From the NCBI RefSeq assembly GCF_035083965.1, contig NC_089724.1, positions 15,804,410 to 15,868,409 of the forward strand: a DNA stretch of 64,000 nucleotides. Reading direction: 5' to 3'. The DNA is from Branchiostoma lanceolatum. Lineage: Eukaryota > Chordata > Leptocardii > Amphioxiformes > Branchiostomatidae. Both the position numbers and the translations under genes were made by a program. Below the pieces are notes generated by a model that made no database searches, was not told the DNA's origin, and saw only the letters and a program-made list of their open reading frames with translations. Positions 1 to 64,000 of the stretch are shown piece by piece; positions within the stretch are counted from its first letter, which is position 1, and the number at the start of each line of letters is the position of its first letter.

Positions 1-213
1 ATGGTTTATTGTCCAGCCAGATTGGTTTTTATTAACTCGTATCGGAAAAATCCTGGTTTTAAATGAACCAACGTTACATGCTGCACATTGATGCGTTGGA
101 AGATCACAGTTAAAAGGGTCTGAGTAATCTAGTTGCAACTACACATTGTATTTACTACTCTATTACCTGTGTGAAATGGGAGGTATTGTTTTTGTGTGCT
201 TGTTTGATTATCT

Positions 214-321
214 TAGCCTGGGTGCCATCCTATTTCTACTGGGGCTCCTACATTCACTACCCATTGGACATGCAGTAGCAAATGTAGGAGCCCCGGTAGA
301 AATAGGATGGCACCCAGGCTA
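214..321. mobile_element. Hairpin MITE-like inverted repeat
   Basis: Arms at 214-254 and 281-321 are 41 bases each and reverse complements apart from one mismatch, with a 26-base loop. Near-perfect arms suggest a recent insertion or a strongly folding element. No transposase is present. It lies downstream of the last visible ZDHHC16 exon, probably in that gene's last intron. Confidence 0.75.
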
Positions 322-581
322 GATTATCTGTCTGTGTATGTTTCCACTTATTTCCACAACCTAGTAGGTACATGGGGACACTGGCAGGAAGTTAGGTCAA
401 AGGTCCCAGAAAGGTCCCAGAGTAGTTTATGAACGGTTATCTCATCTCCTGTCATCAATTTCCTGCTACATGTATATGCATACCTGTTGCCTTATGGGGG
501 CCAATGGGAGAGAGCATAGACAGAATCGGCAAGAAATTCACAATAATTGATAAAATAAGGAAGTCAGAAAAATTGACTTAC

Positions 582-3500
582 CTGACCCTTCTTTTGAGCC
601 CTTTTACTTTCTTTTTTATTGATGTGGACCTCAATGCTGGTTTGCCCATGTGTGATGAGTCTGGCATGCCATACTGACAGGCCACCTACAGCCGCACCTG
701 CACCACTGGGAGATATAGGGCAACAGTCAATGCAAAACTAAGGGGTGTAACAGTCAGGATAAAACTGAGGGAAAGGGGTGGACATGTTTGTTCCTGTGTG
801 ATGAGTCTGGCATGGTATACTGACAGGCTCTCTACAGCCACACCTCCATTACTGAGAAAAATACTACACCAGTCAATTTAAATCTGAGGAGAGCACTAGA
901 TAAATCTTCCGAGACCTGACTCCTTCAACTTCTGTTTCAAAAGCACACCTGATACACATGAGCATGTTCTATTCCATCCCTGTCCTTACTACTGATTGGA
1001 CCATTCAAGCCCTGACCTTGCTACTGAATGGACCATTCAAGCTCTGTCCTTACTACTGATTGGACCATTCAAGCCCTGACCTTGCTACAGATTGGACCAT
1101 TCAAGCCCTGTCCTTGCTACTGATTGGATCATTCAAGCCCTGTCCTTGCTACTGATTGGACCATTCAAGCCCTGTCCTTGCTACTGATTGGATTAGTGCA
1201 AGCCTGCTGTTGATTGGACTATACCAGCCCTGTCCCTGGTGCTGATTGGATAGTCCCACCTACAGCTGTCCTTGCTACATATGCAACCTACCTGCACAGG
1301 AAGAAGAGGTAGATAATGAGGTTGTGCTGAGCCTTTTCCCACATCGTGACTGGCTCCTGCACAAGTGTCTGGTTGGCTGGGTAGGCAAACTCTGGTGCAG
1401 CAGTGTCCTGGCCCTGGGGTTGCCGTAACTGTAACTGCAGAGGGAAGAGGGTAAACATCTCCATGTTGTACAGTAAGGGCGTATACATGCCAAATCATCC
1501 TTGGCCTATACTAACCTTGTCCTTGATATCAATTGGGCTATACTATCATTGACTTTAGTACTGATTGGACTATATTACCCTGCCATTGGTACTGATTGGA
1601 GTGCACCATGCCTGTCCTTGGGACTGGTTGAATCATAGTGACTAAATTATACCTTCCACATCCTTGGTGTTGATTGGTCTATTCAATTTCTGCCCTTGGT
1701 ACTGATTGGACTATACCACCGTGTTCTAAGTACTGATAGGACTAAACCATCCCTTGGTAATGATTGGTCCATTCAATCTCCATCCTTGGAACTGACTTCA
1801 CTATACCATCCTTGTCTTTGGTACTGTTTGGACTATACCATCCCGATCCTTGTTACCAGTTGGACTACAGCATTCCTGTCCTTGGTACTGATTAAACTAT
1901 ACTAAACCTGTCCCTGGTGATGATCAGGCCATTTAGTCCCAGTTCTTAGGGCTAATTGATCTAGACTCTCCAACAACAACATCAAATCTATTTTTACAAT
2001 TAGGTAGTATGAACAACTTACTGCAGCAGCCTGGATAGTATCTATGGGTGACAGCAGAGAAAACTTGCCACTGAAGAGATATTTCTGGAACAGAAAAAAA
2101 AACATTTAATTTTGCTCCTCATATCTTGCAATTGTGAACATAATGCACGTATGTATGGTATCAAAAACATCATAAAGAATTGGGCAGAACTATGCATCTT
2201 TATTTTCACACAACAATGTACCACAAACGGAAAAGTAAATATTCTAAACAACAGCCTCCATCAACTTTTCTCGACTTCTGGCTTATTTCGCATTGAAATG
2301 CATGTTTTCTCGGGTAGGTACGACAAAAATAAAACACATTATATTCTGTATCACCCACGGTCCCGGGCCTCCCGCTGCCCTACCTCTGATTCCAGCCCTA
2401 AGCCATTGAGAAAGCCAAACACAAGATGAATCTAGTCTGGGTGTGGGCTTGAATAAAGTTCAAAACGGGAACTATGCGACTACAGCATGTTTTTTGATGA
2501 TATGGCGTGAGTGTGTACGGTTGACTTGAGGTTGTCCACTATTATTTGTCTCTGAGTTACCTCTGAGTTATGGAAGTGATCCAAGAAGACGTCGTATGTG
2601 CTGTAGCAGACATAGCAACATCCCACGAAGATGTAGACACAGAAGAGGAAGAAATAGCGGTGGTTGTAATGTCCAACACAGTTGTTCAGCCATGCTGGCA
2701 GATGGTTAAGGACATTCTATATCATTTTTCAGAAAGGGTTGGTTACTGTACTTTCAAATCTGTGTATAGTGAACACTCAAGAGAGTAGAGACTGGAAGAA
2801 AATCCACAGTATAGATAGGAGGACACTATAGACAAGATTCTTAATTCTTGGGTCAATGGGAAAAATTATCAAAGGTTTTAGGGACGGGAAAAAAAGTGAC
2901 CACAATGGCCAGCTGTGTCTTCTGCAGAGGTGGTACTAGTATAGGTTTGACTTCTTTTTTACATGTTTTCATGTATTGATTTTTTTTCATTGCTGAATCT
3001 AGCAAGTGGTTTCACTGACTATACTTGATATGTCTTCTGTGTGTTGCATGGCAGAGTGAAACTTGATTCAAGCATGAAATCACATTATAAAAATCTAAAG
3101 CAAAGCAACCTCCCAGGATTTGCAGCTTACAAAGCACTAAAAACCTGCTGTCAAATCATACTCTTGCGAAGATATTTCATATGAGCTGGCTTGATGTGCT
3201 TTCAGCATTAAGGAATGATGACTAGCTAATTGACTATTCTTGCAAACATATCTAATGAGTGACAAGATAAAAGGCTTACTGAAAATGAAAACCCTCTATG
3301 GAGGTTGTATATGGTTAAATGTATATCTTTTTTCATGATTAATTGTTCACAGAAAAATGAATCACTAAATGCATGGTATAACACCATTAAGGAACACCCC
3401 TTGGTGATGTTTACAAGACTTAACAGTTGACTTTGCAATGAGGTACTTTGATCAATGTTTCAAAGCAATGCCCTTTTGAAGTCGGTGCCAAACAGGTACA

Positions 3501-6476
3501 AACTGAGCCTTGAGGGCTCTAAGGAGATGGATGATATTAAGGCCGGGTTTCTTAGGAAAGGATACGACAGTGGTGATCCATCTTCAGGACACAGCTGAAA
3601 GAACAATGACAGATATCAGATGAAAGTCTTAAGTCTAACATCAGATACAATCCCCAAAGCAAGTTATTGGATTTAACTATTGAGAGATCTTCAAAGATTT
3701 TTCACAGCACATTTGTATTAATGATAATTCTATTGTGTCAAATTTCTACCTATCACTGCTTGTGAAATCCTAGTTGTAAGACAAAACTGAGTAAAATGTT
3801 GTCAGGCAAAGTGATAAGCATTTAAGAGACATGTAAAATCCTCAGGGTTCTAGTTATTTCACAGTATGATAAACACTTTGGTACTTATATTATGCAAGAT
3901 GTCCTAGGAACTATAGATCATATTGTAATCTTACAGCAATGGTAAAAATGCAACATACAGTTACAGAGGCATCCTAAATTTATTGTTTTTCTTAATATCT
4001 ATTTTACTAGGGGAAAATATTTCATACTGTCATCTTTAATGTACTCTGGGGTGGGGGGAACCCCAGGCATCAACTATAAACATCAAATGAAATCAACAAT
4101 ACAAGAAATTACAAAGTTCTATGCAAATCACAAATTAGTACAAAGTAAGTAGCAGAGAAATAGCATACTGCTTCAAACATCAAGTCATGCTACAAAATAA
4201 GTAGATGATATTATGCTAATATAATATAATACAACAGAATATGACATAAAACTCAGAATTTATAGAAAGAAGTCAGGATGGAATTTTCATATCAATGTCC
4301 TGCAGTGAGTTAAGCTCATATATCTGTTTAAAGAGTGCTAATCTAAGATTTCTGGCTGATTTCAGACGGTGTGGTAGTTTGCTCCAAAGCACTACATCAG
4401 AGGACGAAAAGCCTTGTCTTCTGCATTCCAATTTTGTCCTGTGCAACTGTAGGTACAAAAACAGTCTTTTATGTTCAGTTCAACTGATAAAGAATTCTCA
4501 CCATTTACAGACACTGCAGTGGTGTGTGCGGGGTGGCTTGGGCGTGATGCACTTCTTACACACAGTGGTGACTTCAGTGTTCAACCTATCACCCTGTGGA
4601 AAGGGGAGGGGCACAAGTTAGAGAGTCAAGCATTTTGTAACATCCTGTAAATTGGAACTGATTGGTCTGTACCATCCCTTTCCTCAGCACTGATTAGATT
4701 ATATCACCCTGTCCTTGGTGCTGATTGGGCAAATACCATCCCTGTTCTTGGAGCTGATTGGACTAAACCATCCCTGTCATTGGTGTTGATTGGATGATAC
4801 AATCCTTGTCCTTGGTGCTGATTTGACAATACAATCCCTGTCCTTGATACTGATTGAACTATACCATGCCTGTCCTTGGTGCTGATTGACCAATACCATC
4901 CCTGTCCTTGGTGCTGATAGGGCTATACCATCCCTGTCCTTGGTGCTGAGTAGGCTAGTTAGGTAGGAGCTTAAAAGATACTTACGGAAGGAGGCTTTCC
5001 TGGAGAAGTCAGAAGGGCTTTAAAGTAGTGGAAGAGAACGTTGACTGCTAGCCAGTTACCAAAGATGAGGTGATAGGTCAAGGTCAGGTAGCTACGGTCT
5101 CGCATGATGGGGAAAAACACCAGCCAAGCCACACCTATCACACTCAGGACCAGAGACACAACCACAAATACAAACACCTGCAGAGAAAAGACAAAATATC
5201 AAGTAAACTAAAGCATTAAATGTTCCTAAACACTCTAAATATTCTTTACAGATATATGTGACGTAATTATCATTATGGTTGTACAATAACATCCACGTCC
5301 TTAGAGATGATTGGACTACAACATCACTGTCCTTAATATTGATTTGACTACAACCTCCCTGCCCTTAGTGAAACCACAGGGAATATGACAAGATTCAGTG
5401 TACTGACTGGGCTAGACTATCCCTGTCCCTGGTGGTGATTGGACCATTCAATCTTAGTCCTTGTGAGTAAATGGTCTAGACTCTCCAAAAAAAGTATGAA
5501 ATTATTTGTACAATGAGAAGTCATATTCTTGCCAATTCAGTAGTAGAATTATCAGTTGAAATTAGTTGCAAAGATAGCTGCTAAATTGATTGACCTATCT
5601 CTTGCAAGAGAAAAGAATGCTTTTAGTTTTACTCAAAACATCAAAAGTCAGAATTTCTTTACTCACGGGGCCAAAAGCCTTGACAACCTTTTCCACGAAC
5701 CACAGGAGAGGCTCCATTAGGGTATCCCACACGACCCATGACGATAGGAAGGCATTACAGAACAGTGACTTGAAGGTGAGGACCATGATATACTTGTACT
5801 CCTGTACCCTCCTCTTCATTCGTTGAAGCCATCTGTGTGCAAAGAGTAGACAACAGAAAATATGGCAATACGTTGTTTCCTTTTGGTGAAAGAGTGTTCT
5901 GGTATGTTATCTGTGTTGGTAGAAATCATTCTGTAGCACAGTTAAACTGTAATTTCCAACTGGACTCAACTAATTTGTATGTTGCAACACAAACACATAG
6001 TCTCCTGAAGCTTGACTAAATTGCGCTCCTTACGGCTGGCCCGACGGATGTCATTAAGATTAACCCCAGCCAGTGAGAGATTGTGGGGGATTGCTCACTA
6101 ATTGAAAAAGACAGGACAGTCCAAATTTTGGTTTAGTCCCATTTTTGTCTTGGAAATTAAGGTTCAACTTTATTTTCTTCATACCAGTATATGTACATGT
6201 GTCTACATGCAACTCAAAGCAGTTGTTACAAGATATCAAGTTGCTAGGTTATACATTATAAAATAGTCAGAACCAAGACAAGTAAAATAAAATAAAAACA
6301 GGTTCAATTGAATGTTTTCATCGTGGTTTATAAAATTCTGGTAAAGGTTTATATGCTAGCATTTACTACATGTTCAATCTGTGGATGGTTTCCATCTTTT
6401 GCTCTTGGAAATGCTGCTTATATCATTATCATACCAACCTTCTAATGAAGGCAGGTAATCTAAGGTATGCAGCCAT
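582..6476 (-). CDS. ZDHHC16: ZDHHC16-like palmitoyltransferase, 3' end missing
   Basis: Membrane DHHC S-acyltransferase that would attach palmitate to protein cysteines in ER/Golgi membranes. Nine phase-compatible exons: 6439-6476, 5667-5832, 4986-5177, 4502-4593, 3566-3594, 2561-2694, 2022-2084, 1292-1434 and 582-705. It starts MAAYLRLPAFIRR. Exon 3 is hydrophobic and carries FHYFKALLTSPGKPPS. Exon 4 holds CKKCITPKPPRTHHCSVC. The 29-base exon 5 encodes VLKMDHHC and breaks inside the proline codon after the catalytic cysteine; exon 6 resumes PWLNNCVGHYNHRYF. Exon 7 has KYLFSGKFSLLSPIDTI, exon 8 ANQTLVQEP and exon 9 GQTSIEVHINKKE, all in the order known for vertebrate ZDHHC16. The final exon (the usual NPYNYG...NW region) was not found in 1-580 and is probably beyond the window. 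Four introns carry a shared minisatellite. Confidence 0.9.
965..1290. repeat. ~31-bp minisatellite in ZDHHC16 intron 8
   Basis: About ten imperfect head-to-tail units of the form CTACTGATTGGACCATTCAA followed by GCCCTGTCCTTG. The array runs almost up to the 3' edge of exon 8 (1292-1434). Each unit contains ATTGG, which is CCAAT on the gene's strand. Confidence 0.85.
1505..1960. repeat. Same minisatellite family, ZDHHC16 intron 7
   Basis: More diverged units (CCTTGGTACTGATTGGACTA then TACCATCCCTGT) on the other side of exon 8. The family therefore brackets a coding exon on both sides. Confidence 0.8.
4640..4960. repeat. Same minisatellite family, ZDHHC16 intron 3
   Basis: About nine to ten units of CCTTGGTGCTGATTGG.. 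/ ATACCATCCCTGT, ending about 25 bases from the splice donor of exon 3 (exon edge 4986). Confidence 0.85.
5285..5480. repeat. Same minisatellite family, ZDHHC16 intron 2
   Basis: Five or six decayed units between exon 3 (4986-5177) and exon 2 (5667-5832). This is the fourth intron of the same gene to carry the family. Confidence 0.65.
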
Positions 6477-7167
6477 CTTGTGATGGTTCTCTGTGCTGCA
6501 GGCATACAACCTCCTCAGCCCGCCTGCAGTTCCAATTACTTCAGCCAGATGGTGTTCTCAAACAACAGATTCACCTGTGCTAAATCTGGAGAAAAATAAA
6601 CACAGGCACCTGTTAATATATGCCTGGGGTCAGTGTAACGGACACATACAAGATGCCACATGTCTCTTGAAGTGACACCAATATAATGACACAAAAATAC
6701 AACATTCCTGATTATATTCAATAATAATAATAATGCTAAGTATTACTCAACATGAACATAAATGGTTGTAAAAAATATACACCCTTCTGTAGGTTTTGAT
6801 CATCGAAAACATACTTCCAGTTCATACTTCCACCCCTGCCTCCAAGCTATCAAATCAAAATTTACTCAATGACATCGCAGTGAACACAGCAGCCAGTTTG
6901 GCACCTGGCACTGAGGCTCATGAGAAATGAATATTTGACCGTACTGCATATGTTTAATGCAAGGAGGTGTGCACAAAAGTCGGTATTCAACATAAAATCA
7001 ACAGTTTTGACACAGAACTAGATACTCGATTCTTTAATCTTGTGCAAAGTGTTGAAGTTGGTTGGAAAGCCTCATGATTAAAGATTAGTCATAATCAGCT
7101 CTAAGAATTTAACGTAATTTGTAATTGGTGGCGAAAATCTTGCGTAATTCATAATCACTACCCCCCA
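6477..7167. other. ZDHHC16 upstream region, no gene seen
   Basis: Holds the presumed promoter and 5' UTR of the minus-strand ZDHHC16 gene. The start context is caagATGGCTGC, a good Kozak context. No TATA box or other coding exon was recognised. Confidence 0.4.
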
Positions 7168-7840
7168 TGGCCCCCACAGGGAAACGGCCTACCGACAATA
7201 GATTTCGGCCATTTTATGCAAATTTGCAATTTTGCGACAGACCGGAAAATGGCGTCCCAATTGGCCCATTCCGACTTCCCGCCAAACGTTACCTCCAATT
7301 AGACGCAATTTCTTTTCAGACATGCGGTCTAAGTTATTTTTCATACAAAAACGTCAGAGCAAGGCGCCAGTTCTTGTCGGGGGAAGTTTGGTTGAAGATT
7401 GGCGGAAAAGAAAGTAACAGAAAGTAACGGTCGCTATTTTTTGTTTACGTGACACGTCCTAACTTTGAAATAATATAGAATAAGTTCTCTACGTCGTACC
7501 CATTAAGAATTTATATCAAATTGTAGGTAGATTAGTCATAAAGATGACGGCGAAAACTGCACGGGGGTACGGTTTAGAGATAACTGAGCTCAGACACTTC
7601 CGAGAGTGCGGACATGAATGTCCATTAGATTTGAAGCTCTGATGTGACCTTGCAAGATCTTGCGTGGTTCTCTTTCGATCTTGCCCTGTTTCGCGAGATC
7701 TCGTGTGATTGTGCGACAAAGGCCGAATTACGGCCCAGAGCTGATTGGATAAGCCAGTCACGTGGTAGAGGTCCACCACCGCCTGGCCGCGTGCAAATGT
7801 GGCATAGACGCCATTGTTAACGTTTCCCTGTGGGCCCTCT
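7168..7840. mobile_element. Putative nonautonomous DNA transposon (~0.67 kb)
   Basis: The ends share an inverted 14-base core, CCCACAGGGAAACG, at about 7173-7186 and, as the complement, at 7821-7834. The interior is GC-richer than its flanks and has no recognisable transposase. A target-site duplication is not clear; TAATCACT and TAATCATA flank the two ends and might be one. Confidence 0.4.
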
Positions 7841-8161
7841 AGTAATCATAAAACAAGACTTGAGTAAATTATGAATCTACGGTGATGAATGAAACATTTT
7901 CCTTTCTTCTTCCCCTAGTTACATTTTTCATCCCTTTCATGTTGGCTTGACAATGACATACCAAATACCATATGATCTAACTTATATGGGTATCAAGTTA
8001 ATATTACATGACTCAGTTGTTGCCCTTTCTATTCAAAGTGGTCGATCAAATCTCTGTAAATTCATACTCACAATTTTCAACACAATTTTCTCTTCATTTT
8101 CTACGGTTAGATGAAGAATAGTTGGCACAATTCTCAGTTGTTGTTGAGTAGCTTTGTCACC

Positions 8162-8206
8162 AGAAGTTATGTAACGATCTAGTCACCAGATCTTTACATA
8201 ACTTCT
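8162..8206. repeat. Short perfect-stem hairpin
   Basis: Arms AGAAGTTATGTAACGATCT and AGATCTTTACATAACTTCT differ at one position and are separated by seven bases. There is no pol III or terminator context, so its role is unknown. Confidence 0.6.
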
Positions 8207-8715
8207 ATGATAAGTAGTCGCAAAGCAAAATAATAATTTTTCACGTTTACCGGTGCGGTGCTTGTAACGGCGGTGTTTAAATCTTTGAAGCTTCACCCTG
8301 GACAATTCTGATGACATCCACTATACATTAACTTCTCATAATGTCAACCGATATTGTTTCTTACCTATTCATAGTCTTTACTAGGTGAAATCGCCGGGAT
8401 TTTCCGTCCAGTGTCGTTTCATATTTTTCTCGACGTCATCTTGATGATGATTTCTGAAAGGCAAGCCCTTGAGGAGCAAGCCAGGCTAATATACTGTTTT
8501 AAAGGGGTATTCAACTAAAATTACCATTATTTTCTAAAAAGTTTTTGTTAAAATGACTAAATTTCTACATTTAAATACATACAATTTAAATATAACGTTA
8601 CATATTGTATAAGTGATACAGATTGTAGCAATTTTAATGCTAATACATGTTTTCTGAATTCCTCTAAATATTTGTACTCCCCTTTATCTTCCACAGAGTA
8701 AACTAGCCCATATCT

Positions 8716-8726
8716 AAGATGGCGGC
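8716..8726 (+). promoter_or_regulatory. YY1-type site in PTPMT1 promoter region
   Basis: AAGATGGCGGC is an exact match to the YY1 core seen just downstream of many TATA-less housekeeping promoters. It lies about 280 bases upstream of the PTPMT1 start codon, so the transcription start is probably close by. Confidence 0.5.
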
Positions 8727-8997
8727 GCCCTGGTTTGTTGACACCTGCGTTTGACTTGTTTTTGCTGCCTAACACGTTATTCACTCGACTATTTGTACGA
8801 AAATACAATAGCGACATAGAGATATGTACCGGAGCTTTCACCTAAAATATCTTATCGGGGCTAGAAGTTTTTGAGCCAGCGTGGTTGATTTAAAGCGTAA
8901 CGTCAGGACAGACAAGCCACCGCCCCCCACCCCCCGCACGTCCTTAACCCTGTGCTTAATCTGGCCTAACCCGTGCCAGGAATATTTGACCTTGTGT

Positions 8998-11205
8998 ATG
9001 ATGTCGGGGTTGTTGTCACGCACGTTGTTCTACCCGACACTCCTGTATAATGTCCTCATGGAGAAGGTTACGTCACGCCGATGGTACGACCGGATAGACG
9101 CTACCGTACTGCTGGGGGCACTGCCCTTTCGGTCAATGACACCGATGGTGAGAAATCAAAGATATTTGTTTGTTTTATCAGTTGTTCACAGTGATACATT
9201 ATTTACTATATCCTTATGTTTCTAATGCTGCAAATTGCAGTGATTCTCGTTCAGTTTAGTGTCAGATTTACCAGTATACATATTTTCACAAAATTCAAGT
9301 TGACTAATATTCATTTTATTTGTTTATATATTTTGAATTGTATAACCGGTAAACCGCCTGAAAAGTCCAACTAGCTTCTGATAGATTAACCTTCCAGATC
9401 CTGGGGTTTCCATGTTGTGCTGGTAACAGAAGTTAGCACATCAATATGTGACACATACAGTGTACAATTTGCAGTGGCTATTGACAGGAACATTCAATAG
9501 TGCAAAAACTTTCTACTTGATAGACAGGAACAAATAGTGCAAAAACTGCATGAATTTCATGTCAAAAGTGCCAAAAGTGCTTATTGACATGAGCATCCTC
9601 ACTAGTGCAAGTAATTCTTATTGACAGGATACCTATATGTAATCTGTATGGTTGTGTGAAATGATAAGTGATTATTTTGCAACTTGATTCTCAAGTCCTA
9701 TCCTTTTCTACATACCTTTAGCTGGTACAACAAGAGAATGTGAAGGCTGTGGTGACCATGAACGAAGACTTTGAGCTCAAACGTTTCGCAAACTCAATGG
9801 AGGTAAAACTAAAACTTTTCTTTGAAAACTCTACTAATTAAAGGATATGATACCCTTCACTTCATTCCCCATTCCAAGTCAAAAACTCATTGTCTGACTC
9901 CATCTTCTCCTAACATATCACAAAGGAATCAGTTCTGAAAATTTCTGGCACGTAGACCATTATATTAATTAGACAAAGCCCAAGCTAAATACTAGAATGT
10001 GAAATCTATCTATGTTTTACTAAACTTACACACAACAAAAGATGACAGTAGCAATGTCTAATGGCAATAGATAATCTCATGGTCTTAGGAAATTCAGTAC
10101 AATCTGTCCTGATTGTACTGTTTGATAAATGATAAAAAGAGTTAAGGTCTTAGACTCTTAATAAAGATCTAATTTCTTGTACATCTACATTTTATGTTTC
10201 CAAGGAGTGGTCGCGTGCAGGTGTGGAGCAGCTGCACCTCAGTACGATAGACCTGACCGGAGTACCGACCCACGAGCACCTGAAGCTGGGGGTGCTGTTT
10301 CTACTGAGGCATCAGGAACAGGGTAACACGGTGTATGTACACTGTAAGGCTGGCAGGAGGAGGAGTGCTACACTGGTGGCATGTTATCTTATGCAGGTTA
10401 GTGTTTGTATGTATGTGTTTGTATAAGTGAGTGAAGCGGAGGGGGAATTTCTTGGCCTTGAAAAGTTGTCAGAAAAGAGGTGCCCCAATAGTAGTAAGAT
10501 CATCAGGCATGCGGCCAAGTTGAATATGTGGTATAAAGAAGTTTGTGGTAACTCAAAACTGTCTTGAAATGTTTGCAGTAGTTTTATTTTCTTGCAAAGT
10601 CAAAACACCATGAATATGTGTTTTGTAACTCTATTGTACTACAGAATTGTTTCAACCACAAACTTCAAACACTACATAAACCAATAAAGGCACACAAAAA
10701 ACGCAAAATAAAACCACGGCAAGAGTAAATGCATTTTAATATGATTTTATCTTTAAATGAAATATGTAAGTTGTAAGGTCATATTAGACTAATTTCTTCT
10801 CACTTAGTAGTGTATATAATGTTGGAATTGTTGCAGTGGCAAGATTATCGGCTACTACATGATTTGTGTGCATTTGACATAACCAAAAAACTTTGCAAAA
10901 ACCTTTGTCCTTTTTTGTGTGCGAAATACTTTTGCCACCACACAATAGCTGTCCAAGTGATTGAAAAACAATTGTTGTGACCTGTCATTTGCCAACTGTG
11001 CTGTTGTGTATATGAATTGAAATGTTTTTGTATTGTCTTCCTGTAACCGCAGGTACATGGCTGGACACCAGAGGAGGCACATCTATTCATCAAGGACAAA
11101 CGTCCACATATAACCCTGGCCAGGGGACAGTTTCAAGCTTTGGACAGATATTATACAACAGAACATATTGAAGAGATAAAAGATAGTAAAGAGAGAAAGT
11201 TATGA
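8998..11205 (+). CDS. PTPMT1: PTPMT1, mitochondrial phosphatidylglycerophosphate phosphatase
   Basis: Dual-specificity-fold phosphatase that dephosphorylates phosphatidylglycerophosphate in cardiolipin synthesis at the mitochondrial inner membrane (known for the family). Four phase-0 exons: 8998-9147, 9722-9802, 10205-10396 and 11053-11205, giving about 191 aa against about 200 in mammals. The N-terminus [20 protein letters not shown] is the usual hydrophobic/basic targeting region, followed by [19 protein letters not shown]. The acid-loop region reads [10 protein letters not shown] and the catalytic CX5R loop reads [12 protein letters not shown]. The C-terminal [18 protein letters not shown] segment also matches the family. 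Two adjacent ATGs (8998 and 9001) are both usable. It converges on the HEPN gene, whose stop is at 11908. Confidence 0.95.
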
Positions 11206-11907
11206 TGAACTTATTGATATAGTCAATGGATCGCTTCTAAAATCACTCACAAATATATCTTAATCAGCAAAGAAAATGCAAGCCACACCTAAGCAAAATT
11301 ACAACAGATCACCAGTATTTATTTACAGTGTATCAAAGAGAGCATATTTATTTCTGCAAGTTGTTTGAGGTTAGCATGGCTGCTTTTTAGCCAGTCATGT
11401 CCCTACTGCATACTATGATCAGCACTGTTGTTTTGGCTAATAGAAGTTAGATACAGTCATAGCACAGGCGGATATCTGTGCCAGTTTGCTTACAGTTATC
11501 CTCATGACAATAAATTACAGGTGCAATTTCAACCGTGGCCATCTTCAATGTTTGCCTCAGTGAACTTAATGCTTTCTGGCATAGTTATTGTGAGTGATGG
11601 TACTTCTTCTAAGCAACTGTGTTCAAATTGTTGCTTTTGTTTTCATGCCTTTTTGTGCAACTGACATTGGAAAAGGTGCAATCTTACATTATATCACGGC
11701 ATATTTCAACGACTTATTCATGTACAATTCATCGGTTGATATTTAGTTGCACAAACAACTTAATCAATGAACAATAATAAAGAATCTCCTTTTTATGACA
11801 TCAGTATCTCACTTAATTCAATGACTTCTGCATGTACACTTCATCAGTTGATATAAAGTTACGCAAACAATTAATGAACAATGATGAAGAATCTACATTT
11901 CATGACA

Positions 11908-13956
11908 TCAGTATCTCGCACTGTTGAGAACCCTGTCGATCTCCCCGTCCTCCGCAGGCTTCAACCTCACGTCGATGTACGCATAATCCTTCTCGCTCGC
12001 CGGCGTCTCGTACTCCTCCCTGTACTGTCGCTGCATCTCCGCGAGGAACTTGACCGTGTCCTCGTCAACGAACTCCACCTCCAGCTTGAATCTCTTGATC
12101 TCCGACTCTCGGAGTCCAAGTCGGATCAGCACCGCGGATAGATAAGTCCACCATTTTGTAAACACAGGTCCGCGCACGTCGCCCCGCGGGAGATGCGCGT
12201 GCAGGACGTTACGGAACTGCTTCAGCCGGATGACGTCGAACTCACGGGATTTCTCTGTGATGAGGGGAGCGCGGTCCCAGCCGGGCCACCCGCCGGGCCG
12301 CAGGCCGCAGATGTGGCGGATGAGGTTGAAGAGCAGGTTGAAGCTGAAGAGGTGGGGGTTACAGGGGATACCTGACAGCGGGTACAGCTGTTCATACTCC
12401 TGCTGCCCCAGGACTTTCTGGTAACCACCTGTGTGAAACAAGATATGTTCCAGAAGTCTCATACAAACAAGCAGCCGCAGTTCCAATAGCCTGTATTTAT
12501 ACAAGCTCTTGGCCGTTACAGGACCGGCTGGCCACTAGTCAGTTCTACAGTTCCAATGGCAATGAAAGATTAAAAAGGCCTCAATGTTACAATATCAAAG
12601 CAAGCCTTTTTCAGTTTGTTTCAAATGGAACAATTTCAACGTCAACATAAAACAAAGGAAAACACTTTTTTTGCAGCCAAGATGATTGAAAAGAATAGTT
12701 ATACAATAGGAATTATGACAATTGCATTTTTAACAAAGATAACTTCTTGACTACCACAAAGCTAAATGTTCTGACAGTTATTGTAGTAACCATAAACTGC
12801 AAATACCACTCTTTAAATCACTACTGACCTCATTTGAGGTGCCTTAAATCAGCAGTTACGTGTTTTCACCATTAATTAATATAAAATAAGCAGTTTTTTT
12901 TTCAATTCAGCAACGCCATTTGAGGTGTCATGTAAGTGTAAGTGTGCTACTAGTACTGACCTGTACCGAAGCGCAGGTGCTTGAGTAGCGGGCTGTACAG
13001 CTGCAGCACGTGTCTCAGGTGGTGTGTTCTGAACTCGTGGGTGCAGGGTAGGCACGGATTGTCGTAATCATCGCATCTGGGTGGAAGAGGGATTTGGAAA
13101 GAATCTTATTTCACTTTGTTTTTTTGTTTAACAATTTCAACCCTCAGATGGCACGCGCCCTCTGGCATAACAAGCAGAAGCTGCAATTTAGAAACATAGA
13201 CGCATAGACACACACAGACAGGCAAGCCAAAAACAATACTCCCTCGGGGCAAAGTAAAAAGGTTGAACTAGTCTTCAAGAAGATGTAAGGCTTCAGCGGT
13301 CTCACTACATTTTTTATTGTCGCCTTTGTTCAAGTGCGAAAGCACTAGATCTAATAGACGTGCAAACGGAGAGACCAGACTAGAGGAACAAACCCGAAGC
13401 TACACATCTGCTATGATTTTTTCAAAGATATAGCAGGTAACCGGTACGTATTAGTTTTAGATTGAGTGAGAGGGTGAGGAGCGTTACGTGGGAGGAAATC
13501 TAGGTGAGCGGGCTGGAGAACGGTGTCCCTTTACCAGATGTGTAGGCGGTAAAATGCGTTGGCGGTTGTGGGATGGCGAGTGAACTGTAGCACGTTCACA
13601 TTTAAAAGTTAACAACACAGAGGACGATTGCATCGACTTTATCTCCAACTTGACAGATGTAGGGTTTGCTTGTTTAACACGTTGTTTTGGTGGCAATTTG
13701 TACGTCAGTTTATTGGCCATTCCCACGCAAAGAAAAAGAAACATGCAAAGACAAACAAGATGCGTCTCTCCCATATAGATATTTGTCAGATCTCAAGACT
13801 TTGCCTCAAGACGTACCTTGGTAAATTGTCCAGCAAGTAGGACAGCAGTGTTGGCGTTCCTTTCTTGATCAGCAGCGCCGCCAGGCGGACGGAGTTGGCA
13901 TAGTGCTCACTGTAGCGACCGCACGCCATGTGGACAACGAGGGTCAAGTTGCTTTC
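11908..13956 (-). CDS. HEPN_DZIP3-type domain protein
   Basis: Exons 13817-13956, 12961-13076 and 11908-12428 join in phase. The earliest in-frame ATG is at 13929 (MACGRYSEHY), giving about 249 aa. The sequence follows the DZIP3-type HEPN pattern: YANSVRLAALLIKKGTPTLL, then LRHVLQLYSPLLKHLRF, LYPL, FSFNLLFNLIRHICGL, GWDRAPL and FDVIRLKQFRNVLHAHLP. The RNVLHAH stretch is an R-x5-H motif of the HEPN kind. Such domains occur in DZIP3 ligases and in many invertebrate immune-type proteins; whether this one is a nuclease is unknown. The tail is acidic and charged (VEFVDEDTVKFLAEMQRQYR). No RING, NACHT or repeat domain is visible. Reading frame is open upstream of the ATG, and a possible extra exon lies at 15090-15128 (TYRHFLWTFVHNK), so the true start is uncertain. 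Confidence 0.75.
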
Positions 13957-15089
13957 CTGAAAACGGGGGAATGAAATACATCATATATGGAGAATTTTGA
14001 CAGATGCCAGTACCCATCTTTTATTGGAGAACGTTTGGATAGATTATTTCTGTTGATTTTATACCAAGTATTGAAGTATAACAAAACAATAAAATAAAAC
14101 TTCATTGTGCAACGATTGTATTGGGTGCAAAAACTACCGTATGGCGACTTAACATAACATAACATTCATAGAGAAGATACACATTTTGACTGCTGTGTCT
14201 ACTTATTATTGTGACGTTGTTTCTAAAAGACAATCGTCGTATCATAACCACCATGTATTTTCCCTTTTCTAAGACTCGTAAGTCACTAGACCTCAGGATC
14301 AGTTGCTAGAGATGTGAAGATAAGATTAGCAGTACTTGTGACAACCGTTAGTGCAGAAAACAGCCCATAGTTACTCTCCAAGCATGCAGGGGTAGTTGGG
14401 GAAAATTGTAACTGTCTTATCATATGCCTTTTTTTCAATCACAGTCAGCCATATCCAATTAACAAAGCGGGTTGAACCGGCACTGGAATTCGGCGGCAAT
14501 CATTATGTGCAGGACTGGTGACCTATATTGCAACAGTACTCGTAGAGAGCCCACCGTTTATTAGTCACGCCATATCTACATTAGATGTGGAAAGGTGATG
14601 TTTCAGCTTAGTCACGACAGAACAACTGATACTGCATTTTTCCATGACTTTCTATACCCAACGATACAGTTTTCAATCACGTAATGTTTCGTAAGATGGA
14701 CATGCTTTTACATCGTCAACCCATAGATTGTGATATACAGTTACCCCTACGTATACACTGGTTCACTTGAAAAGAAGAGCTGTCCTTATTGCACGATATC
14801 GTGATTTTTAGAAATCAACTCGGGACATAAAGTGTTGAGTATCGGTGTTGTTACCTACTAACGCAACCTGGTGTACTAAACAAGAGCACGTTAAATTCGT
14901 GAAAACACACCGGTCCGTACTCTTTTGACTACAGGTAAACACACCTGCTGGTGGCGCCACAAGCTGATGTTTCCTTTACTGTACATAACACAAAGGAGTC
15001 TGCAGGTACCTAACAAGAGTGGACTGAATGACGAGCTTTTAGTACGTTTGATCAGAAATATGTTTCTAATAAGAGGCTGAAGAACTCAC
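13957..15089. other. Intron or intergenic stretch without recognisable gene
   Basis: No conserved coding segment seen. A segment near 14380-14440 (TACTCTCCAAGCA then TTATCATATG) recurs at about 23900-23960, so a low-copy dispersed repeat is present. Confidence 0.35.
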
Positions 15090-15149
15090 CTTGTTATGAA
15101 CAAAAGTCCAGAGAAAGTGTCGGTATGTCTGTTATGGTCCGATGTGTGC

Positions 15150-15850
15150 TGGGTAGTATTAGTTTACCGATACCGATATTTGCATTACAAAGGTCGGCGT
15201 CCCTGGCAACGACCCGGACCTGAACCTTAGTGCCACCCTGCGACAAGTATTAGAACTGCATCAAAAAAGGCTCTCAACTATACCACTGGTATTCACCATG
15301 TAACAGTGGCGCATGAATTGTGACGCCAACTTAAGCGCAAACCAATTATTACACAGTGTTCAGAAAACCTCTCACATGACATAGGATGGGATACCCACAT
15401 AAAATATGCTACTGGTAAAGCTAATCGGATACTGGCAGTCATTCGTCGCAACCTCTCACACTCAGACACTGTCCGCCTCGTGTGAAATCAATGTGCTATA
15501 AATCATTGGTGCGACCACACCTAAAGTACAGTGCATCGGTATGGGATCCCTTCACTATTAGTTGGTCCCAAGCGTTGGAAAGAGTTAGGGCTGCCCGAAG
15601 TACTGTCGGTTACTACAGACAAAGTAGTAGAGTAACTAAAATACTGGAGGGCTTACAGTGGCCATTACTTTCCAATAGAAGGTGAGAAGCCCATGTCAGA
15701 GGTGACTCACAATAAAATCCGATCCAGAATGCATGTATGACCAGACCGGTTCGACTTCATTTCATGCAAAAATACCATGGCGGATCATCACCAAGATATC
15801 TCTAACATTGGCGTCCGATTTGTGCCTCACAGGTTGGAATACATTTACTG
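15150..15850 (+). pseudogene. Decayed non-LTR retrotransposon RT fragment (CR1/L2-like)
   Basis: Translation in shifting frames gives LSHDIGWDTHIKYATGKANR, ILAVIRRNLSHSD, then KSLVRPHLKYSASVWDPF and VTKILEGLQWPLLSNRR. This is the standard order of the C-terminal part of a LINE reverse transcriptase. A stop near 15481 and frame changes show it is dead. It is 5'-truncated and carries no endonuclease. Confidence 0.75.
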
Positions 15851-15869
15851 TACAAATTCTAGATCTCTG

Positions 15870-17401
15870 AGGAATGTTTGCATTGCGGCGTAGAAAGTTA
15901 TATGTATGTAATAGTTACACTTTTTCAATAACAGAAGGCATGTTCTACCATGGCTGCTAACTCTTATTTAAAAGACCAGAACAGTTTTCTACGCTTTCTG
16001 ACAGGCTTTCTCGCACTGAATACTTCTTCGGGTTTTCAGTTGCCACACGCTATGCTCAACAGTTACGACAAACATGGCGACTGGCGAGGGCGCCGACGCC
16101 GATGGCCATCACTGATTTCCAGTGATTTCTCATTCCCTGTGCCATAGATATATCATTTCATGCCAAAATACAGCAACCTGTGATGTTTACTCATCAAAGC
16201 ATATATGTTTTCCGGTAGAATTCACCCTCATTTATGGGCATTCCGGTGTAAAAAGGGCAGTCCTGGGCATTCCGGTAAAAAGGCAGACCGGTCGCCGTCA
16301 TTGAACTCTGAACTTTAAATGTATGTCGTTGGACATGTCATGGTGTCAGCATGCATGCGGGTAGCACAATGTGAATTCATTGCGAAGGGAGTTTCATGCT
16401 AGCTGGAGTCCAGTCTTGTTAATACTGGAGTCCGCTTCCAACGGTCGCTGCCCCGCCAACGGTCAATAGAAAGGTCTCGATAGATAAGCGTCATGACATT
16501 TATATGAATTTCTATCATCAATTCTGGCATACATGAAAAGAATGCCAATGAGAGAAACGCAACTTTGGGATTTTTCAGAGATTCCAAATTCAGCAACTCT
16601 TGAGTAATCTAATCTGACAAACAAAAATTCAATTGTTAGCTTTTCAAATTGCGCAGTTTCCTAAGGTAATCTAGATTATACGCCGTTTTCAGTGCCTACT
16701 AAACATGCTAAAAAGAAGGTAGCACATGCGTTGACTTCGGTATGTGACTGTCGCTTCAGAGATACCTATGTCAGCAATTTCATTACAGTTTATCATGTAC
16801 TATGTATGTATATATGTGCGTGTGCGTTTCCTTCTCCTTTATATCATCACTATATGACCGTGTATCATGATGTACCTTTCATAAAAATAAGGAAGTTGGG
16901 CAAAACGTTCCAGGGAAGATAGACCTTCATTGACGCTTGTAGAAGCCGGTCAATGACTTACAGGATACTTTCGAAATTCCTTGGATATCAGGAAGCATGC
17001 CAACTTCACTGGAAACAAACAAAAGCTGTGTATATGACATTAAGTCCTCCAAGAAAAGGTTAAAGCTGTGTATGTACTTTATGTGCGACATGGACCTTTG
17101 AATTTGTCTTGTTTCCGTTATGCTGATCTACTTGTCCCAAAATTCTCTCAACATTGTTACAACGTTATTACAACAGTCCCTTATAAACAAGGACACACAC
17201 GGTCTCTGCACAAGTGACGACACCACCATTCTCACCTGCTCCGCCATTGTTTGCACTTTTATGCACGGACACGGCCTCCGGCTGCACAGGCGAACATTTG
17301 CCACATGCCACCGAGAACATAACACCTGAACAACTTCAAGTTCAAGACTAGACAAAAACTCTATTTCAAGGCGGTGTGAGATCTTCGATTTTTAGTTTCA
17401 G
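15870..17401. other. Region upstream of decarboxylase copy 1, no gene seen
   Basis: No domain or splice-consistent coding exon recognised. An acceptor (TTTTTAGTTTCAG, ending 17401) directly before the first coding exon implies at least one upstream noncoding exon somewhere in this stretch. Confidence 0.4.
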
Positions 17402-17423
17402 CTAATAACGAAAGGAAGGGACG

Positions 17424-20400
17424 ATGCAGCAAACCCAAGAAGAACAGCTTCAGCAGACCTTAAGGGACCTGAAGGTGAAAACGACTGTTTTGGAGGTTCC
17501 ACAGGTTGAGAGGGATAAGATGACCAATAGGACCATGGAGATGATCAGCGCGTATGAAGACAACATAAGCAAACTGACTTGGGGCCCGGTCAAGACGTTG
17601 GACCAGGGATGTCCTGAAGTTATCGGCGAAATCATGGAAAGCCCAACTAAACTTGGTATTGCGAATTGATTTTGATACTTGATTTAAGTACATGTAACTT
17701 TACAGTATGCTAGCAGACAAAATATCGACATTGCAGAGAGATTACTTTTCATCCGCTAGTGAAAGATACTGACTGCAATGACCAACTATTGCTAATCCTT
17801 AGTCAATTTACAGATCTACTTAACGATTAAGATAGTATTCTCAAAGTATCATATACATATGACTGCAGGCTGGAGAAGCTCTGCAACAGTCAACGCTGCG
17901 ATCGCAAGGCTGCGCCATTGATTTGATTGTCTCTACACAGACTTGGTAATGCAGAACTTCAACGCCTACCTGGTAAATGCCGGAACCAACACGGGCCATC
18001 CGACATTCTTTGGGTTCATTCCCGCTGGCGGTGGAACGTTTCCCGCATCCCTGGGCAGCTTCATTCCAGCGACCTTTGCTACATACTCAGGTGTGTATCC
18101 TACTTTACACCCTTGTCGCACATAGCCGACAGTTAAGAATGAAAAAAAAGAATATACAGTACATAATGTATGGTAAGGAGTAATTTTTTTACGTTTTATG
18201 TGCTTTGTTGCATTCTATATCGTATTTTCCGTTCCCACAAGCTGCACTGTCGGGCCCCGCTATGGAAATGTGACCCTAGCATAAGTGGTGTGGCAATATC
18301 ATTTCTGGGTGGGAGTTGGTTGGCAAGGTTGCCCACTAGTCTCTTGTCTGCGCCAGCCAACTATGAATATAAAAAAAAATGAAAGTCGGGAAGGTCAAAT
18401 TCACTTCCGTTTTTCAGAGCTAGAGAGATGTTCAGAAAAAAGACGGGCGACGAAGATCTTATCTGTCCTTTGAACCGTGTCAGACAAAGAGTTTATAACA
18501 AAAGACTTGCTTTCAAAACATGAGGTGTCCGCTCAACTGAATCGTTTCACTGGGGGCGTAAGGTGTACAAAGATTAGGTCCATTGTTGGAATGGCCCATG
18601 GAACGAAAAGACTTGATGCCCTAGCCTTCTGCGCAGACCTTCTTGGCGCGACCGGTGCAGTCGGTTGGAGTTGGAGGAGCTCTAATTTGTGCGATGTACA
18701 ACATGAGCCAGGTCGTGCGGCACGGAGAACATAGAAAAATCAAATTCGGGAAAGTCAGATTCTGCTGAAATGCGATTAGCGTGGTGAACTGGGATGGGGC
18801 TAGAATACAATGGAATACAATTTCAAGTTATTCCAAACCCATTGGTTGGAGAGTGGTTGGGATCAAAGTCGTCAGTGCTACGGTCCTGGGCGTGACAGAG
18901 ACGCTATACATGCCACATAAATATTCATTGCAACAGGCCTTTGGTTAGGAAATATGCACGTGCTAATTTGAAAACATGGTGTTGCTCTCAACAATGTTCT
19001 TACATTTCAATATCAGAAAGGAAACGAAAAAAGAAGAAGAAATAAGTGTACGTTTGTAAACAGGGGTCAGTTGGAAAAGCACTGCAGTTGTTGCGATGGA
19101 GAACAAGCTCATCACATGGGTGGCGGACCTGTTCGGCTACCCCGCAGGGCACGCTGGGAACATCTCATCTGGAGGTTCTCTCGCCACTCTCACCGCCTTA
19201 GCCGTCGCACGGGACAGCAAGGAGCTGAAAGCCGCAGACTTTCACAGGTAATTATAACGCTTTAACTAGTTAAACAATTCTTCATCCTCCCCTACCAGGC
19301 CCGCTGTAAATGTCAAGCATGTCGATCCTGCCTCGCGACGTTAGAGCTGGCCAGTCGCTGTGTGTGTCAAGTGATTGGCTGGTAACTTTGATCGTGATTG
19401 GTTGACTCCAACATCAAGAGAGGGAGTACCTGATTGCCTGACGGCTGGTCATCGCTAACGAAGCGAGAAAGACGGATTCGCCAGGGCCTTTTGCAAGCGG
19501 CGTGCCTGCCAACAGACAATACTATATTCTTCAGATAACGCCATCTATTGTTCAGGTTTGCCCCGGTAGGTAGTTTTCTGTGACTTCAACGATGAATGTT
19601 AACGGGGAACGACAACAAATGTACAACTTAAATGAATAAGGAAACTTGTAATGTCTTTGATTTCTCTCCACAGATGTGTGGTTTACTGTAGTGAGTTCAC
19701 TCATTATGCTGTGCAGAAAGGACTTCGGGCCGTTGGGATGCGGGAGGCTATTCTGAGAACACCTCCAGTGGACCAGTCGTACAAGATGACAGCAGCGGCT
19801 CTTGAAAGGCAGATCAAGGAAGATCAAGAAGTGAGACAATTCCGTTAACATCATTAATGAAATAGACACACACTTTTTTCTTCTTCAATTAAATCTCATC
19901 CAACAATTGCTGATTTTAGGAAATCTGCCTTCCACATATGCGTGACAAAAGACAGCGGATGTTGCTTGATACTAGTAACTGTATTGAGTGTCTCATTGCT
20001 TGGATATCTACGTTCATCGACGATGTGTTGATTCTTATGTCAATTTCCTACCCAGGCCGGTTTGCTGCCCTTCCTGGTAGTGGCAACTGTGGGCACCACG
20101 CTGACCGGAAGTGTGGATCCTGTGGACGACATCGCTGATGTGTGTGAACGTCACCAACTCTGGCTCCACGTTGATGCCGCCTATGGAGGGTTTTTCGCGC
20201 TCTGTGACGACGTGAAACAGCTGTTTGTTGGTGTAGAGCGCAGTGACTCCATTGTGGTTAATCCACACAAAGGTGCGTGTGTATGAGAGAATTTCACGTC
20301 CAATGTTTTAGAAGTTATTTGTCATGATCTGCCAATGGATTTGTCACTGTTGCATGAACGTGACATGGTGTATGTCATGGTTAAGGCCCTGGTAACATTC

Positions 20401-23400
20401 GTTGTGCGACCGCACGGACGCTTTACGATCGCATACTGATGGTATTCTTGGGAGAGTCGTGCACGATACCGTGCAAATTTAGCTGTCTGGTATATGTTAC
20501 AAAAAAAGGCTGTCTTAGATCCTTGTCGGCGGTAGATTCTGTCACAGCATGCTGGAAATTCTACGAAATCAAAATCGTACGACGGCCTGCGACGAATCAT
20601 TTTAGTTCCATGCTTCGAAATTCCTTTCTATTTGGATACATGTTTGAGAATACTATCATCCTTTTTATATTAGGGTTGTTCGTACCATGTGGTGTTGGTG
20701 TTCTGGTGGTAAAAGATGGAAAAAAGCTCCAACAGTGTTGTTCCATGGAGCAAACACCCGGCCCCTTCAAGGGATGCCAGCTGGTTTCAGCTGAATACCT
20801 GTCTCCATCCGAACTTTCCTTTGAGCTGACCAGGCCTTTCAGGTGAGAATATCGTTTACCCCGTTAAGCCCCTATCTCACTAGACCCGGTGTTCCATATT
20901 TTTTGGGGCCCCATGGTGATTTGCCCCCACCCCCCTCCACATCTGCTTGGAATCTGCGTGACCTCAAAACTGTGAAGACTCACAGAAACATAAACCCAGT
21001 CCTGTGTTGAAAATACAAAGATATATACATTAAGTTTAGCCATTATTAAAGTGTTACGAATATCAGTAAAGAGCCAAAAATGATCCAAAATATCATGGCT
21101 TCTGAAAGAGATTGGGGTAGTCTAGTATTGTTTGTCTAATATTCCAGATTAAAACAATGTTTTAGCAGTGGGGGGGGGGTCAACACTTAACGACAGGCAG
21201 TAGATTTCTAGCGAGGTCAACGCCCACAGAGCCGGTCCTTTCAAATGCAAAGTAGGCAATTAACGCCAATCCACGGGCACGCGAGGGTCAAGAAGGAATA
21301 TTTCACACCCATTGTCCGTCGACTACTGGTTGATTGTTGATAGCGGCAATACATTACAAAGGACCTTTCCACAGGACTTCCTTTTACTTTGCAGCGCGTT
21401 TTGACAAAACGTACAGATTTCGACAACATATGTTTTGGTTGGGCGCTGCTGTGCTGTAGTCTGTAGACAGGTAAGTCGTAGGAATTCAGGCCGAAGGTGG
21501 AGTCTGCTGTCCAGACACTGAAGCGTTCTGCCGTCTGCCGCTGCTATTCTGTCTGGGGAATCGGGACAAATCGTCTCTTATCGCGGTCTTCACTTTCAGG
21601 GTCAGTTTCTTGGAAGAAGATACACACGCCCTGTAATACTTCGTGAGGGTCAGGCCCTAAGGCCCTTTTAATTTCGCGTAATTCGTAGGGAAGCTATTTT
21701 CTTTCACGTAGGGAGGAGGCGAAAATTTCCTGGATGTTGCAGCCAGTGCATTTCACGTAAAGCATAATCGAGCCGAAAAATTTGACTTCCCTCCTTTTTC
21801 GTACGCGACCCGTCTTGGACAGCTTGCTATCGGGTGGGAAATGTTGGGTTGACTCGATCAATTTCATCTTCATTGGAATCTGTTCCCTCCCGTAACGACC
21901 GCTCCATAAGCGCTAGTGCAGCGCCATTGAAGGTGTAAAACAACTTCATCTCTTCAGTCCCTTCGCGTTATCATGAAAGTTAACTTTACAAACTGATAGA
22001 TCTATGTAGATGTACGGAACAAAATGGAATCAACAACTCAAATGCGCTTGGTTTTATTTTATGACATTTACATAAGACCAGGGGTGTTAACAACCCACAA
22101 GTCGGCCGTCATTGGCTAATTGTCGGTGACGTTCGGTGACCTCCTAACAGCCATATGATTGGACCTCGCTAGAAAATTACTGCCCGACGTTTAGTGTAGT
22201 GTTTAGGGGGATGTAAGTTGTTTTGTCTGATATTCGTAACACTTAGCTAAACTTAATGTACGTATCTATGTATTTTCAACACAGGATTGGGCTTATGTTG
22301 CTGTGGGCCTTCACAGTTTTGAGGTCACGCAGATTCCAAGCAGATATGTGGAGGGGAGCCCAAATCATCATGGGGGCCCAAAAATATGGAACACATTTTT
22401 TACAAAGCACTGAACGGATTTCATCGATGAAAATTAATTTTTTTACACTTTGTGTATTTTGCTGTCTTTTAGTCATACATTTTGCATGATATTCCCATTA
22501 GAAAGTTAAGGGTAACACAAATCCAACTTAAGACGCAGCGAGGCCGCCAACGTGCCACGGGTCCAGTGAGATAGGGGCTCGTAAATTGCAATGTATTTTC
22601 TTTACCACACATAATCTGTCAAATATCTGAAGTGGAAAGAAGAAACTTGTTGGCGATCTTTACATGAAATAAACTACAGGTCAAGTAAAAAATGCTTCCC
22701 TCAGTTTTTGGTACGTAGGGATTGGCCATTCCCATCTCTATAGCCATTGGTATGGCCCAGCTCGGGGTACCGGTTGAACCCACGACCTCCCAAAGGAAAA
22801 GTGAGTAGTCTACCCACTAGCTAGTCCATTGCACCGGTTCAATGAGACTGTGCTGATCATCACAAACTTTGACATGGCAAAACACATCTTGTTGACTTGT
22901 TCTTCACAGAGGTGCTCAGATGTGGCTTCCCCTGAAAGTGTTTGGTGTTGGAGTTTTCCGTATCGCCCTGCAAGAGAAACTTCTACTGGCACGTTACTTC
23001 TACGGGAAACTGAAAGGTGACATTGCGTTTTGCGCCAATAATGTTATACAAAGGCTCAATAATCTCCCTATTTGTTCTATTCATATCTCTCTTTCACCTC
23101 CAGACATTAACCTCCAGACATGCATGTTTTTGCGCATAGTGGGATTAGATTGCATAAGACGCACTTTATGTCAGTTGAACGTGAACTGCATTTGATAATG
23201 AGAAACAATGGCGTTTTCTTTTACCAGGAGAACACCTATTAGAAACTTGATCTCATATTTATCTGCACTGAAATACTACTTCGTTCGAAACTTGTATGCG
23301 TTGATAAAATATGCCTTATAACTTAGAATTAGCCATTGAAATGTTACAAACGTCTTCCCCAACAGCGACGGATTTCTATGTAAGCCGTATCCCGGAATCA

Positions 23401-23801
23401 TAGCTATGAGGTCCTTGTTTTGTAATCATCCACTTAGCTTTACCTCTGAAGAAGAAATTCTAGTTATTTTCGTTCGCAAATCAGTATATTGAGGAAAACA
23501 ACGTTCTCTCCACACAGTTTCTGTTGGGTTCGAGCTACCAATGGAACCGGAGCTGTCCGTGGTCCTGTTTCGTGCTACAGCGCCACCTGGCGTCGTCATC
23601 AACGACTTCAACCAACAGCTCTTGGACGCCTTAAATTCGGACGGGAAAATCTTCATGACGCCCGCCGTGCTTTCCGATCAGTTGTACCTGCGTGTCTGTG
23701 TCCTGTGCTTCAGGACCCACATTGAGCATGTTGATCTTTGCTTCTCTGTCATGCAAGAGAAACGTCTGCATCTTTGGGAGTCACTTCGCTCTGAAGCCTA
23801 A
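17424..23801 (+). CDS. Group II PLP-dependent amino-acid decarboxylase, copy 1
   Basis: Cytosolic pyridoxal-phosphate decarboxylase of the aromatic-amino-acid/tyrosine/glutamate decarboxylase superfamily; the substrate cannot be read from sequence. Eight exons in phase: 17424-17655, 17941-18090, 19064-19247, 19674-19830, 20056-20272, 20674-20842, 22910-23016 and 23518-23801, encoding 499 aa. Landmarks in order: GHPTFFGFIPAGGG, LFGYPAGHAGNISSGGSLAT, YCSEFTHYAVQKGLRAVG (cofactor-stacking His), VVATVGTTLTGSVDPVDDIA, WLHVDAAYGG (PLP-binding Asp), and VNPHKG split by an intron just after the Schiff-base lysine codon. The C-terminus has LSVVLFRATAPPG and CVLCFRTHIEHVDLCF. The ATG at 17424 opens the exon's only long frame. 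An inverted copy lies at 58379-62858. Confidence 0.92.
18105..18360. mobile_element. MITE relic in decarboxylase copy 1, intron 2
   Basis: CCCTTGTCGCACATAGCCGA at about 18109 resembles the left end of the 58957-59245 element, and GTTGGTTGGCAAGGTTGCC at about 18316 resembles its interior. The right end is not found, so this is probably an eroded copy. Confidence 0.4.
20866..22578. mobile_element. Fold-back DNA transposon with long inverted termini in intron 6
   Basis: The ends read AGCCCCTATCTCACTAGACC and, on the right, the complement of AGCCCCTATCTCACTGGACC. Inverted similarity continues inward for several hundred bases: blocks around 20940-21070 pair with 22220-22400, and TTTCTAGCGAGGTC near 21210 pairs with GACCTCGCTAGAAA near 22163. 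No transposase ORF was recognised. The matching intron of copy 2 (59633-59757) is only 125 bases, so the element inserted after the duplication or was lost there. Confidence 0.7.
22690..22830 (-). mobile_element. tRNA-derived SINE head
   Basis: On the minus strand TAGCTAGTGGGTAGAC (A-box-like, 22808-22823) is followed by GTGGGTTCAACCG (B-box-like, near 22770-22782) at tRNA spacing. It lies just before the acceptor of decarboxylase exon 7. It does not fold as a convincing complete tRNA. Confidence 0.5.
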
Positions 23802-24309
23802 ACTTTGTAGTAAAATATCATTGCACGATATGGTGTTTTGAAATGATCGCAGATGGCAGAACTTTAATTATTCCAGTGCTGATTGCAATTTCAGCCGTAC
23901 TATACTCTCCAAGCAGAGGTTGGTGGGGAAGATTGTGACCGTTTTATCATATGTCCCGTTTTTCGTCTGCTCTCGGGGGTACTACATTCCTTCGCCCAAT
24001 GACTTCATAAAGGTTTCTCACCAATCATGCAAATTAGGTCACCATTTACATAAATTGTATATCTTGATCGCCCAAATAACTCAAGCTGTTCAACAAATGA
24101 AAGTCCTCTCTTAGGAAAGAAGACTAGGGCTTTTCACATCTATTACGCAAATGAGTATGAAGTTTACCTTTAATCTTCTTTCAAACGGCGCAGGTATGGG
24201 CGTAAAGCCTAAAGTCTCACATTCACGTCAGTTATACATTGTCACAACACGAGACGAAGCAATACTTTAAGAACAATTGAGACGGACTCAAGCCGACGAC
24301 AGTTAACCA

Positions 24310-26165
24310 TAATTACCTTCGCGACGAATGGTTTCGTCGAGTAGGTTATTCGATGATGCTTGTCTGTGTGTCTGTTAGTGAACAGAATAAGTCGAGAACG
24401 CCTGGATGGTTTGTTGTCGTATTTGGTGTGTCGGTGTGTATGTGGGAAATCTCAAGATGATTAGATTTTGGGCGAAGTGTTTTGCATAATTAACGAGAAA
24501 AGTGTAAAAATGTGTTAGATTGTATGCTCATACTATGCTTTCTGGTTGCGACGTGTGGGCTGTATTGTTTCAGGGGATATTGACACGGGTAAATGGGTGC
24601 AAAGTTGGTCATGAGGGGTCATGAGGCAGGCAGGAAACGTCAGTTACTGCCAGGGACAAATTGGCTATCAGCCAGCTGTAGGGCAGATACAAGAGATAGA
24701 CTTGCCCATATAGGCAGTAATGCTTTAAAGCACTAAAACAAGGGCTCAGAAAAGGATTCACCTTAATTGCAAGCCCCAAAAATTCTTATGCACCAGAAAG
24801 CCACATCTGTCTACTTTAGAATCATGCAAAGAAAATAGACAGTTGACCAGCTCGTTCTCTCGTAACAGCTGACAGACGAAAACAATCGTCAACTTTGACC
24901 TACTCCCAGCCTGGAAGAGTCCACTCGGAGCATGTGAAACCAAACCACAAAGATATCTCCTTACACCAATTAAAAGACTGAAACATACAAATTTTGACCA
25001 AAGTTGGATATACACGGCCTTATATGAGTAAGAACAGTCATTAATGCAGTGCCACAGCATGGGAATACCGAGCATGTCTGTGTGTCTGTTAGTGAACACG
25101 ATAAGTCGAGAATTCTTGGAAGGATTGTCTTGGTATTTGGTATGTTGGTAGGTCTCGATGAAACCTGAAAATGATTAGATTTTGGGCCCCCTATCGGAAC
25201 TTCCTGTTATGATATCTCGTGTTGTGGACATGCTATGGAACTGATTTTTGAGTGGTAGATAGCTCGTTGGGCAGAGAGTAAGTGGTATAGGTTTGGGCCC
25301 CCTAGCAACTTTTTTGGAACTGCAGGGGTAGGTTTTGCTTCAGACTTTGAAAGGGAATAACTCAAGAAGGGCTTGATGGAAGGTCATGATTTTTTGCATG
25401 TACATAGCTTGAGCGATGATGTACATGATTGGATACTTATTATGCAAATCAGTAACTAATTTGCATAATTAATGAGGAAAGTTTATACATTCATCAATTT
25501 CCATGATAGGACTCGCAAACATGTGACATATGTAACTGAGGAACAGAGAAATATTAATAGATATCAGCTATGCAAATGAGAACCTCATTTACATAATTAA
25601 TGAGAAAATAATATAACTCGAGATGGGCTTGATGGATGGTCATGATTTTTGGTATGTAGATAGCTTATGTGATGCTTTGTATGATTGGATGATAATTATG
25701 CAAATCAGATTATAATTAATGAGGCAATTTTAAAAACCTGCTGTGTTCCATGATATGACTATTCAAATATGTGACATTTGTAACTGAGGAAGAGAGGAAT
25801 GTCAATAGATAGAAATTATGCAAATGTAGGCCTAATTTGCATAATTCATGAGAAACTACTATCATTCCATACTAGTAAATAACGGCAATTTCATACTTGT
25901 TGCATTTAGAAGTTGTGTGAATGTGAACACCATTGAATCAAATTATGCTAATAAGGAGCTTATTTGCATTATTGATGAAAAATGTTAGCATAACCTTCTT
26001 TGTTAAGCTCATAATCATAACAAGGAGGTTTGGACAACTTATGTTATTTGGGTGAGGAGGATCAACTGGTATGATTTTTGATTGATGAAAAACACTCCTA
26101 ATACGTCAGTCATAAAGGTCAAAATCATTTGGCGAAGGTATGAGGTCGTAGAACTCTTGTTTGAT
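24310..26165 (+). repeat. AT-rich ACCTTCGCC/GGCGAAGGT repeat, longest copy
   Basis: Starts ACCTTCGCGACGAATGG and ends TTTGGCGAAGGTATGAGG. The interior repeats phrases such as TGATTTTTGGTATGTAGATA and TATGCAAATCAG...CTAATTTGCATAATTAATGA several times. A segment with GGGCCCCCTAGC also recurs. No open reading frame with recognisable content. Other copies in the window are listed separately. Confidence 0.75.
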
Positions 26166-27212
26166 TATGAACAGGGGTCCCTCGGTTTGGAATAACTTCA
26201 ATCAGTCTTTAAAAATTTGCCATACGTGACAACACATTAAAGCAGATTGTACCTTATAAATAAGCCCAAAACAACATATACCTGAATTGTTTGTGTTATC
26301 TTGTTTACTATTTGCTGCAAAGTCAGTTGTATCTTCGCACTTGCTTGAACTCTGCAGTGACTAAGTTACAATCAACACCATATATCAATCATGGTAAACT
26401 ATGGATCATTTTCCTTGTACTGTGACCTTATTGTATTTTATCTAACGAATTAAGTTGACTCTCATTTTATGTTATGATGATGTCACGTATTTTGTCAATG
26501 ATGTTTGTTCGCTTATGTTTTTTTGCAATACTTTACTCAAGAAAAAATGATTACGTACAGATAAACCCAAGAGTACATGGAAAACAATAAACTACATAAA
26601 AACCAAGACGGCTATTTCAGTCTTGATATGCGAAAACTTCAAGATAGTCTAATTCTATGAGCTACAATAACATGCATATGATTTTGTTGCAGGGTGAAAA
26701 CTTATAAAGTAATCGATGTTGAAAGTATACCTCAGACTTGGGTCAATATATAATAGTAGATATGAGGAGATTTATAAAGACGGCTTTTCAGGGTTTATGT
26801 GTGTCGAAATGGTCAAATCAAGATGATTTGACCCCATTAAATCATCCTTTTGTGTATCAAGGCTGATATTTTGTCGGCCAAAGGATAAAAATGTCTAATT
26901 CATTTTGGAGATGTATCACAGTTTGATAAACGATACCTACCCTCCAACGATTTTAAACCACATGTCATTGTCCGTGTCCTTATGTGCATCGAAATTACAT
27001 TATAGACATCTCATACTAGATTGACCTCTTTACAACTTAAAGACTTACAACGACACAACTCGTTTACCGAAACAAAAAAGATGATCTTCAACATCAAAGA
27101 GTCTAATCTATACAAAACTACACAGGCCCATCACATCGGTGGTCCACAGCATTAATTGAATCACATGCTTTACGAAAATCGTACACTGGAACACTTTCAA
27201 AACAAGTCTCTA
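26166..27212. other. Spacer downstream of FkbM gene
   Basis: AT-rich; holds the presumed 3' UTR and poly(A) region of the minus-strand gene ending at 27213. No other gene or repeat recognised. Confidence 0.35.
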
Positions 27213-30200
27213 TCACTTCAGACAGTCGTTCACATCGACAAGTTGAAAGCCGGAGTTTTCATACAGATAGTCCATGAGGAAAGCTGAGATCATGTAGCTG
27301 TCGGGATGATCACTGTCCAGACTGAGGATCCCTCCTTTCGAGATGCGTTCATACAGGATCCGGAGCGCCTTGGGGGTCCTCTCCACGTCTCGGTACCGAT
27401 AGTAGTTATCTTCCCGCAATAGTGTTCCTGAAGAGGAGCATAGAATCTTGAGCTTACAATTCAGATTCGGGCAAAGATATCAAGAAAACTAAGATAAGGA
27501 ATCGTCTACAGTTTTACCCAACTCCTCTATGTTCTATTGGGAGGAATATTTGGTTTTATTTTCAATTTTGTAAAATCGTTTATGTCACGTCATGTTATGT
27601 TATGTTATGTATGTTATGTTATATGTTATTGTGTAGAAGCTTGATATGATAACTTACCAAGGTTCGGAGGGAACTTGGTTGTCGGCTGAATGATCCTCAG
27701 TCCTCTGTTCTTTGCTGTATCTTGAACTCGTTTCGACAGGCCATCCGGATAGTAATAGGCTGGCCGCACCTCCACTTCCTTCATCCGCTGCACGGCCGAC
27801 ATCAGACTCATCCGCATCACATTGGCGTTCTGTAGGACCCAGTGACCTGTTGGCATGGGTGCGCTCTGTGGAGGTGGTTATAAAAAACATACGTATTTTT
27901 CGAATGATACTCCACCGATCGTAATTAAGAACGGGGTATTTTGTCGGCGTTACGACAGGATGCATCAGTCTATTGTATACGCCAAATGGGGAACACGGTA
28001 TCAGGACGTTTCGGAACCTGGGCAGCTCGCATCGGCCCCTAGCCGATCAGGCCGATTTGGCACCAGGTCCAGGACGACTCGCGTTACGGTTATGGTTAGG
28101 TTTACAATTATGGTTAGAGTTAATGATGTTTAGACTTAAGAGTTAGGCGTTCTCTTGACGAGGAATCGTCTAAAAACAGTCATTGTGCCGAATCGTCCTG
28201 ATCGGCTAGTGGCTGAACTGTCCAGGTGCCGAAACGCCCGACATTCAGGGACAACTTGTCGCACTCACAATAAAGATTCTATTTCCCTCATCATTACCTT
28301 CGCCGAGAAGGTTATACAGAGGGTAGCGTTTGTGTGTTTGTGTGTAGTGGCACAGCATAACTCGAGAATGCCTGGATGGATTGTCTTGGTATTTGGTATG
28401 TTGGAAGGTTTTGATGAGACCTAAAAACATTTAGAGATTGGGCCCCCTAGCGGCTTCTTACGGTACTGCAGCGGAACGTCCTGTTTTGATATCTCGTGTT
28501 CTGGACATGCTATGAAACTGATTTTTGAGTGGTAGATAGATCTTTGGACAGAGAGTGAGTGGTAATGGTTTGGGCCCCCTAGCGGTTTTTTTGGAACTGC
28601 AGGAGCAGGTTTTGCGTCTGACTTTGAAAGCGAATAACTCAAGAAGGGCTTGATGGATGGTGATGATTTTTGGTAAGTTGATAGCTTGAGTAATGATGTA
28701 CATGATTAGATACTTATTATGCAAATCAGTATCTAATTTAGATAATTAATGAGGAAAATTTATACATCCGCCAAATTCCATGATAGGACTCTGAAACATG
28801 TGACATATGTAACTGAAAAAGAGAGAAATATTAATCGCATAATTAATGAGAAAATACTATAACAAGATGGCCTTGTAGATGGTCATGATTTTTGGAAGGG
28901 GTAGCTTGTGTGATGCTTAGTATGATTGGACGATAAATCAGATTCTAATTTGCACAATTAATGAGGCAACTTTAAAAATCCGCTTGTTCCATGATATGAC
29001 CATTCAAATTGTAACTGAGGAAGAGAGGAATGTCGATAGATAGAACATATGCAAATGTGGTCCTAATTTGCATACTTATTGAGTTACAATGTATAATTCC
29101 ACACTGGCAAATGACGGCAATTTCATACATTTAATCCTTTTTGTGGCATCGGGAAGTTATGTGAATGTGAACATCGTTGAATCAAATTATGCTAATAAGG
29201 GCCTCATTTGCATAATCAATGGAAAATAGTAGCAAAACTTTCTTTGTTGAGCTCATAATTTGTTAAGCTCATACTTTGGACATGTTATATTTTAAGACAA
29301 TCAACTGGTATGATTTATGATTAGAGAGAAACACTCCTGATACGTCAGTCATAAAGGTTAAAATCATTTGGCGAAGATATGAGGTCGTGGAACTCTAGTT
29401 TAGCATATTTTAATCTGAACAAGGGGCGAGAGAAAAGCATTGCCTGTTCCCCATGTTCTGTCCTGATGTGACGAAGTTGAAATAATAGATAAAAGAAATT
29501 TGAATAAACCAAATAACATACCTCTCGTATTCCTATGGTATATCTGCCCGCCCACTCGGTGATCAGGTCCGGGAAGTCCTGTGCGAAGTCCCCGTACACG
29601 AAGAGCGTGACCGGCATGTTGCTGAGGTGCGCCCCGATCGTCTCCACTAGCTTGTGGGCTGCCTTCCTGTTCATCCCGACCTGTACCGTCAGAGCCAGGC
29701 GGGCAGGACCACCGGGAGACCGGGAACAGTTGGAGTAGACCACGCCTGCTGCTCCAGGGGTGTCAGCAGGGATCTATTATGACCGACAATGGGTCGTCTT
29801 TGATTACCATCCCTTTGCCAATAAGTGTTTTGTAGTTATTCACTCCGCCAACATTGGATAAAATATTACCTTGATCAAGTGCGCCAGTCCTAATGATAAT
29901 GCACCCTTCTTAAATTTTCTATATCTAACGTAAAGGTATCTCATAATCAGATGATTTAGTAGTTCAAGACAAAGCAGTGGGCAGAAAGCTTGAATGTGTT
30001 GCTTCCCCGCGGTACTTACGTCAACCTTGTGAATTGTCTCCATGTCTTGATATCTTTTGTGCTCCCCTGCCCAGTCAAGCATATTGACGCCATGGGTCTT
30101 CATAGTGTTCCTAAGTTCGTTTTTTCTTTGTGTTGACCAGCCTGGTACAGGTGTCCAGCCGTGGAACTCGCCATAAAACCTGCAATGTTTGGATATAAGT

Positions 30201-33200
30201 TACATCAGCTGGAAATGTTGCCAGAGTTTTCAATGTTTCGACAACTACATATATCATTCAATGTGCAAGTGGATAATAGAGGTAAGAAAATGGCACTGCT
30301 GCACGGTTAGTAAATTTGCAATTGGTTGATAAATCTCAATATAATATTAGTGCTCCTTTCCGGCTGAGTTGAGCTATGAGACAAGTTTGAACATTTCTTG
30401 GGTAGGCTGATAAATCCTCAAAAGTACGCAGGGTGTCCCAAAGTGAAAGCAATATAGAGCAGTGCGCGCACTTGAAGGTCCCTTCTTTGATCATCTTCTC
30501 CAGGATTTCGTACTCTGCTCCCTCGACGTCCAGTTTGAAGATGACGTAGTCTTCCAGGGCTGGACAAATAGAAGAGCGACAGGATTCTAGCATTATGCAA
30601 AGTAGATGTTCTTCAAGCGCCTGATTTTTATCTATGTGTGTCTGTATAAAAGTCACGCGTTCGCTTTCCGGCAAGTATTGTCGGTACATACGTTTTTCGG
30701 TATACAGTACATTTCAAGGTCGGATTTAAATGATCTGAAAATGTCGATGAAATGGACGGGTTATAGATCTAACATCTTTCAACTATTAGTAGGAAAAATC
30801 TCCGTCACAGTAAACGAACGTAACAAGCTTGTATAATTAAAATGACAATGATGAAAATGATATTTCAGATCTATGACCATGCCAATTGTTAGAAAATAAA
30901 TGCCATTATTGCCGATCGCCCTATCGGTTGTACCGTTGTTTGACCTATGTCTAAAATGTCACATATCAAATACGTGGAATGGTTCTACATGTTAAGCTCT
31001 ACATAGGATGCATGAATGTAATTGATATGTATATTGTAAACATACCTGTGTTTGTTTGTATCCACGTGGACAGATCCACCATTGGTATGACGTTTTTGAC
31101 ACCAAATCGTCTGCCGTGAATTTCATCCTTCTTCTCCGATTCTGAAGCATAGATCGCTCCCCCTCCCCACTGCATGTCCTTGCCAGCGACTTTACCTTTG
31201 TCAGGTTTCCAGGCTGACTCCGCGTAGGCCGTGATGTTTCCTGAGACGGAAATACGTCGCACATTTAGCTGCTTTTCACATTTTACCTACATATTCTACA
31301 TGTCAACGCAACAGACGCCATGGCTGATGAAATTACACAGAAATCAGTCATCGTTTGAAAATGAAGTGTGAAAAAAGGGTTGAGCGCGTTACAGTACTAA
31401 ATTACAGTCAAATGTTCAAGCTTTGGGTAAGCCTCAATCTTCTCCCTACTGAGATAATTTTTTAGCACCAAATATGAACTGGTTTATAGGCAGTACTATA
31501 GGACGAAAGTTTGTATTTCACATTGGTCTTGTGGTTAGGGTTGTTGACTTAGAATCTGAAGGTTACTGGTTCGAATGGTTAGCAGGCCCCAATGATGTGC
31601 TCTTGGGAAAGGCACTTGACACTTATTTCTTTACTCGACTCAGGTGAAAATGAGTTCCTATTAGGGACGTCCTAACGGATGGGACGTGACGCCTGAGGTT
31701 CTATGTTTGAGGAGAGCCACGCTTCGTAAACGTTGAAACACCTACAGAAATGAGTAGGAGGTCCTTCCCACTGTGAGTAGTTCAACCTTACAGCCGGGTT
31801 CCTGAGAAGTTGATAACCATCTGTTCTGTCAATCCTGTTCTACAATTGTGGCAAATGTCGATACATAGATAGATAAACGGAACCATTCCAGACTAAACTA
31901 AACCTGCAGAGAAGTGGTAAAAGTGACATGACTGACCATCCTCTCCCGCCACGGCGACTGGGCAGTGCAGGACGTGGTTGGAGTAGGACGCGAAGTAGGG
32001 CGCCAGCCTCGCATCCAGCTCGAACGAGTGGATGATGTAATCTTTTCCATCGGGGTAGGTCTCCCGGAATAGCTGTGTGGACAAGGAGAATAGATGTCTC
32101 TATACTTGATTTAAACATTGCATTTTTTACGTCAAAGACCAGTCTAATACGTAGATTTATGTATATCTCTATCTATCTATTTAATAATATCTATCTACCT
32201 ATCTATCTATGTATCTATGTATCAATCTATCTATCTATCTATACTCTTTGTTATGTATCAGGATTCTGCTCTAAATATCTCAGTAATCAAAGAGAGAAAG
32301 ACTAAGGTCTAAGGACTTAAGCTTAAACTCAAAAATACGAAAAATCTTTGCAAGTTTCAACTACTCGTACCCGGCTTTACTGGTCTTGTTAATTCATGTC
32401 ATTGACGTTGTTAGCTTGTTTGTGTACATGTTTTTCAGATTGAAATAGGAACAAATGTAACCTTTCTCTTACCTGCACAGTAGATGCAACATTAGCTCCG
32501 CAGTCCAGAAGTATTTTCCGTGGACCATCCATCTGCTGTGGCCGGGGTGTGTTCTGTGGCACTGCCATAGGTACAGGCCTAGACCTAAAGACCGAACAAT
32601 AAATCATTGCAATAATTTTTTCCTTTCTCTTCAATCAAATTTCAAGGAGATATCTTTAATTGTATCAGTAATCACATTTCTATCAATTTGCTTGAGGGAA
32701 AATAAGCGTCTGTAATGGTAAGAAAGCACTGATACCATCACCAACAATATGTTCTAGAGATCTTTTCACGATTTTAGAACTTACCGTAACCGAAAGGTTT
32801 CAAATTTAGCAATACGAGTAATGTAGTAAGCACGATCAAGATCAACGTATTTCATTGGTACATGTATATACTTTGTCTATGTATTTCTGTGATGTTGATT
32901 TTAATAGATGAAGATTGATTGAAAGATTTGATATCATAAAACGGATGTTAGGGAGTCACGCAGTGTAGGTTTGATATTCAAAGGTGATGAACATCGTGCA
33001 AAAGGCACAATCAGGACGTCAACAAAACAATCAATACAGTACTACTGAATTCTACGGTACAACACAGTACTGCTGAGTATTTACTCACTGAATACATGGA
33101 GAATCTTCAAAAGCCGAGTGAAGAGACATGTGTTGCAGCGAAGATAGGCCATATCCCAGGAACATTCCGAACACGGCGAAGATCACTTTGCTTGGCGTGT

Positions 33201-33219
33201 TGCCGTTGGTTATCCCCAT
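27213..33219 (-). CDS. Membrane-anchored FkbM methyltransferase fused to NodB-like domain
   Basis: Nine exons join in phase to 498 aa: 33089-33219, 32473-32584, 31937-32072, 31046-31240, 30472-30559, 30020-30179, 29522-29773, 27658-27865 and 27213-27427. Exon 1 encodes a short cytosolic leader and one hydrophobic segment (VIFAVFGMFLGYGLSSL), suggesting a type II Golgi/ER protein. Next comes a SAM-dependent FkbM methyltransferase: KILLDCGANVAS (motif I), FELDARLAPYF, then VIFKLDVEGAEYEILEKMI and FYGEFHGWTPVPGW. From about residue 270 the protein looks like a polysaccharide-deacetylase barrel (LALTVQVGMNRKAAHKLVE, VTLFVYGDFAQDFPDLI, RPAYYYPDG, SKGGILSLDSDHPDS), but the catalytic TFDD and HxxxH metal motifs are not evident. 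The exon 5 donor (AA then gtgcgc) is the least certain junction; a small exon could be missing there. Confidence 0.8.
27592..27630. repeat. ATGTT-type microsatellite
   Basis: Short run of TATGTTATGTTATGT units about 30 bases from the splice donor at 27657 of the FkbM-NodB gene. Confidence 0.6.
28291..29400 (+). repeat. AT-rich ACCTTCGCC repeat, second full copy
   Basis: Starts ACCTTCGCCGAGAAGGTTAT at about 28300 and ends TTTGGCGAAGATATGAGG at about 29366-29385. It lies wholly within the intron between exons 27658-27865 and 29522-29773 of the FkbM-NodB gene. Same internal octamer-rich units as the 24310 copy. Confidence 0.75.
31529..31800 (+). mobile_element. tRNA-derived SINE with Deu-like core
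   Basis: Head with A-box-like TGTGGTTAGGGTTG (31530-31543) and B-box GGTTCGAAT (31569-31577), followed by CTTGGGAAAGGCACTTGACA and CTCAGGTGAAAATGAGTTCC. That order (processing of a tRNA-like head into a TTGGGxAAGGCxCTT core) resembles deuterostome Deu-SINEs. Inserted in an intron of the FkbM gene, opposite to its direction. Confidence 0.65.
32165..32245. repeat. TCTA tetranucleotide microsatellite
   Basis: Interrupted runs of CTAT/TCTA across about 80 bases, about 90 bases upstream of the acceptor of the 31937-32072 exon. Confidence 0.85.
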
Positions 33220-33454
33220 CTCGCTGTTCTCTGTTTTACAATTGTTGTCACTTTATCCAAAGCCTACTGACTCACTTCACCTGAAAAATAAAATTGAAAA
33301 CAGAAAGGAGGTCAGTTGGATATGGCACAATTTATTCTAACAATTCAAATATATTCTCAATCTAGACAACAATGAGGGAGAGACTTGCAGTTTATTTGCC
33401 TCAGCTTAGCGTTGGGGACAGTCATAGCACAACTTCAAGCAATGAAAATAATAA

Positions 33455-33880
33455 GAGAAAAACTGGAATTCCACGACCTCATGCCTTCGCCAAATAATGT
33501 TAACGTTTTCAACTGATGTATTGCGAATGCTTCTCATTGATTATGCAAATAATGACCTCAGTTGCATAATTCTCTCATTTGATCATCTGCTCTATACAAA
33601 TGGCCCAAAGTTGTTCAAAGTATGAAAGTCTTATCTCAAGAAAAAATACTGTTATAGCATTTCATCAAACATGCAAATGAGGTTCTGATCTGCATAATAA
33701 CGTCCTTCTAGAGTTATTCTCTTTTTAAGAAGGGTAATGTTTTTTAAAAAAACACCGGCGACTTTAAGTTGATAATAAGTTTGAAAATCACTACCTGATT
33801 TGCATAATTGATAATGAAATTTGATAAAACAACAGTGGTATATTGATAGATGTCAATTATGACCTGGGGAGGGTTTTTGA
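33455..33880 (-). repeat. AT-rich ACCTTCGCC repeat, truncated antisense copy
   Basis: GGAATTCCACGACCTCATGC and CCTTCGCCAAATAATG at the left are the complement of the family's right end. ATGCAAAT/ATTTGCAT-containing units follow and fade by about 33880. Confidence 0.65.
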
Positions 33881-34398
33881 GGCCCGCGCCAACTCTCATG
33901 TCACATAATGTCTGAACGGCAAACGCGAGAGAACCAAACTTGGTGATTTATCCTGAAATATTATTGGCAACAATTTCATTATATTCAATCAAGGGTATAA
34001 CCAGGTCCCTTGAAATTCGTCACTACCCTGTGTTTCTGTATCAAAAACCTTGAAATGTCCTTTTTAGCCTTTGCTGTTGCTGTTATTTCCTGAATTACGT
34101 TGCATAAAGGTAACTGTTACGGTTTACGTAGAAAGCAAGCGACCAATTACGTGTTACGGCTTAATTGTACTGATTACGAATTACGTTGATTTGGGGCGAC
34201 TGCCTACGGATTACGAAGACGAAAAGGCTGAATTACGCCTTGCGAAAAAGGGCATGCAGGCCTTCATTAATCGGCCGTTTCTCTAGAGCGTCCATCTGTC
34301 CATAGCAGTTGGTTTTGGCCAGTCGCTTGAGTGACCGCTATAGGCAGGTTTGACTGTATCTGCAATAGTGTATGCAAACTAGCACGCTGACCATGCCA

Positions 34399-34913
34399 TT
34401 TAAAGGCACCCATGGCCAGAGCATTTTATGAGGCTTGAAAACTAGAAATATTCTGGTTGCTGTAATCTTTATGAAATTGACATTAAATGTCATTGTTTAC
34501 CACATTTGCGTGCGGATTTCTTATCAAAAGTGCTCAAAAGCGGCACAAAACTAAGCTACATGGTTGTCTTTTAGTTTCACGCGCCAAGTGTAAATAGACC
34601 GATACCATAGCCCCGACCGCCTCTATCAAAACGTAGAAATGCAAAATTAAAATATGAAATTGCAAATATTTGACGGACATGCAGTCACTCTCTCATTGGT
34701 CGAACCGCTAATTGTGATGGACAGTCAAGATCAGTCTATTAGGGCTTGGATTTTCTATCAGTTCTCACCACACAACGACATCGTATCTTTGCTCCTTGAA
34801 CATCAATATGTAATGTTATAGTGTTATTGAAACTTACTATGTGTGGGAATGACTAGAAATTGGAGTTTTCAATCAAATTTCAAGCCTCATAAAATGCTCT
34901 GGATGCCTTTAAA
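34399..34913. mobile_element. MITE with ~35-bp inverted ends
   Basis: Left end TTTAAAGGCACCCATGGCCA then GAGCATTTTATGAGGCTTGA; right end is the complement of TTTAAAGGCATCCAGAGCAT then TTTATGAGGCTTGAA. Span about 515 bases, no coding content recognised. Confidence 0.65.
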
Positions 34914-35039
34914 CAAATGTGTCCCTGTTCAAAGACCATACCCACGAGGTGTAGCCAAAAATGAATTCCCAGGAGAATGCATTCGTGGAATATTCTAAAT
35001 TTTTGCATTGCAATCGTAATACAATTAAAAAAATGCCTC

Positions 35040-35235
35040 CACCCCTGATGCGTCGCCAAAAACACCCCTACAGTAGGTGACCCAAGTCTACACCACTTTT
35101 TCCTAACATCAAAAGCTATCTGTCACCAAAAAATCAATCTAAATCACAGTTGGCCCAGAACTTGAGATATCAAAGCCAGCAGTACCATAACAAGCTGCAA
35201 GAGGGTCCAACATCTAATCATATCGAGGTCTCATC
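35040..35235 (-). repeat. Fragment of the AT-rich family, antisense
   Basis: Complement of the GGTAGATAGCT / GGGCCCCCTAGC segment seen at 25140-25320 and 28440-28590. Both family ends are missing. Confidence 0.5.
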
Positions 35236-35447
35236 AATTCGAGTGTTCACGGTTGCGCTACCGCCGAACATTTGAACGCAAAAGCGGGTTTACAGACCCT
35301 CTTTTTCGGGTCTGTATGAATATTACAGACCCGCAAATGGAGCCTCCTGATTGGTCAACGACATCTACCTATATGATAATTAAGGGTTAATGACCCGCCC
35401 CGAGGTGTATATGGTGTCATAACGCCTGGCCATGTGCTATAACCACC

Positions 35448-35502
35448 GAATAAAACTATAACTCTATAACTATAACGCTATAACTATAACGCTATAACTC
35501 CC
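35448..35502. repeat. CTATAA(C) short tandem repeat
   Basis: Runs of AACTATAACGCTATAACT. Just upstream, 35285-35340 holds three versions of TACAGACCCG/CGGGTCTGTA in alternating orientation. Confidence 0.65.
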
Positions 35503-35796
35503 GAAAACACCCAAACGAGAGCCGATGCCAGACTTCCGGGTCCGGCGGCCGCTGTTGCGGTACCGTGAAACCTTCTCGCGCGTTTAGTGAAATATCTCCA
35601 TGTAGATAAAAAAGATTCGCTATTTAACAACAAAATTCCCTTTATTTTGATACACAGTTTGTTAAAATTGGTCCAAGGATCGCTGACATATCACCCCATT
35701 AAGTTGCAAAACAGTTTGTTTACGCTAGTTTCGCCGGGGCTAGGTCACGTGACTGAACACCCTACATCAAGACCTACTCACATACCAACACATACC

Positions 35797-35850
35797 AAAT
35801 ACTAGAATTCCACGGCCTCATACCTTCACCAGATGATGTTAACTTAGAGT
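35797..35850 (-). repeat. Terminal fragment of the AT-rich family
   Basis: CTAGAATTCCACGGCCTCAT then ACCTTCACCAGATGATG matches the complement of the family's right end. Only the end is left. Confidence 0.55.
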
Positions 35851-36184
35851 CGACCCTAAAACGCGTGTGTAAACCCCGCTGATACATGTACAAACCACCT
35901 GTATGATTCAGTTGTCTGTGAAATAATCTATGCACCAATGCTGCATTGAACATTTCAGCTACCAGATTGTGCAGCACAATGGGCCAGGATTACTTTATAC
36001 TGTGTAACAAACCCTTCCATCAGTGAACCAATGCCACCGACATATGATTGTCTACATAAGATGTATATGTACTCACGAGGACAGGTCAGATGTAACTCCG
36101 ACAGTGAATTTGTGTTAGAATGTGTCGGCCGGTTGTCTGGCACAATCCCGTCCATAGCTGTTTAGCAGGTTTTTCTGGGTGATT

Positions 36185-36310
36185 ATATTCGCCGAGAAGG
36201 TTTTGTCGTCATTTGTGCCAACTGTGAGCTGGGTCTGTGTGTATGCCAAGGGCTTAACTCGAGGAAATATGGATGGATCTTCATGATTTTTGGTAGGTAA
36301 GTATGTAGCG
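36185..36310 (+). repeat. Left-end fragment of the AT-rich family
   Basis: TTCGCCGAGAAGGTTTTGTC followed by AACTCGAGGAAATATGGATG and TGATTTTTGGTAGGTAAG: the start of the family and one internal phrase, then unrelated sequence. Confidence 0.55.
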
Positions 36311-37057
36311 GTTGTGGCAAGGAATGTCTGGTCCATGATAATGTTGTATGTCAACACAGATTAACAGTTATGCTAATTTACAATATTTGATCAGTTCAAA
36401 TTAAAGTGACACCGAAACAGACAATCATACTTTTTCCAATCTGAGATCGTATAGACTGATTTTGTATATCTATATATTCTACCGTAAAACGTAAACAAAA
36501 ACATGAATACATGCATAGTTCGGAAACAATCGCTCATGATGGACTACTATGTCAACGTTAGCTACAGAAATGGTTGGTTATAGATTCCATTCGTTTTTGG
36601 AGTAACTATGCAAAGCGATTATTCCATTAAACGTTATATGCTTGAACATGATATCCCCCAAATTCGTCAAGTATCATTTCCGTCGCACTGTCGTTGGGAG
36701 TACGATGTTGACCACCGCATTTGACCCCGCTTGCACCACGACGTTACCCTGTCCTTGTAACCTGGTCTCACTCACGGTCGCTCGACCATCTATACAGCAA
36801 ACAGAAAAACGTTACGTCATCAAACGTCATAGCTTTACGTGCACCAGTATTATTACTGATGATGCATCGATACAGTCACGTGACTATGACGTAGTATTGT
36901 CCACCATCTTGGATGGTTTAACCTAAACGTTGCCAGGTGGATTTGAATACATACATGTACATATATATGTAATTACAGCCAAGTATAAATACATAATACA
37001 AATCTATAGGACTAGGCATGACCCAGACCTAGTCTGAATTATACGGTTTTACCGACC

Positions 37058-37068
37058 AACATGGCGGC
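37058..37068 (+). promoter_or_regulatory. YY1-type site, no assigned gene
   Basis: AACATGGCGGC is an exact YY1 core. The nearest gene (the CARD gene, minus strand) ends at 37407 and is not served by it, so an unseen transcript may start here. Confidence 0.3.
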
Positions 37069-37173
37069 TGTAACAAGAACAAAAAACACGTTCTTCCTTT
37101 TTGGTGCACATTCTTCCTAGCATCATTCTTCCTAGCATCTACGCACTCCATCTTCCGCGGTCTTTACCTTGGA

Positions 37174-37325
37174 GAGGCCCTGCTAAATCAGCCTAAGTTT
37201 TCCACATTTGTAGATGTGGCAGCCAATCAGGTTTACCTAAAGAAAACCTTTAGGAGATTCTCTACTTGGCTGACAGCCACGTCCACAAAGGTGAAAAACT
37301 CACCCCAGTTTAGCAGAGCTTCCCC
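37174..37325. mobile_element. Short hairpin MITE
   Basis: GGCCCTGCTAAATCAGCC...AAGTTTTCCAC at the left pairs imperfectly with GTGAAAAACTCACC and CAGTTTAGCAGAGC at the right, with further pairing of TGTGGCAGCCAA with TTGGCTGACAGCCAC inside. Confidence 0.55.
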
Positions 37326-37406
37326 ATGGGTATATTGTATAGGCCACGGACGAAGGTCTGTGTAGGAGACTTTCGTCGATCTACGAATCTAGCTAGGCTT
37401 TAGATT

Positions 37407-38023
37407 CTACAGACCTCTCCAAACTTGTTTCTTGAACAGTTTCGGGCAGTGGACGTTGCTGACGTCCGTTTTGTCCAGTTTGTCCAGCAGCCATGGGTAG
37501 TTCTCCTGTAAGGCGTGTCTGAACGTGCTGTAGGCGTGCGGTCCTCTCAGTACCAACAGGTCCAACATAACCCGCACCTTGTCCTGTCGGGTTGTACCGG
37601 CATACGTTCTGTCCATGTCATCTTCACTGAGAAAAAAAAAACACACACAAGACGGCAAAAACATTTACAAAACACGCCAAATAAAGTACTGACTGGGAAG
37701 GAGGCATTTGTAATCGACTGACTAAAATTAGAATAGCATAATGCAAAAATGTTGTAACATAACGGACATTCGGTGTGCCTGCGAAGCTGGTGTGTTACGC
37801 CGAAGGGTGGTCATACAGGCTATATAGGTACAGATACAGAACATGGTACATTGATGTGAAGACTCGCTTGGTGCATGGCTTTTTCTTCGGTGATGGGGGA
37901 GGGGGGTGTTACTAACCTGAAGATGCCTTCTTGATATAGGTAATGGATGGCGTCATGTACATTAAGGGAGTCCAACAGGTCAATCCGGTTACGAATAAGA
38001 CGTTCTCTATCCGCGCCGTCCAT
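37407..38023 (-). CDS. Small CARD-domain protein (two exons)
   Basis: Death-fold adaptor-like protein, 108 aa, almost all one CARD. Exons 37917-38023 and 37407-37626 join in phase (AG|T). It begins MDGADRERLIRNRIDLLDSL and HDAIHYLYQEGIF, then after the intron EDDMDRTYAGTTRQDKVRVM, LRGPHAYSTFRHALQE and LDKLDKTDVSNV. The pattern of helices (RxRxxLxxxL, LxxxGxxxxxDxxxI, K..LLDLL..RG..AYxxFxxAL) is typical of CARDs. An acceptor-like CCTTCATTCAAG sits directly before the ATG. A possible further donor near the stop (AGAG then gtctgt) leaves a longer isoform open. CARDs recruit caspases or other CARD proteins; the partner is unknown. Confidence 0.8.
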
Positions 38024-40626
38024 CTTGAATGAAGGAATAAACGTTCCGAAGTTGTCCTATACCGTTGATGTCGGCCTATAGTCGCGGCTAGGTAATGAAT
38101 AGGAGGATAGGACACGTAATGAAACGTTACGTGTTTTGTATAGCTTATACCAAGGGAAGAGTCCAATTACCCTTTTCTATAAACGAAACCATTCAGTGGC
38201 GTCTCAAGTGCTAAGTATATGCTTCTCTAATACTAGCCACTGAAGGACTGATCAAAAAGTCGATTTCCATATCGAAACCTCCTATGTACAAGTTCAAGAT
38301 GTGAAGACAAGGTTGATTGTTTTAGTTCCCTTTTCCTTCTAAAATTACCATACACATTCACTGTCTACTTCCGTCACACTGTACCTCTGCAAAGTACTAC
38401 CCTTTGGGAAAACGACAGATATAAGAATCCATTGAAGATCTTATGGCATAAGATCCCCGTGTGTTTGCTAGCGTCGCTGTGGATACTGTGAATCCTAAGA
38501 TCGAGTTTTGGAAAGATTACGAGTCTATATCCATATTGTGAGACTTACCTCTACTGTGGTTATATATACTTCCTTCCAACAAAGCTGTCTTCAGATGTTG
38601 ATGGGGCAACTGAAAACTATTGTCTGACTAGTGTTATACAAGAGTCCTAATGTTTACTATTCCTCACCCGTATCGATGTTCCTGAAGACTTGAGGCTTTG
38701 CCGTCTCTCAATACAGAAAGTGCGTAACGTTAATACACGTAGCTGTGTCACATTCGGACATTCCATTGATCATGGGGTGGACAAGAAATTTGTTCATGTC
38801 GTTGAGCGTAACAAATATGAACTCAAGAATAGGATTGTCCAACCTAAGAAATGCTATGTCAAATTGAATTGAAAACAAAAAGTACATTGGTCAAAACCGT
38901 CCAAATGATGATGGTTGAGAATAAATCTAACGCAGCCCTCCCCCCATCAATCATTCGTATGGACTAGTCCACAAAATTTCCCCGCTTGTATTTTAGTGCA
39001 ATCGGAAAGTCCCTGTATGACCTGCCATAGAAACTAAAGTGTCACGGCTTGCTGTTACATCTAGCGGCGTTACCCCCTATGGTATTAAAGTATCGCACCA
39101 TATTTTCTGCACCTCAAACTCAAACTTTGAAAGAATATATCTCAATCACTATGAAGCTGATTTCTACGAATATGACTCAATTACTATGTATCTGATTTCT
39201 ACGCTTTCTCCTTTAGTAAAAGTTCTATATCTTTAACTTTCTGCAATAATCATGTGTAACTCATGTACTGATTTCAGTTTTGTTGCTAGAAAGGTAAAAG
39301 AAAAATCTATGAAACTCATTAGTATCAACGATTGTGGCTGATAAACTTATTCCTGCAGTTCCAGGCATTTCTGCTAGCTATTGGAAACCCTGGTAAATAA
39401 TCATCCACACATTGGCTTTGCCAATACCTTTCGGTAGCAGGGTTTCTGGTTGGTTTATTTTTTTCTTACATTTCCAATTTTACAGACATTGCAAACTGAC
39501 GTATATTCATCAGCATCATATTCTAAACTGCATGAAAATACATGAGTTGGTTGAAGAGAGGCTGTATTCATGACGTCATTTGTGCATAATCCACCATATC
39601 AGTCCTATTTACATTTCACAAATTTTCAGTGAATTGTAGTTTGATTCTTGGGACATTTAGAGATCTTCCGATGCTTTTTAATAAGTACCACAAAGTGTTT
39701 GAAGCTCTAAAGAACAGAAGAATACATGGCAGCTTGCTGATTCAGCAGCATTCTTAAATACATTATGGCAGACACGGTTATCACTATGACACCCTTTGAT
39801 CAATATGAATCCGGGCCTTAAATTATTACATGCAGATATTTTTTTTGGAGCGGTTCTGAGCAAGCTTAACAGATTTTCTTGTATCTAGCAATTCTAGCTG
39901 TAACATTTAGTAAACATTGTAAGCAACAATGACACTTGTGATAAAAACTAAACAATTTGGCTAGACATCAGCAGAAGACCATCATAAGCAGATATGCTAG
40001 TTATCTAATGCTCATTAAATGTATGTGAATAAAATAAAATAAAAATACATTGGTACAGCTTTTTGCTGTAGCGTTTAGTAAATATTGCAGAACCAGGAAT
40101 AAGAGAAAAACTGATTCATCTAAACATGTCTCAACACATATGGGGGGGATAGAATTATATTTTTGTATCTGGTCATTCAGGTCATTTCTTGTAAACTTAA
40201 CAGCACTGAAGAATTTCAGTGAAGAGTAACACTAACACCTGTGATGAAAACGAATTGATTCAGCTAAATATGTAAACTGATATTGATAGAACTATTTTCT
40301 TGTAGTTTCTTGTGAGCCTAACTATGAGTGATGAATGTGCAGGTTTATGCAGTAGTACATATTGTAGAATCTTAATCAACTTGTGATAAAAACTACAGTA
40401 AAACCTGTCCCAACATAAGGACTTCCTAGCCATTGTTACCACTTTTTGGTGGTCCCTTAGAAAATCCTTCCAATTGACACAAGAAAAGCAAGACTCCTGT
40501 CTGAAGTTACCACTTGTCCACAAAGACCAGATTTTTTCGATCCCCTGGGTGGTCTTCTTGGGAAGGTTCGACTATTAATGACCAGGGTTAACAAATCTTA
40601 AGATACATTTTGTATATCGGATATGA
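38024..40626. other. Intergenic, no gene recognised
   Basis: AT-rich with no conserved coding exon or clear repeat family. It would hold the promoter of the 37407-38023 CARD gene at its left end and the 3' UTR of the 40627-41886 gene at its right end. Confidence 0.35.
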
Positions 40627-41886
40627 CTATTTCCTTGTATCTGGTGGTTTCCTGATAGCCCCCCTGCCCGCTGGTTTTGCTGGAGGGACGCCGGTGTATC
40701 TGTTGATGGTGCAGCCTGATCCCGTATTGATGACAATGTTTCCTGACCCATGGACGATGGACGTGTTGGAAACCTGCATGGTGTTTGCCGTCCGACCTGC
40801 ATGTACACGTGTGAAGAAAGGACATTGTATAGGCGCTAAGTCACAGAAATTTTCACGAGGGCTTAACCCTGAGGAATTGCCAAAAACTTGTGATAGTTTG
40901 CAAACACATTATTTCCACCATTCTTGTGAATACTAAGAAACTACCCATTGTCCATGAATGAAGATATGACTAATACTATTATCTTTATGCCCCAAAAAAG
41001 CATGAAAAGTGACCTTACTAGTCTATAAGCTTGTGATTTGGTGAGATTTAATTGGACCTTGTTTAACAATGACTCTGCATCATATGTTTAAATCAGAAAC
41101 ACCAATTAAACATTGCTGGTCAAATTTTGTGATAAAGTAATCTGCAAGTCATATTATATTGCAGGTGAATATTCAATTGTCAATGAAATGAACTGGTTCC
41201 AGACTTTTCTGCCTAGAAGCTGTTACCGAAGTAGATTGGAGCAAGAAGAGGATGGATTCCAAGTTAATGATTGAAGCCCTGCATTAGAGGCTACACCAGG
41301 GTTTTGCACAGACAAAGATTTCTTCCTGTTATCTGTCAACTTCAAGCCAATGCTCGCCTCATGGTATGATTGGAGCTAATTCTAATCACTATTATATCAA
41401 ACCGATCTTGTATATGAAGACGATAGAATGGCTACTTTTGTCTACAATTAGCAACAAGACTTCATCAAATGACAGTACGACAGACGCTGGACAGAACTAT
41501 GGGCTTAATTTACTAACTCACTACTTACTGTAAGTGGTAACTCCTGATGCTCCGCCTCGTGATGATGACGACGACGAAAACTTTTTCGGGTCCACGTCAC
41601 TCACATCTGTCTTTTCCAACAGTTCAACTATCTCGTCATAAACTTTCACTTTCTGATCCTTCAAGGCAGCAACAAAATGTCCGTAAGCACCCTCCCCTCT
41701 CCTTGGCAGCATGGTAAGAAGTTGAAAGTTCTTATCTCTGGTTGTCGTCTTGGCTTCTATTCTTTCCATGTCGTCTATAGAGAGGACTTCTTTTTCGTAG
41801 AGATAGTGGACGAGGTGTGGCGATTCTATATTGTCCAGAAGTTTGGTGTGGTTTTTCCGAAGGCGAGCCTGGTCGTAGGGGTCCAT
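40627..41886 (-). CDS. CARD protein with C-terminal RHIM/amyloid-like motif
   Basis: Exon 41529-41886 encodes a complete CARD (MDPYDQARLRKNHTKLLDNI, HLVHYLYEKEVLSIDDMERI, GEGAYGHFVAALKD, LLEKTDVSDVDPKKF) and a serine-rich linker. Read through, it would stop at 41521, but it ends in a strong donor (TTACA then gtaagtag). The next acceptor, TGTACATGCAG at 40797, opens exon 40627-40796 in the matching phase, giving 175 aa. The added tail holds NTSIVHGSGNIVINTGSGCT; its IVHGSGN core resembles the (I/V)Q(V/I)GxxN core of RHIM-type amyloid motifs. A noncoding first exon is likely: donor at 42339 and acceptor CCAACCCCAG at 41918. The start is in good context (cagtcaccATGG). The CARD has no intron at the site where the neighbouring CARD gene has one. 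Confidence 0.7.
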
Positions 41887-42339
41887 GGTGACTGACAGTA
41901 AGGCACAAATTTATTTCCTGGGGTTGGAGCGAAAGTAAGAAACTTTACTCAGAGCATCTATTGTGTAAGACTAAGAGATATTACAGATCATCATCATCTT
42001 ACATCTGTATTACTCAGGTGAGGTATACTAGATAAAACTTTCCAGTACTTTTTGTCCTTCCTTTACCTTACAGATAAAGTTGTTATATCATTTGTTTATC
42101 ATCTATCGAAGCAAGTCCTTGATCGAAGTTTTGACATCGGACTATGCAGGAGGAATAGCAATTAGATCCCTATGGCGTAAGTACGGTGAAAGAGCTAAAG
42201 CGAAGTTATTTGAAGAAGATAAAACGTCAAAATTGTATAGATAGTTGTTAACGTTAGAACCCGGAAGTAACGTGCCCCCCTCCCCACAGCATGCGAAATT
42301 TGGATACTCGCATGACAGTTTGCATTGTGCCTGACTTAC

Positions 42340-42480
42340 CACATGTAACCCAACTTTAAGAATCAGAAGTAGAACAAAAAATCGGCAAAGCTATCGCACA
42401 AACCTCATTCAGTATCAAAGTGACGATCTTCGGAAACAAACTCAACTCTTGTTCAACATGGCCGCTGAATCACTCCTTCG
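42340..42480 (-). promoter_or_regulatory. Presumed promoter / noncoding exon 1 of the CARD-RHIM-like gene
   Basis: A donor, ACATGTG then gtaagtcag, marks the 3' end of a noncoding exon at 42340. Upstream, AACATGGCCGC (42455-42465) is a one-mismatch YY1-type site. CCCGGAAGTAAC at 42260, inside the presumed first intron, is an ETS-type site. Confidence 0.4.
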
Positions 42481-45234
42481 GCTCTTCCATCCTGATTATA
42501 CACTCCCCCTACTGGAGGTCGAGCGCCACCTTACGATCACAATATTTATCGCAATGACCGAGTGAGGAGTAATGGAGTGAAGTTGAAATTTAATAAGCCA
42601 CACCAAATTAATTACATGGATGCCATTCACGTGGCCATCGATGTTTGGTTGCTTCTGACAAAAACCACATCATTTCCCCCTTTTGGACACTAAGTTGTAT
42701 TTATGCAGTTACTAGTACTAGTACTAGCTTATGTGAAATATTTTATCTGCCCAAAGGTTATTTTTAGTGTGTGGTTGTTTTTCCTTTGATGTATTGACTT
42801 AACATGTGTTTTATTGCATGGATTGTATTTATTTGTTCGAGTATATGTATGACTTATCTGTTATATTACACCATGCTGTCAGTTTGACTCATGTTAAACT
42901 GACTGGCCTGGGTTAGCAATGGCAATTTGCTCTTCGCAAAGACTAGGCGAAATTACAAATAAAATCACAAGGCGGGACAGCAGTAAATATTTTGCACAAA
43001 AGAAAGTTTAACTAAACTTATGTTCTATGTGAGATAAAAACACACATCAGCTGAGTTTCTTCAACAGAACTTTGTTAATCAATACTGTAAGAAAACAAAA
43101 TGTAAGAAAAGTATCTCTTGTGTTACATGGAAAATTTCCATCCCATCCTGTCTCTATTTGTACCTTTAATGCATGTGGTCAAGGCAGCTGCCTCTTACCT
43201 GCAATGTATTCAAGCAATGTGTTCAAGCATGGTGACCCTACATGATGTAGGGGGATTGGTACAGGTATGGACCAGAAAAATAACTGTCCACTGCTATAAT
43301 AAAGTTAACTGGACCTGTACAAAAGTAAGCGCTGCCAAGGCAACAGCAAGTTAACATCAGCATGTACATTGATTATCACACAATTTAAAAACAAATTGTT
43401 CCAATCTCCAGGGAGTCAAGATGACAAGAAAAAACTGTAAATGGAAAAAAAATAAGTCATGTGGTACCCTTGACAGCACTTGTAAAAGTAACACTAGCAG
43501 TGTTCTCACCAGAATCTTTTCACAGCATAGGGGTGAGGTAAAGGAGGCCAACTTTACGTAACGCAAGTCACGCACAGAGTGCCGAAGACATGACAAGAGT
43601 AGGGAGTCTGGCATGCTCCCAAGGATAATCTTTAAATTGACCCAATGAGGCACTATTTTCTACATTTTGAGGGATAAATTCGGTGAAGTAAAGTGTTTCC
43701 TCTGTCACAGCCTTATTCTAAAGCCAAATATGAACTTTTTATAAGATTTATGAAGGGTCACAAGGTTCTCCCCAGAAAGAAACACCCCTATGCTGGTTGA
43801 AACACAGCATAGGGGTCCAGATCACATCATAGGGGTCCAAATCACAGCATAGGGGGCCCCTATGCTGAAAAGGCCTGGCGAGAACACTGCACTAGTGAGG
43901 TAGCCATGAGCATAGCTGTAGAAGTGAAACTAGTTCAGTATAAGTACATGTAACGTTACTTATAGTAGTGACACTAGTGTGGTACATTTGTAGTTTCCAA
44001 CTTGGTAAGTCAGTGACACTAGGAATTCAATAACAGGAATAAAAGACTTGTTGGCTGTGATACCATGTTTTGTCGCTTAAATTCTTGTTACGTTTATGAG
44101 ATTGTCATCTATAAAATTTAAAATTTGCTGTGGCCTAATATTTCAATCAAACACTGTTAGTTACTTAGACAAAACTATGATTTTAGTTAAGCAGATGCAT
44201 CTTTGTTATATAATTCCCAGCCTTGTATCTTTAGCTTTGCTGCAATTGAGTCATTTTCTCTTGGGACAAACAGCCTATCATATTTATATGTCTAAATAAG
44301 GGCAAAAGGTCACCTGGCAACTTCACACTAGCATCACATATTGACAGGCAACAATAAATCAGTGACAATATACTTCCCTTCAAAAGATGCACATAAATAT
44401 ATAAATATTAGTAAAAACACTTGTTAACTACATGCTCAATTAGTTAGCTACATGCTCATTTAGTGACTACATGCTAAATAAACCTAATTAATCATCAACA
44501 TTGAAAGGTTCCATTCTAAAGGCAATTCCATGTCTAAAGCCTATGGACTATTAAATATTAAATAACAAATGATTCATAGCCTGTGTGATATCAATACTTC
44601 CCAGTGACAACATTACTGTAGGTTATATGTGTAACAGACATAAACTCCGAAGTACAGGCTTGACATAGAGGAAACAATAATTGAAAGAAAGGTGGCAGAG
44701 TTACATGGGCTAAAACAACCTAAAGTCAAGCTGGAACAGTAGAGTACACAGTTGAGGCTTTCTTCTGATTCATAACTGAGTGCGTTAAGAAGGACATTAC
44801 AGAGTGCGGCCTCACCAACGTGGACCCGCTGGACAGAGCCGCTTAGAGGCGCTGTGTGAGGACTGGCCGACTGCTGCCTACCCCTGCATCAGGGAACCCC
44901 GCAACAGTATAAAACTATGATATAATACTGGATACTACTACTACATGGGGTCACATTTCATAGACTGCCCTTTGCCTGATGGTTTATGATAAAAGCATGT
45001 TGGAAAAAGCTGCTTAATTGTCATTAACTGTGAATGATTTCCTTGTCATGTTGTACATTTTTCTCCATAACATTCTGCCACTAAATAACATCATCTAGCA
45101 GTAATAGGAAAATGGGAAATTCTGCCAGATGGTACAATGTTGGTCTCCTTTTGTCACACCTTCTTACTTTTACAAATTGTGCTTTTGCACTGTGTAAGTA
45201 TATGGTACAGTGACTAAGGTCACTAAGTTGTATC
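42481..45234. other. 3' flank of the first KLHL gene
   Basis: No gene. Scattered similarity to 49880-52320: the AAATTAATTACATGGATG area (42600) with 49907, ATATTTTGCACAAAA (42990) with 51847, and TACCTTTAATGCATGTGGTC (43160) with 52047. This marks the 3' flank as part of the KLHL duplication. A worn end of the GGCCACAGCAAG element lies near 44100-44135. Confidence 0.5.
43776..43880. repeat. CACAGCATAGGGG short tandem repeats
   Basis: Four to five units of ACAGCATAGGGGTCCAAATC, partly in inverted form (CCCCTATGCTG). A lone unit sits at 43522. Confidence 0.65.
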
Positions 45235-46944
45235 TCAACCCTTCAGTATAGTGACACAACCATGGCCAAACAGACCCTTGGGCATGCTTCCCACCTGCTT
45301 AAGTGACTTGTCTTGCTGATTAAGACACAAGACCTTTGTTGTTCCATTGCCGTTGTTACTGCCTCCATAGATGTAAATCTCCCCACCAAAGACAGTCATA
45401 CCACAGTTGTATCCAGTACCAGTGTTAGCTACAACAGTCCACAAGCCCTCATTAGGCCTGTAACAGAGTACTTTTGAGGGAAGGCCAGCAACATAGATGC
45501 TACCATTGAGAACTGAAGCAGTGATACCACCAGCTCTCTCAGGCATGTCGCTTGGTGCATACCATCGGGAGTCTCCTGGGCTGAAGCGGTACACCGTAGA
45601 TGTTTCGTAGTCCCTAGCATCACGTCCACCTATGACGTATATGCTACCATCTAACACAGCAACTGCATGCAGGTACCTTGGCTGTGGGAGCGGAACACCT
45701 TCAGTCCACTTGTTTAGGCTTCGGTCATAGACTTCTACACCTGCTACTACATGTAGCGGTGAATAGTTGATTCTGCCCCCAATAGCATACGCTTTACCTT
45801 GCACTACTACCAGCTTGTGGTAGTCCCTTCCTGTATTCATAGGAGCAAGTTTAGACCAGGAGTCAAGTCCTGCCTGATACAGCCACACATTCTTGCATGG
45901 AATCCCACCAACCGATAACATGATGTCACTTGTGCCCAAAACAGCCACAGCAAAACCATAGTCATTATTTTTCTTCATTCTTGTCATAGGCACCCAACTT
46001 GCACTTGATGGTGCAGAGGAGTATGTCATTGTGATGGAGCAGCTGAAGACATCAGGGTTTCCTTCGCCAGTCCCTAATGTCTGTGAACCTCCAACAACTA
46101 CTACTGCTTCCCTCAGACCACTGGCACGGCGGGGACGGGTGCGGGGTGACTGGACCTCCCCTGGGAATGCCTGATATTTCCGAGCTTCTGACAGAATATC
46201 TGGGCAGCACTTACGTATGACCTTGTCCGTCTCCACCTTGTCCATGAAGTACATCTTCTCCATGAAGGGGAACCGGATGTGTTGCATCAGCTCTTTCATC
46301 TCCTTCTTCCTCTTCCTGGTGTCATGGTTGATCCATTTCAGCACGGCCGTGTACACGGTTTCTTCAGTAGCATTAAGGTTATCTGAGGAGATGAGTTTCA
46401 GGAGTTGTTCCTTTGTCAGATCGAAGAACTCTAGTGTTTTGCTGACTGCTGCAAACTCTTTCATGGCATATGTCAATGCCTTAGTCTCCAAGTTTGGGTT
46501 TAGCCTGCCGCCAAAGTTCACCATCTTCAGACAGTTTTTGATGCTTAGACTGTCAGATAGAAACTTTGTGCATGCATGGCTGACCGGTGGAACCTGGAAG
46601 AAGTTGGCCCCTTCCATCAGTTCTACAACGTTGTCTTCTGTGATGGTTACCTTTGATGTGTAGGCATAGTCAACTAGAAGCTGCACAATGTCGGTGCTGG
46701 CTTCATGAATCACAACCTTATGCTCCTTGCTTTCAAGATGACCATTACAGAACATTGCACGAAAATATCCACTGCAGGCAGCAAGCACATTCCTATGACC
46801 CGGGATTTCTTTCCCAGAAACACACAGGACTACATCTACCAGCAGGTTTTCTGAACGCAGTTCCTGCAAACCCTGCAAGAGGGCGTTTGAGTGTGTATCA
46901 TGGCAGAAGTCAAGCGGTGACTGTGACTTCTGTGCTGTCGCCAT
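45235..46944 (-). CDS. BTB-BACK-Kelch (KLHL) protein, copy A
   Basis: Likely Cullin-3 ubiquitin-ligase substrate adaptor, 569 aa with an uninterrupted coding exon. BTB at about residues 20-130 (LLQGLQELRSENLLVDVVLC, HRNVLAACSGYFRAMF), BACK at about 135-240 (LSIKNCLKMVNFGGRLN, VYTAVLKWINHD), then six Kelch blades to the C-terminus with double-glycine strands (AYAIGGRINYSPLHV, SIYVIGGRDARDYETSTVYR, EIYIYGGSNNGNGTTKV). KLHL proteins use BTB and BACK to bind CUL3 and the Kelch propeller to bind substrate; the substrate here is unknown. An acceptor (TGTTACAG, ending 46957) lies 12 bases before the ATG, so a noncoding exon is spliced on from 49301. Paralogue B lies at 52323-54053. It is a KLHL, but I cannot assign it to a numbered vertebrate family. 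Confidence 0.93.
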   Translation of the reverse strand: MATAQKSQSPLDFCHDTHSNALLQGLQELRSENLLVDVVLCVSGKEIPGHRNVLAACSGYFRAMFCNGHLESKEHKVVIHEASTDIVQLLVDYAYTSKVTITEDNVVELMEGANFFQVPPVSHACTKFLSDSLSIKNCLKMVNFGGRLNPNLETKALTYAMKEFAAVSKTLEFFDLTKEQLLKLISSDNLNATEETVYTAVLKWINHDTRKRKKEMKELMQHIRFPFMEKMYFMDKVETDKVIRKCCPDILSEARKYQAFPGEVQSPRTRPRRASGLREAVVVVGGSQTLGTGEGNPDVFSCSITMTYSSAPSSASWVPMTRMKKNNDYGFAVAVLGTSDIMLSVGGIPCKNVWLYQAGLDSWSKLAPMNTGRDYHKLVVVQGKAYAIGGRINYSPLHVVAGVEVYDRSLNKWTEGVPLPQPRYLHAVAVLDGSIYVIGGRDARDYETSTVYRFSPGDSRWYAPSDMPERAGGITASVLNGSIYVAGLPSKVLCYRPNEGLWTVVANTGTGYNCGMTVFGGEIYIYGGSNNGNGTTKVLCLNQQDKSLKQVGSMPKGLFGHGCVTILKG

Positions 46945-47370
46945 CGTAGCCTAATTCTGTAACACAACACAAGCTCTTTATTAGTTGTACTTCTTGACAC
47001 AAGGCTTTGACTTGAGTAGATAAATAAATCCAAGTACATGACATGGTAATCAGAGATGGCAGACTTCACCCCCCTCACATAGGCCAGAAACACACTCACA
47101 GGCAGACATGCCCAAAACAATACCTCTCCCTCATGGGAGGAAAATCTATATTTAGATGAGCTGATCTTCCACAAAAGTAGGTTTTATCTGCTCAAAAGGT
47201 ATTCAAATCCTAGTTTTATTTATTTTTGTATCACATGTTTATTGAAGTCAGTGTTAATTTCAATGGCCAATCACCCTTCCTTTCCTTCATATGTCAAATG
47301 ATGCTTAGGCCACACCAATCTTTTTTGGGTGGGGGTGGTGTGTGTTTGATCTCGGATCATTGTAGGAAAT

Positions 47371-48536
47371 CAGGCCACAGCAAGTAAATTTTATGGATGA
47401 CATCCTCTGCAGACTCCAAATTTCATGCAGACGAAAAAAACAAGGCGAGCAAAAAAACCCAAGACAACGTTATCCACATTTTCAAACTTAAATGCCATAA
47501 CGCATCATAAAGCATGTAAGAAGAATTGAAGCGATAAAACATATTACAACCTACAAGTTTTTTATCCCTGTATTCAATAAAACAGTAACAAACACTGATG
47601 TCAACATTGAAATCATTCTAAATTTAGACACATCAAGGACACAGAGACAAAGTTTCCGCACACTGGGCACTGCTGGAGTCTCCCAGGTCGTGAGGCAGAC
47701 TGACTGTGACTAAATAGTGTGCTGGCTTTGCTCGCTTCGTCTCAACTTAAATTCTCTCTACTGTTGCTGTCCTGTCTGTCTGCCTGAATTTCTGTGTCTT
47801 AGAAATCCCCCGTCTTTTTATTCTGTCTTCAACAGACAGACAGCTTGACAATGGTCCACTCAAACAATGTATTACATTTACAGGGGTTCATCTAAATCAG
47901 GAAAGAGGGGAGCTGCGCCCTCTTGTTTCAGCCCAGAAGCCCCAAATTCAGATTTTATCTTGATATCCAGCATACAGCCTTCACTCAAAAGTCAGCGACT
48001 GATTCTTCCAAAGATATTCGCCTCGCCTGTGTGTGCTCCTCTTCATTCAATTTTTCTAGAAAAACCCCTGCATGTAACATGAATTACTTCCTCTGACCCT
48101 GTTATCGGATTTGTTAGTGGTTCACTTCATTCAAATTAAGAAAAACATATCAGATTACACTGTTTTTACACATTGTTGATAATAATGGCACAGCAATTAC
48201 ATACTAACTCCAATTACAAGTTTGGTATGAGTGCTGCACTGCACTGTGTCCTCTTGTATGTTGTGACCGTCGAGCAATGATCTTATTACAGCTTGCATAC
48301 ACAATAGTTGTGCAACACATTTGTAACGATTTTTCACCATTCCTACATGTGCATATGTCTTTTTTACAGCATCTAGAAGAACGTTTTGGCAATGGAAATG
48401 ACAGACGTTTGAAACATATAAATTTGCCCCGTTGCCGAAATGCAATAAAGTTCTTGTTTTTAATTTCAAAATTAGGCGAAAATCAATGCGCGTGCTGATG
48501 TCATCCATAAAATTTACTTGCTGTGGCCTAAGTGGA
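47371..48536. mobile_element. MITE with GGCCACAGCAAGTAAATTTT ends, in KLHL-A 5' intron
   Basis: Left end AGGCCACAGCAAGTAAATTT then TATGGATGACATC, right end its complement at about 48503-48536. Inside, AACAAGGCGAGC (left) and CTTGTTTTTAATTTC (right) recur in the 55408-56189 copy in opposite orientation. Internal ORFs show no transposase features. Confidence 0.7.
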
Positions 48537-48767
48537 GCTAGCATGCAAAACAAGAACAAAACAGGCACCCTGAAGAAGCATGTTCAGCCATATCATCTGA
48601 TAAATATGCAAAATCTCATATTTCCCTAACACAAAACTTGAAACGATCCACATGTAGAAAATAACAAGCTGGGCGGTATTAGACACAATAATTTACCATC
48701 AGAAATAAAAACAACAACCTGCTAATTGTAACACAAAACAACTTGGTGCAAAAACATGCATATTAGT

Positions 48768-48860
48768 ATAAGGTATAAGCAAGGAGGCTAAATATATTTA
48801 TCCTCCTTGGTATAAGCAAGGAGGTTATATAGACTATATAACCTCCTTGGTATAAGATAC
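48768..48860. repeat. Two adjacent palindromes with shared ends
   Basis: CAAGGAGGTTATATAG / CTATATAACCTCCTTG forms a near-perfect palindrome, and a looser sister (CAAGGAGGCTAAATATA / TTTATCCTCCTTG) precedes it. A related hairpin occurs at 55943-55980. Confidence 0.7.
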
Positions 48861-49300
48861 TGTACTAAAGAACCAAAGAAGTTTAAATTATACGCAATAT
48901 TTCCGCCGATTCATGAGCTTATCTTTTTCATCACCTTGTTACGATTTTAAAGCTGGAGGAGGCGCTGACATAGATCAAGGTTTAATACCGCCTTGCATAG
49001 ATTATTGATGAGAGTTCTCAAGAAGCGAACATAGAAGTTTGATATAAGACCTACAAGCTGCCGTTTGAATACCTGTCTATCTGCCCAAAAAGACAACGTA
49101 ATTTTCCCGCGCAAATAGTAACATCCTTCGCCTGGTGGGTCTGGCTATAACTAGAACCAGATGGTCTTCCGGTAGAAAATAGTTTGACAAAAAGCCATTC
49201 AGAGATCTCCCTTTCGTCTCAATTGCAAGATCTAATAGGCTTAGTAAATTTTGATACGGCAGTCCTAGAATCCCTATTAACAACAACAGTTCATTCTTAC

Positions 49301-49475
49301 CTGGCAGCGTATACGTAACAGTTCTTGCTTCTGTTTCCCGGGAATGAAGAAAGTTGGGGACCCACAGACGAGGTCTCTGCTCTGCGCGGGCGAGTCTCCG
49401 AATGAGCAAGCAACCCCAAAAAGCGCGGGAAACTTCCCGGAAGGTGAAAGGTCATAATTGGAATGCTATATATCG
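49301..49475 (-). promoter_or_regulatory. KLHL-A promoter and noncoding exon 1
   Basis: On the minus strand a TATA-like GATATATAGCATTCC (about 49462-49476) is followed 34 bases later by TTTCCCGC (49425-49432), an E2F-type site. A noncoding exon then ends at donor GCTGCCAG|gtaagaatg (exon edge 49301). The same TATA, E2F and donor elements are found in KLHL-B at matching spacing. Confidence 0.6.
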
Positions 49476-49559
49476 ATGGAATGGGGGTGTTGCTCAGATT
49501 GTGCACTATATATTATTTCTACATTATACGAAGAGCTACGGACTTCGATTTCTGCCTCC

Positions 49560-52322
49560 ATAATATTATTTGGCAGTATGATAGTGAACAGAGTATAACC
49601 TAGATTTGATTAAGATATTTTCTATTTCATCCCCCTTTTGAAATGGGATATACCAAAAATTGGAAATGGACAACATGGAAATGTAGTGGGCCGGGCCATG
49701 GGGGAACAGGGTCGAAACGAAGCACGGGCTCAGAAGTGTGAAAAGGGTTCTGACACTGAGTTCACAAAGTCACAAGACAGACCAAACATAACCCACAAGG
49801 TAACGACCAAAGCTCTAAGCACCATAGAAACTTACAACATCAAACGCAATATAAATGTGAAATGAATAAGAAAGTAATGTGGAGAAAAGTGAAAATCTAA
49901 TAGGCCAAATCAAATTAATGTCATGGATGACATTAATCTGCGCTTTAACGGAGTTGGCTGCTTCTGAGAAAATAGGTCATTTGTTTCTAGTTGCATCATT
50001 TCAGGGTTGGGCAATTTTAATTTTGAAAAACTCACTTGCCCTATAATGCCGGGCCCGAACCAAGTTTGCATTGGCCCGAAAGTAAACGACATATTTCTAT
50101 GCATTTGGATACTTTGATACTTCTATAGTCATCTTTTTTTGCAGCAAGGAAATCCTTTTATTTTTCAGTGAAAATTACTTTAAAGGATGTGACAATGTTG
50201 TAAATACAAGACCAATGAGACCATGTGCTTATAGGAAAGGACAAGACGCATCCGTAAAGCAAGATATATTGTAAGATCTGATATTAAAATATATCTTGCT
50301 TTACAGATGTCTGACAAGCTTCTATGGCTGGTCAATCTAACGTTACCCATGGAAAAATCACACCCATGAAAATGCCACACAGGCCCGATCGGCACTTTAA
50401 GCAGTACGTGTCCCGGCATTTGTATTGGTATATTGTATAGTATTGTAGACCACCTTGGGTGTAAGTGTCACGGAGTAAAGATGAATATACATATCTAATC
50501 GTATTTATCTTAACACTGAGGAGGTGAACTGAAGGACAAGGTCACTCAACTCCAAGGACACTTAAGAACATTTTAGGATAGCTAAGGAAATGAGCCATTA
50601 ATTGGTGTGGCGCTTAGATCGCACGAAGAGGGGCATTCGCCTGAGGTCATCTAAGGAAATACAACTATATTTGGCGATAGTCCATTTTTCTAGATTAGTC
50701 GACATCAATTTCTCGACAACTTCAAGTTCGAAAACAGGTAAACAAGTCCTTAAAATCAGAACAAAGTTGAGCCAAGGTTGACCAGAGTTGTTGGCGTAGA
50801 TGAAAAGTAACTTTAAGTTAGTCGGAGCCTGGACGTTTTCGGGACAGTAGAGTCTCTTCCTGGCTGCGATCAGGACAAGCTCACTTCTATAGAATGTTCC
50901 TCCAACGGACTTTCAACATCTTCGACTTTTCTTTGTGGACGACGCTTGGCATCGGACCAACTAAAGGAGAAGCATGCGCGCATCGAAACATAAGTAGGAA
51001 TAGATATAGGATAGCCAGCCTGAAAAGCACTTTACCTTCACAAAGAGTATGTTTTCGGCAGTGTGTGCTTGATTTCTTTACTTCACCCTTTTTTTTTGGC
51101 CTTCGTGAAGGAGATGCTTTATGCAGCTGTCTGTGTTTGCTTCCGTGTCGGCACGATGGATTTTTAGAATTTTTGGTTTGTGGGTTGGTATTGACGTCTT
51201 GAATACACCTGGCGATTTTGGTCCCTGATAATTGAAGAAAGGAATGATGTATTTCCATTGTTTGGGGCATGCTTGTCACTCAGAGATGCCTCGCGAGCCT
51301 CCGACAAGAGGGATTTTGCGAAATCCTTATGTTGCATATTCATGATAGATGATAATACTAAATAGCGAACTTTGTCTTCTCGGCGGCGACGGTCATCCTC
51401 GTTTTTGGATGCCGTTCGGAAGCGACCGCTCTACGCTTCCCTTTGTTACGTGGGCCTCGGATGTCCATTGACGGACAACTTACAGACCGCACAAGTATTC
51501 CACTTTGTCATCTCGAAAAATCAGAGAAATTTGTAAAAATTTTGAGAGCGGACTGGCGTATGTCGTCGCTCCCTGAGGTCAAAACAAAGTGAGGGGTCTA
51601 TGTGACCATACCACTAGAGCCGCCGACAGTTGCAGCACACGGAAGTTGTGAAATGATTAAAACTCATTTGGCTAACATTCTTCCAACATAGATTTAGATA
51701 TCAATTCTTCAAACCTTATCAACTATTTTGCGGAGATTTTAATTTGATATTCGACTTAGAAATTCAGCTTTATTTCGAGCAGTAATGGTCAAGGCCTGTT
51801 CTTTTTGTAAACGTATAATTAGCAGCCAGGCACAAATCGCGGTACATATTTTGCACAAAACGCATATCCTAGATAATTCTACCTTCAGAGAAAATCACAC
51901 AACAGAACAGCAGTTTTCTTCAACGGAATATTAATGATTGTAAATCAATATACGTGAGTACAAAACAGTGTAAGGAAATTACATTGATCATGATTTTTCT
52001 TACATCATCCATATTATACCTTAATTTTTATAATTTTTCTTTTTATACCTTTAATACAGATAGTCAAGACAGGTGCTCCTAGTTCAATGTTCATCGTAAT
52101 ATCAAAAATTTCCGTCACCGTCACAATTTCTCTCTCATGCATATTTTTCTTCATTACATTCTTCATTACATTCTTCTACAATGGAATAACATCATATTAG
52201 TTCTGCATAAACAGCTAATATTTTCAATTGACGCCACGCCGGGCTACTTGCCACCATTTTACTTCACTGTACAGCATGAGCTGTGGTTTGCTAAGTACAG
52301 GGTAACATCACTTCGTTGTACA
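49560..52322. other. Spacer between KLHL duplicates, no confident gene
   Basis: 49630-49860 is similar to 56280-56745 (upstream flanks of the two KLHL promoters). 49880-52320 is similar in patches to 42560-43360 (3' flanks). A hairpin lies at 50247-50315 (CGTAAAGCAAGATATATT with AATATATCTTGCTTTAC). Confidence 0.45.
50887..51270 (-). CDS. Orphan ORF with hydrophobic segment, doubtful
   Basis: From the ATG at 51270 the frame is open for about 127 codons. It is strongly basic in the middle (SRRPKKKGEVKKSSTHC), then has a hydrophobic stretch (VLFRLAILYLFLLMF). A donor-like GTGAAG|gtaaag lies just before the hydrophobic part, so only the first portion might be an exon. No family recognised. It could equally be chance in a GC-richer, promoter-like patch. 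Confidence 0.2.
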   Translation of the reverse strand: MPQTMEIHHSFLQLSGTKIARCIQDVNTNPQTKNSKNPSCRHGSKHRQLHKASPSRRPKKKGEVKKSSTHCRKHTLCEGKVLFRLAILYLFLLMFRCAHASPLVGPMPSVVHKEKSKMLKVRWRNIL

Positions 52323-54053
52323 TCACGACTTCAGTATAGTGACACAACCGTGTCCAAACAGACCCTTGGGCATGGTTCCCACCTGCTTAAGTGACTTGTC
52401 TTCTTGATCAAGCCACAAGACCGTTGTTGTTCCATTGTTGTTGTCACGGCCTCCATAGATGTAAAGCTCCCCACCCAAGACGGCCATACCACATCTGGAT
52501 GCTGTACCTGTGTTGACTACAACAGTCCAAAAGCCCTTATTAGGCATATATAGGCTATAACGGAGCACTTTTTGCCAAAGACCAGTAACATAGATGCTAC
52601 CATTGAGAACAGAAGCTGTGATGTCAGCAGCACTCTCAGGCATGCCGCAGCCGAATTCGTCAGATGTCGAATCCCACTGGGTGTCTCCTGGGCTGAAGCG
52701 GTACACCGTACGTGTTGGATTGTTCTCAGCACTAGAACCGCCCATGACGTATATGCTACCATCTAACACGGCAACTGCGTACAGGTACCTTGGCTCTGGG
52801 AGTGGAACACCTTCAGTCCACTTGTTCAGGCGTCGGTCATAGACTTCCACATCTGCTGTTAGATGTAGAGGCACATCTTTGCTTCTACCACCAATAGCAT
52901 ACGCTTTACCTTGCACCACTGCCAGCTTGTAATAGTCCCTTGCCTTGTTCATTGGAGCCAGTTTAGACCAGGAGTCAAGTCCTGACTGGTACAGCCACAC
53001 ATCCTTGCACTGAGGCCCACCAACGGACACCATGATGTCACTTGTGCCCAAAACAGCCACAGCAAACCCATGGTTATTCTCTACCTTCATTCCCGTCAAA
53101 GAAACCCAACTTGTGTTTGATGGTACTGCGGACTGAGTCGTCATGATGGAGTTGCTGTACACCCAAGTGTTATCTTCACCTTGGTCCTCCATTCCCCCAA
53201 CGATCACCACCGTCTCCATCAGACCACTGGCACGGCGAGGACGGGTGCGGGGTGACTGGACCTCCCCTGGGAATGCCTGATATTTCCGAGCTTCTGACAG
53301 AATATCTGGGCAGCACTTACGTATGACCTTGTCCGCCTCGACCTTGTCCATGAAGAACATCTTCTCCATGAAGGGAAACCGGACCAGTTCCATCAGCTTT
53401 TTCATCCCCTTCTTCCTCATCCTGGTGTCATGGTTGATCCATTTCATCACGGCCATGTACACGGTTTCTTCAGGAGCATTCAGGTCATCTGATGAGATTA
53501 GTGTGATCAGCTGATCCTTTGTCAGATCAAGAAATTCCGGTGTATTGTTGACTGCTGCAAACTCTTTCATGGCATGCGACAATGCCTTGGTCTCCAGGTG
53601 GCGGTTCATCAGCATGATGCCTAAGTTTACCCTCTCCAGACAGTTTTTGACACCTAGAGTGTCTGATAGGAACTTTGTGCATGCATCACTGACCGGTTGA
53701 AACTGGAAGAAGTTGGCCCCTTCCATCAGTTCTACAGCATTGTCTTCTGTGATGGTTACCTTCGATGTGTAGGCGTAGTCAACAAGAAGCTGCACAATGT
53801 AGGCGCTGGCCTCGTGAATGACAACCTTACGTTCCTTGCTCTCACGATGACCATTACAGAACATTGCACGAAAATATCCACTGCAGGCAGCAAGTACATT
53901 TCTGTGGCATGGGATCTCTTTCCCGGAGACACAAAGGATGACATCTATCAGTTGGTTGTCCGATCGCAGTTCCTGCAAACCCTGCAAGAGGGCGGTTGGG
54001 TGTGCATCATGGAAGAAGTCAAGCGACGTTTGTGACTGCTGTTCTGCTGCCAT
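52323..54053 (-). CDS. BTB-BACK-Kelch (KLHL) protein, copy B
   Basis: 576 aa, uninterrupted coding exon, same architecture as copy A: BTB (LLQGLQELRSDNQLIDVILC, HRNVLAACSGYFRAMF), BACK (VYMAVMKWINHDTRMRKKGM) and six Kelch blades (AYAIGGRSKDVPLHL, SIYVMGGSSAENNPTRTVYR, ELYIYGGRDNNNGTTTV). The paralogues differ mostly in the Kelch loops and agree best at the BACK-Kelch junction (IRKCCPDILSEARKYQAFPG). Copy B has small insertions, for instance in the fourth blade (SDEFGCGMPESAADI against SDMPERAGGI). The acceptor at 54066 lies 12 bases before the ATG as in copy A, joining a noncoding exon that ends at 55172. Confidence 0.93.
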   Translation of the reverse strand: MAAEQQSQTSLDFFHDAHPTALLQGLQELRSDNQLIDVILCVSGKEIPCHRNVLAACSGYFRAMFCNGHRESKERKVVIHEASAYIVQLLVDYAYTSKVTITEDNAVELMEGANFFQFQPVSDACTKFLSDTLGVKNCLERVNLGIMLMNRHLETKALSHAMKEFAAVNNTPEFLDLTKDQLITLISSDDLNAPEETVYMAVMKWINHDTRMRKKGMKKLMELVRFPFMEKMFFMDKVEADKVIRKCCPDILSEARKYQAFPGEVQSPRTRPRRASGLMETVVIVGGMEDQGEDNTWVYSNSIMTTQSAVPSNTSWVSLTGMKVENNHGFAVAVLGTSDIMVSVGGPQCKDVWLYQSGLDSWSKLAPMNKARDYYKLAVVQGKAYAIGGRSKDVPLHLTADVEVYDRRLNKWTEGVPLPEPRYLYAVAVLDGSIYVMGGSSAENNPTRTVYRFSPGDTQWDSTSDEFGCGMPESAADITASVLNGSIYVTGLWQKVLRYSLYMPNKGFWTVVVNTGTASRCGMAVLGGELYIYGGRDNNNGTTTVLWLDQEDKSLKQVGTMPKGLFGHGCVTILKS

Positions 54054-54138
54054 TGTAGCCTAATTCTGCGATACAAAATGATGCCTTTATTGATGTTGTA
54101 CGACAAGTGACTTTGTGCCACCATAATACAATGAAACA

Positions 54139-54277
54139 ATAAGGAGGCTCACGATTCTAAGTACGCAGCGAAATGCACTGTGTTTAAAAGGCCAAAGTTT
54201 TAAAAGGACATTGTTATGCAAATCAGGACAATGGTCGCGACAAGCGCCAGCGTACTTAGAATCGTGGACCTCCTTAT
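54139..54277. mobile_element. 139-bp MITE in KLHL-B 5' intron
   Basis: Inverted ends: ATAAGGAGGCTCACGATTCT then AAGTACGC at 54139-54167, complement of the right end at 54250-54277, with one or two mismatches. The AAGGAGG end resembles the palindromes at 48768 and 55943. Confidence 0.7.
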
Positions 54278-54609
54278 ATGACAAGCGCAGCATTCCTTTG
54301 GAAAGTATACGTATCAGTATCTTGAAAATTGAAACATTGTCATACCATATTATCATGACAATCAAGTTGAAATGGTATAGAATACTTCCTTCTGTTCATG
54401 GTCTAAAAAATATCTTGAATTTTTTTTCATCTTGCCTCAACTCTTTTGACTTTTTTTTGTTTTCGTGGCTAACAAATATGTGACTGAGGACAACGATCTT
54501 GTCCATGAACGGTTCGACTAGTGGTCTATGCAAAAGATAAAGATGGTTTTGAAAGACGGTGGTTTCGAATAGAAACTTGATACAGGTGGATATCAGTCAA
54601 TTGTTGTCT

Positions 54610-54900
54610 TATTGCGGGGGAGCCACGACCTAATTAAGTTTTACACCATTCACGCAAGAACCGATACATATAAACACTCATTCTTTCCCCGCACTCTCCC
54701 TCAGTGGAACACCCTGCCTGGCACGGTTGCGACGGCTCCCACCGTTGAGTCGTTCCGTGCCAGGCTGGAGGCCTGCCCGCCTTAGCCCGGGACCTCAACT
54801 CCCCCCCTACTTTGCCCCTGAAAGTGGGCTATTTGGGGGTTAATGAATGTAGATGTTATAGCGCCACGTGCTAGATGGTCTCCGAGTCCCAGTAAATTGA
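54610..54900 (+). pseudogene. 5'-truncated LINE, RT C-terminus and 3' tail
   Basis: Reads RTDTYKHSFFPRTLPQWNTL then VESFRARLEACPP and a stop at 54783-54785, the usual C-terminus of CR1/Jockey-group reverse transcriptases. About 110 bases of 3' tail follow. The 5' part is absent. Confidence 0.75.
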
Positions 54901-54959
54901 ATTGACAGAAAACAGGTACTGTAACAGTAGGGGTTCAAGGGCCTCCAACTGACCAGTCT

Positions 54960-55060
54960 AACTGGTCGCGACCTTTTAGCCTAGTGGTTAAGGCGTGCGT
55001 GCCTGTGATCTGGCCTGCCGGTTTCGGCATGGGTTCGAATCTCGGTTGGGATCACTTGTT
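54960..55060 (+). mobile_element. tRNA-derived SINE or tRNA-like head
   Basis: A-box TAGCCTAGTGGTTAAGGC (54977-54994) and B-box GGGTTCGAATCTC (55031-55043) at tRNA spacing. The acceptor stem does not pair (GACCTTT against TTGGGATC), so a SINE head or decayed tRNA is favoured over a working tRNA gene. Confidence 0.6.
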
Positions 55061-55171
55061 TCTACCCGCTCCTTTGATTTGTTTCAGTACCATTGTGCGT
55101 TCTTCCCAGTTTCAATAAATTCTACTACAGTAGCCCCATAACCACCAGTAGTAACAACAGTTCATCCTTAC

Positions 55172-55350
55172 CTGGCACTGTAGCGGTTCTTACTTCTGTT
55201 TCCAGGGAATGAAGGGAGCTGTAAACCTGCAGACGAGCTGAACGTAACCTCCGCGCAGCTGAGTCTCCTCCGTCTGACTGCGCAATCCACACAAAAAAGC
55301 GCGGGAAACGTCTTAGAAGGTCGAAGGTTATCTGTGGAATGTTATAAACC
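55172..55350 (-). promoter_or_regulatory. KLHL-B promoter and noncoding exon 1
   Basis: Minus strand: TATA-like GGTTTATAACATTCC (near 55336-55350), TTTCCCGC E2F-type site (55301-55308) 34 bases further, then exon end AGTGCCAG|gtaagg at 55172. The spacing equals that of KLHL-A. Confidence 0.6.
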
Positions 55351-55407
55351 GCACAATGGGGATGCATATGGATCTCAGTTTATGCACCATTATAGTCTTT
55401 CTACATT

Positions 55408-56189
55408 AGGCCACAGCAAGTAATTTTTATGGATGACATCAGCGCGCTCATTAATTTTCGCCTGATTTCGAAATAAAAAACAAGAAATTTCATTGCCCTT
55501 CGACGGTGGTCAACATGCCAAAAATGGGCAAATATGTCGTAAACGTTTAAGTGTTTCATTGCATATGAATACACAGTGTAGCCCATGATGGTATGACAAG
55601 CTGTTTTCTGCGTTTGTTCTAGTTAATTGAGCTGCACATCTTCCAGAACAGTTTAATGTTGACAGTCTAAGGTATTTCGTTGCATATGAATACCCAGTGT
55701 GGTTCCTGCCCATGATGGTATGATAACAAGCTGTTTTCTGCATTTGTTCTAGCAAGGACATTAGATAAACAATGGGGGGGGGGGGGGGTTAGTTAATTGA
55801 GCTGTATACACAAGGTGTTTCATCGCATATGAATATCCAGTGTAGTTGCTTCAGATGATAGTACAACAAGCTCTTTTCTGCATTTGTTGTAGTTAGTCTA
55901 TTGAGATGTATACACATCTACAAGGACATGTTTACTGTTGAATCAAGGAGGTTTTATATTATATATGAAACCTCATTGGTTGAATACAGGAATAAAAAAA
56001 CCTGTTGGTCATGATATCATACTAGTATTTCGTCGCCTCAATTCTTGTTTAACAATATTTATGACCTCAAAATTTGAAAATATAGGAATCTTGTTTTTTT
56101 TGCCCGCCTTGTTTTTTTTTCGCCCTATCTCATTAATTTTGGAGTCTGCGGAGGATGTCATCCATAAAATTTACTTGCTGTGGCCTTAT
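55408..56189. mobile_element. MITE with GGCCACAGCAAGTAA ends, second copy
   Basis: TTAGGCCACAGCAAGTAATT then TTTATGGATGACATC at the left, complement at 56157-56189 (CATCCATAAAATTTACTTGC, TGTGGCC). Opposite internal orientation to the 47371-48536 copy. Carries the 55550-55900 tandem repeat. Confidence 0.7.
55550..55900. repeat. Three ~130-bp tandem units
   Basis: Units start near 55553, 55674 and 55818 with GTTTCATTGCATATGAATAC and contain GATGGTATGA, ACAAGCTGTTTTCTGC and TTTGTTCTAG. A G-run of fourteen bases interrupts the middle unit. Confidence 0.75.
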
Positions 56190-56199
56190 ACAAAGAAAA

Positions 56200-58204
56200 A
56201 CACAGATGGTAATTATTTGATTCATAAAATTTCATGTCGTTTTGGTAAGATTCTAAATTGAAATGAATTTATATATGATGAGTGCCCTTTCCTTTTTGAA
56301 ATTGGATATACCAAAAGCTGAAAATAGGCTATACCACGTAAAAAGGGGGAGGGGTGCCCATGCTCAGAAGTGTGAAATGGGCTCTGATTCATCATAATCA
56401 TCATCTGCAGTTGTAGAATAGGCCTGCAGCTGCATTCAGTCTTTCTTCATCTTCTTCCACTGTGTCTTCCGTCTAGCGAGCTCCCTTAACTCTTGGGGTT
56501 TATTTTCTGTTGTAGGAAGGCCTCGCCATCTGTTCTCCAGGTCTCCCTTCATGTCTTCATTTGCGTGTCTTGCATCTGCTGGAGCCTAATACTGAGAATT
56601 CAGGGGCTTTTGTGCGCATAGAATTAAAATTACACCTTTAATTGTGAATTTCATTTTGTGCCTAGAGAGCACAAACCATTGTCATGAGGTGCTTACTAAT
56701 AATTAGACAAAAACCCTTGGCATCTTAGAACCTTACAATGACGACTAGGGGTGGGTACCGATACCGTGCACCGGTAAAAAACTATTAGACAAGTTACAGT
56801 ACCAGCCGGCGGTCACATGATAATGTTACCGGTTTAAGAAAAAAAATAGAGATTTATCTATAGCCGTTGTTAAACTTTTTCAAAGACGTTAGCTCTAAAT
56901 CATATCTAGAAACACTATGAGGATTTTTAATCAACAGACGGCGAGGCGAGTATAATCAGTTTTGAGACAGTAGTGCGAACCTAAAAGATTATATCATTCC
57001 AAACTCGACGTTAGTGATCCGGCACATGCATACATATGCACTCACGTAAATGTGCACCCGAAGCAAAAATGACACACAAACCACAACTCAGTTTAACAAC
57101 ACAACTGCAGTATATTTTCCCTCCTATGTGCGCAAAAACTCTAAAGTCTAAAATATAGGATTATTTGTTGGTCATAATGTCTAGTTGTCAACTACATTGT
57201 ACCCCAAAACGAAAAAGTTTGATTGGAATAAACTCTTGCATATGCATGTTTTGCCACATCTTCGTTTCCTTTCTACATATCAGTGTGCATTGAAAATAAT
57301 TATATCATTCTAGTATACAATTGTAACATAATTTGTAGGACTCACAAAGACCTCTATTTGTGTCTCGCTAAGAAAGGCACTTGTCCATTCTAAACAGCAT
57401 ATGGTCGTACGACTAAATGTCTTTGTATATACACAATATGGACTATGGGTCTTTGTAACAAAGACACAGTAAACCTGATTTGGACCTTAACTAAAGCAAC
57501 CACTTCTAATTTATACCTTCAACCCAAATCAAGTTTAAAGCAAATCATATGTATTATATGCATAGTTACGGCTGTGCGTCCTACAATTCTACCTTAGCAA
57601 TAGTTGAGTCATTCTCTCTTGAAATAAACAACTTAGATATCAAAAAAGTAGGTGTTAGCCTGGCAACTTAAACACTCAGGTGGAACTAAGACTGGTATAA
57701 ATATTGATTGGTAATACAATGTAAAAGGTAACAATATTCCCTTAACAGGATGCACACGGGGAACAAACCATACAGCAGCTGCAGCATGCTGTAGATTCAG
57801 ATTCAGCTTCATTGCTATTGACTTTTGCATTTGGGAAATTATGCACATGAAAAGTGCCAACACTTACAATGCAAGTACATGTAATCCATAAAATTCACCG
57901 ATTGATAAACTTTAACTACAATTAGCTGAAAGACATGGTGACGTTTCTTCAAAAATCTTGCACTGATTTGTTAAGATGTGGACATGGTGCACGTAGGATA
58001 CACATACATGTAACAATAAAAAGCAGATAATAGTCAACTGTAGAATGCCAGCATTTTCTATGGTATACAGATGTATTGTCAATTACAGTAAATCTGTTAT
58101 TCCATGCAACTTGTGAGCAAATCCGTCTATATGAAAATGGCTCTCATAGTTGATAACTTCTTCACATGCTGATAGAATATCTCTATAGAATAAGGGAGTG
58201 TATG
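56200..58204. other. Upstream flank of KLHL-B and possible third-unit 3' flank
   Basis: 56280-56745 resembles 49630-49860 (GATATACCAAAA..TGGAAA, CTCAGAAGTGTGAAA). 57590-57760 resembles 44200-44400 (ATTGAGTCATTTTCTCTTG, CCTGGCAACTT, AGGATGCACA). No third KLHL ORF is present. Nothing coding recognised except the LINE end listed next. Confidence 0.45.
56440..56600 (-). pseudogene. Probable LINE 3' coding end
   Basis: Minus strand reads ADARHANEDMKGDLENRWRG, then LRELARRKTQWKKMKKD and a stop, followed by a GATGATGATTATGATG tail. This resembles the W-rich C-terminus and GAT-rich tail of some I/RTE-type LINEs. The fragment is short, so the family call is weak. Confidence 0.35.
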
Positions 58205-58268
58205 ATATGTCAGTCATAAAGATTAACATAAACTGGCGAAGGTATGGGGTCTTGGAACTCTTGTTGTC
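58205..58268 (+). repeat. Right-end fragment of the AT-rich family
   Basis: TGGCGAAGGTATGGGGTCTT then GGAACTCTTGTTG preceded by ATATGTCAGTCATAAAG, matching the ends at 26100-26165 and 29340-29400. Confidence 0.6.
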
Positions 58269-58378
58269 AGATTAGTGTAGAAATGAAAGGACTAATTTCC
58301 AAACACGGCACGGATCCAATTGCAATCAGTACAGGAAGTGTAAGGTGAAAGAAAGTAAAAGTGTAATCTCCAAACAAT

Positions 58379-61300
58379 TTAGGCACCAAAACGAATAGAC
58401 TCCCAAAGATGCAGACGTTTCTCTTCAATTAAAGAGAAACAAAGATCAATATGCTCAATGTGGGTCCTGAAGCACAGGACACAGACACGCAGGTACAACT
58501 CATTGGAAAGTAGAGCGGGCGTCATGAAGATTTTCCCGTCAGAGTTCAGGCCGTCAAAGAGCTGTTGGTTGAAGGTGTTAATGTCGACGCCAGGTGGCGC
58601 TGTAGCACGAAACAGGACCACGGACAGCTCCGGTTCCAGTGGTAGCTCGAAGTCACCGGTTCCTGTATGGAGATCAGACGCAGTTCTTTTTCATTAACAT
58701 GTTGTTTTCCTCCACATACTTTTTGTAAAAAAAAAGAGGAGAATTAAAGCTAAGTGGATTACAAAACGATAACCTCATAGCTGTGTTGATGAAGGTTATC
58801 GATGTGCACATAGGAGGGAAAATATACTCATAGCTGTGATTCCAGAAAACAAGGCTAACACAGAAATCTATTCTTACTTCTAAGGCATACTTTATGAACG
58901 CATGCATGTTTCGAACGAAGGCATTTTGCAGTGAAGAAAAATGTGCTTATCTGAAGCCCCTGTCACACATAGCCGACCATGGCCTCCCGACCCTCTCTAG
59001 ACCATGGTTAGGAGTCGGTCGTCAGCAAGGTCATCTACTAGTGTTTGGAGTTGGTCGGCAAGGTTGCCTACAAGTCTTCGGAATGCGTCCAGAAAGTCAT
59101 ATTCTGTTTGATACGATCAGAGGAGCGTTCTGAATATAGAATAGGATGGACACTAGGCTACTCCCGAGTCCCAGCCCACCGGCGACCTTGGTTAGGGAGA
59201 GGTCGAGAGCAAAGTGGTGGGGAGGTCCTGAATGTGTGACAGGGGATTTACCTGGTAGTAAAAAAAGATACGTTGATATCAAGCTGGGCGTTTTCTTACC
59301 TGAGAAACTACAGAAAATGTCATTGTTTGTTAATATCAAATGCAGTTTACGTTCAACTTATTAAAGTGCAGTATCTTATTATATAATCCAATCCCAATTA
59401 GTGCAAGTAGAATTACTAAAGTTGAGAGAGAGAGAAAGAGAGAAAGATGACAAAAAGGGAGATTACTGAGCCTTTGTACAGCATTCTTTACACAAAACGC
59501 ACTAAAAATATTGATAATAATTCACCTTTCAGTTTCCCGTAGAAGTAACGTGCCAGTAGAAGTTTCTCTTGCAGGGCGGTACGGAAAACTCCAACACCAA
59601 ACACTTTCAGTGGAAGCCACATCTGAGCACCTCTGTGAAGAACAAGTCAAGAAGAGTCATGTTCATGTGTTTTCAGTGAAATTTCGAAATGAAAGATTGT
59701 GGGATATTGAGGAAATTGATGACTATGTGCTAGTAACGGATTATACAACATTTTCACCTGAAGGGCCTGCTCAGTTCAAAGGAAAGTTCAGATGGAGACA
59801 AGTTTTCAGGTGAAAACAGCTGACATCTCTTGAAGTAGCTGGGCGTTTGCCCCATGGAGCAACACTGTTGGAGCTTCTGTCCATCTTTTACCACAAGGAC
59901 ACCGACACCAAAGGGTACGAACAACCCTAAAATAAAGTGGATATTACTATTCCCTCATTTTACCAAACACCAAATTTAAAACGGAAAGGCATTTCGCAGG
60001 ATGACACTGCTTATGGTGCAGTGACTGCAGTCACATTCATCATAGGCCACCGTGCAATTTGGATGGTCTTTGATGTCATAGAATTTCAAGCATGCTGTGA
60101 AAGAATAACCACCGACAAATGACAGTCTTCTACATAACAACATACATGTAACGGTATATAAGACAGCTAAATTTCGTCAGTGTTTGTGACCAGGTCCCTA
60201 ACCACGACATATACTAAAGCACGTTTAAGCCAATGGCTGACCACTGACCTCTCAAAGATTGGACGTGAAATTAGAATATTAAATTCTTTTTCCATACATA
60301 TGTCAGAGTAGAGATTTCGATCTGGAAGAATCGCCGATTCTACCGGTAGAGATCCCGATCGGAATTTCTACCGGTATAATAGCAGATTCCACCAGAGTCT
60401 GTACTCTGACACATACATACCTTTGTGTGGATTAACCACAATGGAATCGCTGCGCTCTACACCAACAAACAGCTGTTTCATTTCGTCACAGAGAGCGAAA
60501 AACCCTCCATAGGCGGCATCAACGTGGAGCCAGAGTTGGTGACGTTCACACACATCAGCGATGCCGTCCACAGGATCCACACTTCCGGTCAGCGTGGTGC
60601 CCACAGTTGCCACTACCAGGAAGGGCAACAAACCGGCCTGGGCAAGGAATTGACAATATGTTTATATCTACCTATCTATCTATCTAATACTAATAGTATC
60701 TCTCTCGGTCAAAGTTGGCTGGAAGTAGGTATCGCCCCCCATTCCGTTTCAATGGAGGTTGGTGAAACCTTTTAGCGTCGCAATAAAAGAAGGTTTTGTG
60801 CTGTCAGGAAAAGTCAATTTCAGAAAACAACGCTGTTGGTTTTCTTGTCGCTTTTAACCAGTCACTACTTTATACGAAATGCAAATATAATCATGTATTC
60901 TTTGAATGAGATTTGAATGGAGAAGAAAAGTGAGCGTGTATCTAGAATTGTCTTACTTCCCTATCTTCCTTGATCTGCCTTTCAAGAGCTGCTGCTGTCA
61001 TCTTGAACGATTTGTCCACTGGAGATGTTCTCAGAATAGCCTCCCGCATCCCAACGGCCCGAAGTCCCTTCTCTACAACGTAGTGGGTAAACTCGCTACA
61101 ATAGACCACACATCTATGGAGAAAAGTCATAGATATTACAAGTTTCATTATATTGTTGTCGTTCCTCGTTATCCTTCATCATTGAAGTCACAGAAAGCCA
61201 TGCATAATTTCTACCGGGGCATTCCTCAACCCTTGGTCAGGCAAGCCGTCTGTAAAGGTGCAAAGGCCCTGGCGCACCGGCATGCTATCCGTCCTTCTCG

Positions 61301-62565
61301 CTGCGTTAGCGCTGGTCAGCCATCAGCCAATCAGGTACTCCCCCTCTTATTGTTGGAGGGAAAGTTACCGGTCACTAACTATGTGTGTTGACCGCAAGCT
61401 GATTGGCTGCCGACTGGCCAGCTCTAATGCAGTGAGAAGGACATTTAAAAGCACGGGAGGATGAATAATATAATTCGCATGAATTATGTCAGTTGACCAT
61501 CCTATCTACTCAAATTACACAAGTTGCTAAATATATATAAAAGTCTTATATTAGCAAAGAAGGCCTTCCTTTGCATGATTTATGTCTGATCATGTCCACA
61601 TCTTAACTTCCAAATGCTGCAAGAATGAAATCCCCATCATTTACCACTATGGATTTATAGTATTTTGCCATTAATTTTGCAAATTAGGTTCAGTTCATAA
61701 TTGATATCAGTCAATATTCCTGACTTTCTCAGTTACATATGTGACGTGTTTGAGATTCCTATAATGGAGTGCAGCGGATTTAGAGATTTTTCTCATTAAT
61801 CATTCAAATTAGCTACTGATTTGCATAATCAGTATCTGATCTTGTTAATCACTCAAGCTATCTACATACCAAATATCATGACGATCCGTCAACCCCTTCT
61901 TGAGTTACTAGTATTCCCTTTCAAAGTTTGAAACCAAATCGGCTCCTGCAGTTCCGCTAGGTGGCCCAAACCTACACTACTTACTCTCCCTCCCGAGAGC
62001 TATCTGCCACTCAAAATTGATGACCATAACATGTCAAGAACGCGATATATAGAACCCGAAAGTTCCGCTGCAGTACCATAGCAAGCCGCTAGGAGGCCCA
62101 AAATAATGTCGAGGTATGAAGACAATCCTTCCAGGCATTGTCGAGTTATACTGTTCACAGACGGACGGACACACACACGAACGCTGTGCAAAACATAACC
62201 TTCTCGACGAAGGTAAATAGTAGTTGAACGAAGCGAAGCGTTACCTGTGAAAGTCTGCGGCTTTCAGCTCCCTGCTGTCCCGTGCGACGGCTAACGCGGT
62301 AAGAGTGGCGAGAGAAGCTCCAGATGAGATGTTCCCAGCGTGCCCTGCGGGGTAGCCGAACAGATCCGCCACCCATTTGATGAGCTTGTTCTCCATCTCA
62401 ACAATTGCGGTGCTTTTCCTGTGGAACCCTGTTTCAAAACGTACACTGATTTTCTTTTTTAGATCAATAATGAATGTTGGAACATTGTTAATATATGTTA
62501 CGAGCAAAACTTTAATTTCAAATTACAACGTACGCATTCCCTCACCAAAGGTCTGTCACAATGTA

Positions 62566-62620
<55 letters not shown>

Positions 62621-62858
62621 GTGCATGTGCATGTGCATGTGCATGTGCATGTGCATGTGCATGTGCATGTGCATGTGCATGTGTATGTGTATAAGATAGG
62701 ACGCACACCTGAAAATGAAGCAAGGGCCGCCGGAATGAAGCTGCCCAAGGCTGCGGGAAACGTTCCACCACCAGTGGGAATAAAACCAAAGAATGTCGGA
62801 TGGCCAAAGTTCATTCCGGCATTAATCAGGTGGGCGTTGAAGTCTTGCATTACCAAAT
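58379..62858 (-). CDS. Group II PLP-dependent decarboxylase, copy 2 (5' exon outside)
   Basis: Seven exons, each exactly as long as its counterpart in copy 1: 62709-62858 (150), 62245-62428 (184), 60957-61113 (157), 60421-60637 (217), 59758-59926 (169), 59526-59632 (107) and 58379-58662 (284). All phases match and no stop or frameshift is seen, so 422 residues are readable. Exon 1 (about 77 codons) should lie beyond 62870 and was not found before the window ends. Catalytic features are kept: FTHYVVEKGLRAVG, WLHVDAAYGG, VNPHKG. One substitution falls in the small-residue loop (ISSGASLAT against ISSGGSLAT). A hexanucleotide microsatellite begins 16 bases inside the intron from the exon 2 donor. 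It is convergent with copy 1, about 34.6 kb away. Confidence 0.9.
58957..59245. mobile_element. MITE with CCCCTGTCACACAT ends, in copy 2 intron 7
   Basis: Starts CCCCTGTCACACATAGCCGA and ends with the complement ATGTGTGACAGGGG. Internal inverted similarity (GACCCTCTCTAGACCATGG with CCTTGGTTAGGGAGAGGTC). A relic of the same family is in intron 2 of copy 1. Confidence 0.65.
59423..59450. repeat. GA-rich microsatellite
   Basis: GAGAGAGAGAAAGAGAGAAAG, about 75 bases from the donor of the 59526-59632 exon. Confidence 0.7.
61475..62216 (-). repeat. AT-rich family, antisense copy in copy 2 intron 3
   Basis: The complement of the family's left end, AACCTTCTCGACGAAGGT, sits at about 62198-62216. TTTGCATAATCAG and ATTCAAATTAG units run leftwards from it. 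The family's right end is missing. Confidence 0.65.
62562..62692. repeat. Two-phase hexanucleotide microsatellite
   Basis: About 11 GTGTAT units followed without a break by about 10 GTGCAT units, then two more GTGTAT. It lies inside intron 2 of decarboxylase copy 2, next to the donor at 62708. Confidence 0.9.
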
Positions 62859-63117
62859 CTGTGTAGAAACAATTAGATTAATGGTGCTGTTTACGATAAC
62901 TTTGAAATAAGTAAAATTCCATTATAAAGTTTTTTTTAGCTTTGATCCAACAAAAAGAAGGAATTGACACCATGAATTTTCGGTCGGAACTCCAACCTTC
63001 CTCAAAGGTTTGATTCACTCTACCAACATAAATGAGCTTAATTCGAAGTAAATTCTATTTCTCCTTCCTCCGTTTGGCATTTTCAGAAAACTAAAACGGA
63101 GCTTTTTTACAATCTCA

Positions 63118-64000
63118 ATTACCTTCGCCAAGAAGATTATGTTTTGAGGAGCATGTGTGTGTCTTTGTATGAACACGATAACTCGAGAATGCCTGGGTGG
63201 ATTGTCTTGATATTTGGTACGTCGGTAGGTCATTATGAAACCTCGAAATGATTTGATTTGCCCCCCCCCCCCTTATATTCATAATCAATGAGCAAGGTTT
63301 ATGAATACGCTTCATTGCATGATAAGACTCTCTAACATGCCTATGTGGCACCGAACACCTGTCAGTTGACACACAGGGGCGAATATTCCTCTGCTGGCAG
63401 GGCTTGTCCCCAGGGGCCCTACAGCTAGTGATCAAAACACAAAGGGATAGCTAGAACCTGTATACATCTTTTTTTTACATGTGGATAGCTTAAGTGATGC
63501 TTGATATAATGAAATAGTAATTATACAAATCAGAATCTAATTTGCATGATTAATAGAGAAATCTTACAAACCCACTGCATTCAATGATAAGACTATCAAA
63601 AAGTGCAACATATGTAACTGGGAAATAGAGGGACATTAATTGATAAAAGTTATGCAAATGAATACCTAATTTGCATAATTGATGCGAAAATACTGTAATT
63701 CAATATTGGTAAATAACTGGAATTTCATACTTGCGCCATTCGTAAGTTATGTGAAGGTGAATATGGTTAGATATAAAATATGCAAATGATGGCCTTATTT
63801 GCATAATCAATCAATAAGTGATAGAATAGCCTTTTTTGTTAAGGTAAATACTGTCATACTTACTTTAAGACAACTTTTGCTATTTGGGTGGAGATGATAA
63901 ACTGATATGATTTATGCAAATGATGGCATTATTTGTACGATAAGTGTAAACACTCATAATACATCAGTCGAAAAATCACTTGGCGAAAGTATGAGGTCAT
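63118..64000 (+). repeat. AT-rich family, copy running to the window edge
   Basis: Starts ACCTTCGCCAAGAAGATTAT at 63121, contains a 13-base C run at 63262, octamer-bearing units (TATGCAAATGAATACC, TAATTTGCATAATTGATG), and ends TTGGCGAAAGTATGAGGTCA at the window edge. It occupies the place where exon 1 of decarboxylase copy 2 would be expected, or lies in its first intron. Confidence 0.7.

Follow-up and report, generated by a model that had tools for sequence, protein, structure and literature searches.

What does a short tail, added by splicing to the CARD of a small amphioxus protein, contribute to that protein? The original prediction described one such gene, here gene A, as a CARD protein with a spliced-on RHIM/amyloid-like tail. 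The window, the whole stretch of 64,000 nucleotides of Branchiostoma lanceolatum DNA analysed here, holds this gene and a second one, gene B. Sequence analysis establishes the gene anatomy of the two models, the CARD identity and the conservation of the tail as protein between the paralogues. A passage of a 2021 review asks whether the RHIM is the sole animal signalling amyloid (PMC7889193). If the reading preferred below is true, these two CARD adaptors, with RHIM/PP-like tails that are conserved and spliced on separately, would provide a testable candidate for another animal signalling amyloid, and an example of a death domain replaced by an amyloid-type motif. Among the literature matches listed, a set with subscription papers and preprints mostly outside it, no title or abstract opening describes a CARD-RHIM adaptor.

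Gene A is composed of a CARD exon and a terminal tail exon, separated by a predicted intron:

41529-41886, minus strand: coding exon 1, encoding the CARD and a Ser/Gly linker, with the donor TTACA/GTAAGT at its end
residues 7-86, about 41868-41629, minus strand: CARD (Pfam PF00619, 3.2e-15)
40797-41528, minus strand: predicted phase-1 intron, 732 bases
40627-40796, minus strand: terminal tail exon, 170 bases, with a protein-level match to the gene B tail
40702-40773, minus strand: tail core VSNTSIVHGSGNIVINTGSGCTIN, placed by its sequence and its alignment to gene B

The minus-strand ATG lies at 41886 (CACCATGG), with an in-frame stop nine codons upstream, and the donor after 41529 reads TTACA/GTAAGTAG. 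Joined in phase 1, the two exons encode a 175-aa protein containing NTSIVHGSGNIVINTGSGCT and terminated by a TAG codon; unspliced readthrough past the donor yields a protein ending in TTYSK. The CARD scores 56.4 bits against a curated PF00619 cut-off of 23.9, placing it within the family. CARD models alone match the joined protein in Pfam (E up to 10), with no domain recognised in the tail. The CARD exon with its donor, the phase, the 170-base exon length and the peptide of the original prediction are all reproduced in this sequence model. The predicted feature had also extended to 42340, but no gene A coding was found across 41887-42340, where the one ORF scanned (42145-42390) has no Pfam match (E up to 1).

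Gene B, on the same strand, is detected by tblastn of CARD A (E 2e-9) and tail A (E 0.018) against the window. It is positioned downstream of A, with 2603 bases from the gene A stop to the gene B ATG, and comprises the following features:

37917-38023, minus strand: coding exon 1, first part of the CARD
37415-37626, minus strand: exon 2, remaining CARD, with the donor GAG/GTCTGT and an unspliced end KKQVWRGL
36674-36789, minus strand: terminal tail exon, 116 bases
36719-36745, minus strand: NVVVQAGSN in the tail, carrying 4/5 fixed positions of the PP core NxGxQxGxN
36707-36775, minus strand: tail stretch aligned to the tail A core (tblastn E 0.018; shuffles)

The model (38023-37917, 37626-37415, 36789-36674; intron phases 2 and 1) encodes 144 aa. 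The joined protein falls within the CARD family (Pfam 3.2e-16; 59.5 bits against the cut-off of 23.9), with no other domain found in Pfam at E up to 0.01, and its CARD is 43% identical to that of gene A. Both genes share one plan, in which a CARD is followed by a phase-1 intron and a terminal tail exon. The CARD of gene B is split by the phase-2 intron and that of gene A (41529-41886) occupies a single exon, which implies that one of the genes gained or lost an intron after the duplication.

The alignment of VSNTSIVHGSGNIVINTGSGCTIN (tail A) with VSETRL-QGQGNVVVQAGSNAVVN (tail B) has 10 identical columns in 24, and its score is reached by 0 of 20000 shuffles of B and 3 of 20000 shuffles of A. 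Across the 23 aligned codons, identity amounts to 10, 17 and 5 at positions 1, 2 and 3, respectively, and blastn of locus A against locus B (2.1 kb each) returns nothing below E 0.5. Together, the codon-position pattern and the silence of blastn make the tail look like protein under selection. Genes A and B, as modelled, are old tandem duplicates with tails kept as protein, and this retention since an old duplication is the main ground for believing the tail exon. Through the shared plan, the shuffles and the codon pattern, gene B lends better support to the reading of a CARD protein whose tail is beta-prone, conserved and spliced from an exon of its own than it had when gene A alone was described.

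The CARDs themselves are of RAIDD type when judged among sequences with solved structures. In that set, RAIDD is the nearest sequence to CARD B (1.4e-12; next 5.4e-4) and to CARD A (9.1e-5; next 0.007). RAIDD consists of a CARD and a death domain. Pfam detects the latter in neither A nor B, and no hidden death-domain exon turned up in the 20 neighbouring minus-strand ORFs scanned. An amphioxus CRADD with a death domain, separate from A and B, is reported in a passage of PMC3196919, and many rearranged death-fold proteins are described from amphioxus in parts of PMC3196919 and PMC2575513.

Searches of the window with both modules returned no third copy of either: the best extra match to the tail has E 1.0 (0.077 in the reversed window) and that to the CARD has E 6.1 (2.8 in the reversed window). 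Nor was a partner gene bearing an A/B-type tail found in the window. Elsewhere, an ORF at 11911-12534 (minus strand) carries a DZIP3/hRUL138-like HEPN domain (PF18738, 4e-23). Two single-exon BTB-BACK-Kelch genes (45238-46950 and 52326-54059, both minus strand) lie upstream of gene A; their DNA is 82% identical over ~1.8 kb, and we read the pair as a more recent tandem duplication. A broken inverted duplication links 18914-23802 with 58378-62575 through six or more blocks that run in opposite orientation and share 74 to 94% identity, and includes two similar 102-103-aa ORFs with no Pfam match. A long dinucleotide-type repeat at 62500-62880 produces low-complexity ORFs on both strands.

The fungal PP motif is a relative of the RHIM, and both were compared with the tails. 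Published passages give the RHIM core as G-(I,V)-Q-(I,V)-G (PMC7885112), the RHIM tetrad as V/I-Q-V/I-G (PMC12119088) and the PP core as NxGxQxGxN (PMC9815663). The best register in each tail was judged against 20000 shuffles. Tail A fits the RHIM core at 2/5 positions (19995/20000 shuffles as good), the tetrad at 2/4 (19827/20000) and the PP core at 3/5 at best (4381/20000). Tail B reaches 3/5 for the RHIM core (12102/20000), 3/4 for the tetrad (7751/20000) and 4/5 for the PP core at NVVVQAGSN, a fit equalled by 145/20000 shuffles (352/50000 in another run). NVVVQAGSN is the sole 4/5 PP match among 1300 six-frame window ORFs (>=30 aa; 66086 aa). With six motif-by-tail comparisons made, the PP match in tail B can be called no more than suggestive.

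The original prediction aligned IVHGSGN of tail A with the VQVGxxN-type core of RHIMs. This register fails, as IVHG fits the tetrad at 2/4 positions, a fit that 19827/20000 shuffles reach. In the register of tail B, the core of A falls at NIVINTGSG instead, N taking the position of the Q in B. An internal repeat of ~9 residues in the tails is not significant (reached by 862, 666 and 563 of 5000 shuffles for A, the A core and B, respectively). Beta-aggregation-prone stretches lie at the core of both tails on an aggregation scale. The predicted RHIM/amyloid-like character is only suggested: B comes near the PP core, but A fits RHIM and PP no better than shuffles. The tails are suggested to resemble amyloid signalling motifs without a strict match, and are not RHIMs by the published definition.

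Profile similarity to an amyloid motif, a check that the original prediction had proposed, is absent from the libraries searched. Pfam, searched at E up to 10 without a positive control for so short a motif, gives no match to the tails or cores of A and B, and neither tail matches NCBIfam (E up to 10). No RHIM chain is among the matches of PDB sequence searches with the tails. The best matches there, 3r5a for tail A (E 1.2), 3m7h (Putidacin L1) for tail B (E 0.092) and 7dg7, an AAA+ ATPase, for the two-row tail profile (E 0.015), were taken as short-beta-strand resemblances. A candidate bacterial relative at a single locus (L001), with 48% across query residues 6-38, was attributed to chance because it runs antisense to an 840-aa ORF on the opposite strand. 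Tail B has no match among plasmids at E up to 10.

Our leading interpretation, held tentatively and at somewhat less than even confidence, is that A and B are RAIDD-type CARD adaptors with tails that self-assemble in an RHIM/PP-like manner. As old tandem paralogues, they would be small adaptors with the tail exon in the place of the death domain. The tail would form short beta strands, NIVIN in A and NVVVQ in B, with turns that contain Gly (GSG, GQG, AGSN) between them, and these strands would stack with like tails into an RHIM/PP-like cross-beta assembly. Such an assembly is proposed by analogy with the partial cross-seeding between fungal PP and human RHIM reported in passages of PMC7885112 and PMC7889193. 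The tail could thereby bring CARDs together, or connect the CARD to a compatible motif on a receptor or kinase, and a CARD clustered or connected in this way would nucleate a CARD caspase. Having different cores, Q in B and N in A, the two proteins may also have different partners or seeding behaviour.

A self-assembling tail is ranked above a tail that simply docks, although the latter is a serious contender to which we assign roughly one chance in three. Here the tail would be a conserved short peptide that contributes a beta strand to the sheet of a partner, or a linear motif of another kind, with the CARD polymerising and no amyloid formed. Partner binding is all that the A/B conservation demands; the ordinary RHIM and PP fits of tail A and the lack of a matching amyloid motif in Pfam and NCBIfam point the same way. 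The Gly-rich turns and the PP fit of tail B nevertheless exceed the needs of a single docking strand, and such a peptide has no known partner. Descent from a true RHIM, common to lancelet RIPK1-like proteins and diverged in A and B, is far less probable. Passages of PMC12119088 report RIPK1 homologues with an RHIM tetrad from Branchiostoma and natural RIPK3 tetrads that include VQSG, with which ZBP1-dependent cell death is kept and NF-kB activation is not; gene B carries VQAG. Set against this, neither tail contains the full G-(I,V)-Q-(I,V)-G core, shuffles commonly fit as well as the best registers do, and both tails lack a Pfam match at E up to 10.

A different challenge comes from splice-site choice, scored with a splice-site matrix. 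The gene A acceptor at 40796, which the original prediction took as the next in-phase acceptor, is in phase and opens the 170-base exon, but it is neither the first nor the strongest in phase. Its score of 4.22 is only fair, reached by 9.8% of the AGs on the strand, and five AGs within 41528-40627 outscore it. Among the eight top-scoring AGs checked, 40868 (5.99), an in-phase site, retains all of tail A with a longer start, and 40742 (4.45), likewise in phase, retains part of it. The top-scoring site, 40679 at 9.37, is also in phase and skips the motif. Gene A has four in-phase acceptors for its last exon on the minus strand (40868, 40796, 40742 and 40679), and isoforms could result in which the motif is long, full, partial or missing. 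It is conceivable, if improbable, that the gene A motif exon is unused or used only sometimes, the protein ending either at the stop in the retained intron (TTYSK) or, through 40679, as a CARD with a Pro/Lys-rich tail only. The score of 40679 relative to that of 40796 favours this, as do the weak second donor of gene B (5.14 with the same matrix) and the stop codon that both genes reach soon past the donor if unspliced. Against it, the skipped stretch is the very part conserved with gene B, and the alternative acceptor 40868 retains the motif too.

Returning to adaptors with a self-assembling tail, a bolder extension is unlikely but can be stated: the A and B tails would found a non-RHIM animal signalling-amyloid family, either akin to fungal PP or convergent on it, and RAIDD-type CARD adaptors would carry a member of this family in place of the death domain. 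The diverged cores of the paralogues would then give two parallel, poorly cross-seeding assemblies feeding CARD caspases.

Among known systems, RAIDD/CRADD is similar in being a small two-module adaptor with the CARD first, and differs in having a death domain where A and B have a short tail. RHIMs are carried by RIPK1, RIPK3, ZBP1 and TRIF, with RHIM-like motifs in the fly Imd pathway. The tails share with them a short beta-prone stretch and a Gly turn, together with V-Q-A-G in gene B. They differ in matching G-(I,V)-Q-(I,V)-G incompletely in both genes, in lacking a Pfam match, and in forming a terminal exon after a CARD rather than adjoining a kinase, Z-alpha or TIR domain. Compared with fungal PP and bacterial BASS3, one G of the core is V in B, gene A reaches 3/5 at best, and no NLR domain was detected in gene B or in 29 window ORFs, a scan that covered part of the exons. 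In gene B a suggestive 4/5 of the fixed positions of NxGxQxGxN agree, and the tail is C-terminal, as in fungal effectors.
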